Below are positions 1 to 64,000 of a DNA stretch of 64,000 nt, piece by piece. Position numbers and translations under genes: made by a program. Every line of letters begins with the position of its first letter. Position 1 is the stretch's first letter. Below the pieces are notes generated by a model. That model worked only from the letters and a program-made list of their open reading frames with translations. It made no database searches and had not been told where the DNA came from. Origin of the DNA: Sediminicola luteus (GTDB lineage: Bacteria; Bacteroidota; Bacteroidia; Flavobacteriales; Flavobacteriaceae); assembly GCF_002514735.1 (NCBI RefSeq), contig NZ_NBWU01000005.1, positions 124,001 through 188,000 of the forward strand. The letters run 5' to 3'.

Positions 1-273
1 GCCATGCATATGGGTGTTGACCAAAAATCGGATAGGTGTATCGGTAATTTTGCTTATGGCCGCTTTGATTTTGCTGCTCAGTGGGGCGAATTGGTCATCT
101 ATCATTAAGGTGTATTCGGCACCTTTGTAAATACCGATGTTACCACCACGGCCCGTTAGCATATACACATGATCACTAACCTGTATTGTCTCAATTTGGG
201 TGTCTTTCATATCCTGGGCAAAGGAAATCAGTGCCAATAAGAGGGCTAAAAAGGAAAATAAGGGCTTTTTCAT
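1..273 (-). CDS. secreted MBL-fold metallo-hydrolase, 5' part only
   Basis: Ninety-one codons are present from the ATG at 273 to the window edge, and the frame is still open. A signal peptide of about 20 residues (Lys-Lys, then a Leu-rich core ending SFAQ) sends the protein out of the cytoplasm. The visible part has the beta-lactamase-fold start: VYMLTGRGGNIG, then LMIDDQF, and it stops inside VNTHMHG, the beginning of the HxHxDH zinc motif. This supports a metallo-hydrolase of the metallo-beta-lactamase superfamily. The substrate cannot be told without the C-terminal half. It is divergent from cyoE, with 131 bp between the two starts. Confidence 0.85.
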   Translation of the reverse strand, partial: MKKPLFSFLALLLALISFAQDMKDTQIETIQVSDHVYMLTGRGGNIGIYKGAEYTLMIDDQFAPLSSKIKAAISKITDTPIRFLVNTHMHG

Positions 274-346
274 GGCGAATACTTGAGATGTGTTGTGTAG
301 TGAGACGTATTTTGATTACTAAAATAACACAAACAAGGCCAGCCTT

Positions 347-377
347 TTGCAAAACTATGTTTGGCCACCTATCTTTG
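347..377 (+). promoter_or_regulatory. Bacteroidota-type promoter for cyoE
   Basis: TTG at 347-349 and TATCTTTG at 370-377 match the -33/-7 pair TTG and TAnnTTTG known for Bacteroidota sigma-A, with 20 bp between them. Transcription would begin about 20 bp before the ATG at 405, which also argues against any cyoE start upstream of the promoter. Confidence 0.6.
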
Positions 378-404
378 CGGCCTTTAAGGGAAACAGTATT
401 TTTT

Positions 405-1298
405 ATGGCCGTAGGCACCGTAACGAGCACTTCATGGGCTTCCGTTCTGGCGGATTTTAAAGAACTCACCAAAGTCAAATTGGCGGTTAGTGTGGTTTTT
501 TCTGCTGTGGCGGGTTATTTTTTGGGTGCCGATGTTATCGAAATCCGATCATTGCTTTTGTTGGCCATTGGGGGTTACGGACTCGTTGGGGCTTCGAATG
601 CGTTCAATCAGGTTATTGAGCGGGATTTGGATAAATTGATGAAGCGCACCCAAAACAGACCGGTACCGGCAGGGCGGGTCTCGGTTAAGAATGCCATGGC
701 GGTAGCCATTGCCTTGACCATTATGGGGATCGTTTCCCTCTATTACCTGAACCCGAAAACGGCCATGTTCGGGGCTATTTCCTTGTTTTTGTATACCTCG
801 GTCTATACCCCTTTAAAAACCATAACCCCTTTGTGTGTATTCGTTGGGGCATTTCCTGGGGCCATTCCTTTTATGTTGGGCTGGGTAGGGGCCACTAACG
901 AGTTCGGTATAGAGCCGGGCACCTTGTTTATGATCCAGTTCTTTTGGCAATTCCCCCATTTTTGGGCCTTGGGCTGGATGCTAGACGAAGATTACCGCCG
1001 GGGTGGTTTTAAAATGTTGCCCACTGGGAAAAAAGATGGTAAGACCGCATTTCAGATAATAATGTATACCATTTGGATGCTGGTTATTTCCATTATTCCG
1101 GCTTTTGGTATTACTGGCAAACTTCAATTGTCGGTGGTAGGGGCCATTATTATCGGTCTTATGGGGCTGGTAATGCTATATTTTGCCTTTAAGTTGTATG
1201 AAAAACGGGATAATGCCACCGCCCGAAAATTAATGTTGGCCAGTGTGAGTTACATCAGTCTTATGCAGATCGTGTATGTCATCGATAAATTTATTTGA
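405..1298 (+). CDS. cyoE: protoheme IX farnesyltransferase (heme O synthase)
   Basis: UbiA-superfamily prenyltransferase of 297 residues that farnesylates heme b to heme O, the first step to heme A for the terminal oxidase, in the inner membrane. The first Asp-rich motif is visible at about residues 65-86 (NQVIERDLDKLMKRT, then RPVPAG) and the second at about 193 (DEDYRRGGFKM). About eight hydrophobic helices are present, and the length is normal for the family. The open frame runs upstream to 186, but that extension crosses the promoter and is not family-like, so I use the ATG at 405. It opens the oxidase gene cluster. The symbol ctaB is equally used. Confidence 0.95.
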   Translation: MAVGTVTSTSWASVLADFKELTKVKLAVSVVFSAVAGYFLGADVIEIRSLLLLAIGGYGLVGASNAFNQVIERDLDKLMKRTQNRPVPAGRVSVKNAMAVAIALTIMGIVSLYYLNPKTAMFGAISLFLYTSVYTPLKTITPLCVFVGAFPGAIPFMLGWVGATNEFGIEPGTLFMIQFFWQFPHFWALGWMLDEDYRRGGFKMLPTGKKDGKTAFQIIMYTIWMLVISIIPAFGITGKLQLSVVGAIIIGLMGLVMLYFAFKLYEKRDNATARKLMLASVSYISLMQIVYVIDKFI

Positions 1299-1309
1299 TT
1301 CCGAATAAT

Positions 1310-1894
1310 ATGGATCTTACCCAAGCGAGTTATAAAGAAAAGAATGCCCGAGCGAAAAAAATGATGCTTTGGTTTGCCATCATAAGCCTTTCCATGGGTT
1401 TTGCGGGTTGGACATCGGCCTATATCGTAAGTAGTAGCCGTGAAGATTGGTTGAAGGATTTTGAGCTGCCTTCCGCCTTTTTTATAAGTACGGTACTGAT
1501 CATTATCAGTAGTCTTACCTATGTGTGGGCCAAAAATGCCCTAAAAAAAGGAATGTCGCAACAAGTAAGCCTGGCCTTGGCCATTACCTTATTATTAGGG
1601 TTGGCGTTTATAATTATGCAGTTTCAAGGTTTCGGACAATTGATCGGCCAAGGGTTTTATTTTACGGGCGAGACCAGTAATATTACCATGTCGTATATCT
1701 ATTTGATAGCTGCCGTACATATATTGCACGTGGTGGCCGGACTCATCAGTCTTTTGGTGGTTTTGGTGCAGCAACTACGTGGCAAATACAGTCCCGACAA
1801 TATGTTGGGCTTTGAATTAGGGGCCACTTTTTGGCACTTTTTAGGGGTGTTGTGGTTGTACCTGATTCTGTTTTTCCATTTCTATAGGCCCTAG
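1310..1894 (+). CDS. cytochrome c oxidase subunit III-like protein (short form)
   Basis: A 194-residue membrane protein of the heme-copper oxidase subunit III family, with about five helices. It starts with a short basic N-terminus and a helix containing MMLWFAIISLSMGFAGW, and ends with the family-typical GATFWHFLGVLWLYLILF. Subunit III sits beside the catalytic subunit and stabilises it. I chose ATG 1310; a TTG at 1295 overlaps the cyoE stop. It lies 11 bp after cyoE and is followed by a second, longer subunit III homologue, an arrangement known from Bacteroidota caa3-type clusters. Subunits I and II are not in the window. Confidence 0.88.
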   Translation: MDLTQASYKEKNARAKKMMLWFAIISLSMGFAGWTSAYIVSSSREDWLKDFELPSAFFISTVLIIISSLTYVWAKNALKKGMSQQVSLALAITLLLGLAFIIMQFQGFGQLIGQGFYFTGETSNITMSYIYLIAAVHILHVVAGLISLLVVLVQQLRGKYSPDNMLGFELGATFWHFLGVLWLYLILFFHFYRP

Positions 1895-2040
1895 CGGACA
1901 CTAAAGTAAATCGGAAAACGTTTTTGTTGTCGTTTAAATAGGCTCCTTAATTAAAAATGATATAAATCATCTAAGGGGTTTTCTAACGTTGGAAAAAGTG
2001 TAAATTTGTGAAAATTTTAATAATAGGATAATTAAATTGT

Positions 2041-3015
2041 ATGGATACTACGGTTACTACGGGTGCTGAAGGAAGTGTTTGGGGCGGCGGTAATAAGCCT
2101 TTGAACGCAAGCTATGGCAAAATGATGATGTGGTTCTTCATCGTTTCCGATGCGCTTACCTTCTCCGGGTTTATTGCAGCTTATGGCTTCTCTAGATTTA
2201 AGTTTATTGAAACCTGGCCGATCGCCGATGAGGTGTTCACCCACGTACCTTTCTTTCATGGCAATTACCCCATGTACTATGTGGCCTTTATGACCTTTGT
2301 TTTGATCATGTCTTCGGTTACTATGGTATTGGCGGTAGATGCCGGTCATAAACTTCAAAAAACCAAGGTAACTTGGTATATGTTCGCTACCATTATCGGC
2401 GGACTTATATTCGTTGGGTCGCAAGCTTGGGAATGGGCTACCTTTATCAAAGGTGATTTTGGTGCTGTTGAGACCAAGGGCGGCCAGATCCTACAATTCG
2501 TAAAAGCCGATACCGGCGAGCGTGCCGCTTTGTCCGATTTTGCCAAAGACCTTCATGAAGATAGGGTGCAGCACGAACGTAAAAACGGACTTTGGTTTAC
2601 CAGTGAAGGAGCTGGTGAGGCTTTTTCCGTAAATGAGGTGGTTGAAGGTTTTAAAGCCAATCCTAATATTTTGGTGCGTACCGAAATGTTGACCGAAGAA
2701 GGGGAAAAGACCTTATTGACCCGTCAGCAATCCCTAAAAGAATTGGAGAACGCCAAATATGTAATCAAAGGGGCCAACTTGATTCGTAACGAATACGGAA
2801 CCCGTTTGTTCGCCGACTTCTTCTTCTTTATTACCGGTTTCCACGGTTTCCACGTATTCTCTGGGGTGGTAATCAATATCATCATCTTTTTTAATGTGAT
2901 TTTGGGCACTTATGAGCGCAGAAAGCAGTATGAAATGGTGGAGAAAGTGGGACTTTACTGGCACTTTGTAGATTTGGTTTGGGTATTCGTATTTACCTTC
3001 TTCTACTTGGTTTAA
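2041..3015 (+). CDS. cytochrome c oxidase subunit III (long form)
   Basis: A 324-residue subunit III family protein of the inner membrane. Helices near residues 27-50, 75-100 and 110-134 are followed by a hydrophilic stretch of about 118 residues (138-255). The usual C-terminal helices then resume with FFFFITGFHGFHVFSG and end with GLYWHFVDLVWVFVFTFFY. The motif pair GFHGFHV and YWHFVDLVW is diagnostic for the family. The polar insertion, rich in Glu and Lys, is unusual against the classic subunit and is treated as a finding. It is 146 bp after the short homologue and 27 bp before the subunit IV-like gene. Confidence 0.93.
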   Translation: MDTTVTTGAEGSVWGGGNKPLNASYGKMMMWFFIVSDALTFSGFIAAYGFSRFKFIETWPIADEVFTHVPFFHGNYPMYYVAFMTFVLIMSSVTMVLAVDAGHKLQKTKVTWYMFATIIGGLIFVGSQAWEWATFIKGDFGAVETKGGQILQFVKADTGERAALSDFAKDLHEDRVQHERKNGLWFTSEGAGEAFSVNEVVEGFKANPNILVRTEMLTEEGEKTLLTRQQSLKELENAKYVIKGANLIRNEYGTRLFADFFFFITGFHGFHVFSGVVINIIIFFNVILGTYERRKQYEMVEKVGLYWHFVDLVWVFVFTFFYLV

Positions 3016-3042
3016 TTCAATAATAGATTTTAAGAGCTGAAC

Positions 3043-3426
3043 ATGGCACACGAACATAAATTAGAGATATTTAGAGGACTGGTAAAGTTTAAGTCCAACA
3101 TCCAAAAGATTTGGGGTGTATTGATTTTCCTAACCATCGTTACCGCTGTTGAGGTAGCCTTGGGTATCATTAAACCCGATTTCTTGGTGCATACCCGTAT
3201 CCTTGGAATGAAATTATTGAACTGGATCTTTATCATTCTTACTATCGTTAAGGCCTACTATATCGCATGGGACTTTATGCACGTACGTGACGAAAAGCCC
3301 GGTCTTAGAAAATCGGTAGTTTGGGTACCCGTATTTTTGATTGCGTATTTGGTATTCATCTTATTGATCGAAGGGGATTATATCTACGAAGTCTACAAAG
3401 ACGGATTCGTAAAATGGAACTTCTAA
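3043..3426 (+). CDS. cytochrome c oxidase subunit IV-like protein (CtaF type)
   Basis: A small protein of 127 residues with a hydrophilic N-terminus and three hydrophobic helices (about residues 25-45, 57-77 and 93-112). The segment MHVRDEKPGLRKSVVWVP and the three-helix plan fit the COX4/prokaryotic cytochrome c oxidase subunit IV family, which assists the bacterial oxidase rather than carrying redox centres. It follows the long subunit III by 27 bp, and a terminator follows 25 bp after the stop, so it ends this transcription unit. Confidence 0.88.
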   Translation: MAHEHKLEIFRGLVKFKSNIQKIWGVLIFLTIVTAVEVALGIIKPDFLVHTRILGMKLLNWIFIILTIVKAYYIAWDFMHVRDEKPGLRKSVVWVPVFLIAYLVFILLIEGDYIYEVYKDGFVKWNF

Positions 3427-3451
3427 CCGATTCACGGTTATAAAATAATAA

Positions 3452-3478
3452 AGGCGGTAGTGATACCGTCTTTTTTTT
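3452..3478 (+). terminator. rho-independent terminator after the oxidase genes
   Basis: An 8-bp stem (AGGCGGTA with TACCGTCT, one G-T pair) and a 4-nt loop are followed by eight T. It separates the cyoE-subunit IV unit from the SCO operon, which has its own promoter element at 3607. Confidence 0.8.
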
Positions 3479-3493
3479 GTTTAAGGGGCAAAC

Positions 3494-3540
3494 ACATAAT
3501 GCCCTCACCCCCAATTCCCTCTCCCAGAGGTAGAGGGGGC
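3494..3540 (+). repeat. dispersed GC-rich repeat, copy 1
   Basis: A C-rich then G-rich element that contains an inverted repeat (CCCTCTCCC, then GAGGTAGAGGG). Nearly the same sequence occurs on the opposite strand at 42604-42652, and a weaker relative lies at 46793-46815. It codes for nothing. Confidence 0.8.
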
Positions 3541-3606
3541 TACAGCCAAAAAGCCTTAATTTTTGGTTTAGTACCTATTCAAGTTTTTAGATATCTAAGG
3601 ATGCCT

Positions 3607-3614
3607 TATTTTTG
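3607..3614 (+). promoter_or_regulatory. -7 promoter element TATTTTTG for the SCO operon
   Basis: An exact TAnnTTTG match 18 bp before the ATG at 3633. No clear TTG is seen at the -33 position. The element overlaps an alternative upstream start (3612), so that start can be dismissed. Confidence 0.5.
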
Positions 3615-3632
3615 TACCCATTTTGTTCGTTT

Positions 3633-4259
3633 ATGAATTTCAAAAAAGCCTTTGTTCTTTTCGTACTCTTTGTGCTGCCATTGGTGGCCTATCTTTTCTT
3701 TGCTTCTGGGATCCATAATTTTGGAAAGCTTCCCGTCTTGACCGAGCAGGTGCAAGAATTGGGACAAGGGGAGGTGCGCTTGCAAGATAAGATTACGGTT
3801 TTGGGTTTTTTGGGGGCTCAGGTTGATCAAACCAAAGGCATCGTATTCAACTTAAACCAAAAGATTTATAAACCTTTTCACGAGTTTTCCGATTTTCAAT
3901 TTGTAATGGTGGTGCCCCAAGGTCAGGAAGCGGCCGTGGAAAGCCTTAAAAAAGAAATGGGTCAATTAGGGGATATCGATAAATGGTATTTCGTGTTTTT
4001 ATCCGAGGAAGAAATTGGGGAAACGTTTCAGAGCCTGGGATCCAATATTAGCTTGGATGCCCATTGGGGAAGCCCCTATGTATTTTTGGTAGATAAGGAC
4101 AGAAACCTACGTGGACGTACCGACGATGAAGATGAAGGCGTAAAGTATGGTTTTGATGCCCGCTCAGTGGCCGAGATCAATAACAAAATGGAAGACGACG
4201 TAAAGATTTTGTTGGCCGAGTACCGTATGGCCTTAAAAAAGAATAATGTAGCGCGTTAG
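3633..4259 (+). CDS. membrane-anchored thioredoxin-fold-like protein without cysteines, next to SCO1
   Basis: A 208-residue protein with one N-terminal membrane anchor (residues 5-25). The rest looks like a thioredoxin-like or SCO-like fold: KITVLGFLGAQVDQTKG, a strand FQFVMVVPQG, and late in the chain GSPYVFLVDKDRNLRGRTDD, which resembles the SCO1 region LVDKEGFIR. No cysteine is present, so it cannot act as a thiol redox or CxxxC copper protein. It ends 1 bp before SCO1 and is probably cotranscribed, so a structural or partner role in oxidase assembly is the best inference. I do not recognise a named family. Confidence 0.75.
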   Translation: MNFKKAFVLFVLFVLPLVAYLFFASGIHNFGKLPVLTEQVQELGQGEVRLQDKITVLGFLGAQVDQTKGIVFNLNQKIYKPFHEFSDFQFVMVVPQGQEAAVESLKKEMGQLGDIDKWYFVFLSEEEIGETFQSLGSNISLDAHWGSPYVFLVDKDRNLRGRTDDEDEGVKYGFDARSVAEINNKMEDDVKILLAEYRMALKKNNVAR

Positions 4260-4260
4260 T

Positions 4261-4992
4261 ATGGCAGCAAAAAAGAACTATACCTATGTGTGGGTCTCCT
4301 TGATCATTCTGGTTTTCGGTATTCTGACCGTACCCCGGCTGGTAGAACGTTTTACCGGTGGCGATATAATAGAGAACGATCGTATGAGTGCCGAAAACGA
4401 TCCCAATCGGTTGGCCTATGTGGTACTGAACGGAGAAAGGGCCAAAGCGCCTGGTTTTGCTTTAATGAACCAAGACAGCCTTTTGGTAACCGAGGCCGAT
4501 TTTGGCGGAAAAGTGTATGTAGCCGAGTTTTTCTTCACTACTTGTCCTACCATTTGTCCGGTGATGACCAAAAATCTGGTCAGCCTACAAAATACCTTTA
4601 AAGATTCGCCCGATTTTGGGATTGCCTCCTTTAGTATCAACCCACGTTACGATACCCCTGGGGTGCTCAAGGCCTATGCCGAAAAATATGGCATCGATAA
4701 ATTGGAGTGGCATTTGCTCACTGGGGAACAAGACGCGATCCATAAATTGGCCAATGAGGGCTATTCTATTTTTGCTACCCAAATGGATGAGGCTCCGGGC
4801 GGTTTTGAACATTCCGGATTATTCGCCTTGGTAGATAAGGAAGGTTTTATCAGAAGTCGTAAAGACCAGTTTGGAAACCCCATTGTGTATTACCGTGGGG
4901 CCATTTTGGAGGGTAAAGGGAAGAACCGTGAAGGTGAAACCGAACAGATAGGCATTTTACGGGAAGATATTAAAAAGTTATTGGAAGAATGA
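4261..4992 (+). CDS. SCO1/SenC family copper chaperone for cytochrome oxidase
   Basis: A 243-residue protein with an N-terminal anchor and a periplasmic thioredoxin fold. The copper ligands are visible: C95 and C99 in TTCPTICPVM, and H184 in FEHSGLF. SCO proteins deliver copper to the CuA site of oxidase subunit II and may also reduce its thiols. The gene sits between the Cys-less relative (1 bp upstream) and DUF420 (4-bp ATGA overlap downstream), so the three are translationally close. Confidence is high for the family; which oxidase it serves is inferred from position. Confidence 0.95.
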   Translation: MAAKKNYTYVWVSLIILVFGILTVPRLVERFTGGDIIENDRMSAENDPNRLAYVVLNGERAKAPGFALMNQDSLLVTEADFGGKVYVAEFFFTTCPTICPVMTKNLVSLQNTFKDSPDFGIASFSINPRYDTPGVLKAYAEKYGIDKLEWHLLTGEQDAIHKLANEGYSIFATQMDEAPGGFEHSGLFALVDKEGFIRSRKDQFGNPIVYYRGAILEGKGKNREGETEQIGILREDIKKLLEE

Positions 4993-5516
4993 GTGTACAG
5001 GCAGATGAGAAGAGGATAAAACGATTGATTACCATCGTTTCAATAGTAATACCAGTAGCTGTAGCGGCCTTGTTCGGTATTAAAATACCCGATGTAGAGC
5101 CTTTACGTTTTCTGCCCCCCATTTACGCTACCATCAACGGATTGACTGCGGTATTGCTCGTTTTTGCGGTATGGGCGATAAAGAATAAAAATAGAAAACT
5201 ACATAATCGTTTAATCAATGTGTGTATAGGGCTTTCCTTGGGCTTTTTGCTTATGTATATCGCCTATCACATGACCTCCGATTCTACCGTGTTTGGTGGT
5301 GAAGGTTGGATCAAGCCCGTATATTACTTTATTTTGATCAGCCATATCGTGTTGTCCATTCTAGTAATCCCCATGGTGTTGCGCACTTATGCTGCTGCTT
5401 ATTTGGGCGATTGGAAAAAACATCGGAAAATGTCGAAATGGACTTTTCCTGTTTGGCTGTATGTGGCTGTTACCGGTGTGGTGGTTTATCTAATGATTTC
5501 CCCTTATTATGTCTAA
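4989..5516 (+). CDS. DUF420 family membrane protein
   Basis: A 175-residue protein with five predicted helices and conserved histidines (AYHMTSDSTVFGG, ISHIVLSILVIP, KHRKMSKWTFPVWLYV). This matches the DUF420 family (YozB-like), which is usually found beside SCO1 and cytochrome oxidase genes. The His residues at helix ends suggest metal or heme handling, but the biochemical role is not established. The start codon overlaps the SCO1 stop by 4 bp, and the end overlaps the next small gene by 8 bp. Confidence 0.9.
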   Translation: MSVQADEKRIKRLITIVSIVIPVAVAALFGIKIPDVEPLRFLPPIYATINGLTAVLLVFAVWAIKNKNRKLHNRLINVCIGLSLGFLLMYIAYHMTSDSTVFGGEGWIKPVYYFILISHIVLSILVIPMVLRTYAAAYLGDWKKHRKMSKWTFPVWLYVAVTGVVVYLMISPYYV

Positions 5517-5727
5517 GCGAATTCTAAAATCTGTTACAGTTGCCGTATTGTTGTTCCTGCCTACAATAATGCAGGCCCAATGTGCCATGTGTAGGGCCGT
5601 TTTGCAAAGTGAGGAAAACAATGCCGTGGCCGAAGGCATTAATAACGGTATCGTATATCTAATGGCCTTACCCTATGTTTTGGTAGCTGGGGTGTTTTAC
5701 TTCGTTTATAAAAAATTGAAATCCTAG
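5509..5727 (+). CDS. small exported membrane protein with CAMC motif
   Basis: A 72-residue protein with a signal-like N-terminus ending MQAQ, directly followed by CAMCRAVLQS, a short polar stretch, then one transmembrane helix (about residues 48-66) and a basic tail. The two cysteines would sit just outside the membrane and could bind metal or form a disulfide. It overlaps DUF420 by 8 bp and ends the operon. I have no function for it; position suggests a part in oxidase maturation. Confidence 0.8.
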   Translation: MSKRILKSVTVAVLLFLPTIMQAQCAMCRAVLQSEENNAVAEGINNGIVYLMALPYVLVAGVFYFVYKKLKS

Positions 5728-5880
5728 GTTATTTGCTGATATTTTACCAAATAGCAATGCCATTCTGCCCAATACTTTCTTTTTAACTTAATTTTTTCAT
5801 TTTTAACGTAACATTTTCGTCGCTTTGTTGTCTATTAATTGAATTCAAGCAATCAATCAAAAAACAAAGCCAACCCAATT

Positions 5881-7128
5881 ATGTTCGATCTCGATAGGTG
5901 GAAGGAAATCTTCGACGCCATCCTTAAGAACAAATTACGGACTTTCCTAACCGGGCTTTCCGTAGCCTCCGGTATTTTTATCCTAGTCATCCTATTAGGG
6001 TTCGGGCAAGGTATGCACAATGGTATCGCCAAAGAATTCTCTAACGATTCGGCCAACCGTATCTTCGTCTGGACCTGGCGTACCACCAAAGAGCACAAAG
6101 GGCTTAACCCGGGCAGGCGTATTGTGATGAACAATGAAAACGCCGCCTATATCGAAAAGGCCTTTGGAGAGTATTTAGATGCCAAAAGTCCGCTTCTTCG
6201 GGTACAGACCACCAGTATAACCTACGGAAAAGAGACTTTGGGTTATCGGGTACAAGGCGTGGGCCCGGATTATCAGCCTATTGAAAATGAATTTATGAGC
6301 GAAGGCCGTTTTTTGAGTGAAAAAGATATGGCCGAACGCGCCAAAGTGGCCGTGCTCAGTAATAAAATGAAACGGGAAGTCTTTAAAAAAGACGATGAGC
6401 CCTTGGGCAAGTTTATCAAGATTTCAGGCGTGCCTTTCAAGATCATCGGTTTCTATGGTGATCCGGGTGGGGATCAAGAAGAACAACGGATCTATATTCC
6501 GTTCACTACGGCCCAAATCGTGTTCAATGGTTCCGATACCGTGAATAATTTGGCCTATAACCTAAAACCCCAAGCTACTTTCGACGAGACCGTAAAGGCG
6601 AGTATGGAGTTCTCCGAGAACCTAAAGACCTATTTGAAACAAGTACATATGGTGGCTCCGGAAGATGAAGGTGCCATAAGGGTATTCAATACCTTGGAGC
6701 AGGCCAAACGCTTCCATAACCTGACCGGTGGTATAAAACTGTTCTTTTGGTTCGTTGGCATCTGTACCATTGTGGCCGGGGTAGTTGGTGTAAGCAATAT
6801 TATGCTGATCGTTGTCAAAGAACGTACTAAGGAAATTGGGGTCCGAAAAGCTTTGGGGGCCAAACCTTGGTCTATTGTGGCCATGATCGTACAGGAAGCG
6901 GTCTTTGTAACGGCCGTATCCGGTTTTGGCGGACTTATTTTCAGTATGGGTCTTTTGGAATTGGTAGGGCCTAATATTGAGGTGGATTATATCCTGAACC
7001 CATCCGTGAATTTCCAAGTGGCGATAACCACGGTATTCTTATTGATTGGGGCAGGGGTTTTGGCCGGTTTTTTCCCGGCTTGGCGTGCTGCACGCATGAG
7101 TACCATTGATGCATTAAGAGACGAATAG
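5881..7128 (+). CDS. MacB-like ABC transporter permease, type A (cassette 1)
   Basis: A 415-residue permease with a first helix after KNKLRTFLTGLSV, a periplasmic MacB_PCD domain (about residues 40-260) and a C-terminal FtsX domain with three helices. The family motif NIMLIVVKERTKEIGVRKALGA is present just after the second helix. These proteins work as dimers with an ATPase and transmit ATP hydrolysis to the periplasm. The start at 5881 (MFDLDRW) matches the paralogue at 10347; a TTG at 5839 is less likely. The next permease starts directly after the stop codon. Confidence 0.92.
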   Translation: MFDLDRWKEIFDAILKNKLRTFLTGLSVASGIFILVILLGFGQGMHNGIAKEFSNDSANRIFVWTWRTTKEHKGLNPGRRIVMNNENAAYIEKAFGEYLDAKSPLLRVQTTSITYGKETLGYRVQGVGPDYQPIENEFMSEGRFLSEKDMAERAKVAVLSNKMKREVFKKDDEPLGKFIKISGVPFKIIGFYGDPGGDQEEQRIYIPFTTAQIVFNGSDTVNNLAYNLKPQATFDETVKASMEFSENLKTYLKQVHMVAPEDEGAIRVFNTLEQAKRFHNLTGGIKLFFWFVGICTIVAGVVGVSNIMLIVVKERTKEIGVRKALGAKPWSIVAMIVQEAVFVTAVSGFGGLIFSMGLLELVGPNIEVDYILNPSVNFQVAITTVFLLIGAGVLAGFFPAWRAARMSTIDALRDE

Positions 7129-8370
7129 ATGTTTAATAGAGATCGTTGGATAGAGATTCTGGAGGTGCTCACCTCAAATATGTTCCGAACCATATTAACG
7201 GCCTTCGGGGTGTTTTGGGGTATTTTGATATTGATGATCCTATTGGCAGCCGGCAAGGGTCTGGAAAATGGTATCCGGTCCGATTTTGGCGATATTGCCA
7301 CCAATACCATGTTCATGTGGACCCAGACCACCACCAAACCTTATAAAGGGTTGCCCCAAGGAAGACGCTTCAATTTTAAGATTTCAGATATAGGTGCCAT
7401 AAAGCAGAATATTCCCAATATGCGCTTCGTATCGCCTCGGAATGGGTTAGGGGCTACCGTAATCCGAGGGTTAAATACCGAATCGGCCCAAGTATTCGGC
7501 GATTATCCTGAAATTATACAACAAGACCCCATTTCCATATTGGAGGGTAGATTTATCAACCATAGCGATATTAACGATAAACGTAAAGTAGCGGTAATTG
7601 GTGAGGGTCTCCAAAAGAGCCTATACAATGCCAAGGAATCGCCCATTGGCACCTATATAAAGGTACAAGGGGTCAATTTTTTGGTGATCGGGGTGTATAA
7701 CAAAAAAGAAAACGGCGGAAGCGATAACGAACAAAAAGATATATACGTACCCTTTACTTCCTTTTCACAGGCCTTTAACCGAGCCGATAATGTGGGATGG
7801 ATGGCCTTGACCGCAGTAGATGGGGCCTCGATTTCACAGTTGAAGGAAGATATCATTGCCTTGGTAAAGGAGAATCGAAAGATCCATCCAGATGATATGC
7901 GGGCCATAGGTCATTTCGATCTCTATGAACAGTACCGCAGGGTAGAATCTTTATTCGGGGCCATGAGTTTTATCGCCTATTTTGTGGGTATCTTAGTGTT
8001 GCTTAGTGGTATTATCGGGGTGAGTAACATTATGCTCATCGTGGTAAAAGAGCGTACCAAGGAAATCGGTATCCGTAGGGCTTTGGGCGAGAGTCCTTGG
8101 TCCATTAAACTACAGGTATTGTTAGAATCGATTACCCTGACCCTGATTTCGGGTATTGCCGGCATTGTTATGGGTACCTTGTTCATCTATGCGGTAAACT
8201 ATGTGCTCGATATGAACGGACCCGTAGACATGTTCATGAATCCCTCGGTAAGCCTGGGTGTGGTACTTGGAGCCTTGGGCATTTTGATCGGTGCAGGAAT
8301 CTTGGCAGGTTTTATCCCGGCCAACGGCGCCATAAAAGTAAAGCCCGTAGATGCGCTACGTGCCGAATAA
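7129..8370 (+). CDS. MacB-like ABC transporter permease, type B (cassette 1)
   Basis: A 413-residue permease with the same plan as its neighbour: N-terminal helix after SNMFRTILTAFGV, a periplasmic MacB_PCD domain, and an FtsX C-terminus with VVKERTKEIGIRRALG. It is closer to the permease at 11579 (both have NMFRT and LTxxGV at the N-terminus) than to its direct neighbour, so types A and B probably form heterodimers. It immediately follows the type A gene, and the adaptor gene comes 73 bp later. Confidence 0.92.
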   Translation: MFNRDRWIEILEVLTSNMFRTILTAFGVFWGILILMILLAAGKGLENGIRSDFGDIATNTMFMWTQTTTKPYKGLPQGRRFNFKISDIGAIKQNIPNMRFVSPRNGLGATVIRGLNTESAQVFGDYPEIIQQDPISILEGRFINHSDINDKRKVAVIGEGLQKSLYNAKESPIGTYIKVQGVNFLVIGVYNKKENGGSDNEQKDIYVPFTSFSQAFNRADNVGWMALTAVDGASISQLKEDIIALVKENRKIHPDDMRAIGHFDLYEQYRRVESLFGAMSFIAYFVGILVLLSGIIGVSNIMLIVVKERTKEIGIRRALGESPWSIKLQVLLESITLTLISGIAGIVMGTLFIYAVNYVLDMNGPVDMFMNPSVSLGVVLGALGILIGAGILAGFIPANGAIKVKPVDALRAE

Positions 8371-8443
8371 ATATGTAAATAATAAATCAATCAAATATAT
8401 AGGTCATTGAAATTGATCTTGGAATTTCCATAAATCCTAACAC

Positions 8444-9550
8444 ATGAAAAAGACAGTCGTATTAAGTATAATCGTACTCTTGGTCGCCAGTTTTTCCTTT
8501 GCGTTGTACTATCTATATCAGAAAAATGCCGAGGATCCCGTGGTTTATGAAACCGAAAAACCCGAAACCCGTACGGTAACCCGAAAAACTGTGGCTACCG
8601 GTAGTATTTTACCTTTGGAAGAGGTGTTGATAAAACCGAACATTTCCGGGGTTATCGAAGAGGTATTCGTAGAAGGTGGCGATTTTGTAAAATCGGGAGA
8701 TCTTTTGGCCCGAATCAAAGTAGTGCCGAACCTGAATGCCCTGAACGATGCTAAAATGTCCATTGACGATGCCAAGATCAATATGATGGATAAAAAGAGG
8801 GATTTAGACCGTCAAAAAACTTTGTTCGACAAGGGAGTAGTCTCCAAAGTAGATCTGGAAAGGGCCCAAGTGGCCTTTGATCAGGCCAAGCAAGCCTTAA
8901 ATGCAGCCAACAAACGCTTTGATATTGTTAAGACAGGTACCACAAAGGGTTACGGAAATGCTGCGAATACCATGATTCGGGCCACCGTGAGCGGTATGGT
9001 GCTCGATGTGCCTGTAGAAAAGGGTAACCAGGTTATTGAGAGTAATAACTTTAACGAAGGTACCACCATTGCTGCCATTGCCGATGTAAATAAAATGATC
9101 TTTGAAGGCAAGGTAGACGAGTCGGAAGTGGGTAAGATCCGCGAAGGATTGAACTTAGAGATTGCCGTGGGTGCCTTGGAGAACAATGTGTTCGATGCCA
9201 CTTTAGATTATATCGCCCCTAAAGGTGTTGAGGAAAATGGCGCCATTCAGTTCGAGATTAAAGGTACGCTCACCAAGCAAGATACGGTGTTCATTAGAGC
9301 TGGCTTAAGTGCGAATGCCTCGATTATTCTCGAAAAGGCCGAAGATGCCCTTAGTATAAAAGAAGCTTTGGTGCAGTACGACGATGAGACCCAAGATCCG
9401 TATGTAGAGGTGAAAACCGGGGAACAACAGTTCGAACGTCGCGATATTGAATTGGGTGTTAGCGATGGTATTTATGTGGCCATCGATTCGGGCTTGGCCG
9501 CAGAAGACGAGATAAAAGTCTGGAACCAAATCAAGGCCCCAACCGAATAG
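8444..9550 (+). CDS. periplasmic adaptor (MacA/HlyD family), cassette 1
   Basis: A 368-residue membrane fusion protein with an N-terminal membrane anchor, a biotinyl-lipoyl half (SGVIEEVFVEGGDFVKSGD), a coiled-coil hairpin (about residues 100-160), the second lipoyl half (SGMVLDVPVEKGNQVIE) and a beta-barrel. It would bridge the inner-membrane permeases to the TolC channel. The paralogue at 12877 is similar along its whole length. It sits between the permease pair and the ATPase gene. Confidence 0.92.
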   Translation: MKKTVVLSIIVLLVASFSFALYYLYQKNAEDPVVYETEKPETRTVTRKTVATGSILPLEEVLIKPNISGVIEEVFVEGGDFVKSGDLLARIKVVPNLNALNDAKMSIDDAKINMMDKKRDLDRQKTLFDKGVVSKVDLERAQVAFDQAKQALNAANKRFDIVKTGTTKGYGNAANTMIRATVSGMVLDVPVEKGNQVIESNNFNEGTTIAAIADVNKMIFEGKVDESEVGKIREGLNLEIAVGALENNVFDATLDYIAPKGVEENGAIQFEIKGTLTKQDTVFIRAGLSANASIILEKAEDALSIKEALVQYDDETQDPYVEVKTGEQQFERRDIELGVSDGIYVAIDSGLAAEDEIKVWNQIKAPTE

Positions 9551-9602
9551 AAATCTTAAAATAATCAAAAAATTGTGCGGGGATCGTAACGTTTTAGGTC
9601 CT

Positions 9603-9616
9603 GTATAGTCCTATAC
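9603..9616. promoter_or_regulatory. short perfect palindrome upstream of the ATPase gene
   Basis: GTATAG and CTATAC are separated by 2 bp, 36 bp before the ATPase start. This could be an operator or merely chance. No TAnnTTTG box lies nearby, and the gene can be read from the upstream operon. Confidence 0.25.
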
Positions 9617-9652
9617 GTGTCAACTCGCAACTCAACAAAAAACGAGCCAACC

Positions 9653-10354
9653 ATGATACAGATTAAAGATCTTCACAAATCCTATAAAATGGGGAGTAAC
9701 TCCCTTCATGTACTTAAAGGAATCGATTTTAATGTAGAAGATGGCGAACTGGTGGCCATTATGGGATCTTCGGGTTCCGGTAAATCTACCCTTTTGAATA
9801 TTTTGGGCATGCTCGATAATGCCGATACCGGTGACTATATTTTAGATGGGGTGCCGATCAAAAACCTGAACGAGACCAAAGCGGCCCAATACCGTAATAA
9901 ATTCCTTGGGTTTATATTCCAGTCTTTTAACCTGATCAATTATAAAACAGCGGCCGAGAACGTAGCCTTGCCTTTGTATTACCAAAAGGTGGGTCGTAAA
10001 GAACGCCAGGAAAAAGCCTTGAAGTATTTAGAGCAAGTTGGCTTGAAAGAGTGGGCTACGCATTTGCCCAGTGAGCTTTCTGGTGGACAAAAACAAAGGG
10101 TGGCCATTGCCCGTGCCATGGCGGCCGAGCCTAAAGTACTTTTGGCCGATGAGCCTACCGGGGCCTTGGATAGTAAAACATCCTATGAAGTAATGGATCT
10201 GATCCAAAAAATCAACGATGCCGGTAATACTATTTTGGTGGTGACCCACGAACCCGACATTGCCGATATGTGTAAGCGTATTGTGCATTTGCGCGATGGG
10301 GTAATCGTTGAAGATAAAAAGGTAGAACAGGTAAGGGCCCAACAGTATGTTTGA
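9653..10354 (+). CDS. ABC transporter ATPase (MacB/LolD type)
   Basis: A 233-residue nucleotide-binding protein with Walker A GSSGSGKST (about 38-46), signature LSGGQ (about 142-146), Walker B VLLADEP (about 162-168) and the switch His in VTHEPD. It powers MacB/Lol-type mechanotransmission. It is the only ATPase gene in an operon with four permeases. I use the ATG at 9653, which opens the family-typical MIQIKDLHKSY; the frame also allows a GTG at 9617. Its 3' end overlaps the next permease by 8 bp. Confidence 0.94.
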   Translation: MIQIKDLHKSYKMGSNSLHVLKGIDFNVEDGELVAIMGSSGSGKSTLLNILGMLDNADTGDYILDGVPIKNLNETKAAQYRNKFLGFIFQSFNLINYKTAAENVALPLYYQKVGRKERQEKALKYLEQVGLKEWATHLPSELSGGQKQRVAIARAMAAEPKVLLADEPTGALDSKTSYEVMDLIQKINDAGNTILVVTHEPDIADMCKRIVHLRDGVIVEDKKVEQVRAQQYV

Positions 10355-11576
10355 TCGCGACGTTTGGCAAGAGATTTTCCACAGCATCAAAAATAACAAG
10401 CTGCGTACCTTCCTAACTGGTTTTTCGGTAGGTTGGGGTATCTTTATTTTGGTGATGTTGTTGGCCTCCGTTAATGGAATGCAGAACGGTTTTACCGGGC
10501 AATTCAATGACGATGCCACCAACTCTATTTTTATCCGTACGGGGAGTACTGTTAAAGCCTATGGTGGGTTTGAGGCCGGTAGACGTATCCGGTTTAAAAA
10601 CGACGATATAGAATATATCCAAAAGAGTTTTCCGGACGATTACGTAGAGATCAGTGGGCGATTCTATCGTTCGATTTCGGCCCGTTATAAGGCAGAGACC
10701 GGTACTTACACGGTAACGGCAGTCCACCCGGATCATCAGGTTATAGAAAAAACCATCGTTACCAAAGGCCGCTATATCAATGAAAACGATATCAGGGCTA
10801 AGGCCAAAGTGGCCGTAATCGGTAGAAAAGTGGCCGAGGATCTTTTCGATAAGGAAGACCCGATTGGGCAGTTTGCCGAGTTCAATGGTTTGCCCTTTAG
10901 GGTAATCGGGGTGTTTACCGATGAGGGCGACGATAATGCCGAACGTGGTATTTATGCACCCATAACCACCTATCAAAGAATTTATGGAAATACGGATCAG
11001 GTAGATGTGATTACCCTGACCTATAACCCGGATTATAAGCTTCAGGAAGCTATCGCTTTTTCGGACCGTATAGAGACTTTGTTGAAACGTAAACATCGAA
11101 TCTCGCCAGAAGATCAGGCTGGTATCCGTGTCTGGAACTATGCCGAAGCCTTTGACGATATCAGCAATTTTACCTCAGTACTTTCAGCCATTAGTATAGG
11201 TGTGGGGCTACTTATTTTAATAGCCGGTATCGTAGGTATCGGAAATATTATGGTGTTCATCATTAAAGAACGTACCAAGGAAATTGGTGTGCGAAAAGCT
11301 TTGGGTGCTGCTCCTGGCCAAATCGTAAAATTGGTGCTTTTTGAGTCGGTATTCATCACGGCTTTGTCCGGATTTATCGGTCTTTTGTTTGCCACGGCCA
11401 TTTTGGCCTTGGTAGGGCCCAATATACAATCTGATGCTTTTGCCAACCCATCGGTACGCATGTCTACCGTAATTACCGCCACCATAATTCTGGTTGTGGC
11501 CGGGGTCTTGGCCGGATTGATACCTGCCATGAAGGCTGCGAATGTTAAACCTATTGTTGCACTAAGGGATAAATAG
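10347..11576 (+). CDS. MacB-like ABC transporter permease, type A (cassette 2)
   Basis: A 409-residue permease, paralogue of the one at 5881: same N-terminus (MFDRDVWQEIF, NNKLRTFLTGFSV), a periplasmic MacB_PCD domain and an FtsX C-terminus with FIIKERTKEIGVRKALGA. Its start overlaps the ATPase gene by 8 bp, so the two are translationally coupled and are the most direct partner pair in the operon. The type B partner follows after 2 bp. Confidence 0.92.
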   Translation: MFDRDVWQEIFHSIKNNKLRTFLTGFSVGWGIFILVMLLASVNGMQNGFTGQFNDDATNSIFIRTGSTVKAYGGFEAGRRIRFKNDDIEYIQKSFPDDYVEISGRFYRSISARYKAETGTYTVTAVHPDHQVIEKTIVTKGRYINENDIRAKAKVAVIGRKVAEDLFDKEDPIGQFAEFNGLPFRVIGVFTDEGDDNAERGIYAPITTYQRIYGNTDQVDVITLTYNPDYKLQEAIAFSDRIETLLKRKHRISPEDQAGIRVWNYAEAFDDISNFTSVLSAISIGVGLLILIAGIVGIGNIMVFIIKERTKEIGVRKALGAAPGQIVKLVLFESVFITALSGFIGLLFATAILALVGPNIQSDAFANPSVRMSTVITATIILVVAGVLAGLIPAMKAANVKPIVALRDK

Positions 11577-11578
11577 TT

Positions 11579-12835
11579 ATGTGGATATTTGATCGCGATT
11601 TATGGCTTGAGATTTTCAATACCCTGGGCAAGAATATGTTCCGAACCTTCTTGACCATGCTAGGAGTAATCTTCGCTATGATCATTCTTATGTTGCTCTT
11701 GGGTTCGGCCAATGGTATGAGCAATGGGTTCAATAGGATTTTTGCCGGTACGGCCTCCAATAGTCTTTTTGTATGGAGCCAACGAACTTCTGAACCGTAT
11801 AAAGGATTTGAAAGGGGAAGGCGCATCCGTTTTAGAATAGATGATGCCAATATATTAAAGAAAAACATCCCGGAAATCGATGTGTTGGCGCCACGAATAG
11901 AATTGGGTAGCCATAGGGGTGTGGTAACCGTGTACCGAAATGGTAGAACCAGTGGTTCTTCTGTATATGGTGATTTTCCCGAAATAGATAATATTACCAA
12001 AAAGAAATTGGTTAAAGGCCGGTTCTTGAATAACAATGATATCGAAGGCTCTAAAAAGGTATGTGTTATCGGTGAGGAGACCTTTAAACTATTATTCGAT
12101 AAAAGTGAGGACGCCATTGGGCAAGAGATTAGGGTTAACGGGGTATTCTTTACCGTAGTAGGTATTTATAAACCCAATAACAATATCAATATTGATGGTG
12201 AGAATGCCATTTTCGTTCCCTTCACTACCTTTCAAAAAGCCTTTGGTTCGGGTGATCGTATGGGTTGGATGGCAATATCGGTCAATGAAGATACCAAGGT
12301 GGCCATCGTAGAGGACAAGATCAAAAAATTATTGAAGAACAAATACGATATCGCTCCTAATGACGAAAGGGCTATTGGAAGTTTCGATATGTCGGAAATC
12401 TTTAACAATATCAGTTCCTTTACCACTGTGTTACAAGGTTTCTCCTTCTTTGTAGGCATTTTTACCTTGTTAGCCGGGGTAATCGCCATTAGTAACATTC
12501 TATTGATTACGGTAAAAGAACGTACCAAAGAAATTGGGGTACGAAGGGCCTTGGGGGCCACCCCAAAGATCGTGCGTAGGCAAATCGTAATGGAAGCTAT
12601 CGTTTTAACCGGATTTGCCGGCCTTATAGGATTTGCGATTTCTGTGGGGATGCTAACCCTACTCGATAAGATGTTTGGCCAGGGCAACGATTTCCCATTT
12701 AAAAATCCTATGGTAGATATCCCACAGTTTACCATCGCCTTTTTACTAATGGTGGGGCTTAGTGTTCTTATTGGGTTAATACCTGCCAATAGGGCGGTTA
12801 AGGTAAGACCCATTGAAGCGCTTCGAGAAGAATAG
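11579..12835 (+). CDS. MacB-like ABC transporter permease, type B (cassette 2)
   Basis: A 418-residue permease, paralogue of the one at 7129 (KNMFRTFLTMLGV at the N-terminus). It has a periplasmic MacB_PCD domain and a C-terminal FtsX part with ITVKERTKEIGVRRALGA. It follows the type A gene by 2 bp and precedes the second adaptor by 41 bp, repeating the order of cassette 1. Confidence 0.92.
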   Translation: MWIFDRDLWLEIFNTLGKNMFRTFLTMLGVIFAMIILMLLLGSANGMSNGFNRIFAGTASNSLFVWSQRTSEPYKGFERGRRIRFRIDDANILKKNIPEIDVLAPRIELGSHRGVVTVYRNGRTSGSSVYGDFPEIDNITKKKLVKGRFLNNNDIEGSKKVCVIGEETFKLLFDKSEDAIGQEIRVNGVFFTVVGIYKPNNNINIDGENAIFVPFTTFQKAFGSGDRMGWMAISVNEDTKVAIVEDKIKKLLKNKYDIAPNDERAIGSFDMSEIFNNISSFTTVLQGFSFFVGIFTLLAGVIAISNILLITVKERTKEIGVRRALGATPKIVRRQIVMEAIVLTGFAGLIGFAISVGMLTLLDKMFGQGNDFPFKNPMVDIPQFTIAFLLMVGLSVLIGLIPANRAVKVRPIEALREE

Positions 12836-12876
12836 AAAAACCAAAAAAGAATTAAATAACAGTCAAATTACGAATA

Positions 12877-13995
12877 ATGAACAAGTATGTTAAATACGGA
12901 TTGATCGGACTTGTATGTATAGGCATCTTGGGGGCCACGGTCATTTTCCTGAAAAAGAACAGCGAGCCGTTAAAGTTGTACGAGACGGCCGAATTGGAGA
13001 AACAGGATATCGTAAACAAGGTAATCGTGACCGGTAAGGTCATTCCCGAGGACGAGATCAATATAAAACCGCAGATTCCGGGTATTATCGATGAGATTTT
13101 CTTGGAAGAAGGTGAAGAGGTTAAAGAAGGTGATCTAATTGCCACGATTAAGGTTGTCCCTAACGAACAGTCTTTGGCCAGTGCCCGAGGTAGGGTAAAA
13201 ACCGCTGAGGTAAACCTATCCAATGCCAAGATCGAATACGACCGTAACAAGGCCATTTTTGATAAAGGGGTAATCTCTAGCCAAGATTTCAACCAGATCA
13301 AATTGACCTATGATCGTGCCGTGTTAGAGTTGGAGAATGCCCGTAACGACTATCAGATTATTCGTGTAGGTTCTACCGGAGGTTCGGCTGCTGCCAATAC
13401 CAATATCCGTTCTACCGTTGCCGGGACCATTTTGGAAATCCCGGTAAAAGAAGGAGATCAGGTTATTGAAAGTAACAGCTTTAACGAAGGTACCACTATC
13501 GCTACCATTGCCGATATGCAAAAACTGATTTTTGAGGGCGAGGTAGATGAAGCCGAGGTAGGTAAGCTAAAATTGGGCATGCCTTTACAGATTAGTATGG
13601 GGGCTCTTGAAAAGTCTGAGTTCGGAGCCAAATTAAAATTCATTGCCCCTAAAGGTATTGAAGAAGAAGGAGCCGTTCAGTTTAAGATCGAAGGTGACCT
13701 TGTGTTAAACGATAGTACCTATGTACGTGCCGGTTATAGTGCCAACGCCTCTATTGTATTAGATGAAAAGAAAGACGTATTGGCCATTAAAGAAGCTTTG
13801 TTACAATTCGATAAGGAAACCGAAAAACCCTACGTAGAAGTAGAGACTGGGGAAAACGAATTCGAAAAACGCGAATTGGAACTTGGGGTAAGTGATGGCA
13901 TCAATGTCGAGGTTTTATCTGGGATTACAGAAGATGATAAAATCAAAATTTGGAACGAATTAGAAAAGAGTGATAACGAAAATTCAGACGACTAA
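12877..13995 (+). CDS. periplasmic adaptor (MacA/HlyD family), cassette 2
   Basis: A 372-residue membrane fusion protein: N-terminal membrane helix, lipoyl halves (PGIIDEIFLEEGEEVKEGD and AGTILEIPVKEGDQVIES), a coiled-coil hairpin between them, and beta-barrel domains. It shares long motifs with the cassette 1 adaptor, for example the stretch around FNEGTTIA and IAPKG. The protein ends in a run of acidic residues. The TolC gene starts 1 bp after the stop codon. Confidence 0.92.
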   Translation: MNKYVKYGLIGLVCIGILGATVIFLKKNSEPLKLYETAELEKQDIVNKVIVTGKVIPEDEINIKPQIPGIIDEIFLEEGEEVKEGDLIATIKVVPNEQSLASARGRVKTAEVNLSNAKIEYDRNKAIFDKGVISSQDFNQIKLTYDRAVLELENARNDYQIIRVGSTGGSAAANTNIRSTVAGTILEIPVKEGDQVIESNSFNEGTTIATIADMQKLIFEGEVDEAEVGKLKLGMPLQISMGALEKSEFGAKLKFIAPKGIEEEGAVQFKIEGDLVLNDSTYVRAGYSANASIVLDEKKDVLAIKEALLQFDKETEKPYVEVETGENEFEKRELELGVSDGINVEVLSGITEDDKIKIWNELEKSDNENSDD

Positions 13996-13996
13996 G

Positions 13997-15352
13997 ATGA
14001 ACCTAAAAACTATTGTAGCAGGTGTGTTCATTCTAGTTGGACTTAGCCTGCAGGCCCAGACCAAAAGATGGACCTTGGAAGAATGTATCGCCTATGCCGA
14101 AGAACATAATATATCTTTGGCACAAAGCGAGTTAGATCTTGAAAATGCTAAAATTGATAAATCAGACGCACTAGGTGGGCTATTACCATCACTAAATGGC
14201 TCTATGGGAGGTACCTTTAGCTCCGGTCTTTCCCAGAACCCGGTAACCGGTATCAATACACGGGTAACCAATTTTTCGGCCAATGGAGGATTAAGCTCTG
14301 GCGTAAATCTTTTTGACGGTTTGCGTAATTATAAGCGATTGGATCGTGCCAAGTTAAACGCATTGGCCGCCGAATACCGTCTCGAGGATATGAAGGACGA
14401 TATCCGTTTGGCCGTGGCCAATGCCTATTTGCGTATTTTGATGAATAAGGAGGCCTTAAAGGTTGCTAAAGCCCAATTGGCCGTTACCGAAAAAGATATA
14501 GAGCGCACCAAAGAATTGGTTGAATCCGGTGTAGTGCCACGCGGAGATCAATTGGAATTGGAAGCCACTGCCGCCAATCAGTTACAGCAAGTGGTCAGTT
14601 CAGAGAATGAGGTGGTAATTGCCAAACTTTCCCTGGCCCAGTTATTACAACTGGAAGATTATAATGAGTTTGCGGTTGTCGACGAGCAATTCGAAGTACC
14701 ACCATCCGATATCCTTAATAATTCGGCCAAAGATATTTTTAACAAGGCCATGGAGGTGCGTAACGATATTAAATTATCGGCGGCAAGCGTTGATTTGGCC
14801 GTAAAAGATGTAGAAATTGCCAAAGGGGCCTATTATCCTACATTAAGGGGCTTTGTAAATTACAATACGAACTACTTTAACAACAACAGATACTTTAATC
14901 CGGATGGCTCCCTTGGGGATAAAATACCGTTTAAAGAGCAATTGTGGATGAATGATGGTATCGCTTATGGTGCCAGTTTGAACATCCCGATTTTTAATGG
15001 TTGGTCGGCAAAGAACGGCGTAAAACGTTCTAGGATCAGCTTGGATAAGGCCCGTTTACAATTAGAACAAGATAAATTGGATTTGGAAGCCACCGTAAAT
15101 CGAGCGTACACTGATACCAAAGGTAGTTTTAAAACCTATGAAGCTGCCGAAAAGACCTTGGAGGCACGTCGTTTGTCTCATCAATATGCCCAAGAGCGGT
15201 TTAATGTGGGGCTCATGAACGCTTTTGAGTATAGCCAAGCCCAGGCCCGTGTAGATGATGCAGCCGCTTCGGTTATCCGATCCAAGTTCGATTATATCTT
15301 TAAATTAAAAGTATTAGAATTCTATTTCGGACTTCCGATTACTTTAGAGTAG
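13997..15352 (+). CDS. TolC family outer membrane efflux protein
   Basis: A 451-residue protein with a signal peptide (cleavage after SLQAQ), then two repeats of the long alpha-helical TolC plan. The opening RWTLEECIAYAEEHNISL is typical of the OEP family. It forms the trimeric channel through the outer membrane for the ABC exporter encoded just upstream. ATG 13997 directly follows the adaptor stop; an earlier in-frame start at 13970 lies inside the adaptor gene. It closes the eight-gene operon. Confidence 0.93.
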   Translation: MNLKTIVAGVFILVGLSLQAQTKRWTLEECIAYAEEHNISLAQSELDLENAKIDKSDALGGLLPSLNGSMGGTFSSGLSQNPVTGINTRVTNFSANGGLSSGVNLFDGLRNYKRLDRAKLNALAAEYRLEDMKDDIRLAVANAYLRILMNKEALKVAKAQLAVTEKDIERTKELVESGVVPRGDQLELEATAANQLQQVVSSENEVVIAKLSLAQLLQLEDYNEFAVVDEQFEVPPSDILNNSAKDIFNKAMEVRNDIKLSAASVDLAVKDVEIAKGAYYPTLRGFVNYNTNYFNNNRYFNPDGSLGDKIPFKEQLWMNDGIAYGASLNIPIFNGWSAKNGVKRSRISLDKARLQLEQDKLDLEATVNRAYTDTKGSFKTYEAAEKTLEARRLSHQYAQERFNVGLMNAFEYSQAQARVDDAAASVIRSKFDYIFKLKVLEFYFGLPITLE

Positions 15353-15355
15353 ACG

Positions 15356-15363
15356 TATATTTG
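15356..15363 (+). promoter_or_regulatory. -7 promoter element TATATTTG just before tsaB
   Basis: An exact TAnnTTTG match between the TolC stop and tsaB, ending only 8 bp before the ATG at 15372. If used, the transcript would begin at or within a few bases of the start codon. No good -33 TTG is visible. Confidence 0.45.
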
Positions 15364-15371
15364 TGGCCATT

Positions 15372-16061
15372 ATGGCTACGATATTACATATAGAGTCGGC
15401 AACGACCAATTGTTCGGTCAGTGTGGCCAAGAACGGAAAGCTCTTGGTGCTGAAAGAGGATAATGGAATCAACTATTCCCATGCCGAACAATTACATATT
15501 TTTATCAGGGAAGCCTTGCAAGAGGCTTCCCTTTCTTTTTCTGAATTGGACGCCATTGCGGTATCAAAGGGGCCTGGTTCCTATACGGGCCTGCGTATAG
15601 GTGTCTCTGCGGCCAAAGGATTGTGTTTTGCACTCGATTTACCACTGATTTCCGTGCCCACCTTGCAATCTATGGCCTTACAAAGCCCAAGCGATACCAT
15701 AGATTTTATTATTCCCTTGTTAGATGCCCGGCGTATGGAGGTATATTCGGCCGTGTATGATGCCCAGGGAGTCGAATTGCGGGAAACCAAGGCTGAAATT
15801 ATCGAAAAAGGTATCTTTGGGGCTTGGACATCGAAGGGAAAGACCATGCTGTTAGGCAATGGGGCTGTTAAATGTAAAGAAGTATTGTCGCATCCGAATT
15901 TGTCGTTTGCACCTTATATTTTCCCTTCTGCCCGGGAAATGGCATCATTGGCTTTTGCAAAATTCCAGCAAAACGATTTTGAGGATGTGGCCTACTTTGA
16001 ACCCTACTATCTCAAAGATTTTATGGTGACTACAAAAAGAAACCCTCCTAAGGACGATTAG
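15372..16061 (+). CDS. tsaB: tRNA threonylcarbamoyladenosine biosynthesis protein TsaB
   Basis: A 229-residue protein of the ASKHA superfamily. TsaB pairs with TsaD and TsaE to place threonylcarbamoyl on A37 of ANN-decoding tRNAs. Visible motifs are ILHIESATTNCSVS at the N-terminus, AVSKGPGSYTGLRIG at about residues 61-75, and PLLDARRMEVYSA. A GTG at 15363 is in frame but overlaps the promoter element, so I use ATG 15372. The gene follows the export operon by 19 bp on the same strand and converges on the MscS gene. Confidence 0.95.
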   Translation: MATILHIESATTNCSVSVAKNGKLLVLKEDNGINYSHAEQLHIFIREALQEASLSFSELDAIAVSKGPGSYTGLRIGVSAAKGLCFALDLPLISVPTLQSMALQSPSDTIDFIIPLLDARRMEVYSAVYDAQGVELRETKAEIIEKGIFGAWTSKGKTMLLGNGAVKCKEVLSHPNLSFAPYIFPSAREMASLAFAKFQQNDFEDVAYFEPYYLKDFMVTTKRNPPKDD

Positions 16062-16102
16062 AAGGGTTTGCGGGTTATAGTTAAATCTTGGATTATCTTG
16101 AA

Positions 16103-16930
16103 CTAGGCTTCAGCTGGCTGTTGTAATACCATATGAGGGAAAGGGATCTCGATTCCGGCCTCGTCGTATTTGTATTTTAGGGTTTCCAAAACATGGAAAT
16201 GAGCAGCCCAGAAATCTTCATTTTTCGCCCAAAAACGTAGACTAAGGTTTACCGAACTATCTGCCAAGGCATCGACATATACCTCAGGCGCCGGATCTTC
16301 TAAAATTTGGGGGAACTCATTACAGATTTGAAGCAAGATTTCTTTAGCTTTCTTTATATCGGAACCATAGGAGATACCGACTGTGATTTTATCGCGACGC
16401 GTGCTTTCAACGTTGTAATTCACGATATTGTTGTTGGCCAATTGTCCGTTGGGCAAAATGGCCAATTGGTTACCAAAAGTGTTGATTTTGGTAGATAATA
16501 CACTTATATCCTTAACCGTACCTTCAATACCCTGGGCAGAAATATAATCGCCCACTCGGAAAGGTTTAAAAAGCAGGATTAGCACTCCGCCTGCAAAGTT
16601 TGACAACGATCCCTGAAGGGCCAGTCCGACCGCCAAACCGGCCGCGCCCACGACGGCTACCAGTGACGACGATTTAACCCCCAATTGGGTAACTACAAGC
16701 ACGAATACCAATAGTTTACAACCCATACTGATAAAACTCAACAAAAAGCTCTCTAAGGTAGGGTCGTAATCTTTTTTGACGAACAATCGTCTTATCATGC
16801 GGGTTACCATTTTAGTCAGCCAAAGGCCCACCACCAAAATGATTATTGCGGTGATTAAATCGGGTAAAAATGCCATAAGCCATTCCATGGCCGTGTCCAT
16901 AAAAGTTTCAATATTGGCTATGCTTTCCAT
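16103..16930 (-). CDS. small-conductance mechanosensitive channel (MscS family)
   Basis: A 275-residue inner-membrane channel that opens under membrane tension to release osmolytes. Three N-terminal helices are visible; the pore-lining third helix is rich in Gly and Ala (VGAAGLAVGLALQGSLSNF). The MscS beta domain follows (FRVGDYISAQGIEGTVKDI, then LPNGQLANNNIVNY) and the alpha-beta C-terminal domain ends the protein. The length is the same as classic MscS. It lies 71 bp downstream of the yyaL-like gene on the same strand. Confidence 0.95.
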   Translation of the reverse strand: MESIANIETFMDTAMEWLMAFLPDLITAIIILVVGLWLTKMVTRMIRRLFVKKDYDPTLESFLLSFISMGCKLLVFVLVVTQLGVKSSSLVAVVGAAGLAVGLALQGSLSNFAGGVLILLFKPFRVGDYISAQGIEGTVKDISVLSTKINTFGNQLAILPNGQLANNNIVNYNVESTRRDKITVGISYGSDIKKAKEILLQICNEFPQILEDPAPEVYVDALADSSVNLSLRFWAKNEDFWAAHFHVLETLKYKYDEAGIEIPFPHMVLQQPAEA

Positions 16931-17001
16931 ATGTTAGGTTTTTATGCGGCAAAAGAAAGAAAAAAGAGACGTATTACCAATGTTTTGACACTAAGATTAG
17001 G

Positions 17002-19032
17002 TTACCGTATATATTCCAGAACCTCTTTGGGGTCTTTTTCGGGTTTGGCGCAACTGCCATGTGTACAGTGGTATATGTAGGTTTCACCTGGCTTGAAACG
17101 ATTTTCGAATAAGCTAAAATTGTTTTGCATAGTTGAAGCGGCCAATACTATTTGGGGTAAGTAAGCACTGGAAAATTCGGAAGCCATGGTTAGCGCCTGT
17201 TCCCCACTGATGACGATTTCATGGTAAGGGTGAGATTCTAGTAGCACTAATTTCCACCAATATGGATAGCCTGAAATCTGACTGGAAAACCGTTGTTGGG
17301 CCGTTTGTAATTGTTTTTGGTAAATCTCACCATACCCAGCATTGGGGTAATGATGATGTAGGATTTTTAATCCATGAGCCATAACCGCATTCGATGAAGG
17401 GATCACATTGTCTTCCAGTTCGAATTGCCCTGGAATGATGTCGTTTTCCACTTGGTTGTAGTAAAATAGTCCGGTATTAGTATCGAGGAAGCGGTCGATG
17501 GTTTGGTCTGCCATTTTTTTAGCTTTTTCTAAAAACCTGGTATCAAAGCAAACTTCATACAGGGCCAGATAGGCCTGAATCAACCAGGCGTAATCTTCTA
17601 AATATGCCGGGATTTTTGCGTTACCTTCCATATAGGTTCGTAACAATTGCCCTTCGGGGTCAAGTAAATGGTCTTCTATAAAAGCAAGTGTGTTTTGGGC
17701 TTGGAATTGATACTGGGGCATTTCTAAATAACGGGAGGCATCGCATAGTCCGATTACCATCATGGCATTCCAAGAGGTCAGGGCCTTCTGGTCTAGGAAT
17801 GGTTTTGGTCTTTTATCACGAATTTCCTTTAGTTTAGCAAGACAGCTGCGTATTTTGGATTCAAGGGCTTCGGAGTTCAAACCGTATTTTTCTGCAATCT
17901 CTAAAGTATTGGTGTCCAGAATCAACACATAGTTTCCGGCTTCCCAATGCCCGTATGCATTGATGTTATAATAGTCGGCGAATAAGGAAAAGTATTCTTT
18001 CAGAATGGTTTGTAATTCTTCTTTTGTCCAAACATAATAGGCCCCTTCCTCTTGTTTTCCTTCCTTATTCATACTATCGGCATCTAAAGCCGAATAATAC
18101 AAGGGGGTATCCCCCTTAAACTCAGAGTCGAGAAAATCCAATGTTTCTTCAACTACTTTTTTGTACAACGGATTTTTACTTGCCGCAAAAGCCTTGGCAT
18201 AGAGACTTACCAATTGGGCGTTATCGTATAACATTTTTTCAAAATGGGGAATATGCCACTTTATGTCCACGGAATAGCGTGAGAATCCACCACCTACATG
18301 ATCGTAGATTCCACCGAGGGCCATACGCTCTAAGGTGGTATGCACATATTCCAGTACGGTTTTGTTTTTCTTAACCGTACCTAGGTGAAGTAGGAAATCG
18401 AGATTTACGGGCATCATAAATTTAGGGGCCCTTTTGAATCCGCCCAAATAGGTGTCCCAAGAAGCGCGCCATTGGGTTAGCAATGCTTCTACATCCGATG
18501 CACTGGGAAGATGGGTTTCTTTTTCCGGCAAGGGAATCAGATGTAATTGTTTTAGGCCAGCAGCTAACTTTTGGGCATAGGCCTCAACTTTGGGCCTGTC
18601 ATTTTTATAGAGTTTGCCCAGTTGTTCAAGTACTTGTAGCCATTGGGTTTTGTTTACGTAAGTGGCTCCCCAAAAAGCACGGCCATCGGGTAAGGCGATA
18701 ATGTTCAAAGGCCAACCCCCTTGTCCGCTCATAAGTTGTAGGGCCTCCATATATTGTCGGTCAACATCGGGTCGTTCTTCACGATCCACTTTTATATTCA
18801 CGAAGTAGTGGTTCATGAGTTCGGCCACTTCCATATCGGCAAAGCACTCGTGCTCCATAACATGGCACCAATGGCAGCTAGAGTAACCAATGCTGATCAA
18901 CAAAGGTTTGTCGGATCTGCGCGCCATGGCCAAGGTTTTTTCGGACCAGGGTTTCCAATCTACCGGGTTATGGGCATGCTGTTTTAAATAAGGGCTACTT
19001 TCGTAAAAGAGTTCGTTTGTGAATTCGGACAT
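17002..19032 (-). CDS. YyaL/SSP411-type protein: thioredoxin-like domain plus glycosidase-like toroid
   Basis: A 676-residue protein. The N-terminal thioredoxin-like domain has C53-H-W-C56 in [15 protein letters not shown], preceded by [16 protein letters not shown], the hallmark of the YyaL/SPATA20 family. The rest is an alpha/alpha toroid related to N-acylglucosamine 2-epimerase and cellulase folds (for example [17 protein letters not shown]). No signal peptide is seen, so it is probably cytoplasmic; the physiological substrate is unknown for the family. I use ATG 19032: a longer frame to 19146 runs through the dodecin terminator and the promoter element. Confidence 0.93.
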
Positions 19033-19036
19033 GTTA

Positions 19037-19044
19037 CAAAAATA
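19037..19044 (-). promoter_or_regulatory. -7 promoter element TATTTTTG, 4 bp before the yyaL-like start
   Basis: An exact TAnnTTTG match on the minus strand, with its last base only 4 bp upstream of the ATG. It directly follows the dodecin terminator. Such spacing implies a leaderless or almost leaderless mRNA. Confidence 0.5.
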
Positions 19045-19050
19045 CGAAAC

Positions 19051-19077
19051 AAAAAAGGCGCCTACAGAGACGCCTTT
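19051..19077 (-). terminator. rho-independent terminator downstream of dodecin
   Basis: On the minus strand AAAGGCG pairs with CGCCTTT around a 10-nt loop, followed by a T run. It ends the dodecin transcript just before the yyaL-like gene. Confidence 0.75.
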
Positions 19078-19100
19078 GATCAAGGTTTCTTGATAGTTTT

Positions 19101-19144
19101 GGTAGGGGCTTACTGAAATTTGTGTTGCCCTTATTGCCCCTACC
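19101..19144. repeat. inverted repeat behind dodecin
   Basis: Perfect 9-bp arms, GGTAGGGGC and GCCCCTACC, with 26 bp between them, start 7 bp after the dodecin stop. They could fold in the 3' untranslated part of the dodecin mRNA ahead of the true terminator. Confidence 0.5.
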
Positions 19145-19150
19145 AATGCA

Positions 19151-19351
19151 TTATTTTACCTCGAAAGTGATTTTTACGTTCACCCGAAAATCGGAAACCG
19201 TACCATCGGTTACGGCACAACTTTGATCTTGTACATAAACCGAACGGATGTTCTTAACGGATTTGGCAGCTTGTTTTACTGCTTTCTTGGTGGCATCTTC
19301 CCAACTTTTGTTGGAGTTGGCCATTACTTCAATAACTTTTAAAATTGCCAT
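19151..19351 (-). CDS. dodecin, flavin-binding protein
   Basis: A 66-residue protein with the complete dodecin pattern: [20 protein letters not shown], the [11 protein letters not shown] strand whose aromatic region stacks flavins in other dodecins, and a last strand ending NVKITFEVK. Dodecins form hollow dodecamers that store or buffer flavins in the cytoplasm. Length and composition are normal. It is a single-gene unit with its own terminator. Confidence 0.93.
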
Positions 19352-19458
19352 AATGGTTATAGTTTTTCATAAACCCGGAATTAGGTGCCGGGCCGTTTAA
19401 TGTAAACGAAATTATAGCCGATTATTGTGCAAAAAGTAAGAAAAAGACTATACTGTTT

Positions 19459-20355
19459 TTAGCCATTGATGGCCACTACCTCACCAATGGTATCGCCCAT
19501 CATTTCTTTGAGCATACTTTCGATACCGTTTTTTAAAGTGAAGGTAGAACTTGGACAACCGCTACAAGCACCTTGCAGTACCACTTGTACCTGCTTGGTC
19601 TGTTTGTCGTAGGATTCAAAACGGATGTTACCACCATCACTCGCCACCGCAGGCTTAACATACTCATCTAAAATAGACACGATTCTTTGCGATATGGGGT
19701 CTAGGTCTTTGGCTTGTTCCTTGACCGGAATACCTACTACTTCATGAGCCTCTTGGGCTGCTTGATCCACTACCGGTAGGCCCTGTACCAAATACTCCCG
19801 GATCATTTCGCGAAGTTCTAGGGTTACCTCGTTCCAATCGGCTACTTCATATTTAGAGATAGAGACATAGTTTTCATCTAAAAACACCTCTTTTACGAAA
19901 GGAAAGTTGAACAATTTGGCTGCAAGGGGGGCATTTTTGGCCTCGTCTATATTCTTGAATTCGTAGGGCTGGGATACCAATAATGTATTGGCCACGAATT
20001 TCATTACGGCCGGGTTGGGGGTGCTTTCGGCATAGACCGTTACGGCTTTTGGTTTTTGCTCTTTTTCCAATACCACTGGGGCTCCAGAGTTTAAGTAGTC
20101 TACCAACTGTTGGGCCACCTCGTCTTTAACATCGGGCCATTCTACGATATTGAATTTCTCCAAGGCTATAAAATTCCCCGATACATAAACGGTTTTTATA
20201 AAAGGTAGATAGAACAATTGTTGGGGCAAAGGGGCATCCTTGGCGTCGTCAATGTTCTTGAATTCATAGTTACCCTTAACCAAGAATTGATTGCTTTCGA
20301 ACTTTAATATAGACGGATTACTGGTTTCCGAAACGGTAATGATATGCTCTTCCAT
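19459..20355 (-). CDS. Nfu-type Fe-S cluster carrier with doubled N-terminal domain
   Basis: A 298-residue protein. Two similar Nfu_N-type domains lie at about residues 1-95 and 105-195 (ETSNPSILKFESNQFLV and ESTPNPAVMKFVANTLLV, each followed by YEFKNID). The NifU C-terminal domain follows, with its cluster-binding pair C264-xx-C267 in GACSGCPSS. Nfu proteins pass assembled [4Fe-4S] or [2Fe-2S] clusters to target enzymes. The NifU domain is complete. It is divergent from the PorP-like gene and has a TAnnTTTG box 60 bp upstream. Confidence 0.92.
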   Translation of the reverse strand: MEEHIITVSETSNPSILKFESNQFLVKGNYEFKNIDDAKDAPLPQQLFYLPFIKTVYVSGNFIALEKFNIVEWPDVKDEVAQQLVDYLNSGAPVVLEKEQKPKAVTVYAESTPNPAVMKFVANTLLVSQPYEFKNIDEAKNAPLAAKLFNFPFVKEVFLDENYVSISKYEVADWNEVTLELREMIREYLVQGLPVVDQAAQEAHEVVGIPVKEQAKDLDPISQRIVSILDEYVKPAVASDGGNIRFESYDKQTKQVQVVLQGACSGCPSSTFTLKNGIESMLKEMMGDTIGEVVAING

Positions 20356-20415
20356 AGTATACTAATTTCTGCATTGTCTCATTCTTAGGTAATGGACAAT
20401 AATTGGGTATTTTGG

Positions 20416-20423
20416 CAAAAATA
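20416..20423 (-). promoter_or_regulatory. -7 promoter element TATTTTTG for the nfu gene
   Basis: An exact TAnnTTTG match on the minus strand, 60 bp before the nfu start. The -33 position shows no clear TTG, so support rests on the one element. Confidence 0.45.
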
Positions 20424-20524
20424 CGAACAATACGTCCGAAAATATCTAATACTAAAGCGTTAATTTGTACGTTAGCATACTAGTTCTAATGCCCAGAACT
20501 GAACACTTAGCCTAAAGAAGGAAA

Positions 20525-21529
20525 ATGAAAAAAACACTGCTATTGACTTTTTTTCTGACTAGCTTTTGCTTTTCAGTTAAGGCCCAAGAGGGCATACCTG
20601 TATATTTCGACTATTTATCGGACAACTATTATTTAGTGTATCCTTCCATGGCGGGCATTAGTCCGGGTGGAAAAATTCGCGGTACGTATAGAAAACAATG
20701 GTTCGATGTAGAAGATGCGCCTAACCTACAAACACTAAGCGCCCATATGCGGGTTGGCGAAAAAAACGGACTTGGTCTTATCCTCTTTAATGATGCCAAT
20801 GGCTACCACTCTCAAGGTGGGGTGAAATTGACCTATGCCTATCATTTAAAATTGGGTGGCGACATTAGATCGTTGAACCAATTGTCTTTTGGACTAAGCG
20901 GGGTGTTTTTACAGAATAAATTGGACGAAAGCCAGTTTAGATCGGTAACCCCCGATCCTTTATTGACCGGCGGAAGCGTTTCGGCCGCTTATTATAATGT
21001 CGATTTTGGTATGTCGTATAATATCATGGAATTCTATGCCCATGCTGCCGTTTTGAACGTTTTGGGTAGGCGTAGTGAAATTTATGAGTTGGAAGATCAA
21101 TTTATCGATAACGCCCGTAGATATTTGGTTTCTATTGGTTATGTTTTTGGTAGGAGTGAATGGAAAATAGAACCGTCGCTTTTATACCAAGTTACGGATT
21201 TTACCCAGGAGAAAAGTATAGATATCAATGCCAAGGTGTATCGTGATCTCGATTTCGGAACCCTATGGGGTGGGGTTTCCTATAGACGTAGTTTCGATGG
21301 GGCCCAATACCAAACCAATGGGTCGTTCGGCGAGCAGCGTTTACAGCTGTTTACACCTATTGTGGGGGTGAACTTCAATAACTTTATGGTCTCCTATAAC
21401 TATTCGTACCAAACCGGAGATATTCGTCTAGACGATGGTGGTTTTCATCAGATTACCATTGGGTACGACTTTGGTCAGGAAGGCAGGGGAAGTCGCTATG
21501 ATTGTTATTGCCCAGCCACGAATTATTAA
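20525..21529 (+). CDS. PorP/SprF family type IX secretion system membrane protein (solitary)
   Basis: A 334-residue protein with a signal peptide (cleaved after VKAQ) and a beta-barrel pattern. The PorP/SprF start is clear: PVYFDYLSDNYYLVYPSMAG, then GGKIRGTYRKQWFDVEDAP. Family members sit in the outer membrane and help export or anchor large T9SS substrates with type B C-terminal domains. Here no adhesin gene is adjacent, unlike the copy at 32714. The C-terminus RYDCYCPATNY, with two Cys, extends past the barrel and is odd. Confidence 0.88.
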   Translation: MKKTLLLTFFLTSFCFSVKAQEGIPVYFDYLSDNYYLVYPSMAGISPGGKIRGTYRKQWFDVEDAPNLQTLSAHMRVGEKNGLGLILFNDANGYHSQGGVKLTYAYHLKLGGDIRSLNQLSFGLSGVFLQNKLDESQFRSVTPDPLLTGGSVSAAYYNVDFGMSYNIMEFYAHAAVLNVLGRRSEIYELEDQFIDNARRYLVSIGYVFGRSEWKIEPSLLYQVTDFTQEKSIDINAKVYRDLDFGTLWGGVSYRRSFDGAQYQTNGSFGEQRLQLFTPIVGVNFNNFMVSYNYSYQTGDIRLDDGGFHQITIGYDFGQEGRGSRYDCYCPATNY

Positions 21530-21558
21530 AAGGATGACCTCCTAAGAAATCATCCTTT
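21529..21558. terminator. hairpin between the convergent porP-like and VWA genes
   Basis: Perfect 9-bp arms AAAGGATGA and TCATCCTTT with a 12-nt loop. The left arm touches the stop codon of the porP-like gene. T runs are short, so it is only a moderate terminator in either direction. Confidence 0.5.
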
Positions 21559-21584
21559 AGTTGTCTTAAACTGTCTTAGATAGG

Positions 21585-22739
21585 TTATTCCCAATGATAA
21601 TCTTTTTCGGCCGCTTTGGTCTTAATAGCCTTAAGTAAGGCATTTTCCAATTCACCTTTAGCTCCCTCTTTTTGGTTCCTGATTAAATAGGTATCGCGTT
21701 TGGCGTTAAGTGCCTGGATCTCTTTCTGTATTTTTTGTCTTTCGGCCTTTTGTTGGGCAATGTAACGATTCAATTCTGCCGTACTTTTATCCTGAAGATT
21801 TTTGGGTAAATCAGACTTTTTGACTTCGGCAATATTAAAATTGGCATCGTCAGAGGCATCTACCAGATCCCAAGTACTGTTTTTATATAATCTAGAACTT
21901 TTGCTTACACTTCGTTTTACGGCAACCGCTGCTTCCATCTCCATGGCGTTAGTGTCTTGCAAGGCCTGCTGTTTGGCTTTGGCCGCCCCAAGGCTTCCGT
22001 AGGAAATATAGGTTTTGTTCAACTTTTTGTTCAAAATAATGATCTGGTCGTCGTAAGGAGTGGGTATATGAACCACTTCCTTATTGTGATCTATGGCCAT
22101 GTACTCACCGCCTGAAAGGGTGGCACCGTCTTTCCAGTGGGTAAAAACACCTTGTTGAAAATCACCACAGAAAATGGTATTAACCACCACATCTTTTTCC
22201 TTGGCTTGAAGCACGGCATCTTTATAATCTAATTTACCTTGTGAGAAAGGTTCGTTTCCGGCGATAAATATCATTTTAAGGTCATTGCGGTTTTTACCCC
22301 AATCCAGCTGCTTTAATGAACGATCTATTACCGTACCACAGTACTCTTCGCCGCCATCGGTGCGCAGGGCAAATAGCTTTTCAGAGATCTCATCCAAATC
22401 ATTGCTAAAGGGCATTACTTGTTGTATATACCCTTCACGGGCCGATAATCTGTCGTTTCCGTATTGGTACAAGGCAATCTCTAGATCGGGCCTATTCCCA
22501 TTACCGCATTTCGCATAGGAAAAAGAATTCACGATATCCCAAAGTTGGGTCTTGGCCTGATTGATCAATCCATCCATACTATTACTAGTGTCTAGCAGTA
22601 GGGCAATTTTAACGGTTTGTTTTTTGTCCAGATTTTCATGGCTTTCAGGAGTTGAACATTTGTCCGATTTTTTATCGTTGGCCTGAATGCCTAGGATTCC
22701 GAAACAGCTAAAAGCGAGTATTAAGAGTGACTTTTTCAT
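21585..22739 (-). CDS. secreted VWA-domain protein
   Basis: A 384-residue protein with a signal peptide (MKKSLLILAFSCFGILG) and a von Willebrand factor A domain (about residues 43-230) that opens with IALLLDTSNSMDGLINQ, giving the MIDAS pattern DTSNS. MIFIAGNEPFSQG and CGDFQQGVF fit later strands of the fold. The C-terminal quarter is charged and predicted coiled coil (about residues 310-350). VWA domains bind protein partners through a metal ion; the partner is unknown. It is divergent from the histidine kinase gene with a 209-bp region between them. Confidence 0.88.
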   Translation of the reverse strand: MKKSLLILAFSCFGILGIQANDKKSDKCSTPESHENLDKKQTVKIALLLDTSNSMDGLINQAKTQLWDIVNSFSYAKCGNGNRPDLEIALYQYGNDRLSAREGYIQQVMPFSNDLDEISEKLFALRTDGGEEYCGTVIDRSLKQLDWGKNRNDLKMIFIAGNEPFSQGKLDYKDAVLQAKEKDVVVNTIFCGDFQQGVFTHWKDGATLSGGEYMAIDHNKEVVHIPTPYDDQIIILNKKLNKTYISYGSLGAAKAKQQALQDTNAMEMEAAVAVKRSVSKSSRLYKNSTWDLVDASDDANFNIAEVKKSDLPKNLQDKSTAELNRYIAQQKAERQKIQKEIQALNAKRDTYLIRNQKEGAKGELENALLKAIKTKAAEKDYHWE

Positions 22740-22800
22740 AAGAATGTGTTTTTGAATTATGATGCTAAACTAGCTGGCCTATGCTTGAAGAAAAACCTCC

Positions 22801-22842
22801 AATGCGTAAACTGGTCTTTTGAATGCGTAAACGGGTCGTTTC
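22801..22842. promoter_or_regulatory. 21-bp tandem direct repeat, candidate LytTR-regulator binding site
   Basis: Two adjacent 21-bp units share the pattern GCGTAAACNGGTCNTTT and match at 18 of 21 positions. A third partial match (GCGTAAAATGG) begins at 22866, close to two further periods. A one-turn-doubled spacing of about 21 bp is what LytTR-family regulators recognise, and such a regulator is encoded at 25120-25851. The site lies 62 bp before the VWA start and 107 bp before the kinase start. Confidence 0.5.
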
Positions 22843-22948
22843 AATATGTAGTTACCGTATTTTAGGCGTAAAATGGAGTGGAAACACGGAATCGTCATTT
22901 TTTCGAACCATATAAAACCACTAAGTTTATCAAGTATTTTAGCTAATA

Positions 22949-25129
22949 ATGATGCTTAAAACCTGTATTTCATTGGTTCTCTTTCTGAACTTCTTCTTTG
23001 GGGTGGCCCAAGAAGTTCAACACATTTCCGGTAGGGTAACAGATGCCTCTGGGAAAACCTTGGAGCAGGTTTTGGTGGTGGGGCCGTTTGAAACGGTGTT
23101 TACCAATGCCAATGGAGCATACGATATCCTTGGTTTTCCTGGGGAGGAAATACGTTTCATTAAATCGGGAAGGCAAAGCCGTAATTTAACGGTAAAAGCA
23201 AAAGGCCAGACCGTTGGGGATATGGTTATAAGTCCATCTAGAGCGAGACTAAACGAAGCCAAGAAAAGCAAGGTTGCCCGGCCTGATTATTCCGGGTATT
23301 TTGATGAAGCCCAATATATCTATCGACAGCAGGCCGGGGATGCCATTGACCAGATTACCCAGGCCCTTTCACTTATGGGTAGTCGCGGATCGAAAAATGA
23401 GCGAGCCCGGGCCTATGTGCTTCTGGGTGATGTTTATGCGTTTCATAATCAATTTGAATTGGCTCAAACCAATTATAAGGAAGCCTTATCCTTGGGTAGA
23501 GATAACTACTCTATTATAAAATTAGCCCAAATACAGTTGGAATTAAATCGCTTGGGAGAGGCACGTAAAACGCTTTTGGCGATGGGTGATAAAGGTCTGA
23601 ACCCGTATCACCAAATAAAAAAAGAGCAAGGATTGGCACAAATAGCCTTTGGACTGGGCGATTTTGACCGTGCCAAAAAGGCCTATGAAAGTGCTAGGTC
23701 ACAAGCGGTGGAAAGTGGTTTCCCAAGCTTGGTTCTCGATATAGACTCACAATTGGCCGAATTGTTCGAGGCCCAAAATAATTTTGGTAAGGCCCAGGCC
23801 AGTTTTAACAATGTGTTGGAGGTGTCACGGGCCCAACCTAGTAAACGTGGGGTGCTCGAAAAAGAAAAGGCAGCCGATTTTTATAGCCGTAACCAATTGT
23901 ACGACCAAGAGATAAAATTGCGCCAAGAAAGTTTAGAAGATCTTATGGATTTAGAACCGGATGAGGTTGAGGCGGCTAATACCCCTTCGCCAGATACCCT
24001 GACCGGTCAGCGTATAAACTTCAAGATCGCCAATGCATATATTGCCCAAGATAAACCAGAAGAGGCTGTAGGGTTTTTAGAAGAAAGTATAAAAACCGCC
24101 GATGCTGCCGATGATCTCGAAACCCAGAAAGATGCGGTTAAAGCCTTATCCGAAGTATATCGCGAAACTGGGGATTACGATAAGGCCTTGGTGGCTTATC
24201 AGCAATATGTTTCGGTAATGGATACCTTGTATGCCCGTAAGGAAGCCGAGATTGAACAAGCAGCACGATTCAATCGTGAGATTGCCACCAAACAAGGAAG
24301 AATTACGGGATTAGAACAAGAACAGGCCTTGGTTAAAAGCCAATACGATCTCTCGACCACCCGCGAACAATTGGCTATGGAGACCAATAAAAGACAGCTT
24401 TGGTTGATCTATGCACTTTTGTTGGGCACCCTTATTATGGCAGTCGCATTACTTTTGGTCTATCGCGCGAACCTTAAACAGAAGCAAGCTAATAGGGTAT
24501 TGGCCTTAAAGTCGCTGCGTTCACAAATGAATCCGCATTTTATTTTTAATGCCTTGAATTCGGTAAATACCTTTATCGCTCAAAACGATGAAAGGGCAGC
24601 AAATCGCTATCTAACCGGTTTCTCCACTTTAATGCGTTCGGTTTTAGAGAATTCCGATAAAGATTTTGTTCCCTTGGCGAAGGAATTGGAAACTTTAAAA
24701 ACCTACGTATTACTGGAGCATCAACGCTTTAAGGATAAATTTGATTATCAATTTGAGATTGCCGAAGGTTTGGCTGTCGGGGCCTATGCCGTACCAACCA
24801 TGCTTATACAGCCCTATATTGAAAATGCGGTTTGGCATGGGTTACGCTATAAAGAGGATTTCGGACACTTAAATATCGATTTTTCGGAAGTGTCGGATCA
24901 CTTAATGGTGTCGATAACTGACGATGGCATAGGTCGTGAGAGATCCAAGGCTTTAAAAACCAAACATCAAAAGAAACAAGCCTCTAAAGGCATGGGAAAT
25001 ATCGCAGACCGTGTGGTAATTCTCAATAAAATGTATGGAAATAGAGTCTCGGTGCGTATTGAAGACCTGAACCCAGACGGAAGTGGCACCCGTGTCGAGT
25101 TAAAAATCAAAAAAGGAAAATGGGATTAA
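22949..25129 (+). CDS. TPR-containing LytS-type sensor histidine kinase
   Basis: A 726-residue protein. After a signal peptide comes a carboxypeptidase-regulatory-like beta domain (about 22-85, SGRVTDASGKTLEQVLVVG), then tetratricopeptide repeats (about 130-430), one membrane helix (about 484-506), a His_kinase domain with H530 in QMNPHFIFNALNSVN and a HATPase_c domain (YIENAVWHGLRY, then DDGIGRERS). The sensor part is therefore periplasmic and the kinase cytoplasmic. It phosphorylates the LytTR regulator whose gene overlaps its 3' end by 10 bp. The signal is unknown. Confidence 0.93.
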   Translation: MMLKTCISLVLFLNFFFGVAQEVQHISGRVTDASGKTLEQVLVVGPFETVFTNANGAYDILGFPGEEIRFIKSGRQSRNLTVKAKGQTVGDMVISPSRARLNEAKKSKVARPDYSGYFDEAQYIYRQQAGDAIDQITQALSLMGSRGSKNERARAYVLLGDVYAFHNQFELAQTNYKEALSLGRDNYSIIKLAQIQLELNRLGEARKTLLAMGDKGLNPYHQIKKEQGLAQIAFGLGDFDRAKKAYESARSQAVESGFPSLVLDIDSQLAELFEAQNNFGKAQASFNNVLEVSRAQPSKRGVLEKEKAADFYSRNQLYDQEIKLRQESLEDLMDLEPDEVEAANTPSPDTLTGQRINFKIANAYIAQDKPEEAVGFLEESIKTADAADDLETQKDAVKALSEVYRETGDYDKALVAYQQYVSVMDTLYARKEAEIEQAARFNREIATKQGRITGLEQEQALVKSQYDLSTTREQLAMETNKRQLWLIYALLLGTLIMAVALLLVYRANLKQKQANRVLALKSLRSQMNPHFIFNALNSVNTFIAQNDERAANRYLTGFSTLMRSVLENSDKDFVPLAKELETLKTYVLLEHQRFKDKFDYQFEIAEGLAVGAYAVPTMLIQPYIENAVWHGLRYKEDFGHLNIDFSEVSDHLMVSITDDGIGRERSKALKTKHQKKQASKGMGNIADRVVILNKMYGNRVSVRIEDLNPDGSGTRVELKIKKGKWD

Positions 25130-25851
25130 AGGCCATATTGATTGAAGATGAGGTCTCCGGTAGGGAGATATTACGAAACTATATCGCAAAATACTGTCCG
25201 GAGATAACGCTGTTGGGTGAGGCGGCCAATATTACCGAAGGGGCTGAATTGGTGAGAAAGCATCAGCCTGAATTGGTGTTTTTAGATGTGGAGATGCCTT
25301 ATGGCAATGCCTTCGATTTTTTAGAACTTTTCCCTAATCGCGATTTTGAAACCATTTTTGTTACGGCCTATGATCAATATGCCAAGGAGGCCTTAAACCA
25401 ACATGCCGCCTATTATTTGATGAAACCGATCTCCATAGACGAACTTATCAAGGGTGTGGCCTATGTTATCGATGTAAAGGAAAAAGAGAAAAAACTGTTG
25501 GAAGGTACTGGGGTGCCAACCACGATCAAGGCGACCGGAAAGTTAAGGGTGCCCCAGCAACAGGGGTTCAAACTCTTGGAAACAAGTACGATTCTATATG
25601 CAGAAGCCGATGATAACTATACCCATTTACACTTAAAAGAAGGGAAAGTGTTGGCCAGTAAAACCTTAAAATACTTTGAGGAGGCGTTGAAAGGAGGGGC
25701 TTTCGTGCGTGTGCACAAATCGTATTTGGTCAATATCAATGAAATAACGGAATACGTAAAAGGAAAAGGAGGGCATATTATTCTTTCCAGTGGCAAACAA
25801 TTACAGGTGTCTGCCGGGCGCAAAGGAGAGTTACTTTCCTATTTTCAATAA
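25120..25851 (+). CDS. LytTR family response regulator
   Basis: A 243-residue protein with a receiver domain (1-120; phosphorylation site D56 in LVFLDVEMPYG, K102 in YLMKPIS) and a LytTR DNA-binding domain (about 140-240; LYAEADDNYTHLHL, FVRVHKSYLVN). LytTR proteins bind paired direct repeats about 21 bp apart. It overlaps the kinase gene by 10 bp, so both are made together. The repeat at 22801-22842 upstream of the kinase is the obvious candidate target, which would mean autoregulation. Confidence 0.94.
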   Translation: MGLKAILIEDEVSGREILRNYIAKYCPEITLLGEAANITEGAELVRKHQPELVFLDVEMPYGNAFDFLELFPNRDFETIFVTAYDQYAKEALNQHAAYYLMKPISIDELIKGVAYVIDVKEKEKKLLEGTGVPTTIKATGKLRVPQQQGFKLLETSTILYAEADDNYTHLHLKEGKVLASKTLKYFEEALKGGAFVRVHKSYLVNINEITEYVKGKGGHIILSSGKQLQVSAGRKGELLSYFQ

Positions 25852-25867
25852 AATATACAAGAGATTG

Positions 25868-26377
25868 ATGATAATTAAAGAAGTTCAGGGTAAAAAGCCC
25901 AAAATGGGTAAAGACTGTTTTATTGCCGAAAACGCCACCATCGTTGGGGAAGTCGAAATGGGAGACCAATGCAGTGTATGGTTCAATGCGGTAGTTCGTG
26001 GCGACGTGCACTATATTAAAATGGGGGATAAGGTAAATGTGCAAGATGGGGCCGTGGTGCATTGTACCTATAAAAAATCGCCAACGACTATTGGTAATAA
26101 TGTATCGATAGCCCATAATGCCATAGTGCATGGTTGTACCATACACGATAATGTATTGGTGGGTATGGGCAGTATCGTCATGGACGATTGTGTAGTGGAA
26201 AGTAACAGTATAATTGCCGCCGGGGCCGTACTGACCAAAGGTACCCATGTTCCGGCAGGAACTGTTTTTGCCGGAATGCCAGCCAAAAAAATCAAGGATA
26301 TTAGCCCAGATCTTACCCAAGGTGAGGTAGAACGCATAGCCAATAATTATGTAAAGTATGCCTCTTGGTACGAATAA
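25868..26377 (+). CDS. gamma-carbonic anhydrase family protein
   Basis: A 169-residue left-handed beta-helix protein built from hexapeptide repeats (for example TIVGEV, VSIAHN, VLVGMG). The three metal-ligand histidines are present at H65, H83 and H88 (AVVHCTYKK, SIAHNAIVHGC), as in YrdA/CaiE/PaaY-type members. Whether it hydrates CO2 is not certain, because many of this short subgroup show little activity. I use ATG 25868; the longer frame from 25790 overlaps the response regulator gene. It follows that gene by 16 bp and may be cotranscribed. Confidence 0.92.
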   Translation: MIIKEVQGKKPKMGKDCFIAENATIVGEVEMGDQCSVWFNAVVRGDVHYIKMGDKVNVQDGAVVHCTYKKSPTTIGNNVSIAHNAIVHGCTIHDNVLVGMGSIVMDDCVVESNSIIAAGAVLTKGTHVPAGTVFAGMPAKKIKDISPDLTQGEVERIANNYVKYASWYE

Positions 26378-26446
26378 GGAATTGATCCCGAATACTGTTG
26401 AACAAAGAATGGGATTCCGTACATTTGACCCATAGTATACTCTTTC

Positions 26447-26596
26447 TGTTTTGAAATCCGAGAAAAATCAAGGCAGCTATTTTTGTTCCTGTTTAGGCAA
26501 ATTTTCTCGGCATAGCCTAAGCTACGGCGATAAAATTTAACAACGACAGGGGCAAAAAGAGCAAGTGGCGTTTTCGGGTTTGAAAATGGAAGGAGT
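26447..26596. repeat. imperfect inverted-repeat element between the carbonic anhydrase gene and fabD
   Basis: The outer ends are related as inverted arms: TTTTGAAATCCGAGAAAA at the left, and at the right a stretch that reads TTTTCAAACCCGAAAA on the other strand. The interior codes for nothing convincing. An exact TAnnTTTG match (26478-26485) lies inside on the plus strand, 126 bp before fabD. I suspect a multi-copy element, but no second copy is in this window. Confidence 0.4.
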
Positions 26597-26611
26597 ATTA
26601 AATAGCAACAC

Positions 26612-27496
26612 ATGAAAGCATATATATTTCCAGGTCAAGGGGCCCAGTTTGAAGGTATGGGTCTTGATTTGTATGAAAAATTCCCATTGGCCCAAGAACT
26701 TTTCGAAGAAGCCAATGAAATCCTTGGTTTTTCCATTACCGATATCATGTTCGAAGGATCGGCCGAGGAGTTAAAGCAGACCAAAGTTACACAGCCGGCC
26801 ATTTTCTTACATTCGGTTATTTTGGGCAAGGCCATGGGCGATGCTTTTAAACCGGATATGGTGGCAGGGCATTCCCTAGGGGAATTTTCGGCATTAGTGG
26901 CTAATGGTACGCTAGATTTTAAAGATGGCTTGTCTTTGGTTTCGCAGCGGGCACAGGCCATGCAAAAAGCCTGTGAATTGCAACCTAGTACCATGGCTGC
27001 TGTATTGGGTCTGGAGGATAAAGTAGTGGAAGATCTTTGCGCCCAAACCGATGGTGTGGTGGTGGCTGCCAACTATAATTGCCCGGGACAATTAGTGATA
27101 TCTGGTGAGGTGCCTGCCGTAGAGGCCGCCTGTGAAAAGATGAAGGAAGCCGGTGCCAAAAGGGCCCTGGTCTTACCTGTGGGAGGTGCGTTCCATTCCC
27201 CATTAATGGAGCCGGCGCGGGAACAATTGGCCGCGGCCATAGAAACTACCCAATTCCATACACCAAATTGCCCTATATATCAAAATGTAACGGCTAGTGC
27301 GGTTACCGATGCGGCTTCTATCAAACAGAATTTGATAACTCAATTAACGGCTCCAGTACGGTGGACCCAAAGCATGCAGCAAATGATCGTCGATGGTGCT
27401 ACCGAGTTCATTGAAGTAGGACCGGGCAAGGTATTGCAAGGTCTTATGCGAAAGATAGACCGTAGTGTTGTAGCGGCTTCTGGTACAGTGGACTAA
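26612..27496 (+). CDS. fabD: malonyl-CoA:ACP transacylase
   Basis: A 294-residue cytoplasmic enzyme that moves malonyl from CoA to acyl carrier protein for fatty acid synthesis. The start KAYIFPGQGAQFEGMG and the nucleophile S88 in GHSLGEFSAL are diagnostic; the active-site His region is GGAFHSPLM. The C-terminus has FIEVGPGKVLQGLM. Length is normal for FabD. It stands alone, apart from other fab genes, with a strong terminator behind it. The likely promoter is inside the upstream repeat element or nearby. Confidence 0.96.
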   Translation: MKAYIFPGQGAQFEGMGLDLYEKFPLAQELFEEANEILGFSITDIMFEGSAEELKQTKVTQPAIFLHSVILGKAMGDAFKPDMVAGHSLGEFSALVANGTLDFKDGLSLVSQRAQAMQKACELQPSTMAAVLGLEDKVVEDLCAQTDGVVVAANYNCPGQLVISGEVPAVEAACEKMKEAGAKRALVLPVGGAFHSPLMEPAREQLAAAIETTQFHTPNCPIYQNVTASAVTDAASIKQNLITQLTAPVRWTQSMQQMIVDGATEFIEVGPGKVLQGLMRKIDRSVVAASGTVD

Positions 27497-27518
27497 GGAT
27501 GGGTATGTAGTTCATCCT

Positions 27519-27565
27519 AAAAAAGATGCGTTAGGCTGTTAATAGTTTGATGCATCTTTTTTTTT
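27519..27565 (+). terminator. rho-independent terminator after fabD
   Basis: Perfect 11-bp arms (AAAAAAGATGC and GCATCTTTTTT) around a 22-nt spacer, with the T run continuing to 27565. Confidence 0.75.
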
Positions 27566-27632
27566 CCTATTATTGGGCTCCCAAATGCCCCCGACCTACC
27601 TTTTGGATTGCTTGGCATTTCAGGACTATGAA

Positions 27633-30600
27633 ATGAAAATTATGGTAATCAATACTACAGTCGTCAGATTCGATTATATAGCCAACCTTAAATACCTAGG
27701 TTGTTTTTTACTCTTCTTTTTGGGATTGACCGGTGTTTTTGGGCAAACCCTGACAATTTCAGATCCTTCGGCAAATGAAGATGATGGGCCTGTAACGGTT
27801 AATGTTACCTTGGATCAAATTGTACCCGGAGGATTTGAAGTAGAGATAATTACTACTGATGGCACAGCGACAACTGCTAATAATGATTACAACAGTATTG
27901 CATTAAACGGTCCTAGTTCAGTGACACTGAATTTTGTTGGGAATTTGAATGAGGTTCAGTCTTTTCAGGTTGAGCCTATTAGTGATGTGGTAATTGAGCC
28001 GGATGAAACTTTTACGGTAAGTGTTGGAGATATTTCCGTTGTTGGGATAGATACTACTGATACAGGAGTAATTACTATTCAGAACGATGATAGTTGTCAA
28101 GGTGGTACTTCTGCACCAACCATTAATGGCGATCCAACAGTTTTTTGTGATGTGATTAGTAAAGACCTTGACGATTATGTTACGGGTACTGATCCTGTAG
28201 GTAGCATCCTTACTTGGAGTACTAACAATGACCCACTGGTTACCGGGGCCCACTTGGGGAACAGTACGGTTACCGCCACGGGAACCTATTATGGCTTTTA
28301 TTGGGATGCAACCAATAGTTGTGCGAGTCCGACGGTGGACGTGACCTTGACGCAAAACAATACGCCAAGTGCTGGGGTGGCTTCTAACACAACGGCATGT
28401 AATGCGGGAGGAACGCCTACAAGCATAGATTTGGATGATCGATTGGATGGTAGTCAAGATGTCGGGGTTTGGAGTGTAACGACAGATCCGTCTGGGTCAA
28501 TGACCATTGGGGTTGGAAACGTTCAGGATTTTTCTGGTTTGGCCGCTGGCGATTATGTTTTTACCTATACAACCACCGGAGCTGTAGCTCCTTGTACCAA
28601 TGCAACATCGCAAGTAACCATAACTGTTTCTGATTGTTCGCCCCCTTGTAATGCGGGTAGTTCGGCACCAACCATAAATGGGGATCCAACGGTATTTTGT
28701 GATGCATTCAATAAAAATCTAGATGATTATGTTACCAGCGCGACCCCTGGAGGGAGTTTTCTGGCCTGGAGTACGAATCCAGATCCATTGGTTACCTTGG
28801 ACCATACATCGAATACAGTATCCCTACCTGGTACATATTATGGTTTTTATTATGATGCCGTAAATACTTGTGCTAGCCCTACCGTTACCATAACATTAAT
28901 TCAAAACAATACGCCAAGCGCTGGAGTGGCAACCAATACTACGGCTTGTAATGCTGGAGGAACACCCACAAGTATAGATTTGGATAATCAATTGGATGGA
29001 AGCCAAGATGCCGGTGTTTGGAGTGTTACGACAGATCCTTCCGGAACCATGACCATTGGAGTTGGGAACCTTCAAGATTTTTCGGGATTGGCCGCCGGTG
29101 ATTATGTGTTTACCTATACTACATCCGGAGCGTTAGCACCCTGTACTAGTGCCACTTCTCAAGTTACAGTAACGGTTTCTGATTGTACTCCTCCATGTAA
29201 CGCGGGTAATACTGCGCCAGTGGTTAATGGAGATTCAACGGTATTTTGTGATGCCATCAATAAAAACTTAGATGACTATGTAACTAGTCCAACTCCTGGT
29301 GGTAGTTCTCTTACCTGGAGTACTAATCCGGATCCTTTAATTACTTTAGATCATACGGCCAATACGGTCACTTTGGCCGGAACTTATTATGGTTTCTATT
29401 ATGATGCCGTAAACACATGTGCGAGTCCGACCGTAACCGTTATTCTTACTCAAAATACAACGCCCACAGTAGATACAACAACACCCGGTTCGGTTTGTGG
29501 ATCGGGCACGGTACAATTGGAGGCCACCGCCTCTAGTGGTACGGCAAGTTTGACCTGGTTCGACCAGGCCGTGGGAGGTTCTTCCGTTGGCACGGGGAGT
29601 CCATTTACGACGCCATCAATTAATACTACGACAACCTATTACGTTGAGGCCTCCGAAGGAGGTTGTACCTCTGCGCGTACTGCTGTTGTGGCCACGGTAA
29701 ATACTGTTCCCACGGTAAATACAACGACACCTGGATCGGTTTGTGGATCGGGTACGGTTCAATTGGAGGCCACAGCCTCTAGTGGTACGGCAAGCTTGAC
29801 CTGGTTCGACCAGGCCGTAGGAGGTTCTTCCGTTGGCACGGGAAATACCTTAACGACGCCATCTTTAAATGCGACTACTACCTATTATGTCGAAGTATCC
29901 GAAAACGGATGTACATCTGGGCGTACAGCTGTTGTTGCTACCGTTTATGCCATACCGACCATAACCGGATTTACAACGAATTCAATTTGTGGCTCTGGTT
30001 CTATAACAATTTCGGCCACCACCTCCAGTGGTGGGGCAACGATTCAATGGTTTGATGCCCTAACGGGTGGCACCCAATTGGGTGTTGGAGCCAACTATAC
30101 CACCCCGGTTATTAATACGACTACGACCTATTTTGTCCAAGCCACGGAAAATGGTTGTACCACTTCAAATAGAACGGCCGTAAATGTCATAGTTAATGAG
30201 GTGCCAACCGTAGATAGCACTACCCCTGATTCCGTTTGTGGTTCAGGAGTTGCCACCTTACAAGCAACCGCTTCTTTTGGCGCCACACTAAATTGGTATG
30301 ACCAAGCTGTTGGTGGGGTAAGTTTAGGTTCAGGAACCTCTTTTGACACGCCGAACTTGACCACTACCACTACTTTTTATGTAGAAGCTTTAAGAAATAG
30401 TTGCGAATCTGTGCGAATTCCTGTGTTGGCTACAGTTGTGCCTTTGCCTGAAATCGATGATACCAACGCCTCCGACCAATGTGGCCCGGGTACCGTTCAG
30501 CTTCAGGCTACAAGTTCCAGTGGGTCTGGCAATTTTATGTGGTATGCCCAAGCAGTAGGGGGTACGGCCATTGCTACGGGCTCTACTTTCGATACCCCAC

Positions 30601-32714
30601 AATTAAATGCCACGACTACGTATTGGGTTGAGGTGGAAGAGAATGGATGTGTGTCTTCTAGAGTTGCCGTAGATGCGGTTATTACCGATCCACCTAATGC
30701 CGGGGCTGCCAATAATACGGTGGCTTGTAGTATTCCGGCCAACGGAACTTCCGTAATAGATTTAGACGGGCAGCTTACTGGGGCCGATGCAGGAACATGG
30801 ACTGTTGGTTCAGGGCCTGGGGCCGTAACCATCAACGCCCAAAATGAGGTTGATTTTAATGGCGCGACCTCCGGAGATTATATTTTTAGATATACCGTTA
30901 GTGGTTCAGGGCCTTGTCCGGATGATTTTGTTGAGGTAACCGTAACCGTTACCGATTGTATCGGGCCTTGTGATTTATTGCAGCCCCCTACTTTAGATGC
31001 AACAGAACCGACTCTTTTCTGTGATACCTTTACCAAGGATTTGAATGATTATATTACGAGTACCGCCCCAGCCAATACCGAATTGGTGTGGAGTGTTAAT
31101 GATGATCCATTAGTTACCGATGCCCATCTTGAGAATACCGTAGTCACTATTCCACGGAATTATTACGCTTTTTATTATAATGAAACCGAAGGATGTGCCG
31201 GGCCTGTTTTAGAACTGGAAATCGTTCAGATTACCTCACCCGAAATAGTAACTACCACCGGAGATACCCGTTGTGGTACTGGCGATGTGGTGTTAACGGC
31301 CAGCTCCAATAGGGGGAGTATCAATTGGTATAGTAGTGAGACCGGTGGAACCTCCTTGTTTACAGGGCCTGAGTTTACCGCTTTTAATATCACGGAAACC
31401 ACGGTTTTCTATGTAGAGGCTAATGTAGATAATTGTACCTCGGAGCGTGTTCCTGTAACCGCTACCGTTTTAATTGCACCCACTGCAGGTACGCCATCTA
31501 ATGGGCAAGCTTGTAGTACGGCTGAACTAGGGAACAATACGGTAGATTTAGACGATTTGTTGGCAGGTGCCGATACGGGCACTTGGGCAGTTACCACCGA
31601 CCCTTCCGGCAGTATGGTCATTGGTGCCGATAATATTCAAGATTTTACCGATTTACCTTCGGGAGACTATGTATTCACATTCACCACCAATACCGCAGTA
31701 GCCCCTTGTACCGATAGCTCAGAATCTGTAACGGTTACCGTTACCGACTGTTTGGTAGATTCCGATAGCGATGGACTCTTTGATCATATAGAGGCCAATT
31801 TAGGAACCGACCCTAACAATAACGATTCCGATGCCGATGGTATTCTCGATGGTATTGAAGTAGGGGATGATACCAATAATCCCTTAGATAGCGATGAAGA
31901 TGGTATTATCGATGCCTTGGACAGCAATATTGCCGATAGTGATAATGATGATGTAGTAGATCAAGAAGACCCCGCCAACGATAACCCTTGTTTGCCCAAT
32001 CCGCGTCATCCGAATTGTCCACAAGAACCAATCGATTTAGAGGTATTAAAAGAAGTGGATGAAGTAAGACCGCTTGTTGGGGCCGAAGTGGTATTTACCG
32101 TTACGGTTACCAATTTAGAAACGGAAACCACAGTAGAAACCATAACGCTACGTGACCCTATTTCAACGGCCCAAGGTTTCGAATTTATTGAAGCCACCGA
32201 ATCTACGGGGGTTTATGATCCCGTATCGGGCGATTGGTTAATAGATGCCCTGGCCGCTGGCGAAAATGCCACCTTGACCGTAAGGGTTCGGATTTTGGAA
32301 TCGGGCACCTATATAAACCGGGTCGAATGGATAGATAGTTTCCCCTTGGATGAGACTACAGCTAATAATGTAGCAGAAGTTATCTTGGATGTGAGAAGAC
32401 GGACCGAAGCCGTATGCGGCGCCCTATTTAATCAGTTTAGCCCGGATGGAAACGGTGTTAACGACTTTTTGGTCGTGAATTGTATAGAGAATTTCCCCAA
32501 TAACTCCCTGACCATTTTTGATCGTTACGGAAACGAGGTATTTGCGGCCCAAGGCTATGACAATAGCTGGGACGGTACCGGTGATAACGGTGAATTACCC
32601 AAGGGAACTTACTTTTATATTTTGGATTTAGGCGAGCCGTTAAATACCGATGGCCCCAATGGCACGACCATCGTCGGAGGGTTGTCTAAAGGTTGGATCC
32701 AAATTATCAGATAA
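27633..32714 (+). CDS. giant secreted adhesin, T9SS substrate with CHU_C-type C-terminal domain
   Basis: A 1693-residue surface protein. After a signal peptide (GCFLLFFLGLTGVFGQ) comes a Calx-beta domain (about 38-152), then three repeats of about 183 residues starting near 155, 339 and 522 (NGDPTVFCD, LDDYVT, GTYYGFY). About six Ig-like repeats of some 82 residues follow (SVCGSGTVQLEATASSG), then another long-repeat copy, a thrombospondin-type-3 calcium stretch (about 1375-1450, DSDSDGLFD), a DUF11 domain (from about 1465) and the gliding-motility-type C-terminal sorting domain (from about 1594, NQFSPDGNGVNDFLVV). Start 27633 gives the signal peptide; 27642 is also possible. The PorP/SprF gene begins at its stop codon. 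Confidence 0.92.
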   Translation: MKIMVINTTVVRFDYIANLKYLGCFLLFFLGLTGVFGQTLTISDPSANEDDGPVTVNVTLDQIVPGGFEVEIITTDGTATTANNDYNSIALNGPSSVTLNFVGNLNEVQSFQVEPISDVVIEPDETFTVSVGDISVVGIDTTDTGVITIQNDDSCQGGTSAPTINGDPTVFCDVISKDLDDYVTGTDPVGSILTWSTNNDPLVTGAHLGNSTVTATGTYYGFYWDATNSCASPTVDVTLTQNNTPSAGVASNTTACNAGGTPTSIDLDDRLDGSQDVGVWSVTTDPSGSMTIGVGNVQDFSGLAAGDYVFTYTTTGAVAPCTNATSQVTITVSDCSPPCNAGSSAPTINGDPTVFCDAFNKNLDDYVTSATPGGSFLAWSTNPDPLVTLDHTSNTVSLPGTYYGFYYDAVNTCASPTVTITLIQNNTPSAGVATNTTACNAGGTPTSIDLDNQLDGSQDAGVWSVTTDPSGTMTIGVGNLQDFSGLAAGDYVFTYTTSGALAPCTSATSQVTVTVSDCTPPCNAGNTAPVVNGDSTVFCDAINKNLDDYVTSPTPGGSSLTWSTNPDPLITLDHTANTVTLAGTYYGFYYDAVNTCASPTVTVILTQNTTPTVDTTTPGSVCGSGTVQLEATASSGTASLTWFDQAVGGSSVGTGSPFTTPSINTTTTYYVEASEGGCTSARTAVVATVNTVPTVNTTTPGSVCGSGTVQLEATASSGTASLTWFDQAVGGSSVGTGNTLTTPSLNATTTYYVEVSENGCTSGRTAVVATVYAIPTITGFTTNSICGSGSITISATTSSGGATIQWFDALTGGTQLGVGANYTTPVINTTTTYFVQATENGCTTSNRTAVNVIVNEVPTVDSTTPDSVCGSGVATLQATASFGATLNWYDQAVGGVSLGSGTSFDTPNLTTTTTFYVEALRNSCESVRIPVLATVVPLPEIDDTNASDQCGPGTVQLQATSSSGSGNFMWYAQAVGGTAIATGSTFDTPQLNATTTYWVEVEENGCVSSRVAVDAVITDPPNAGAANNTVACSIPANGTSVIDLDGQLTGADAGTWTVGSGPGAVTINAQNEVDFNGATSGDYIFRYTVSGSGPCPDDFVEVTVTVTDCIGPCDLLQPPTLDATEPTLFCDTFTKDLNDYITSTAPANTELVWSVNDDPLVTDAHLENTVVTIPRNYYAFYYNETEGCAGPVLELEIVQITSPEIVTTTGDTRCGTGDVVLTASSNRGSINWYSSETGGTSLFTGPEFTAFNITETTVFYVEANVDNCTSERVPVTATVLIAPTAGTPSNGQACSTAELGNNTVDLDDLLAGADTGTWAVTTDPSGSMVIGADNIQDFTDLPSGDYVFTFTTNTAVAPCTDSSESVTVTVTDCLVDSDSDGLFDHIEANLGTDPNNNDSDADGILDGIEVGDDTNNPLDSDEDGIIDALDSNIADSDNDDVVDQEDPANDNPCLPNPRHPNCPQEPIDLEVLKEVDEVRPLVGAEVVFTVTVTNLETETTVETITLRDPISTAQGFEFIEATESTGVYDPVSGDWLIDALAAGENATLTVRVRILESGTYINRVEWIDSFPLDETTANNVAEVILDVRRRTEAVCGALFNQFSPDGNGVNDFLVVNCIENFPNNSLTIFDRYGNEVFAAQGYDNSWDGTGDNGELPKGTYFYILDLGEPLNTDGPNGTTIVGGLSKGWIQIIR

Positions 32715-33694
32715 TGCACGCTATGGATAATAGAATAAACCAATATACATTGAAAAGCTGTTTCTTTCTGCTTCTGGCCATGGGACTTGTATGGCAGGTA
32801 CAAGCCCAAAAAGAGCCACAGTATACCCAGTATATGTACAATATCGGGAGTTTTAACCCAGCTTATGTAGGCACGGTTGAAACCCCTGAGATCATTGGGC
32901 TCTATAGGGCACAATGGATAGACATAGAAGGTGCTCCCCGTACCATACGTGTCGGGGCCAATTTACCCATGAAAAATGAAAAACATGGCTTGGGTATCAA
33001 TATCGTTAACGATCAATTGGGACCGTCGACACAAACCTTTATCGATGCCTCCTATTCCTTTCAAATCAAACTGGACGAAGCCGTAAAACTCTCTTTCGGA
33101 ATAGATGCCGGGGGCTCTATGCTCAATGTCGATTATTCCAAAGGACTGTTCGAAGTCTCTGGTGAGGTGGAGAACGTCAATAAATTCTACCCTACCGTAG
33201 GAGCCGGTACTTTTTTATATAGCGATAAATGGTATGTCGGGATTTCGGCACCGAATTTCTTGACCAACGGGCTTTATGACGAGGAGGTGGCCAAGGTAAT
33301 CGAAGAGAAGATTCAACTGAATTTTATAGCAGGATACGTATTCGACCTCTCGGAAAACTTGGAATTTAAACCGGCGGCTTTGCTCAACACACTATCCGGT
33401 GCGCCTTTAAACTTGAACCTTTCGGCCAATTTTAGGTATGCCCGGCAATTTACCCTTGGGGTTGGCTATCATGTAGATAATGCCATAAGTGGTTTAGCTG
33501 GTTTTCAATTGGCGCCTTCCACCTTTGTGGGTTATGCCTATGATTATAATACCAATAACCTGGCCGATTACAATAACGGCTCTCACGAAATCATCCTGAA
33601 ATTCTATCTCGGTAAAAAAGGATCGAGCACCAAGAAAAAAGGAGGCAAGGATAAGAATAAGATAAAACAAATCGATACACCCCGATTCTTTTGA
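32714..33694 (+). CDS. PorP/SprF family T9SS membrane protein, partner of the adhesin
   Basis: A 326-residue outer-membrane beta-barrel protein with a signal peptide ending QVQAQ and the family start EPQYTQYMYNIGSFNPAYVG, then GLYRAQWIDIEGAP. SprF-like proteins are needed to export the adjacent SprB-like adhesins with type B C-terminal domains. The start overlaps the adhesin stop by 1 bp (TAATG); ATG 32723 is an alternative. It ends in a Lys-rich tail. The operon order adhesin, PorP/SprF, OmpA is a recurrent Flavobacteriia unit. Confidence 0.92.
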   Translation: MHAMDNRINQYTLKSCFFLLLAMGLVWQVQAQKEPQYTQYMYNIGSFNPAYVGTVETPEIIGLYRAQWIDIEGAPRTIRVGANLPMKNEKHGLGINIVNDQLGPSTQTFIDASYSFQIKLDEAVKLSFGIDAGGSMLNVDYSKGLFEVSGEVENVNKFYPTVGAGTFLYSDKWYVGISAPNFLTNGLYDEEVAKVIEEKIQLNFIAGYVFDLSENLEFKPAALLNTLSGAPLNLNLSANFRYARQFTLGVGYHVDNAISGLAGFQLAPSTFVGYAYDYNTNNLADYNNGSHEIILKFYLGKKGSSTKKKGGKDKNKIKQIDTPRFF

Positions 33695-33708
33695 TTAATT
33701 TAAGCCAT

Positions 33709-35637
33709 ATGCGACTACCAAAAATATCGTTACTTATCTGTTTAGTGGGGACCATGGCCTTCGCCCAAGAATCGAAAGCCGATAAACTGTTTTTTGGCTA
33801 TAATTATGCAGAGGCCATTGCCGAGTATAAAAAAGAAGCCCAGAAGAATGCCTTGACACACGGGCAACAGTTAAATTTGGCCGATGCCTATTTTAAGACA
33901 AAAAACTATCCGAAAGCCCTAGAAGGTTATATTGAGGTTAACAAGGTGGATAGTATCATGACCGACCTGCACTTCAATAGAATGTTCAGGGCCATGCAGA
34001 AAACAGGTAATACCGAGCGTATTGCTGCCTTTATCGCTACGCGACCTAGTTTCTCTAAAAGCGAGTGGATCGAGAATTACGATTTTAACCGCGAGCTAAT
34101 GACGGCCGAGGGACAGACCGAACTGGATTATAAATTGTTCAATCTGGATAATAATTCGCCTAATACCGATTTTTCCCCAACCTTTTACGAAGATAAATTG
34201 CTATTCTCCAGCGGTAGGCCTCAAGAGAAACGCGAGCAATATGGGCCGGCACAAGAGGCGTATTTAGATGTCTTTGTGGCCAAGGTGGGTGCTAACGGAA
34301 ATATGCTGGGTGCCCAACCGTTTACAGGATTGGCGCAAACCGCCCACCATAGGTCTACCCCATTCTATTGTAATGAGACCCAAGAATTTTTCTACATACT
34401 ATCTAATGAAGAAGAAGGGGAGTTGCTCTTTGACGATAACGGTAAAAATGCCTTGGCCATAGGTAAAACCGGTGCCGATGGCGATTTTCAATTCCTTTTA
34501 CGCGATTTAAGTACATCTTTTTATTATCCGTATTTCGATGCGGAAAAAGGTAACCTATATTTTGCCGCCAATTTTGAGGGCATGGGCTATGGTGGAACCG
34601 ATATCTATTATGTACGGGTAAATGAAGGACGTATTATGACGGCACCACGTAATTTGGGGCCACGTATTAATTCACCTGGTAATGAGATCGCACCTTATTT
34701 GTTTGAAGGTAGTTTGTACTTCGCTTCCGATATATTCTATGGTTATGGGGGTATGGATATTTACAAATCCAATATACAGGAAAATGAAACCTATAGTACC
34801 CCGATTAATTTAGGAAAGGGTATCAATTCGGAAGAAGACGATTTTGGTTTCATTATCAAAAATTTCGGGGAACAGAGTCTTTTGGGGTATTTGGCCTCTA
34901 ACCGTAAAGGGGGAAAGGGAAAAGATGATATCTATGGTTTTAAGGTAGATGAAAAGCCAGGTATAAAAACCCTTTTGGTGCAAGGTAATGTCAATCGTGA
35001 AAAAGATCAGAGTGGTATTGAGAAGGCCCATATCAAAATTTTTGATGTGAAAGGCAACCTGCTACGCGAAACCTATACCCAGGCCAATGGAACTTTTCAT
35101 ATGGAAATGCCTTGGCAAGATGTCGTTGAGATCAGTGTAGGTAAGCAGGGTTTTTCGAACCAAAAAGGCTATTTTGAAAAGAAAGATTTCGGGAAACAGA
35201 ACAACCTTTTGTTCCAGCCTACTTTGACAGCCATAGAAGATATGGTACATAAGAAGGAAAAACAGACCGTGGTTAAGATGGATCCCTTTTTCTTTAATCG
35301 AGGTTCTTCTAGTCTAACCCCCGAGATTACGACCCAATTGGACAAGGCCGTAAAAGTAGCCAAGTTGTTTCCGGAGGTACAATTGCGTATCGAAACCCAT
35401 ACCGATAGTAGGGGAGGCAGCAGTAGTAATCACCGTGTTTCGCAAAGTAGGGCCAATGCCATAAAGGCCTATATGATCAAAAATGGGGTGCCGGCTTCTA
35501 ATATATTGTACGCCATTGGGTATGGTGAGGACAAATTATTGAATAATTGTTCTAACGGGGTGTATTGTATAGAAATGATGCACCAGAAGAACGACCGCTC
35601 CCTAGTGGTAATCTTGAACTACGATTTGCTGTATTGA
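33709..35637 (+). CDS. OmpA family protein with TPR and PD40 repeats (PorE-like)
   Basis: A 642-residue protein with a signal peptide (cleaved after MAFAQ), a TPR-like segment (about 25-130), WD40-like beta-propeller repeats (about 140-430; LLFSSGRPQE, LYFASDIFYGYGGMDIY), a carboxypeptidase-regulatory-like domain (about 430-510) and an OmpA domain (about 530-642; RIETHTDSRGGSSSNHRVSQ) that binds peptidoglycan. This is the plan of PorE-type T9SS proteins, which anchor the machine to the cell wall. I use ATG 33709 (14 bp after the PorP/SprF stop) because it gives the signal peptide; 33691 overlaps the upstream gene. Confidence 0.92.
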   Translation: MRLPKISLLICLVGTMAFAQESKADKLFFGYNYAEAIAEYKKEAQKNALTHGQQLNLADAYFKTKNYPKALEGYIEVNKVDSIMTDLHFNRMFRAMQKTGNTERIAAFIATRPSFSKSEWIENYDFNRELMTAEGQTELDYKLFNLDNNSPNTDFSPTFYEDKLLFSSGRPQEKREQYGPAQEAYLDVFVAKVGANGNMLGAQPFTGLAQTAHHRSTPFYCNETQEFFYILSNEEEGELLFDDNGKNALAIGKTGADGDFQFLLRDLSTSFYYPYFDAEKGNLYFAANFEGMGYGGTDIYYVRVNEGRIMTAPRNLGPRINSPGNEIAPYLFEGSLYFASDIFYGYGGMDIYKSNIQENETYSTPINLGKGINSEEDDFGFIIKNFGEQSLLGYLASNRKGGKGKDDIYGFKVDEKPGIKTLLVQGNVNREKDQSGIEKAHIKIFDVKGNLLRETYTQANGTFHMEMPWQDVVEISVGKQGFSNQKGYFEKKDFGKQNNLLFQPTLTAIEDMVHKKEKQTVVKMDPFFFNRGSSSLTPEITTQLDKAVKVAKLFPEVQLRIETHTDSRGGSSSNHRVSQSRANAIKAYMIKNGVPASNILYAIGYGEDKLLNNCSNGVYCIEMMHQKNDRSLVVILNYDLLY

Positions 35638-35839
35638 TAAAATCGTAATTTCTCCGGGCATTTATTAGTTAGTTTATCGAATCGGACTTCCGGTTGGTAA
35701 GGGTTCTGTTGATATTGGTCGAATCCATTGCCGGATTCTTGGCTTTCCCTTATATTTAATCCTTCGGGGAATTAGCAAATACTGTTAGGCCGGATTTGGT
35801 GGCTAGGCCTGCCCCTCCAAAACTAAACGATCAAAAACT

Positions 35840-37747
35840 ATGAGTAATTATCACATTAAGCATCTGGAGGAATATTATCAAGTGTATCGGAAATCGGTAC
35901 GGAATCCGGAAGCCTTTTGGGAAGAAATAGCCGAAGAACATTTTGTTTGGCGAAAGAAATGGGACAAAGTATTGGAATGGGATTTTTCCAAGCCTGAGGT
36001 AAGTTGGTTTAAAAATGCCAAATTGAACATTACCGAGAACTGCCTAGATCGCCATTTGCCCACCCGTCGCGATAAGACCGCTATATTATTCGAACCGAAC
36101 GACCCTAAAGAGGGAGCGCAGCATATTACCTATGGTCAATTACACGAAAGGGTTTGTAAAATGGCCAATGTTTTGATAGAAAAAGGGGTGAGAAAAGGCG
36201 ATCGGGTCTGTATATACCTGCCCATGATACCCGAGTTGGCCATTTCTGTTTTGGCTTGTGCCCGCATTGGGGCCATTCACTCGGTGGTGTTTGCCGGTTT
36301 TTCATCTACAGCACTGTCTACCCGTATTAATGACTCTGATTGTAAAATGGTCATTACCTCCGACGGTTCGTATCGGGGCAATAAAACTATCGACCTTAAA
36401 GGTATTGTAGATGCGGCATTGGAAGATTGCCCAGGAGCGAATACCGTATTGGTAGCCAAAAGAATCCACTCGGATATATCCATGCAAGAGGGTCGTGATT
36501 TTTGGTTGGCCCCACTTTTGGAGAATGCCTATGGCGACCGAAATGCCGAGATTATGGATGCCGAAGACCCTTTGTTTATCTTGTATACCTCGGGTTCTAC
36601 GGGTAAACCCAAGGGTATGGTACATACTTGTGGGGGCTATATGGTGTATACGGCCTATACCTTTAAAAACGTATTTCAGTATCGCGAAGAAGATGTGTAT
36701 TGGTGTACTGCCGATATCGGTTGGATAACCGGACATTCGTATATCGTTTACGGTCCGTTGGCCAATGGCGCTACTACGGTAATGTTCGAGGGTGTGCCTT
36801 CGTATCCGGATTATGGTCGTTTCTGGGAAATCGTTGAAAAACATAAGATAAACCAATTCTATACGGCCCCGACCGCCATTCGAGCTTTGGCCAAAGAGAA
36901 TTTGGATTATGTAGAAAAATATGACCTATCGTCTTTAAAGGTGCTAGGGTCTGTGGGAGAGCCTATTAATGAGGAAGCTTGGCACTGGTATAATAACAAT
37001 ATTGGTAAAAAACATAGTCCGATCGTAGATACTTGGTGGCAGACCGAGACCGGGGGCATTATGATTACACCTATACCCTATGTAACTCCGACTACCCCAA
37101 CCTATGCCACTTTGCCTTTTATTGGTATACAACCTGCCTTAATGGACGAAAACGGACAAGAAATTGAAGGCAACCAAGTCGAAGGTAGGTTGTGTGTGAA
37201 ATTCCCATGGCCTTCTATGGCACGTACCATTTGGGGCAACCATGAACGTTATAGGGACACCTATTTCTCGGCCTATGACAATAAATACTTTACCGGCGAC
37301 GGAGCCATGCGCGATGCCGTGGGTTACTATCGAATAACAGGTAGGGTAGACGATGTGATTATTGTATCTGGACATAATCTGGGTACGGCCCCAATTGAAG
37401 ATTCGATCAATGAACACCCAGCCGTTGCCGAATCGGCCATTGTTGGTTTCCCACACGATGTTAAGGGGAATGCCTTGTATGGCTATGTGATCTTAAAGGA
37501 AACCGGCGAAAGTAGGGATCGCGATAATTTGAGAAAAGAGATCAACCAGCAGATAACCGAACAGATCGGCCCAATCGCTAAATTGGACAAGATCCAATTC
37601 GTGCCCGGTTTGCCCAAAACCCGTTCGGGTAAGATTATGCGTCGTATTTTGAGAAAGATAGCTTCTAAAGACACTTCGAACCTTGGCGATGTAAGTACGC
37701 TACTGAATCCGGAGGTGGTCGAAAAGATTATGGACGAGGCTTTGTAG
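35840..37747 (+). CDS. acs: acetyl-CoA synthetase
   Basis: A 635-residue AMP-forming acyl-CoA synthetase that activates acetate to acetyl-CoA in the cytoplasm. Motifs: YTSGSTGKPKGMVHT (ATP loop), TWWQTETGG, the hinge region YYRITGRVDDVI, and PKTRSGKIMRRILRK with K598, the residue controlled by acetylation in other Acs proteins. Full length. Flavobacteria often encode several acs-like genes, so other short acids cannot be excluded. It stands alone; a hairpin with a T run at 37786 follows. Confidence 0.94.
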   Translation: MSNYHIKHLEEYYQVYRKSVRNPEAFWEEIAEEHFVWRKKWDKVLEWDFSKPEVSWFKNAKLNITENCLDRHLPTRRDKTAILFEPNDPKEGAQHITYGQLHERVCKMANVLIEKGVRKGDRVCIYLPMIPELAISVLACARIGAIHSVVFAGFSSTALSTRINDSDCKMVITSDGSYRGNKTIDLKGIVDAALEDCPGANTVLVAKRIHSDISMQEGRDFWLAPLLENAYGDRNAEIMDAEDPLFILYTSGSTGKPKGMVHTCGGYMVYTAYTFKNVFQYREEDVYWCTADIGWITGHSYIVYGPLANGATTVMFEGVPSYPDYGRFWEIVEKHKINQFYTAPTAIRALAKENLDYVEKYDLSSLKVLGSVGEPINEEAWHWYNNNIGKKHSPIVDTWWQTETGGIMITPIPYVTPTTPTYATLPFIGIQPALMDENGQEIEGNQVEGRLCVKFPWPSMARTIWGNHERYRDTYFSAYDNKYFTGDGAMRDAVGYYRITGRVDDVIIVSGHNLGTAPIEDSINEHPAVAESAIVGFPHDVKGNALYGYVILKETGESRDRDNLRKEINQQITEQIGPIAKLDKIQFVPGLPKTRSGKIMRRILRKIASKDTSNLGDVSTLLNPEVVEKIMDEAL

Positions 37748-37785
37748 TCGTCTAATTAACTATGGCATGGTATTGTCACACTGAG

Positions 37786-37839
37786 CGCAGTCGAAGTGGT
37801 TTTAAACGATGGGTTTAAGATGCTTCGACTGCGTTTTTT
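37786..37839 (+). terminator. terminator behind acs, made from a dispersed palindromic repeat
   Basis: Perfect 11-bp arms CGCAGTCGAAG and CTTCGACTGCG with a 26-nt loop, followed by six T. The arm CACTGAGCGCAGTCGAAGTG is of a type repeated widely between genes in Bacteroidota (from memory), so a repeat seems to serve as the terminator. Confidence 0.65.
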
Positions 37840-37953
37840 ATTGGAACGAAGTTTAATTTGTGGCAACCCCTGCGTTAGGGGGCGTATAGAAAAGCCCACA
37901 GCCCGGAAGCATGTAGGGCGCGGACTTGTATGGGAGCACCCGACCGCGACCTT

Positions 37954-37996
37954 ATACCATTTCAAAATTGAAATGGTATTGGGCGGGGTAACGCCC
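37954..37996. repeat. 26-bp palindrome plus small hairpin between acs and the Nramp-like gene
   Basis: Perfect 12-bp arms (ATACCATTTCAA and TTGAAATGGTAT) with a 2-bp centre at 37954-37979 are followed by GGGCG/CGCCC at 37981-37996. The pair lies just behind the stop of the minus-strand transporter gene and may end its transcript. Confidence 0.6.
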
Positions 37997-38001
37997 AAAA
38001 C

Positions 38002-39249
38002 TCAAAACAAAATAATATAGCCGTAATAGGCGGCGAAAAGGGTTAGGACCACAATACCGATATAGCTTAAAATATGGAGCCAAGTACCGGGCCGGGCCGT
38101 TGCGGGAATATGGTCTTGGTTCACCACTTTTAAGTTCATGTAGCCAAGCAAGGGGGCCATAACAAAAGATACAAAGGTGGCTATGCCCACCAGTATTCCC
38201 ATATTGGCACCAAAACCAAGAATGACCAAGAAGTTCACCAAGGCTAATAGCAATACCATTACCGTAAAACCTTTGGAGCTGCGCCATTTTAATTTTGGGG
38301 CCAACAGACTTACAACATCGGTATTTACCCGGGCAAGGGCATCGTGGGCGGTCATACAGGTACTGAACATGGTAGCGAAGGCGGCTATGGCGATTATGGG
38401 GTAGCTCCATGCTCCGATATGGGTCGTGAACAACGATACCAATTGATCGGCAAATGCGATTCCGTTCCCGCTAATTTCGGTGCCACTACCGTATAAGGTT
38501 AGCCAGCCGATAAGTAGAAAGAACAGGGCCAAAAGGGCGGTTAGGGCGTAGCCAAAGCCAAATTCGGTAAGGGCTTCGGACAGTGAGGGTTTGCGGGGGA
38601 GTAGTTTTTGTTTTTCCAGTCCCCAGAAACTCATCCAGGTACTGGCCTCTACGGCCGTTGGCATCCACCCGACCAAACCGATGATGAACAAAATACCGGC
38701 CCCATCGAAAAATGGTTGTGGGTTAAAATCGGGACTTGGGGAGATACTCCCTTTTACGACCACGGCTACGGTGGTTACCAATAAGGCTAAAAAAAGTAGG
38801 CTAACCACCCATTTTAAAGCGTTTTCGAGAAATTTATAACGCCCGATGATCAAAAGGGCCGAGATTAAGACGAAAAGTACCAAAGCCACGGTGGCCATAG
38901 AATAGCTAACCCCAAGAAGATTGATCAATAAGCCGGCCGTAACGGTGTATAAGGCGGCCAACATGGTCAGGGAAGAAACCAAATTGATCAGGGCATAGAA
39001 CCAAAGGTACCAACGGCCCTTTTCGGCATAGCCTTCAATAAGGGTTTTATCGGTAAGATTGGTATAGCGCACCCCGAATTCAAAAAAAGGATATTTGAGT
39101 ACATTGGCCAAAACGATCGGAATGGCCATAAGCCAACCGTATTGGGCACCGGCCTTGGTAGAAAGTACCAAATGCGAGGTGCCAATGGCCATAGAGGCAA
39201 ACAATAGCCCAGGGCCTAGGTAGCGTAATAGGTATTTTAGGTTTGGCAT
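38002..39249 (-). CDS. Nramp-family transporter with noncanonical metal-site motifs
   Basis: A 415-residue inner-membrane protein with 11 or so helices and an Nramp-like frame: RYLGPGLLFASM in helix 1, KAGAQYGWL after it, and GWMPTAVEAS in helix 6. In classic MntH/Nramp, helix 1 carries DPGN and helix 6 MPH. Here these positions read GTSH (residues 23-26) and MPT (196-198), so the usual Asp and Asn metal ligands are missing while the Met is kept. It may move another ion or work differently. No regulator or binding site is seen nearby. Confidence 0.8.
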   Translation of the reverse strand: MPNLKYLLRYLGPGLLFASMAIGTSHLVLSTKAGAQYGWLMAIPIVLANVLKYPFFEFGVRYTNLTDKTLIEGYAEKGRWYLWFYALINLVSSLTMLAALYTVTAGLLINLLGVSYSMATVALVLFVLISALLIIGRYKFLENALKWVVSLLFLALLVTTVAVVVKGSISPSPDFNPQPFFDGAGILFIIGLVGWMPTAVEASTWMSFWGLEKQKLLPRKPSLSEALTEFGFGYALTALLALFFLLIGWLTLYGSGTEISGNGIAFADQLVSLFTTHIGAWSYPIIAIAAFATMFSTCMTAHDALARVNTDVVSLLAPKLKWRSSKGFTVMVLLLALVNFLVILGFGANMGILVGIATFVSFVMAPLLGYMNLKVVNQDHIPATARPGTWLHILSYIGIVVLTLFAAYYGYIILF

Positions 39250-39713
39250 GGTTAAAGTATTGCTGGGTGTAAAATAGGGAAAAACTATGGGAAATTTGAG
39301 TCGGGTCGTATTCTGAACCGTGTATAACCGGCGCCATGTTTGGAAATATCCTAGTTAGGTCGGTATTCGAAAAATGCCAGGTAGGTTCAATACGTATAGG
39401 GGGTTCTTGGGATTTTGCAATGCTGCCATGATTTTTTATAAATGCGTAGGTCCTTGGTCTTTTGGGTGTAAGTATCATAAAGTGTGACCGTTATATTGTG
39501 GTCGGTTTTATGACTTGGCCGTGTCACGGCAAAAGCATGAAGGATTTTCCATCAGCGGATGCAATACTTTGACAGTATTAACAGTTATGTATAAAAACAA
39601 ACGCACGATCTGAGGCCAGCCCATGGCATAGACCTCCAACTAGCCCAGACTAGTTTTCCTAACATATAATCAACCAAAACTTCAGGTGCTTTGGTGCCCT
39701 GGCCAATTATTGT
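39250..39713. other. intergenic region without a gene
   Basis: The divergent space between the Nramp-like gene and the tyrosine autokinase gene. No credible ORF, RNA gene or TAnnTTTG box is visible. The only structure I see is a 6-bp inverted repeat (AATACT and AGTATT at 39563-39579). Promoters for both flanking genes must lie here but cannot be placed. Confidence 0.5.
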
Positions 39714-42026
39714 ATGATCTCTTCCGGTTCCCCCCTGAAGCATGACGATGAAATGGAGATCGACCTTCAGGAATTATTGGGTTTTGTACTGTCCCAATGG
39801 AAAAAAATGGTACTTGGTGGTCTTATTGGGGCCTTGTTGGCCTTTGGGTACTTAAAAACGGTTAATCCAAAATTTAGGGTTGAAACATCGGTACTGTTAA
39901 AGAGTGTAACGAATAGTATTCCAGATGAACTTTCGGTTTTTGATGATTTAGGTATGGTTTCAGGGTCGGCTAGTACCTTGGAAGATGAGATACAGTTATT
40001 TCGATCCCGCCCCTTAATAAAGCAGATGGTTGAAAAACATAACCTGCATATCCGTTATTATTCAAAAAATAGCTTTAAAAACACAGAGCTCTTTTTAGAT
40101 AAACCATTTAAATTGGAATGGTTAAGTCCCATTAATGATTCTTATACCTTTGATTTTGCCTTACTAGATTCGGAAAACTTTAGTTTATCGATTAATGGTT
40201 CCGAGGAAATGCCTCTGCACTTTAATAAGGAAATTGGCTATGAGAATGTTCGTTTTCGAATTATTCCATTATTGGATATAAACGCCTTAAAGGGGCAATC
40301 TTATCAGATTTATTGTACTCCTATCTCCAAAACGGTCAATCAGATTATTAACAACTTACAGATAAATCCACTTAGTGATAAAACCCACGGACTTACACTG
40401 ACTATGGAAGTGGAGCAAGCAGAGAGGGGACAATTGATATTGGAGGAATTGGTTGCTACCTACAATAAACTGGAGCAAGATGATAAAAATTTAATATCTG
40501 AAAATACGGCGGCATTCATTGATAGCCGACTAAAGGGAATTACCAAAGAATTAGTAATGGTTGAAGGTCATCTGGAATCATTTAAGACCCAACGGGTGTT
40601 GACCGATTTAGATATGGAATCGGGGCTTTATCTGCGGGATAATGCGCAATCGAGGCAAGAAATTAACACCTTGAGCACCCAATTGGAGTTGGCCCTTTTG
40701 ATGAAAAAATCCGTTCTCGAGGGTGGTATTCAGCTGTTGCCGACCAATATTGGTTTGGATCATAGTGGGGTTAAGGAAACCATAGATAATTTCAATCAAT
40801 TGATTTTAGAAAAAAACCAATTGCTGGAAAGTGCCTCGGAGAACCATCCTACCATTTTAACTATGAATGAACGTTTGACCGAGTTGCAAAAAGGAATAGC
40901 GATTAGTCTCGAAGGTTATATAGGGCAAATCGGTCAGCAAATTAAAGGGGCGGGTTCTTTTCAAGGGCAAACTTCAACGGCCTTGAGGGCTATGCCCAAA
41001 AAAGAAAGGGAATATCGTAGTATACAGCGTCAGCAGCATGTAAAAGAAAGTCTGTATTTGTATTTATTAAAGAAAAGGGAGGAAATAGCCATTTCATTAG
41101 CTTCGGTGGCCCCAAACGCCAAATTAATAAATAACCCCCATGTTCATGAGTCTCCCGTTTTTCCGAAGTATCATTTGATTTTGGCCGCTGGTACCGGTTT
41201 GGGGTCGGTTATTCCTTTGGTAATTAGTTTTTTACTGTTTTTTTTAAATGGAAAAATCAGCAATGGTCAAGAATTAGAAGCTATGGTCGGCATACCGGTA
41301 TTGGCCGATATAGCGAAGCATAAATCCAAAGTGAAGTACCTTTTTGGGGATGATGATTTTAGTAGTACGGCCGAATCGTTCCGTCTTTTGGATGCCAACC
41401 TCGATTTTATGTTGGATACCCATCCGGATGACACTTGCCGTACCGTTTTGGTGACCAGTTCCATTAGTGGGGAAGGTAAGTCTTTTGTGGCTTTGAATTA
41501 CGCCCGTAGTTTGGCGTTGGCCGGAAAAAAAGTGTTGTTATTGGATACCGATGTCCGCGCTTCGAAACTGATGGGGTATTTAGGGGTAGACCATGAATTC
41601 GGGCTCTCGGATTATTTAAGATACCCGCATATTTCTGTTTCCGACATTGTTTTCAAAGCAGAAGGTATACCTAAGCTCGATGTTATCGGTGCGGGTCAAT
41701 TGTTAAAATCGGTATCTGATTTTATGACGAACAGAAAACTTCGAGAATTAATAGAGCAACTCCAGTTAGATTATGATTACTTGATCATTGACACCCCGCC
41801 TGTGGCTACCCTTTCCGATACGTTACGTTTAAAAGACTACGCGGATATATGTTTGTATGTGGTCCGTGCGAATTATGTAGACAAGAAACTTCTTCATTTT
41901 CCAAAGAAACTATTTCAAGAAAATCGTTTTCGTCATTTTGCATTGATTATGAACGATGTAGATTATACCAAAACCGACTATTACAAATATGGGTATCTGT
42001 ATACTGAAAAAGGGGAGGTGGGGTAG
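39714..42026 (+). CDS. polysaccharide chain-length/tyrosine autokinase (Wzc-like)
   Basis: A 770-residue protein: Wzz domain with helix 1 at about 28-48, a long periplasmic coiled part, helix 2 at about 485-510, and a cytoplasmic BY-kinase with Walker A SSISGEGKSF (about 583), Walker A' VLLLDTDVRASK and Walker B YLIIDTPPVATL. The C-terminus carries a Tyr cluster (TDYYKYGYLY), the usual autophosphorylation site. Such proteins control capsule or exopolysaccharide length and export. Here no Wza-like or glycosyltransferase gene is near: the neighbours are a transporter and tRNA genes. ATG 39753 is an alternative start. Confidence 0.92.
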   Translation: MISSGSPLKHDDEMEIDLQELLGFVLSQWKKMVLGGLIGALLAFGYLKTVNPKFRVETSVLLKSVTNSIPDELSVFDDLGMVSGSASTLEDEIQLFRSRPLIKQMVEKHNLHIRYYSKNSFKNTELFLDKPFKLEWLSPINDSYTFDFALLDSENFSLSINGSEEMPLHFNKEIGYENVRFRIIPLLDINALKGQSYQIYCTPISKTVNQIINNLQINPLSDKTHGLTLTMEVEQAERGQLILEELVATYNKLEQDDKNLISENTAAFIDSRLKGITKELVMVEGHLESFKTQRVLTDLDMESGLYLRDNAQSRQEINTLSTQLELALLMKKSVLEGGIQLLPTNIGLDHSGVKETIDNFNQLILEKNQLLESASENHPTILTMNERLTELQKGIAISLEGYIGQIGQQIKGAGSFQGQTSTALRAMPKKEREYRSIQRQQHVKESLYLYLLKKREEIAISLASVAPNAKLINNPHVHESPVFPKYHLILAAGTGLGSVIPLVISFLLFFLNGKISNGQELEAMVGIPVLADIAKHKSKVKYLFGDDDFSSTAESFRLLDANLDFMLDTHPDDTCRTVLVTSSISGEGKSFVALNYARSLALAGKKVLLLDTDVRASKLMGYLGVDHEFGLSDYLRYPHISVSDIVFKAEGIPKLDVIGAGQLLKSVSDFMTNRKLRELIEQLQLDYDYLIIDTPPVATLSDTLRLKDYADICLYVVRANYVDKKLLHFPKKLFQENRFRHFALIMNDVDYTKTDYYKYGYLYTEKGEVG

Positions 42027-42052
42027 GAATTAAGTATGTTATTGCCGGCATG

Positions 42053-42090
42053 AAAAAACCCTTCAAAATCAATTGATTAAGAAGGGTTTT
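42053..42090 (-). terminator. terminator behind tRNA-Leu
   Basis: Perfect 10-bp arms (AAAACCCTTC and GAAGGGTTTT) with a 16-nt loop. On the minus strand it is followed by a run of six T and lies directly behind the tRNA. Confidence 0.75.
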
Positions 42091-42092
42091 CG

Positions 42093-42177
42093 TACTCGAG
42101 GCGGGACTTGAACCCGCACGGCCATAATGGCCATTGGATTTTAAGTCCAACGTGTCTACCAATTCCACCACTCGAGC
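42093..42177 (-). tRNA. tRNA-Leu (anticodon UAA)
   Basis: An 85-nt class II tRNA. The acceptor arm GCTCGAG pairs with CTCGAGT (first pair G-U). The anticodon loop is GGACTTAAAATCC with TAA. The long variable arm (TGGCCATTATGGCCG region) and the T arm GCGGGTTCAAGTCCCGC are present. CCA is not encoded. No promoter element is visible between it and the tRNA-Gly terminator. Confidence 0.95.
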
Positions 42178-42228
42178 ATCCTTGGCTCAGTGTCTCCCTC
42201 CCTCCCGTTAGCTATCGGGATATCGGGA

Positions 42229-42248
42229 CCACCACTCGGGCCCTTGGC
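42229..42248 (-). pseudogene. fragment duplicating the 5' end of tRNA-Leu and its flank
   Basis: The segment repeats 42165-42186 with one substitution and a 2-bp gap: the first 13 nt of the tRNA (12 identical) plus CCTTGGC from the upstream flank. It lies 64 bp further upstream. It is too short to be functional and reads as a scar of a lost tandem copy. Confidence 0.4.
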
Positions 42249-42282
42249 CATACGACATATGGCATTTCGGTAGTGTGTTAAC

Positions 42283-42314
42283 AAAAAACGATTCCATTGG
42301 TAGTAATGGAACCG
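42283..42314 (-). terminator. terminator behind tRNA-Gly
   Basis: Arms CGATTCCATT and AATGGAACCG (one mismatch-type pair) with a 6-nt loop. On the minus strand the hairpin is followed by six T. Confidence 0.75.
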
Positions 42315-42321
42315 CTTTCGT

Positions 42322-42397
42322 TGGAGCGAAAAACGGGATTCGAACCCGCGACCTCAACCTTGGCAAGGTTGCGCTCTACCAACTGAGCTATTTTCGC
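42322..42397 (-). tRNA. tRNA-Gly (anticodon GCC)
   Basis: A 76-nt tRNA including an encoded CCA end. The acceptor arm is GCGAAAA, the D loop has AGTTGGTAGAGC, the anticodon loop CTTGCCAAG contains GCC, the T arm is GCGGGTTCGAATCCCG, and the discriminator base is T as expected for Gly. Confidence 0.96.
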
Positions 42398-42470
42398 GTA
42401 TATCACGCGGTTTCCCATCGTGATCGTCTGTTTAAGAACATGCACCCAACCTTGTGGTGTGATGCGGAGG

Positions 42471-42499
42471 CAAATTTAATACATTTCTTGAAAAAGCAA
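42471..42499 (-). promoter_or_regulatory. promoter for tRNA-Gly
   Basis: On the minus strand, TTG (42497-42499) and TAAATTTG (42471-42478) are 18 bp apart, matching the Bacteroidota -33/-7 pair. The -7 box lies 73 bp before the mature tRNA 5' end. Confidence 0.55.
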
Positions 42500-42603
42500 A
42501 GCAAACCCTGCGGAAAAATGTACTTTTTCTTTAGCTAGATTTTTGTTTGAAACCTAAACCTCGGGTTCTGAGGTGTTCAGATGAATTAAGAATTTGGTTT
42601 TAT

Positions 42604-42652
42604 TCCCCCCCTCTACCTCTGGGAGAGGGGGCTAGGGGGTGAGGGCATCATG
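42604..42652 (-). repeat. dispersed GC-rich repeat, copy 2
   Basis: In the opposite orientation it matches 3494-3540 nearly base for base, including the CCCTCTCCCAGAGGTAGAGG core. Its right part begins the tandem array that follows. Confidence 0.8.
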
Positions 42653-42965
42653 TCCCCGGATTACATGTAGCAATAACGGAAACCTTATTTATGAAATTTG
42701 AATGGAGGTAAACTACGCAGGTAACCAAATCCCAGAAACGCTTACTACAGGTACATAAAATGTCCACTTTAAGGCTAGGGGGTGAGGGCAGCGCGTCACG
42801 GATTAAATGTTAGGAATAACGGAAACATGATAAAGGAATATGAAAAAGGGTAAACTGCGCAGTCAAACAAATACTAGGATGGATTCTTACGGGTACACCA
42901 AGTGTTCACTTTAAGGCTAGGGGGTGAAGGCAGCGCGTCACGGATTAAATGTGCTAATGGAAATC
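42631..42965. repeat. tandem array of about 143-bp units, 2.3 copies
   Basis: The phrase GCTAGGGGGTGA(A/G)GGCA recurs at 42631, 42774 and 42916, and each full unit also shares the middle (GGTAAACT(A/G)CGCAG) and the end (CACTTTAAG). The third unit breaks off after about 45 bp. The units carry no ORF. The rest of this gap, to the mutS end at 43215, holds a CCCCGATATTAATCGGGA-type palindrome near 43185 but no gene. Confidence 0.75.
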
Positions 42966-43214
42966 AAGGTTAATTAAAAACGTTATTTGGAAGTAGACTT
43001 CTATCTCTCTATTAAGTGCTTCAAGATAACCGTATGGGCTGTAACACAGAGTTTCACGGAGTAGCCCCGAGTAGCACAGAGATACTCAATTCGTCATTGA
43101 TATTACTCTCACAAAGCTTTAACAGTATAAATCCATTAAACAACCATAAACCCTTCAAACAGGCGAACTGAGTTACCCCCTTTGGGGTCCCGATTAATAT
43201 CGGGGAGGGGGCTC

Positions 43215-45830
43215 TTAATTCGCCTTCTTCTTGGTGAGTAATCGTTTGATCTCATTCAATTTCATCAAGGCCTCGACCGGGGTAAGCGTATTGATGTCGA
43301 GATGTATGATTTCTTCCTTGATTTCTTCCAACAAAGGGTCGTCGAGCTGGAAGAAACTCAATTGCATTTCGTTTTGGGCGGCCACCAAACCATCGGTCAA
43401 TTCTTCATTGGAATGCGATTTTTCGAGTTTGGTCAGTATTTTATTCGCCTTTTGGATCACTTGTTGGGGCATTCCGGCCATTTTGGCTACATGTATACCG
43501 AAACTGTGCTCGCTTCCACCGGGCACCAACTTGCGCAAAAAGAGTACATTGTCCTTGGTTTCGCGTATAGAAACGTTATAGTTTTTGATCCGTTCGAAAC
43601 TACTGGCCATTTCATTCAGTTCGTGGTAGTGGGTCGCAAAGAGGGTTTTGGCCTTGGCAGGATGCTCATGCAAATATTCCGAAATGGCCCAGGCAATGGA
43701 GATACCGTCGTAGGTACTGGTACCCCTACCGATTTCATCTAACAAGACCAAGCTGCGCTCCGATAGGTTGTTCAAAATAGAGGCAGTCTCGTTCATCTCT
43801 ACCATAAAGGTCGATTCGCCCATAGAGATATTATCACTGGCACCTACACGGGTAAAAATTTTGTCTACACAACCGATATGGGCTTTTTTGGCAGGCACGA
43901 AACCCCCCATTTGTGCCAAAAGCACGATAAGGGCGGTTTGTCGTAAAATAGCCGATTTACCACTCATATTGGGCCCCGTGATCATAATGAGCTGTTGCTG
44001 TTCCCGATCTAACCGAATGTCGTTGGTTATGTATTGTTCGCCAAGGGGCAGTTGTTTTTCTATAACCGGATGGCGGCCTTCGGTAATATCCAAGGCGGTA
44101 GAATCGTCAACCAATGGCTGGTGATAGTTGTTGTCCAAGGCCAATTGGGCAAAACCGCATAAACAATCGATTTGGGCCAAACCATGGGCATTGGCCTGCA
44201 CAGGTTCGATATATTCATGCATCCAGAGCACCAATTGGGTGAATAGTTGCTGCTCTAAACTTAAGATGCGCTCTTCTGCCCCAAGTATTTTAGCCTCTAG
44301 TTCTTTAAGTTCTTCGGTAATATAGCGCTCTGCATTCACCAAGGTCTGTTTGCGGATCCACTCTGGCGGTACTTTGTCTTTATGGGTGTTACGGACTTCT
44401 ATATAATAACCAAACACATTGTTGGAGGCGATCTTTAAAGAGGTGATGCCCGTGCGTTCGGTTTCCCGTTCCAGCATTTTTTGCAATACATCCTTGCTCG
44501 AAAAAGCGAGTTCTCGTAAACTGTCGAGTTCTTCGGAATAGCCGGTGGCAATGGCATTGCCCTTTAAAATGTTCGCTGGGGCCTCTTCGTGCAACATCTC
44601 TTTGATACGTGTGCGAAGGGCATCGCAAGAATCTAATTGCTGGGCATAGGCCTGTAAGGCGGCATCGCCACTTTGTACCAAAAGGTTCTTTATGGGGCCA
44701 ACCACCTCCAATGAATTTTTGAGTAGCACGGTCTCTTTCGGACAAATCTTACCCGTAGCCACTTTAGAGATCAAGCGCTCCAGATCGCCTAAATGTTTTA
44801 CGTAATTCGTTAACGAACCCAAGAGTTCAGGGGTTTTTACCAAATGGGCCACCATTTGGTGCCGTTGCTGTATACGGGTCATGTTCTTTAGGGGCAAGGC
44901 CAACCAGCGTTTAAGCATACGCCCGCCCATCGGGCTTATGGTCTTATCGATGACATCGAGTAAAGTAACCGCATTTTGGTGGGGACTTTGATACAGTTCT
45001 AGGTTACGGATGGTAAAACGATCCATCCATACGTATTCATCCTCTACAATGGGTTGCAGGCGATTGATGTGTTGTAACTGCCTATGTTGGGTTTCCGATA
45101 GGTAATGTAATACCGTGCCCGAGGCAATAATACCATGGGGCAGGTGATCTATCCCATACCCTTTTAGGTTCTTGGTCTTAAAATGTTTGGTGAGGGTCTC
45201 ATGGGCATAATCTTCTTGAAAGATCCAATCTTCAAGAAAAAAACTGTGCCATTGGTCACCAAAACGTTCCAAAAATTCCGTTTTATGGGCCTTGGACACC
45301 AAAACCTCGGAAGGAGAAAAGTTCTGCAGTAATTTATCGATTTGCTCAGTACTACCTTGGGCGGTTAAAAATTCGCCCGTAGAAATATCCAAAAAGGCAA
45401 TGCCCATAAACCTTTTGGCAAAATGTACCGCACAAAGAAAGTTATTGGTTTTGGCATTGAGTATGTCGTCGTTCAGGGCTACCCCGGGGGTAACCAGTTC
45501 GGTAACCCCACGTTTAACAATGGTTTTGGTTTGTTTGGGGTCTTCCAATTGGTCGCAAATGGCCACCCGCTGACCTGCTTTTACCAGTTTGGGTAAATAG
45601 GTGTGCAACGAATGATGCGGAAAACCGGCCAATTCGGTTTTGTCGCCCCCATTGTTCCTATAGGTTTGCACGATACCCAAAATTTGGGCAGCTTTTACGG
45701 CATCTTCACCAAAGGTCTCGTAAAAATCGCCCACACGGAAAAGCAACATGGCATCGGGGTATTTTTGTTTGATGCTATTGTATTGCTGCATTAAGGGGGT
45801 AACTTTCTTTGATGCCGATTTTTTAGCCAA
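43215..45830 (-). CDS. mutS: DNA mismatch repair protein MutS
   Basis: An 871-residue MutS that finds mismatches and starts repair. The N-terminal mismatch-contact motif is in [13 protein letters not shown]. The ATPase has Walker [14 protein letters not shown] (about 618) and [12 protein letters not shown]. All domains and the normal length are present. The start is a TTG at 45830 giving [18 protein letters not shown], which matches the conserved Flavobacteriia N-terminus; no in-frame ATG lies just upstream, and the first internal ATG would cut off the first 13 residues. It is a single-gene unit. Confidence 0.96.
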
Positions 45831-46215
45831 GCCTTGGTATTTTAAGTTAATTTTGCTGCCAATCTAATGGACGAAAATAGCGTTTTCCCTCAGGAAATAT
45901 AACTTTTGTTGATATTTTGGCATAAGTGTCCGAAAGTTAGTTCGAAGAAGGCTTCGCTATCCTCGCCCTGCCCCATGGCATGGGAAGAAATTAGAAAATT
46001 GACTTTGTGATAATCACCGTTTTATGTTTTCGATTTTTGTAAAAAAATCTGCTAAAATAAGCAAGAAGGATTCTTTTGATTCGGTTTGGGAATTACAAAA
46101 GTGTAAGCGGCTGGTTTTATTAGTCTTTTTTCTTTGTTCTTTGCTCTTTTCGTCTAAAGCCATCAAGTTTCAGATGGCTTTGATATTTGGGGATAACTAA
46201 AAGCTAAGGTAAAAG
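45831..46215. other. divergent intergenic region between mutS and the trmH-like gene
   Basis: It contains a 34-bp repeat (45951-45984) found inverted at 50234-50267, and a 9-bp hairpin AAAGCCATC/GATGGCTTT (46155-46180). A near-match to the -7 box (GATATTTG) lies about 25 bp before the methyltransferase gene. No ORF or RNA gene is evident. Confidence 0.5.
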
Positions 46216-46749
46216 ATGCGAAAACTACGGAATAACGAATTGGAACGTTTGTCGGTTCAAGACTATAAAGATAGCGATAAGACTCCCTTGGTGGTAGTGT
46301 TGGATAATATCCGGAGTTTAAACAATATTGGTTCGGTTTTCCGTACTGCCGATGCCTTTTTGATAGAAAAAATCATTTTGTGCGGTATTACGGCCCAACC
46401 ACCCCATAAAGATATCCATAAAACCGCATTGGGGGCCACCGAAAGTGTAGACTGGTCTTATGAAGAAGACACCTTAACGGCTGTTGCTGGGCTACAGCAG
46501 CATGGCTATTCGGTTTGGGCCGTAGAACAGGCCGAAGGGGCCCAAATGTTGGATACATATTCTACAGCGAACCAACAAAAAATGGCCGTAGTTTTCGGTA
46601 ATGAGGTAAAAGGGGTGCAACAAGAAGTGGTATCGGCCTGCGATGGGGTATTGGAAATCCCGCAATTCGGCACTAAACATTCCTTAAACATTTCGGTGAG
46701 CGTTGGAGTGGTGCTTTGGGATTTGTTTTCTAAGATAAAACGTCGGTGA
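46216..46749 (+). CDS. TrmH/SpoU family RNA methyltransferase
   Basis: A 177-residue SPOUT-class enzyme that 2'-O-methylates a ribose in RNA with S-adenosylmethionine. The three SpoU motifs are visible: SLNNIGSVFRTADAF, VVFGNEVKGVQQEVV and IPQFGTKHSLNISVSVG. It is the short, catalytic-domain-only form, as TrmH or TrmL; the exact tRNA or rRNA site cannot be read from sequence. It starts alone after the repeat-bearing gap and converges on folK-dNK. Confidence 0.93.
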   Translation: MRKLRNNELERLSVQDYKDSDKTPLVVVLDNIRSLNNIGSVFRTADAFLIEKIILCGITAQPPHKDIHKTALGATESVDWSYEEDTLTAVAGLQQHGYSVWAVEQAEGAQMLDTYSTANQQKMAVVFGNEVKGVQQEVVSACDGVLEIPQFGTKHSLNISVSVGVVLWDLFSKIKRR

Positions 46750-46792
46750 TTTTCACTCCTTCTCCTGCGCCTGTCCCGCAGAATGGCGGGAA

Positions 46793-46815
46793 GGGAGGGG
46801 GGAGGGGGTGAGGGT
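46793..46815 (+). repeat. dispersed GC-rich repeat, partial relative
   Basis: The G-rich stretch GGGAGGGGGTGAGGG resembles the end of the repeats at 3494 and 42604. It is preceded by an inverted pair CCCGC/GCGGG. Only a partial copy. Confidence 0.45.
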
Positions 46816-46902
46816 CCACTAAGCTTCGGTAATTACCGGGTTTTAGGATTTGTTCACCAAATTGAAAAGGCGGTAAAGTTTAATTCCCAGTCTCTTAAAA
46901 AG

Positions 46903-46927
46903 AAAAAACCCGTGCTAGGCACGGGTC
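46903..46927 (-). terminator. terminator behind folK-dNK
   Basis: Perfect arms CCCGTGC and GCACGGG with a 3-nt loop; on the minus strand six T follow. It lies 94 bp behind the stop of the folK-dNK fusion. Confidence 0.75.
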
Positions 46928-47020
46928 TTTCAATATATAGTTTGAGTTAGTTGTTCGTTATTTTGGGTACGCAATAAAACAAATCCTTGCCTTCCTTGCA
47001 AATAAAATGTGAAATATTCC

Positions 47021-48166
47021 TTAAAAAAGCTGGCGTATCATGAATTTTTTAAGGGCTTGTAAGATAATTCCATAATCTGTAGGGCGTTCTACAAAATCGA
47101 GTTCACTAACATCGATTACCAAGGCGTTACGGTCCGGAGAACCCTTGATAAATTCAAAATACCCTTTGTTTATTTTCTCCAAATAATCGGGTGATATTTC
47201 TTGTTCGTAGCCGCGTCCCCTTTTTCTAATGTTGGCCAATAGTCTTTCGGTATTCTGGTATAAATACACGTAAATGTCGGGTTTTTTAACCTCCTTATAC
47301 ATAAAATCGAATAGCTTTCGATATAGTCGAAACTCTTCCTCTGGCAAGGTGACTTTTGCAAAAATCAGTGATTTACGGATGTCGTAGTCACTGACCATAA
47401 AGTTCTTAAATAGGTCAAATTGTGAGGTATCGTCCGTAAACTGTTGGTAGCGGTCGGCCAAAAAAGACATCTCTAAGGGAAAGGCATACCTATTCGGGTC
47501 TTTATAGAATTTGGGCAGGAATGGGTTGTCGGCAAAACGTTCCAATACCAATTTGGCATTGAAATCCTCGGCGAGCATATGGGTCAGTGTGGTTTTACCT
47601 GCACCGATATTGCCTTCAATGGTCAAAAACTGCAATTGAGTCAAAAAGGCCAGCTCCGTTTTTGTTAAGTTTTGGTCGAGTTTCCGCAAAGGACTTTGGT
47701 CACTACATTGCTGTAAAAGGTTTCTGCTGTCTTTCTTTAGCTGGGGATGGTAATAATTCGGGGCTATGTCACAAAGGGGCTTCAATACGAACCTACGTTC
47801 CTGCAATTTGGGATGCGGAATGGTCACGGTATCGTTCGCAATTACAATATCATCATAGTATAAGATGTCTAAATCTAGACTGCGGGAAGCATACCCTTCG
47901 TCCGGGGTTCGGGTACGTCCCATTTCTGTTTCGATTTTCAGTAATTCCGACATGAGTTCGGTGGGCTCCATAGCCGTTTCCAGTTCAATACAGGCATTGT
48001 AAAAATCGTCTCCCTCAAAACCAATAGCGGCATTTTCATAAACACGGGAAATTTGGGTGACCGAACCCAAACGTTTACCCATAAGAAAAACCGCTTCCTG
48101 TAGGTTATAAAAGCGCTCCCCTTGGTTGCTTCCTAACGAAATATAGGCCGTGTGCATCTCCTTCAT
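47021..48166 (-). CDS. fusion of HPPK (FolK) and deoxynucleoside kinase
   Basis: A 381-residue two-enzyme protein. Residues 1-135 form 6-hydroxymethyl-7,8-dihydropterin pyrophosphokinase (AYISLGSNQGER, EMGRTR, YASRSLDLDILYYDD, IPHPKLQERRFVLKPL), which serves folate synthesis. Residues 178-381 form a deoxynucleoside kinase of the dCK/dGK family (P-loop 185-193 in EGNIGAGKTTL, VLERFADNPFLPKFY, then RGRGYEQEI), which salvages deoxynucleosides. Both catalytic motif sets look intact. The fusion is not a frameshift artefact: the linker reads through cleanly. A second start, three codons in, is possible. Confidence 0.93.
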   Translation of the reverse strand: MKEMHTAYISLGSNQGERFYNLQEAVFLMGKRLGSVTQISRVYENAAIGFEGDDFYNACIELETAMEPTELMSELLKIETEMGRTRTPDEGYASRSLDLDILYYDDIVIANDTVTIPHPKLQERRFVLKPLCDIAPNYYHPQLKKDSRNLLQQCSDQSPLRKLDQNLTKTELAFLTQLQFLTIEGNIGAGKTTLTHMLAEDFNAKLVLERFADNPFLPKFYKDPNRYAFPLEMSFLADRYQQFTDDTSQFDLFKNFMVSDYDIRKSLIFAKVTLPEEEFRLYRKLFDFMYKEVKKPDIYVYLYQNTERLLANIRKRGRGYEQEISPDYLEKINKGYFEFIKGSPDRNALVIDVSELDFVERPTDYGIILQALKKFMIRQLF

Positions 48167-48281
48167 AACCTACAAAGAAACGAAACCATTTTTATATGTT
48201 GCCACACACTGACTACTAAGATTGGGCAAGCCTTTGCGTAGGTTTTATCTAGTATGACAACAGTAGAAGTAGGGCAATACT

Positions 48282-48289
48282 TATATTTG
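48282..48289 (+). promoter_or_regulatory. -7 promoter element TATATTTG for sppA
   Basis: An exact TAnnTTTG match 97 bp before the sppA start. No clear TTG at -33. Confidence 0.4.
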
Positions 48290-48386
48290 CTGATTTTTAA
48301 TGGGTTGTGTCTTTAGCGTAACAAATTGCTGAAAACCGAGACTAACCTTTAAAAGAAAGTGGTATAACCACAATATTGTATTGTAT

Positions 48387-50144
48387 ATGAAATTCTTACG
48401 AAATCTTCTGGCCTCTATTTTAGGAGGACTAATAGCGATGGGTATCGCATTCTTTATGTTTTTTATGTTGATGGCACTATTGGGTCAGGCGGAGCCGGTT
48501 ACGGTTAAAAACGACTCTGTTTTATTGTTCGAACTTAAAGATCCGGTAAAGGATTATGTAGGTGGCGACAAAGAAGACCCCTTTGCCGGGCTCTTCGATG
48601 AGGCCATGGGGCTCGATGAGATATTGCATGCAGTCGAAGCCGCAAAATCCGATGATAAAATTAAAGGCATTGTCATTAAAAACGTCTTTGCCCAGGCTGG
48701 TTTGGCCCAAGTACAGGCCATGCGAAAGGCCCTGGAGGATTTTAAGACCTCCGGAAAATTCGTCTATGCCTATAGTGATTACTATCCGCAAAAAGATTAT
48801 TATTTGGCCTCAGTTGCCGATTCGGTTTATCTGAACCCGGTCGGTGGTATGGATTTTATGGGCTTGGCTTCTGAAGTCCTATATTTTAAAGATGTACAGG
48901 AGAAAAGCGGACTCAAAATGGAGGTAATCCGTCATGGTAAGTATAAAAGTGCCGTTGAACCCTTCTTGGCCAATGAGATGAGTGCCGCCAATAGAGAGCA
49001 GATTTCCGAATTATTGCATTCCGTTTGGGGGGCTATGGCCGCAGAAATTGCTGATTCTCGGAATTTAGATTTGACCGCACTGAATAAAATAGCCGATACC
49101 TTGGGTGCACGTTCTACCAAAATGGCCGTGCAAAGTGGTTTAATAGACGGAATCCCATTTTACGATGAGTTCGAGACCATGATCAAAGAAGGTATGGGTA
49201 AGGATTCCGAGGAGGATCTAGATTATATTTCATTGGCAAAATACATGCAGGCAGCCAATACCAAAAAACCAAGCACTAAGAATCGCATTGCGGTTATCTA
49301 TGCCCAGGGCGATATTTTGTTCGGTGAGGGCAATGAAAAGTATATAGGTCAGGGACTCATGACCAAGGCGCTAAGAAAAGCGCGTGAAGACGAAGATATA
49401 AAAGCTATAGTGCTTCGGGTAAACTCCCCGGGAGGTTCCGCTTTGGTGTCTGATATTATTTGGCGAGAGGTAGAACTGACCAAGGCCGAGAAACCTGTAG
49501 TGGTTTCCATGGGGAATGTAGCGGCTTCGGGTGGTTATTATATTGCTACCGGGGCGCACAAGATTTTTGCCGAGCCTACGACCATAACCGGTTCTATTGG
49601 AGTTTTTGGAACCATCCCGAATGGGGCTGAACTTATGGGCGAAATTGGTATCAATGCCGAGCAAGTGGGTACCCATGCCAACTCTATTGATTATTCCTTT
49701 TTTGAACCCATGGGCGAAGGCTTCCGAAATCGGGTACAAGAGGGTATAGAAGAAACCTATAACACCTTTTTATCCCGTGTTTCCGAGGGAAGGGGCATGA
49801 CGGTAGATCAAGTAAATGCCGTGGCCCAAGGCCGTGTGTGGAGTGGGGTAGATGCCCTTGAAAACGGCTTGGTCGATGAATTGGGCGGATTGGAAGATGC
49901 TATTGCGGCCGCTGCCGAACTGGCGGAAGTCGATACCTATAGAATTAAAAACCTTCCACATTTTAAAACCGGTTTAGAACGTTTTATGGCAGACCTCTCT
50001 GGAGCCAAGGCCGAATTCATGTCCGATATGGTAAAACAAGAGTTAGGCAGCGAAAGCTATGAGGTTTTACAACAGCTCAAGGCCATGTCGCAAAACGCAC
50101 AGACCATTCAGGCACGTATGCCTTTTGCGTTGGAGATAAAGTAA
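48387..50144 (+). CDS. sppA: signal peptide peptidase SppA, long form
   Basis: A 585-residue membrane-anchored protease (helix at about 10-32) that degrades cleaved signal peptides. It has the two tandem ClpP-like halves of the 67-kDa type. The dyad is split between them: Lys187 in GKYKSAVEPF in the first half and Ser381 in NVAASGGYYIATG in the second, equal to K209/S409 of the E. coli enzyme. Start at ATG 48387; a TTG at 48381 is less likely. Confidence 0.94.
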   Translation: MKFLRNLLASILGGLIAMGIAFFMFFMLMALLGQAEPVTVKNDSVLLFELKDPVKDYVGGDKEDPFAGLFDEAMGLDEILHAVEAAKSDDKIKGIVIKNVFAQAGLAQVQAMRKALEDFKTSGKFVYAYSDYYPQKDYYLASVADSVYLNPVGGMDFMGLASEVLYFKDVQEKSGLKMEVIRHGKYKSAVEPFLANEMSAANREQISELLHSVWGAMAAEIADSRNLDLTALNKIADTLGARSTKMAVQSGLIDGIPFYDEFETMIKEGMGKDSEEDLDYISLAKYMQAANTKKPSTKNRIAVIYAQGDILFGEGNEKYIGQGLMTKALRKAREDEDIKAIVLRVNSPGGSALVSDIIWREVELTKAEKPVVVSMGNVAASGGYYIATGAHKIFAEPTTITGSIGVFGTIPNGAELMGEIGINAEQVGTHANSIDYSFFEPMGEGFRNRVQEGIEETYNTFLSRVSEGRGMTVDQVNAVAQGRVWSGVDALENGLVDELGGLEDAIAAAAELAEVDTYRIKNLPHFKTGLERFMADLSGAKAEFMSDMVKQELGSESYEVLQQLKAMSQNAQTIQARMPFALEIK

Positions 50145-50187
50145 TTGCAAGGAATTACATAAAGGAAGAATGTTAGATTACCAAAAT

Positions 50188-50217
50188 AAAAAGGCCCCAA
50201 CGCATTGGGGCCTTTTT
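50188..50217. terminator. strong bidirectional terminator between sppA and the DUF5723 gene
   Basis: A perfect 13-bp stem (AAAAAGGCCCCAA with TTGGGGCCTTTTT) and a 4-nt loop, with A and T tails on the two sides, so it can serve both convergent genes. Confidence 0.88.
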
Positions 50218-50233
50218 GTTTATCTATAGTCTA

Positions 50234-50267
50234 CCCATGCCATGGGGCAGGGCGGGGTCAGCGAAGC
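50234..50267 (-). repeat. 34-bp dispersed repeat, second copy
   Basis: Matches 45951-45984 in inverted orientation at 31 of 34 positions (shared core CCCATGCCATGGGGCAGGGC). The core is itself a near palindrome around CCATGG. Confidence 0.7.
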
Positions 50268-50284
50268 GGTCTACAATCTAATTT

Positions 50285-52372
50285 CTACTTGATTAGATTG
50301 ATCTCTACCCTTCTATTTTGCTTACGACCGTGTTTGTACATATTGGTAGCTATAGGCTTCATCTCACCAAATCCTTTCGATTCCAATCGTGAGGCATCGA
50401 CCCCGGCACTTACTAAGAAATCCAAAACGGATTTGGCCCGGTTTTCCGAGAGTTTTTGGTTGGTCTCATACGAGCCGATACTGTCGGTATGACCCTCAAT
50501 ACTGAATCGGGCATTGGGATATTCGGCCAGTATGGCTACGATGTCGTTCAGAACGGTATGCGAGGCGTCTTGTATGTTAGCTGTACCCGTGTCGAATAAT
50601 ATCGTTTTGGCGTAATCGTTCAGGGCTTTTTGTACGGTTTCGGTAAGCTCGGGGCAGCCGTTGTTGGCCACGGTGCCCACGGTTTCCGGACATTGGTCGT
50701 CTTTGTCTAAAACCCCATCACTATCGGTGTCTGGCCAAGGGCAACCGTTATTGGCAACGGGACCGGCTTCCTGTGGACAACTATCGTCTTGATCCAATAA
50801 ACCATCACCGTCGGTATCGGGCCATGGGCAGCCTTTGTTTTCTTCTGGACCGGCCTGTTCTGGGCAGGCGTCGTCTTTATCCAAAACATCGTCTCCATCG
50901 GTATCTGGCCAAGGACAACCATTGTTTTCTACAGGCCCATGTTTATCAGGGCACTCGTCCAGTTTGTCTTTAATACCGTCGCCATCGCGATCCCGCACTT
51001 TGGGTTGGTATACCGGAATCTTAAGACCGGCATATACATCGGCCGAATTGAATTTATCGCTTAACAATACGGTAAGTACCGAGCCAGAACCTATATATAA
51101 AGGTCCGGCACGTAATCCGGCTCCCCATTGAAAACCGAACTGTTCTACCATTCGAATGGGTGAATAGAAGCTGAACCATTTGCTCTCATATCTTGGGGTA
51201 AGGGCCACTTCGTTCAATTGACGGTTGGCATCTACCCGAGATTTGGAAACCAAGGAAAGGTCGGTATTCAGATTCAAATAAAAGTGATTCGTAAAGCTGT
51301 AATCGACATTAGCATGAAGCATGGTCGGCAATTTTGCGGTTACCGCATTTTGGGAAGAGACTTCGGTATACAAATCGTCCAAAGCTTCTTCCAAGGTGTC
51401 GTAATCGTCAAAGGCGTCTTCATCTATAGTGGCATTGATATCGTAGAGCTTTTCGGTACCGTTGGGGTATTTGATAGAACCGAAATCGGTTAACGAAAGT
51501 CCGGCCTTTAGCTTGTATTTGTTGGCGTATTTGGCCAAATAGGGTCCGTTGTCGGGGTCGTTTAATAAGTATTTGTCCTTGTCGGGCCGCCATTCGTACA
51601 CGAATCCGATATCGGCCCCAAAACCATTTACTCCTTTAAGGACCTCAAAGTCGTCCTCTTGCAAATTTTCGGAGAAACCATAACGCAGGTTTCCGGTTGA
51701 GGTAATGCTGCCCACCGTGCCTTGGCCGGGTATGGTTATACCGTCCGCATCATAATCTACCGACAGGTTTTCACCAGAACCATAGGCCTGTCCAAAACCT
51801 TGTAAGTATTTTAAACTGATACCACCCTTTACAAAATGGGCGTCTTTTTGATATAGGATACGGGCGTAAGTAACACCTATTTCTGCCCAACCATGGGCAT
51901 TTCCGTAGAGATCTTCTTCATCGATCATAAAATCTTGTTCCTCGTCGAAACCGTCGATCAGGGTGTCTAGGTTTTCGCCATTTACATCGTTAATGTTCAC
52001 CATGGCCCGGGCCCGGGTAAAAATGGCTATCGAACTTTTAGGGTTTAAGTTGAACATAAAAGATGGACCCAATACATCGACATGGGCAATGCCATTATTC
52101 GAGCTTTTGGTCGATTTTTCGGCATCTTCCTCAAAATTGAAATCGTCTTCAAAAAGATCCTTGAAGCGAACCGAATACAAATCGTTGCCGCCAAGGGCAC
52201 TGACACCGATCAGGTTAATGTCGGTTTTGAAGCGGGAGTCGGCAATATTGGCCGGGTTGGCAATTAGTCCATGTACACCACTGTAGTTATCCGTTAAGAA
52301 ACCGGTGTAAGATTGGGCCAGTAATCCGTGTAGCATACAGAAAAAAAGTACGGGGGTCAAAAACTTTTTCAT
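50285..52372 (-). CDS. DUF5723/OmpA family outer-membrane protein with TSP3 repeats
   Basis: A 695-residue protein with a signal peptide (ending GLLAQ), an N-terminal beta-barrel-like DUF5723 domain (about 20-450), four thrombospondin-type-3 calcium repeats of 29 residues (about 455-570; [18 protein letters not shown]) and a C-terminal OmpA domain (about 585-695; [20 protein letters not shown]) for peptidoglycan binding. It likely ties the outer membrane to the cell wall; a link to gliding or T9SS is possible but not shown. It is a single-gene unit. Confidence 0.9.
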
Positions 52373-52559
52373 GGGTTATATGTTGTTGGTAGGCGTTTTT
52401 TAGGTTGTTAAATCGTGGACTAAGTAACATATTTCCAAAATACTGGAGCTAAAATTGCTGGATATAGCCCCATTTTTGTTGTGTAAACCAATTCTGTAAA
52501 GGTGTAGTTGGCCTGGGCGCGGGTTTGCGCGTCCGCTTAATTTTCGGTAGTTTCCCTCT

Positions 52560-53285
52560 ATGGAAAAAGCGACACTTAGTGTTAAAGACCGCCGATTGGC
52601 TTTTAACCTGTACCTGTACCTTGGAGCGCTGTTCATCACTTCATTGGTGGTCTCCAACCTTATCTTCCAGAAATTTTTCCATTGGTACCCATTCGGCGAT
52701 ATAACTGTTTTCGGGGCGCCTTTATTTGAGATTTCCGTTGGTATATTGCCTTACCCAATTACTTTTTTAATAACCGATCTTATTTCTGAGATCTATGGAA
52801 AAAAGAATGCCAACCGTATCGTAATCACAGGTATTTTTGCTTCTTTTTTCTCTTTAGGTATTATTTACGTAGCCAATGAGACCGATGCCACCAGTTGGTC
52901 GCCGGTAAAGAACGGCATGTTCTCCGATGTGTTCGGCAATACCAAAATTGCGGTACTGGCCTCGATGTTGGCGTATCTGTTCGCGCAATTCATTGATATC
53001 CAGATTTATCATTTCTGGAAAAAGCTCACCAAAGGCCGTATGCTTTGGCTACGGAACAATGGGTCTACCTTTGCTTCCCAATTTATAGATACCTTTACCG
53101 TAGTCTTTCTTTTATGTGCTTTTGGAGAGATTCCGTGGGAACGTTTTAAAGGACTTTTGATTAGTGGATTTTTATTCAAAATTTTTGTTGCCTTTTTAGA
53201 TACGCCATTGCTATATTTTTTCGTTTACCTCTTTAGAAAAAGATTCGGACTACAGGTGCAGGAAGAAATCCCCTTGGATAACTAA
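52560..53285 (+). CDS. queuosine precursor transporter (YhhQ/VUT family)
   Basis: A 241-residue inner-membrane protein with about six helices and the family features ITDLISEIYGKKNANR (about residues 72-87) and NNGSTFASQFIDTFTVV (about 168-184). YhhQ imports queuosine precursors such as preQ0 and preQ1 for tRNA modification. No preQ1 riboswitch fold is visible in the 187 bp upstream. The AsmA-like gene follows after 31 bp on the same strand. Confidence 0.92.
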   Translation: MEKATLSVKDRRLAFNLYLYLGALFITSLVVSNLIFQKFFHWYPFGDITVFGAPLFEISVGILPYPITFLITDLISEIYGKKNANRIVITGIFASFFSLGIIYVANETDATSWSPVKNGMFSDVFGNTKIAVLASMLAYLFAQFIDIQIYHFWKKLTKGRMLWLRNNGSTFASQFIDTFTVVFLLCAFGEIPWERFKGLLISGFLFKIFVAFLDTPLLYFFVYLFRKRFGLQVQEEIPLDN

Positions 53286-53316
53286 GACCTTGTAGCCGTT
53301 TCAAAAATTGCTCACG

Positions 53317-55998
53317 ATGAAGAAATGGCTCAAAATCTTACTGTCTGTTTTAGTGTTGGTAATCATAGCCTTGGTTGCCATTCCCTATTTGTTCGAAGAT
53401 CGTTTGGCGCAAATGGTCAAAGATCAAGTTAACGCCCAAATACACGCCGAATTTGATTTTGATGCCGTAGACCTGTCGTTGCTTTCCAGTTTTCCTAAGG
53501 CCGAACTAGAATTACAAGGCGTACACATTATTAATAAGGAGCCTTTCGCCGGTGATACTTTGTTCGCAGCCAAAAAAATTGATTTGGCCATGGGGCTTAC
53601 CCAATTGTTCGGTTCCGACGGACTATCCATTTCTAAACTGGCATTGGATGGGGGTAGGGTTAATGTGTTGGTAGATGCCCAGGGAAATGCCAATTATGAT
53701 ATTGCCAAATCGGATGCGGAAACTACAACAGACGATGCTGGGGGTGAATCAAGCGGTAACACCGAACTAAACTTACAGTATTACGAAATTACCGATAGCC
53801 GTATCTCATATAACGATGCTACCCTCGATTTTCATTTGGTACTCGAGGATTTCAACCATAAAGGTTCGGGCGACCTTTCGGCTTTGCAAAGCGAACTGGT
53901 AACGGAAACCAAAACCTGGGTCTCTTTGACCATGGATAACACCAAGTATCTAAATAAGAATAGCCTAAGTTGGGATGCCGTTTTGGGCATGGACCTAGAA
54001 ACCAATACCTATACCTTTAAAGAGAACAAGGCCTTGATCAATAGATTGCCCTTGGTTTTCGATGGGTTTGTTCAACTTTTGGAAAACGGGCAACAGCTCG
54101 ATATTAGTTTTAATACCCCTTCTACCGATTTCGCCAACTTTTTGGCCCTGATTCCCGAAAATTACACGGCCGATATCTCTGGCGTAAAGACCAGTGGTAA
54201 CTTTGAAGTATCCGGTTTTGCCAAAGGGGTTATGGGCGAAGAAACCATACCTGCTTTTAGTGTGGATATTGTTTCGGAAAATGCCTCTTTTAAATATCCC
54301 GATTTACCCAAATCGGTGGAAAATATCCGCATCGATACCCATATCGGTAATAAAACCGGACGTTTAGATGATACCTATGTAGATGTCAATACCCTCGATT
54401 TCAGTATCGGGCAAGATCGCTTTAAAGCCAATGCCGCCGTGCGCCAATTAATGCAGAACCCAAGGGTGAAATCAGATTTGGTGGCCCATTTAGATCTGGG
54501 TGGTTTGTCGCAAGCCTATCCCATGCCTGCCGATTTGGATTTAAAAGGCCGCTTGGATGCCGATATGCATATGGCATTCGATATGGCTTCCATAGAAAAT
54601 GAGCAATACGAAAAAACGGAACTTAACGGCCAGTTCGCCTTACGCGATTTCGAATATGCCGATGCGGCCATGAAAAATCCGGTTCAGATTCAAGAAGCGG
54701 CCCTAGCCTTTACCCCTCAAAAGGTAGACTTGCAACGTTTTCAAGGAAAAACTGGGCAATCCGATTTTAATGCCAGTGGTAGTTTGGAGAATTTTTTAGG
54801 GTTTATGTTCCGAGATGAGGCCCTGAAAGGCGATTTTACCTTGAACTCCAATACCCTATCCGTACTCGATTTTATGATGGCCGATTCCGGGGAGCAAGAG
54901 ACAATGGTCTCTGAAACCGTGAATGCCGAAGAAGAACCCTTAAAAATACCGGCTTTTTTGGATTGTACCGTAAAAGCCAATGCGGCCAAGGTAATTTACG
55001 ATAACCTAAGCCTGACACAAGTAAGCGCCGAAATGCGGATTAAAGACCAAACAGTGCGTTTAAGTAATGTACGGTCCGATCTTTTAGGGGGTAAACTGAG
55101 TTTTAATGGATTGGTGGCCACCCAAAACGAGACCCCGAATTTTGATATGGAATTGCAAATGGACGGTTTCGAAATCGGAGGGGTCTTGCAAAACCTGGAA
55201 TTGTTCAAAATGGTGGCTCCAATAGCGAAAGTGTTGGAAGGCTCACTAGATTCGAAAATTAAACTAAGTGGGGATTTAAAATCTGATTTCACCCCGAATT
55301 TGGCCAAAACTTCCGGGGATTTGTGGGGACAATTGGTTGGGGGCGAGCTTAAAGCTTCTAAATCGCCCATGATTGCATCACTAGATAACGAACTGAAATT
55401 TTTAGACCTCTCGCAGCTTAATGTTAAAGACCTGCAAGCGGCTTTTAGTTTTCAAGATGGTGCCGTGGCCATGCAACCTATTCAATTGGCCTATAAAGAC
55501 ATACCGATAACCATAAGCGGAAAACACAGTTTAGATGCCCAAATGGGGTATACCATGCAACTCGAGGTACCAGCCAAATATTTGGGGGAAGAGGTAAATA
55601 AATTACTGGGCCAACTTGGCGATGAAAGCACCCAAAATCTAAAAGTACCCGTTAATGCCGTAATCGGAGGCAGTTTGGGGGCTCCGGAGATCAAAACCGA
55701 TTTGGCGTCGGGGACCAAAGACCTGACCAAGCAATTGGTAGATGTGCAAAAGAAAAAACTCTTGGATAAAGGAACCCAAAGCCTAACCGATCTGTTGGGT
55801 GGTGGTAACCAAGCCGATTCCACCGAAACGAATAGCTCCGATGTGGTTTCCGATGTGCTTTCAAGTTTGGGTGGTACCAAAAACGATTCTACAAAAGCCA
55901 AGGATAGTGTACCCAAAGACGATGCCGTTAAAAAAGCCACCGATGTTTTAGGCGGACTATTCGGTAAAAAGAAAAAAAAGGATAGTACGAATCAATAG
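53317..55998 (+). CDS. AsmA-like protein
   Basis: An 893-residue protein with an N-terminal membrane anchor (about 5-25) and a long beta-rich periplasmic body. The opening IPYLFEDRLAQMVKDQVNAQ and the later AsmA_2-type region (DFKSDFTPNLAKTSGDLWGQ is within it, about residue 650) fit the AsmA/TamB/YhdP group, which now is seen as bridge-like lipid transporters between the membranes. The last 90 residues are low-complexity, Asp/Ser/Lys-rich. I use ATG 53317; a TTG at 53308 gives three more residues. Confidence 0.88.
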   Translation: MKKWLKILLSVLVLVIIALVAIPYLFEDRLAQMVKDQVNAQIHAEFDFDAVDLSLLSSFPKAELELQGVHIINKEPFAGDTLFAAKKIDLAMGLTQLFGSDGLSISKLALDGGRVNVLVDAQGNANYDIAKSDAETTTDDAGGESSGNTELNLQYYEITDSRISYNDATLDFHLVLEDFNHKGSGDLSALQSELVTETKTWVSLTMDNTKYLNKNSLSWDAVLGMDLETNTYTFKENKALINRLPLVFDGFVQLLENGQQLDISFNTPSTDFANFLALIPENYTADISGVKTSGNFEVSGFAKGVMGEETIPAFSVDIVSENASFKYPDLPKSVENIRIDTHIGNKTGRLDDTYVDVNTLDFSIGQDRFKANAAVRQLMQNPRVKSDLVAHLDLGGLSQAYPMPADLDLKGRLDADMHMAFDMASIENEQYEKTELNGQFALRDFEYADAAMKNPVQIQEAALAFTPQKVDLQRFQGKTGQSDFNASGSLENFLGFMFRDEALKGDFTLNSNTLSVLDFMMADSGEQETMVSETVNAEEEPLKIPAFLDCTVKANAAKVIYDNLSLTQVSAEMRIKDQTVRLSNVRSDLLGGKLSFNGLVATQNETPNFDMELQMDGFEIGGVLQNLELFKMVAPIAKVLEGSLDSKIKLSGDLKSDFTPNLAKTSGDLWGQLVGGELKASKSPMIASLDNELKFLDLSQLNVKDLQAAFSFQDGAVAMQPIQLAYKDIPITISGKHSLDAQMGYTMQLEVPAKYLGEEVNKLLGQLGDESTQNLKVPVNAVIGGSLGAPEIKTDLASGTKDLTKQLVDVQKKKLLDKGTQSLTDLLGGGNQADSTETNSSDVVSDVLSSLGGTKNDSTKAKDSVPKDDAVKKATDVLGGLFGKKKKKDSTNQ

Positions 55999-56053
55999 TG
56001 TATAACAGTCCCGGTTTAGAAAAACTCTGGTTATTCGCAAGTAAAATAAATTA

Positions 56054-56848
56054 TTAACCTATATCCAATCCAACATACAAGCCCTCATTCGCACGTACAT
56101 TAAAAACATGACCGTCTTCAAATAGTAGGTATTGTCCTTTTATACCTTGTAAAACGCCTTGGTAGTTTCCTGTCTTCTCGAGGTTCAGACTTTTAATTTT
56201 GGGCGCATAGGTTTTGGCCGGAAAATGGAGCTGGGTTTCGTCCCTATCCGCCAAAAAGTAAGATTGGGTCTCTTCGGGAATAAACTCCCGAAGTTTTTCA
56301 CGCCAAGCTTTAAGGTCGGCATCTTCAATGGTATTGGTAACCATTTTACGCCAGTTAGTCTTATCGGCCACATGGGCTTTTAAGGCTACCTCGGTTATTC
56401 CGGCCAAATAGCGGTTGGGTACTTCTACGATTTCAATGGCTTCATGGGCCCCTTGGTCTATCCAACGTGTCGGAATCTGGCTTTTCCGAGTCACCCCTAC
56501 CTTTACATTGCTTGAATTGGCCAGGTAGACGATATGGGGTTGCAATTGCGCTCGTTTTTCATAATCCAAATCCCGGTCTGCTTGGTCTAAATGCGCCGTG
56601 CTGAGTTCGGGCCGCATGATCCAATCGCCCGTAGCGGGGCTATCGAAAAAGCAGCTTCTACAAAAGCCTTGGCGGTATATGGGCCGGTCGTTGCCGCAGT
56701 TCAGGCATTGGGTTTTGACAAAGTTTAGGTGTAAGGTTTTACCCAAAAGCGGGTTCATATGTAAAAAATCGGACTCGAATTCTAGAAAATATTGAATGGG
56801 ATCCTCAAATTCGGTCCTCATTTTGCGTAAAACACCTTCAAAAAGCAT
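56054..56848 (-). CDS. DUF2797 family protein with zinc-ribbon-like cysteines
   Basis: A 264-residue cytoplasmic protein. Four cysteines in CLNCGNDRPIYRQGFCRSC (about residues 48-66) form a likely zinc site. The middle (VKVGVTRKSQIPTRWIDQGA) recalls GIY-YIG-like cores, as noted for DUF2797. No catalytic function is established. It converges on the AsmA-like gene with 55 bp between them. Confidence 0.88.
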   Translation of the reverse strand: MLFEGVLRKMRTEFEDPIQYFLEFESDFLHMNPLLGKTLHLNFVKTQCLNCGNDRPIYRQGFCRSCFFDSPATGDWIMRPELSTAHLDQADRDLDYEKRAQLQPHIVYLANSSNVKVGVTRKSQIPTRWIDQGAHEAIEIVEVPNRYLAGITEVALKAHVADKTNWRKMVTNTIEDADLKAWREKLREFIPEETQSYFLADRDETQLHFPAKTYAPKIKSLNLEKTGNYQGVLQGIKGQYLLFEDGHVFNVRANEGLYVGLDIG

Positions 56849-57016
56849 GGAAAACTATTTTGGGTCCTATTCGGTTTGATAAAATCGATTTTAGGACTTA
56901 TTTTTATTTTTATCGTTTGGGCTGTTGATCAGCTTGGTTAGATGTATCCGAATGCACCATTTTTTTGATGGTTACAGCTACAGCTAATCTCGATTATCGA
57001 GTAAAGATACCCAAAA

Positions 57017-58531
57017 ATGCCTATACCCTTATTCAATTCCATAGCCTCTTGGTTGCTGAAAAAGCGTTTTCACCAAATCGAATTATTCCTAAAGTATCCG
57101 GAGGAGGTACAGCAAGAAGTGTTGCAACGCCTGTTGCAAATGGCACGTAATACCGAGCTAGGGAAGCAGTACGGTTTTTCAGAAATCAATTCCTATGCCC
57201 AGTTCGCTGAAAGGGTTCCCGTTTCGGCCTATGAAGATATTGAGCCCATGATAGAACGCACCCGCAAAGGGGAGCAAGATTTGTTTTGGCCAACCCCTAT
57301 TAAATGGTTTGCCAAAAGTAGCGGTACCACCAATGCCAAGAGCAAATTTATTCCGGTAAGTTCTGAGGCTTTGGAAGACTGTCATTACAATGCGGGTAAA
57401 GATCTTTTATCGCTTTATCTGAACAATAACGAAGAATCGCAATTGTTCAAGGGCAAGGGGCTTCGCTTGGGTGGTAGTAAAGAGTTGTACGAAAATAACG
57501 GCACCTATTTCGGTGATCTCTCGGCCATTCTGATCGATAATATGCCTTTATGGGCCGAGTTTAGCAGCACTCCAAGTAATAAAGTATCGCTTATGGGCGA
57601 GTGGGAGACCAAATTGGGTGCCATTATTGCCGAGAGCATTCAGGAGAATGTGACCAGTATGGCCGGGGTTCCGTCTTGGATGTTGGTCTTATTGAATCAG
57701 GTATTGGAAGAAACGGGTAAAGACCATTTATTCCAGGTATGGGAGAATCTTGAAGTATATTTCCATGGTGGGGTTAGTTTTGCCCCATATCGAGAGCAGT
57801 ACCGAAAATTATTACCACGCAAGAGCTTTAAGTATTATGAAATATATAATGCTTCGGAAGGCTTTTTTGCCATTCAAGACCGAAATAACTCGCACGAACT
57901 ATTGTTGATGCTCGATTACGGTATTTTTTATGAGTTCATTCCCATGAGTACTTATGGTACCCCAACTGAAAAGGTAGTGCCGCTGTGGGAGGTGGAAATG
58001 CATACCAATTATGCCGTGGTCATTACAACCAATGCCGGACTTTGGCGTTATTTGATTGGGGATACGGTAAGGTTTACTTCCTTAAGTCCGTATAGGGTGC
58101 GTGTCACAGGCCGAACCAAACACCATATCAATGTATTCGGTGAGGAACTGATTATTGAGAATGCCGAAGATGCCCTGAAAAATGTTTGCGAAAAGACCCA
58201 GGCCGAAATTGCCGACTATTCGGTGGCTCCCATTTTTATGTCGGGCAAGGAAAAAGGGGCGCACGAATGGATGATTGAATTTAGAAAGCCTCCCGAAAGC
58301 ATGGGGTATTTTACCGAATTGCTAGATAATGCCCTTAAAAGCTTGAATTCTGATTATGAGGCAAAACGTTATAATAATATAACCCTGACCATGCCTAAAA
58401 TACATTGCGGTCGTAACCATCTCTTTCATGATTGGTTAAAGGAAAAAGGTAAATTAGGAGGCCAGCATAAGGTGCCTAGATTGTCTAATTCTCGGGACTA
58501 TATCGAGGAATTGATCCAAATGAACCAATAA
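57017..58531 (+). CDS. GH3 family acyl-adenylating enzyme
   Basis: A 504-residue protein of the GH3 family, named after plant enzymes that join jasmonate or auxin to amino acids via an acyl-adenylate. The ATP loop KSSGTTNAKSKFIPVS (about 98-113) is clear, and YYEIYNASEGFFAIQD and TGRTKHHINVFGEELI (hinge region) match the family. In bacteria the substrates are unknown. Full length. The small hydrolase-like gene follows 71 bp later. Confidence 0.9.
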   Translation: MPIPLFNSIASWLLKKRFHQIELFLKYPEEVQQEVLQRLLQMARNTELGKQYGFSEINSYAQFAERVPVSAYEDIEPMIERTRKGEQDLFWPTPIKWFAKSSGTTNAKSKFIPVSSEALEDCHYNAGKDLLSLYLNNNEESQLFKGKGLRLGGSKELYENNGTYFGDLSAILIDNMPLWAEFSSTPSNKVSLMGEWETKLGAIIAESIQENVTSMAGVPSWMLVLLNQVLEETGKDHLFQVWENLEVYFHGGVSFAPYREQYRKLLPRKSFKYYEIYNASEGFFAIQDRNNSHELLLMLDYGIFYEFIPMSTYGTPTEKVVPLWEVEMHTNYAVVITTNAGLWRYLIGDTVRFTSLSPYRVRVTGRTKHHINVFGEELIIENAEDALKNVCEKTQAEIADYSVAPIFMSGKEKGAHEWMIEFRKPPESMGYFTELLDNALKSLNSDYEAKRYNNITLTMPKIHCGRNHLFHDWLKEKGKLGGQHKVPRLSNSRDYIEELIQMNQ

Positions 58532-58602
58532 AACGGGTCTTTCTACGTTAATTTCCCATATTGAATCCACAACACAGAACAACCCTGAAAAATTAATGGA
58601 TT

Positions 58603-59142
58603 ATGGGAACAAAACTACTTATCATTTCGGATATGTGGGGTGCCAAAGGAGGGCATTGGATTACATCCTATTTAGGTTACCTGCAACAGTACTATGATAT
58701 TTCGTTCTATGATAGCCAGCAATTGGCCAATCTAGACCTTACCGTGGGTTCCGAAGACAACATTATGGACGCCTTTTTCAATGGCGGAATCGATAGGGCC
58801 GTTACACATTTAATGGCCAAAGAACAAGAACCTGCCCATATATTAGGTTTTGGGGTAGGGGCTACCATTGCTTGGAAGGCTGGTTTGTCGGGTATGCCTA
58901 TGGAATCGCTTTATGCCATTTCACCAACACGTATTCAGTTAGAAGCCCAAAAGCCGCAATGCGGACACAATATTCTTTTTGGTGAATACGACCTGTCCAA
59001 ACCAACCTATGAATGGGCCGATCGTATGTGTGCCGAATTGGAGATTTTCCCCAATTTTGGCCGTAAGCTGTATACCGATGAAAAGATTATCCAAAAAATC
59101 AGTCAAGATCTCTTGGCCCAGATTATTAAGAAAGCTGGTTAA
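58603..59142 (+). CDS. small alpha/beta-hydrolase-like protein lacking the nucleophile
   Basis: A 179-residue protein with a strand LLIISDMWGAKGGHW, then a region HILGFGVGATIAWKAGL that aligns with the nucleophile elbow GxSxG of alpha/beta hydrolases but has Gly for Ser (GFGVG). A later strand (NILFGEYDLSKP) fits the fold's acid loop. No catalytic triad can be made out, so it may be a non-enzymatic binding protein. I do not recognise a named family. It lies 71 bp after GH3 on the same strand, and a strong terminator follows. Confidence 0.75.
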   Translation: MGTKLLIISDMWGAKGGHWITSYLGYLQQYYDISFYDSQQLANLDLTVGSEDNIMDAFFNGGIDRAVTHLMAKEQEPAHILGFGVGATIAWKAGLSGMPMESLYAISPTRIQLEAQKPQCGHNILFGEYDLSKPTYEWADRMCAELEIFPNFGRKLYTDEKIIQKISQDLLAQIIKKAG

Positions 59143-59160
59143 GACCCGGATACTGAATAG

Positions 59161-59197
59161 AAAAAAGGGCAGTGATTTTGATCACTGCCCTTTTTTT
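59161..59197. terminator. bidirectional terminator between the hydrolase-like gene and clpX
   Basis: A perfect 16-bp stem (AAAAAAGGGCAGTGAT with ATCACTGCCCTTTTTT) and a 4-nt loop serve both convergent genes. Confidence 0.9.
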
Positions 59198-59221
59198 ATG
59201 TTTTGAAATCACATTGAAGCC

Positions 59222-60457
59222 TTAACTCACCGCTTTTAGTTTGTTCATGGTTTCTAGTGATAATTTCTTTTCAGCATAGGGTTTACTTACCTTGAATTCT
59301 TTTTCTTCGCTGCTTGGCATTTCGAACATAGCATCGGTAAATATAGCCTCACAAAGCGATCGAAGTCCACGAGCACCTAGTTTGTATTCTACCGCTTTTT
59401 CAACAATATAGTCCAAAGCTTGGTCGGTTATCTTTAATTCAATACCGTCCATTTCGAACAATTTCTCATATTGTTTTATAATCGCATTCTTGGGCTCGGT
59501 AAGAATGGCACGAAGGGTTTTAGCGTCTAGCGGGTTCATATGGGTAAGTACCGGTAAACGCCCAATAATCTCAGGAATCAATCCAAATTCCTTAAGGTCT
59601 TTGGGTATAATGTACTGTAGAATGTTTGAACCATCTAATCGGTCTTCGGCCTTAGAGGCACTATAACCTACGGCCTGCATATTCAAGCGCTTGGTAATAA
59701 TGCGTTCGATACCATCGAAGGCACCACCGGCAATGAACAATATGTTTTCGGTGTTGACTTCTATAAACTTTTGGTCGGGGTGTTTACGTCCTCCCTTTGG
59801 TGGTACGTTCACGACCGTGCCTTCCAAAAGTTTCAACAAGCCTTGTTGAACCCCTTCGCCCGAAACATCACGGGTAATCGATGGGTTATCGCTCTTACGG
59901 GCGATTTTATCAATCTCGTCTATAAAAACGATCCCGCGCTCCGCCTTTTCCAAATTATAATCGGCAGCCTGTAATAAGCGGGTCAATATACTTTCTACAT
60001 CTTCCCCTACATAACCGGCCTCGGTCAATACCGTGGCGTCTACAATGGCCAATGGTACATTTAACATGCGGGCAATGGTCTTGGCCATAAGGGTTTTACC
60101 GGTACCCGTTTGCCCAACCATTACAATATTACTTTTTTGGATTTCTACGTCGTCTTCGGCCTTAACGGGCTGCAAGAGGCGTTTGTAGTGGTTGTATACC
60201 GCTACCGACATAACCCTTTTGGTACGTTCTTGACCAATAATGAAGGTATCGAGGAATTCTTTTATTTCCAGAGGTTTCCGAAGGATAAGCTCGGCAGATA
60301 GGTCTTGGTTCTTCGATTGTTGCGTTTCTTCGGCAACAATACCATGGGCCTGTTCTATACAACGATCACAAATGTGGGCATCCAAACCTGCAATTAACAG
60401 GTTGGTTTCCGGTTTTTTGCGTCCGCAAAATGAGCATTCCAAATTTTCTTTCGCCAT
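59222..60457 (-). CDS. clpX: ATP-dependent Clp protease ATPase subunit ClpX
   Basis: A 411-residue AAA+ unfoldase that feeds substrates to ClpP. The N-terminal C4 zinc domain (CSFCGRKK, then CDRC) is followed by Walker [13 protein letters not shown], the pore loop GYVGEDVES and Walker [12 protein letters not shown]. Normal length. It lies 91 bp downstream of clpP on the same strand and is probably cotranscribed with it. Confidence 0.97.
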
Positions 60458-60548
60458 AATCCTTGATTAATTCGTAATAGCCAGTAGGGTTTCGAATTTG
60501 TGTTGCGTTATAAGCAAAAGCCTTGCAACAGTTTGTTTTAAGTCGATA

Positions 60549-61229
60549 TTAGCTTCTTTCCCTTACCAAAATTTCGTCGATCATACCATAGGTTTTGGCC
60601 TCTTCGGCCTTCATCCAGTAATCACGATCACTGTCGGCCGCTACTTTATCGAAAGTCTGACCGGAATGGTCGGCAATAATATGGTATAACTCGTCTTTTA
60701 GTTTTAAGATCTCACGGGCCGTAATCTCAATATCACTGGCCTGACCTTGTGCACCGCCTAAGGGTTGGTGGATCATTACACGTGAATGCCTCAATCCGCT
60801 GCGTTTACCTTTTTCACCGGCACATAAGAGTACCGCGCCCATAGAGGCGGCCATTCCTGTACAAATGGTGGCCACATCGGGTTTAATGAACTGCATGGTG
60901 TCGTAGATGCCCAAACCGGCATACACACTTCCACCAGGGGAATTGATGTATATCTGAATGTCTTTGGAGGCATCGGCACTTTCTAGGAATAATAACTGCG
61001 CCTGGACGATATTGGCAATATGGTCGTTGATGGCCGTTCCCAAAAAGATGATGCGATCCATCATCAACCGCGAGAAAACATCGAATACCGCAATATTCAA
61101 TTGTCTCTCTTCAATAATGTTCGGGGTCATGCCTACCGGATACATCGCACTGATGATGTCGTCGTAATAGGTGCTGCTAATGCCCTGATCTTTAATGGCG
61201 AATTTTTTAAATTCTTTTCCGTAATCCAT
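60549..61229 (-). CDS. clpP: ATP-dependent Clp protease proteolytic subunit ClpP
   Basis: A 226-residue serine protease subunit. The triad is visible: S129 in [12 protein letters not shown]154 in [10 protein letters not shown] and D203 in SDRDYW. The N-terminus has about 25 residues before the conserved part ([18 protein letters not shown]), probably a propeptide, as is common in Bacteroidota. It sits between tig and clpX; a terminator separates it from tig. Confidence 0.97.
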
Positions 61230-61349
61230 GTAGAAACGAAATTTTTTATCCCTATCAAAGGGTGTTTTGTTCGAATTGTATTATCCGAAACGATTAAATC
61301 CGTGTTTTCGTGCCGTGAACCGAAGCTTTTCGATTAGGTGGCCTACCAT

Positions 61350-61381
61350 AAAAAAGGTGCCAAAACGTAAATTTTGGCACC
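61350..61381 (-). terminator. terminator behind tig
   Basis: Perfect 10-bp arms (GGTGCCAAAA and TTTTGGCACC) with a 6-nt loop; on the minus strand six T follow. It lies between tig and clpP, so clpP probably has its own promoter. Confidence 0.85.
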
Positions 61382-61410
61382 CTAAAGATACTTATTTTTC
61401 TTTTGCTCGA

Positions 61411-62733
61411 TTAACCGTAAACTTCTTTTACGAAATCTTCATAACTGAGCTCTTTGGTCTTCAGATTGGCATTTTCCTTGAAGAAATCCAACATTTTCTT
61501 ACTCATCAATTGCTCAGAAAGACGTTTAACCTCGTCTTGGTTCGAAAGAATACGGGCGGCAATACTGTCCAATTCTTCTTCGGCCGGATCTAGTTGACCA
61601 AATTGGGCCATTTGAGTCTTGATGAAACCTTTGGCGAATTCCTTTAACTCGTCGAACTGTACCTGAAGGTCATTGTCTTTAATGATTTTACCTTCGATCA
61701 ATTGATAGCGTAGGCCTTTTTCCGATTTGGAGTACTCTTCAGTAGCCTCTTCTTCGGTCAATTCCGTTTCACCGGTCATTTGAATCCACTTGGTCAAAAA
61801 CTCGGCAGGCAGGTCGAACTTGGTGTTGTCAATCAAATGCTCGGTAACATCGTTAAGTAATTTTTGTTCGGCTTGCTGGGCAAACTGGCCTTCGGCATCT
61901 TCTTTGATCTTGGTACGCATTTCTTCCTCAGAAGTAACCTTGCCTTCCCCGAACAACTTATCGAAAAGCTCTTGGTTCAATTCCGCGGCCTCCCTTTGGT
62001 TGATTGCGCTAATGGTAAAGTTTACCTCTATATCCAAGCCTTCGGCCTTTTCACGATCAATACCCAGTGCGCTAGACAATAGATAGTCTTCTTCGAAAAG
62101 TCCTTTGGTTTTTACCGTTACCACATCACCGACTTTTTTACCAGTGAACAGGCCTTTGTTCTTTTTGGTCTTAATCTTGTCAAGCTCGATTGTGGTGCTG
62201 TTCTCTATTTCTTCGGCTTCATTGCTGAAAGTTCCGGAAATTTCGTTGTCAACGCCAACTACATCCTGGGATACCAACTTACCATATTGCTTGCTAATAC
62301 GCTCAATTTGCTCGTCGATCATTTTGTCGTCGGCAACAATTTTATATTGGGTAATGGCTTTTTTGCCTTTCAAGTTTACATCGAACTCTGGGGCCAAACC
62401 CAATTCGAATTCAAAGTCCAAGGTTTCGGCATCCCAATCGAAATCGTCTTGCTGCTTAGGAAGCGGGTTGCCCAAGACATCCAATTTTTCCTCAGTAAGG
62501 TATTTGTTAAGGTTGTCTTGCAACAATTTGTTCACTTCGTCTACCAAAACGGCTTTGCCGTATTGCTTTTTGATCAATCCCATAGGTACATGGCCCTTAC
62601 GGAATCCTGGAATGTTGGCCGATTTTTTATAATCCTTCAAAATACCATCTACCTTGTCTTGGTAATCGTCTTTGGTAATGGCGATCTTTACTACGGCATT
62701 CAAATTGTCAATCTGCTCTTTGGTAATGTTCAT
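61411..62733 (-). CDS. tig: trigger factor (ribosome-bound chaperone)
   Basis: A 440-residue protein that meets nascent chains at the ribosome exit. The ribosome-binding region has the conserved signature IPGFRKGHVPMGLIKKQYG (about residues 39-57). The PPIase-like middle domain is divergent, as in Bacteroidota; the C-terminal helical arms follow. The leader from the predicted promoter is about 155 nt. Gene order tig-clpP-clpX is the classic one. Confidence 0.95.
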   Translation of the reverse strand: MNITKEQIDNLNAVVKIAITKDDYQDKVDGILKDYKKSANIPGFRKGHVPMGLIKKQYGKAVLVDEVNKLLQDNLNKYLTEEKLDVLGNPLPKQQDDFDWDAETLDFEFELGLAPEFDVNLKGKKAITQYKIVADDKMIDEQIERISKQYGKLVSQDVVGVDNEISGTFSNEAEEIENSTTIELDKIKTKKNKGLFTGKKVGDVVTVKTKGLFEEDYLLSSALGIDREKAEGLDIEVNFTISAINQREAAELNQELFDKLFGEGKVTSEEEMRTKIKEDAEGQFAQQAEQKLLNDVTEHLIDNTKFDLPAEFLTKWIQMTGETELTEEEATEEYSKSEKGLRYQLIEGKIIKDNDLQVQFDELKEFAKGFIKTQMAQFGQLDPAEEELDSIAARILSNQDEVKRLSEQLMSKKMLDFFKENANLKTKELSYEDFVKEVYG

Positions 62734-62891
62734 CTTCGTCCGATTGTTTTACTTCCCTCGATATTCGAGATTCATTGCTTTAGAAACTTGGGATTATATT
62801 AACCAATAATGCCAAGTGTCCATACCTTAATTGTTTTCCGCTGTGCGACCATGTGTTTAAACACTAAATGGCAGCTTTTACAAACGGTCTG

Positions 62892-62920
62892 CAAAAGTAG
62901 TACAATAAATAGAGCTGGAC
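62892..62920 (-). promoter_or_regulatory. promoter for tig
   Basis: On the minus strand, TTG (62918-62920) and TACTTTTG (62892-62899) are 18 bp apart, a full Bacteroidota -33/-7 match. It predicts a 5' leader of about 155 nt. Confidence 0.6.
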
Positions 62921-62961
62921 AAGTTTTTAACCTTCTGTAACCCAAGGATTAAAATCGCTCC

Positions 62962-63303
62962 CTATTCTTCTTTTAAGAGGGAATGCAGTATGCTTTGTAA
63001 AATGGACAAGAGTAAACTGAACAATACGGCCCACCAAATACTGTCTACGCTAAACCCACTTACCAAATTGTCGGCCAAAAGAATGATTAACGCGTTTACG
63101 ATCAACAAGAATAGGCCTAGGGTAATGATGGTTACCGGAAGGGTAAGTAAAACCAAGATGGGTTTAACCAAAAAATTGAGAAAGCCGAGGACTATGGCAA
63201 CTATAATGGCGGTACCATAGGAATCTACCCCAACCCCGGGTAGCACTTTAGCTAAAATAACAACGGCCAATGCGGTTAATAAAAGACGTAAAATAAGTTT
63301 CAT
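62962..63303 (-). CDS. phage-holin-like membrane protein, four helices (superfamily IV)
   Basis: A 113-residue membrane protein with four helices and almost no loops; the motif GFLNFLVKPILVLLTLPVTI is typical of the 4-TM holin-superfamily IV (DUF360/YvlD) found in many bacteria outside phages. No lysis genes are near, so a holin role is unlikely; the function is unknown. I chose ATG 63303: the longer start (63348) would lie inside the terminator of the upstream gene. Confidence 0.88.
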   Translation of the reverse strand: MKLILRLLLTALAVVILAKVLPGVGVDSYGTAIIVAIVLGFLNFLVKPILVLLTLPVTIITLGLFLLIVNALIILLADNLVSGFSVDSIWWAVLFSLLLSILQSILHSLLKEE

Positions 63304-63322
63304 AGTGTGTGATTTTGGTGCC

Positions 63323-63349
63323 AAAAAAAAAGGTGCCCGTTTGGGCACC
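63323..63349 (-). terminator. terminator behind the SGNH hydrolase gene
   Basis: Perfect 7-bp arms (GGTGCCC and GGGCACC) with a 4-nt loop; on the minus strand a run of nine T follows. A CCGATAGCTATCGG palindrome of the repeat type seen elsewhere lies at 63439-63452. Confidence 0.85.
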
Positions 63350-63468
63350 CTTAATATACATTTTTGTTGGCACTGCCAAAAGGTTTTAAGAGCTCGAGGC
63401 GTCGAAATAAAAATCTCATTTCCCTCGTATGCCTCGTTCCGATAGCTATCGGGATTGTGGCAGAGTGA

Positions 63469-64000
63469 TTACTGTAAGTAAAGTCCGGTATAGGCCAAGG
63501 GGTCTACATGTGGGAAATTTGACCCGTGTTTGGCGTTTATGGCATCTAAAAACAAGTTGGCCAATAAGGCGTACCCTCTAGGTGAAGGGTGTACCCCGTC
63601 TAAAGAAAAAGCACCTCCTGTGGCGTAGGTTGCGGTAACTGTGGTTCCGTCTCTCATAGGTATACCGGTGGTGGCCACAACTTTTAGATAGGCATTGGCA
63701 TCAACAACGGGCAAATCGTATTGGGCTCCAAAATTGTCAATCGATTCGTTTAATAAATCGGTGGCATTGGCAATGGCGTCCTGTTCTTCTGGGGTTAACA
63801 CCCATTTGTCGGCCAATGGAATGGCAACACCATTAATTGAGGTAGGGTTGTTCGGATCGGCCAAGGTGCCGATAATGGTTTGGGCAGTAAATACCAAAAG
63901 ATCATCGGCAGTAGCTTGGCGCATATTTACCAAAGCCGGGTTAACGCCGGTAAGATCTGTTAAATCTTCATCTAGGATTACCACGGCATTATTTGCCCCT
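63469..64000 (-). CDS. SGNH/GDSL hydrolase, 3' part only
   Basis: The frame runs open from the window edge to the stop at 63469, about 177 codons. The C-terminal catalytic block DGVHPSPRGYALLANLF holds the Asp and His of the SGNH triad (DxxH). The nucleophile block must lie outside the window. These secreted or lipid-anchored esterases cleave acyl esters of sugars or lipids; the substrate is unknown. It has its own terminator. Confidence 0.88.
   Translation of the reverse strand, partial: GANNAVVILDEDLTDLTGVNPALVNMRQATADDLLVFTAQTIIGTLADPNNPTSINGVAIPLADKWVLTPEEQDAIANATDLLNESIDNFGAQYDLPVVDANAYLKVVATTGIPMRDGTTVTATYATGGAFSLDGVHPSPRGYALLANLFLDAINAKHGSNFPHVDPLAYTGLYLQ

Follow-up and report, generated by a model that had tools for sequence, protein, structure and literature searches.

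An Nramp-related carrier of Sediminicola luteus outside the canonical Nramp family, with hints of resemblance to amino-acid permeases

An Nramp-related carrier that lies outside the canonical Nramp family is, almost certainly, what the gene P0001 of Sediminicola luteus encodes. The gene is located in the window analysed here, a stretch of 64,000 nucleotides (NCBI RefSeq assembly GCF_002514735.1, contig NZ_NBWU01000005.1, positions 124,001 to 188,000), and its product, a member of a common clade recognized by a G-x-S-H motif in helix 1, is labelled metal transporter by curated models, yet has none of the metal-site residues Asp, Asn and His. As to function, the explanation preferred here, and held tentatively, is that P0001 carries a small organic solute, independently of sodium, by a mechanism like that of the amino-acid-permease (APC) carriers. 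The features concerned are:

38002..39249, minus strand: the Nramp-related carrier gene P0001, an open reading frame with an ATG start and 415 amino acids
39172..39183, minus strand: helix 1 motif G23-T24-S25-H26, at the DPGN position by profile alignment
38812..38814, minus strand: Lys146 in TM5, present in 56/56 clade rows and aligned with the APC TM5 lysine (8/11 APC rows)
38656..38664, minus strand: helix 6 motif M196-P197-T198, at the MPH position by profile alignment
38647..38649, minus strand: Glu201, the acid that follows the break in helix 6; 56/56 clade rows have D or E there
38341..38343, minus strand: Asp303 in TM8, present in 56/56 clade rows
38329..38331, minus strand: Arg307 in TM8, present in 56/56 clade rows and aligned with the APC TM8 arginine (7/11 APC rows)

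In the Pfam search, P0001 is barely over the cut-off of PF01566 (30.9 bits, cut-off 29.8), which is the sole Pfam family reported, and PF13520 (APC permease family) gives no match at E up to 1; in NCBIfam, the protein matches NF037982 (64.4, cut-off 50). Profile alignment with nine canonical Nramps spans 360 columns at a probability of 97% and places GTSH over DPGN and MPT over MPH, which, together with the comparison with 30 canonical sequences, confirms the register given in the original prediction. The column pairs between P0001 and DraNramp are G23 with D56, H26 with N59, M196 with M230, P197 with P231 and T198 with H232, and in the 30 canonical sequences the same columns hold D, P, G, N and M, P, H, each in 30/30. 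The absence of the metal-binding Asp, also predicted earlier, therefore stands, G23 being in the D56 column. At the metal site, P0001 has Gly, His and Thr in place of Asp, Asn and His, while Met and Pro are retained; the Met of MPH is a soft metal ligand in Nramps. A Gly at the DraNramp D56 position also occurs in 35/35 PxpT-like and 5/5 GSGE rows.

This replacement goes beyond chance, since GTSH is found in 81/82 close rows (the remaining row has a later ORF start call) and W-M-P-T in 82/82. These rows comprise the query with its own copy in the genome, together with 80 loci at 60-65% identity, the best 80 of at least 577 relatives found in a contig scan. In the wider clade, aligned as 56 rows of which 54 are distinct, no variation is seen at G23, S25, H26, K52, K146, G194, W195, M196, P197, D303 and R307, and every row has D or E at positions 142, 201 and 229. 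Position 24 varies (V 34, T 16, G 5, A 1); position 198 does too (I 26, T 19, A 11), and the T in MPT is therefore no hallmark of the clade. A profile search (E up to 1e-30) detected the wider clade in 66/395 sampled Bacteroidota genomes, with one match each. The clade also occurs in some Proteobacteria, and relatives at 32-36% identity are present in Photobacterium, Pseudoalteromonas and Neisseria records, the three examined having GGSH; no clade relative was found in the viral contigs scanned. One clear clade member, from Photobacterium (L115), goes unmatched in Pfam at E up to 0.01, and Pfam-based counts consequently miss part of the family.

The canonical proton pathway is likewise missing from P0001, which has neither the TM3 acids nor the TM9 arginines. 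With helix limits taken from the AlphaFold model, an acid is found between TM3 residues 84 and 108 in 0/56 clade rows; when the stretch is extended to residue 114, P0001 still has none and D or E appears in 23/56 rows, at the helix end. In TM9, P0001 has no R or K at residues 327-347, where 25/56 clade rows have one, and at residues 330-347 R or K is found in 6/56. Together with the added TM5 lysine, these features fit the earlier proposal of a different coupling mechanism, which we too infer. It had also been proposed that P0001 carries another ion; this is possible, and the evidence gathered contains no pointer to a particular one. By sequence, the invariant acid after the TM6 break (Glu201) is a candidate for filling the Asp site.

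That the Nramp frame is kept, as first suggested, is borne out by the NF037982 match, the 97% profile alignment and the predicted structure. An AlphaFold2 model built from 45 sequences (mean pLDDT 81.7, pTM 0.83) has DraNramp (6d91) as its top Foldseek match (E 7e-10) and as its best solved match in VIA-align (Z 37.7, 383 aligned residues), where the other Nramps and EleNRMT score about 27-36 (EleNRMT 7qia, Z 33.5) and AdiC reaches Z 31.4. This shared fold is uninformative on the substrate. In the model, DSSP assigns an unbroken helix 1 at residues 23-26 and a helix 6 break at 194-195; nothing is drawn from these assignments at the local confidence of the model (block means of pLDDT are 69 at residues 21-30 and 58 at 191-200, against 83 at 201-210). 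A phmmer search found no solved close relative, the best match (E 0.33) being an unrelated flagellin-type protein, and a profile of 10 clade sequences reached DraNramp weakly (E 0.0075). Homology and the LeuT/Nramp fold without DPGN, MPH and the proton pathway are the marks of the Gly-type Nramp-related proteins (orphan outgroup), and P0001 has them all.

What finds no support in the original prediction is its implication that P0001 is an Nramp that lost its Asp. Helix 1 motifs among the PF01566-type proteins examined in the phylum are diverse (DPGN, GPGT, GPGS, GSGE, GTGS, GAGD, SSGE, DAGG and G-x-S-H), and P0001 nests among the canonical Nramps in neither of two trees. In a 56-row tree, a 24-row G-x-S-H group (100/99) is apart from the canonical Nramps, which pair with NRMT (96/84). 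In a second tree of 36 rows, from which long-branch rows were left out and in which seven APC permeases serve as outgroup, the G-x-S-H clade (98/100) splits off first, the other sampled clades together forming its sister group (96/93); GSGE, GTGS, GPGS, GPGT and last the NRMT and canonical pair (83/72) follow in branching order, the GPGS fork being weak (85/73). The root is less sure because the APC outgroup branch is long (2.15). With the clade branching first and DPGN last, the metal-site Asp appears as a later gain and not as a loss here; on this sequence comparison, it was probably never present in the ancestry of the clade. The order agrees with the gradient of APC profile scores described below and with the published view of the Nramp-related proteins as paraphyletic to the canonical Nramps (PMC12873925).

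Proteins of this kind are already known, since Ray et al. (2026, PMC12873925) describe Nramp-related proteins in which diverse residues replace DPGN and MPH, and by the text descriptions in that source the G-x-S-H clade is among these published, mostly uncharacterised groups. The same source describes Nramp-related proteins as entirely uncharacterised, with the NRMT-like and 'G-motif 3' groups as exceptions, and no functional study of the G-x-S-H clade was met in the open-licence PMC literature. The 'G-motif' groups (PMC12873925) and the Slc11 'orphan' outgroup (Cellier, PMC9606685, PMC10606218) have PF01566 and the LeuT fold in common with P0001, and according to the portions of these sources consulted they likewise are without DPGN, MPH and the proton-pathway residues and fall outside the canonical Nramps. 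What seems to be new here, as an alignment-based hint, is the invariant TM5 lysine and TM8 arginine aligned with APC permeases, neither of which is mentioned in the portions of the G-motif and orphan descriptions consulted; the word 'lysine' is absent from the text of PMC12873925.

Canonical Nramps are characterized by DPGN and MPH and NRMT by DxxG-TxxA/T (PMC8806188). DraNramp (MntH) has the closest solved fold and shares the helix 6 Met-Pro and a TM5 Glu with P0001, but identity in the profile alignment is 18%, and P0001 is without its metal-site Asp, Asn and His and its TM3 acids. EleNRMT is DPGN-less and of the same fold, as is P0001, but keeps the TM1 Asp (DAGG) and has Ala for the Met (PMC8806188), whereas P0001 has Gly and Met. 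PxpT/YcsG (MntG, 'G-motif 3') likewise carries Gly in place of the Asp. The GPGT clade, taken as PxpT/YcsG from a pxpA-linked member, lies between G-x-S-H and the canonical Nramps in the tree, and its 35 rows carry GPGT and V-P-Y-N motifs and, unlike P0001, are without the Met, the TM5 Lys and the TM8 Arg; P0001 in turn does not have the GPGT helix 1 motif, the inferred mark of PxpT/YcsG.

The resemblance to APC permeases emerges from profile comparisons. Against a profile of 11 amino-acid permeases from related genomes, the clade profile scores 48.2 with a probability of 76% over 309 columns, the GSGE profile 39.9 (5 rows), the PxpT-like profiles 33.5 (6 rows) and 31.9 (35 rows) and the canonical profile 18.8 (30 rows), while the reversed clade profile scores 28.8 and three shuffles 16.6-19.9. 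In 12 subsamples of the clade (6 to 30 rows), scores range from 34.2 to 54.9, and from 21.2 to 29.4 when reversed. Four of these 12 cover about 300 columns and the other eight just 84-152 columns in the C-terminal half, for which reason the pairing of Lys146 with the APC lysine rests on the full profile and the four long subsamples. These scores are a hint, drawn from sequence profiles, that the clade modestly resembles APC permeases and that the canonical Nramps do not. Single-sequence matches were rejected as a clade discriminator, as they separate the clade neither from other clades nor from a symporter: P0001 scores 23.0, the clade members L155, L116 and L180 score 22.6, 24.0 and 32.5, and single PxpT-like (GPGT), GTGS and GSGE rows reach 32.5-33.5; for comparison, ten unrelated window proteins gave 14.2-21.3, one sodium/solute symporter 17.1 and another 34.9.

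In the full match, besides the lysine and arginine pairs listed above, Gly194 aligns with the APC TM6 Gly (10/11) and Glu57 with the TM2 Glu (6/11). APC permeases (PF13520; e.g., ApcT, BasC and LAT1) have the LeuT fold in common with P0001 and, in this full profile match, align with it at the TM5 Lys, the TM8 Arg and the TM6 Gly; they differ in the Met196 column, which in the 11 APC rows holds E (7), D (2), I (1) or Y (1), and in that PF13520 does not match P0001. A K at the Lys146 column or up to two columns away is absent from the 30 canonical, 35 PxpT-like and 5 GSGE rows. Arg307 is common to the GSGE rows, and Asp303 is absent from those same three groups and present outside the clade in one GASH and one SSGE row. 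However, the TM5 lysine is not unique to the clade. A GASH sister sequence from Skermanella (L118) has the TM5 Lys, the TM8 Arg and Asp303, a GAGD sequence (L190) the TM5 Lys without the TM8 Arg, and the SSGE sequence (L085) Arg and Asp; since the first two share the lysine, the Lys/Arg/Asp pattern may be older than the clade.

In APC carriers, the TM5 Lys is reported to stand in for the Na2 ion in the sodium-independent BasC, GkApcT and LAT1 (PMC8399266) and to be the proton site in ApcT (K158; PMC6398981). For P0001, the analysis establishes the gene and its homology, the fold class of the model, the missing motifs, the invariant residues and, with a less certain root, the position in the tree; the substrate class, the role of Lys146 and the coupling are what we infer. 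The protein would be a secondary carrier with the LeuT fold, from a DPGN-less clade that branched early (G-x-S-H in helix 1; G-W-M-P...D/E in helix 6), and its alternating access would most likely follow the APC amino-acid carriers and not MntH. The breaks of helices 1 and 6 would bind a small organic solute (amino-acid-like or a carboxylate), with the Gly23-Ser25 loop, His26 and the helix 6 acid making the contacts. Transport would involve neither a Mn/Fe-binding Asp nor the Nramp proton wire, and Lys146 in place of the Na2 sodium would make it sodium-independent (i.e., proton-coupled or by exchange). An organic substrate has a precedent in a relative, as PxpT is needed for growth on 5-oxoproline, although its authors leave metals possible (PMC13274462). 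Against an organic solute speak the invariance of Met196 (56/56), His26 at the Asn ligand position, the occurrence of the TM5 Lys outside the clade, the modest APC match (76%), the missing PF13520 match and the Mn2+ import reported for YcsG (below).

The main rival is that the clade imports a transition metal through a rebuilt site of His26, Met196 and Asp/Glu201 with a different coupling, a possibility we consider rather doubtful. In its favour, H26, M196 and the acid at 201 are all invariant in 56/56 rows, and in the Met196 column, among three other clades, only the canonical one has Met (30/30), the PxpT-like rows having T/S, in a register off by about two, and the GSGE rows T. Moreover, B. 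subtilis YcsG, a relative from a Gly-type group, is reported to be a Mn2+ importer that raises cellular Mn2+ (PMC10448178). A further reported Mn importer, whichever clade it belongs to, is A. baumannii MumT, with under 25% identity to known Nramps (PMC5050338). Against it, P0001 has no TM1 Asp, which is kept in each metal-transporting clade named (Nramp, NRAT and NRMT; PMC8806188), both trees place the clade apart from the metal-transporting groups, and the APC-like TM5 Lys and TM8 Arg are left unexplained. Genome content would also favour a metal importer, because a DPGN Nramp is held by 1/66 clade genomes and by 146/329 genomes without the clade, as expected if one replaces the other; by genus, 1 of 30 is shared compared with 56 among 171 (p 6e-5). 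These counts were made by hand, with DPGN calls defined as E below 1e-100 and the motif confirmed in part of them, and with 35 rows at E 1e-45 to 1e-54 set aside as PxpT-like. However, the exclusion follows lineages, which are non-independent, and was therefore rejected as independent evidence for a metal importer; as 33/35 PxpT-like genomes also carry the G-x-S-H clade, life style may be all that it reflects. A single genus supplies the DPGN rows of family f1.

In the genome of S. luteus itself, no DPGN Nramp was found at the thresholds used. The one other PF01566 member over the cut-off is a GPGT/VPYN protein (C3:530161-531360; locus L001:1411-2613, minus strand). As the gene beside it is presumably pxpA, this is probably, from sequence, a PxpT-type 5-oxoproline carrier. 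Two weaker, sub-cut-off matches are taken to be sodium/solute symporters.

That P0001 is a former canonical Nramp whose motifs were lost, and is now decaying or acts as a non-transporting sensor, is quite improbable: the DPGN and MPH motifs are indeed absent, but many residues are invariant in the 82 close and 56 wider rows and each of the 66/66 genomes has one clade match, and the clade is not nested in the canonical Nramps. A Mg2+ transporter of the NRMT kind is very improbable. Mg2+ transport by an NRMT has been reported (PMC4072509), and NRMT is likewise a DPGN-less relative in the same Pfam family (PMC8806188), but its DxxG/TxxA/T signature contrasts with the GxxH and Met of P0001, the two NRMT-type rows adjoin the canonical Nramps in the trees, away from G-x-S-H, and no riboswitch was found at the Rfam gathering threshold in the 6 sources searched, which returned tRNAs only.

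Gene neighbourhood was also considered as a clue to the substrate, and no neighbour pointing to one was found in close or distant loci. P0001 is flanked by a convergent gene on the plus strand (35840-37747), which we take to encode an acetyl-CoA synthetase (acs), and by a divergent gene on the plus strand (39714-42026), presumably for a Wzc-like tyrosine kinase, 465 bp from the carrier start. With these window genes at its sides, P0001 shows no pxpABC linkage. Promoter-like and terminator-like sites are not more frequent than in shuffles. Between the convergent genes, the window contains a perfect 12+12 palindrome with a 2-nt centre (37954-37979); its pattern has one other site in the genome (C2:771970) and occurs in 0/100 window shuffles, and it is possibly a two-way terminator or a binding site. 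Two tRNA genes lie on the minus strand of the window (42093-42177 and 42325-42397).

Among the close loci (L005-L084, the best 80 of at least 577), 71/80 have a DUF218 (SanA/YdcF-like) gene directly upstream on the same strand, its identity being confirmed by Pfam in one of them (L013). This neighbour was discarded as a general substrate clue: in S. luteus the only DUF218 match is on another contig and not beside the carrier, and the distant relatives are without an upstream DUF218 gene (39/40 loci analysed, L160 left out). The neighbours of the distant relatives are presumably hemolysin-III-like in one group and ECF-sigma-like and lipA-like in another. In six flavobacterial loci (L167, L172, L176, L179, L180 and L181), the carrier follows an ECF sigma-like gene, sometimes overlapping it, and has a lipoyl synthase-like gene downstream, directly or after one gene.

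The clade also bears on a published reading in Neisseria. The 2.17 Mb record NZ_CP119140.1 of N. gonorrhoeae yields a single PF01566 match, a G-x-S-H protein 417 aa long (L116:4974-6227) that carries the motifs GGSH and GWMPAPIE. A 417-aa Nramp-domain 'MntH', with a suggested manganese role tied to the Gonococcal Genetic Island, has been described (PMC10272882) and appears to be the same protein, given the identical length and the sole PF01566 match; that manganese reading, as given in the part of the source consulted, rests on the family name. The function of the Neisseria MntH homolog is described elsewhere as untested (PMC9280163).

On a broader and more speculative view, which we rate as doubtful, the G-x-S-H clade is a surviving link between APC permeases and Nramps, i.e., a sodium-independent organic-solute carrier that retains the APC TM5-lysine coupling from before the metal-binding Asp arose. 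If so, many bacterial genes annotated as 'Nramp family divalent metal transporter' or 'MntH', the gonococcal mntH included, would not encode metal importers. In any case, the usual metal-transporter label of P0001 calls for testing before it is relied upon. If the clade predates the metal site, it would offer a point from which the change of amino-acid-type carriers into metal carriers could be put to the test.
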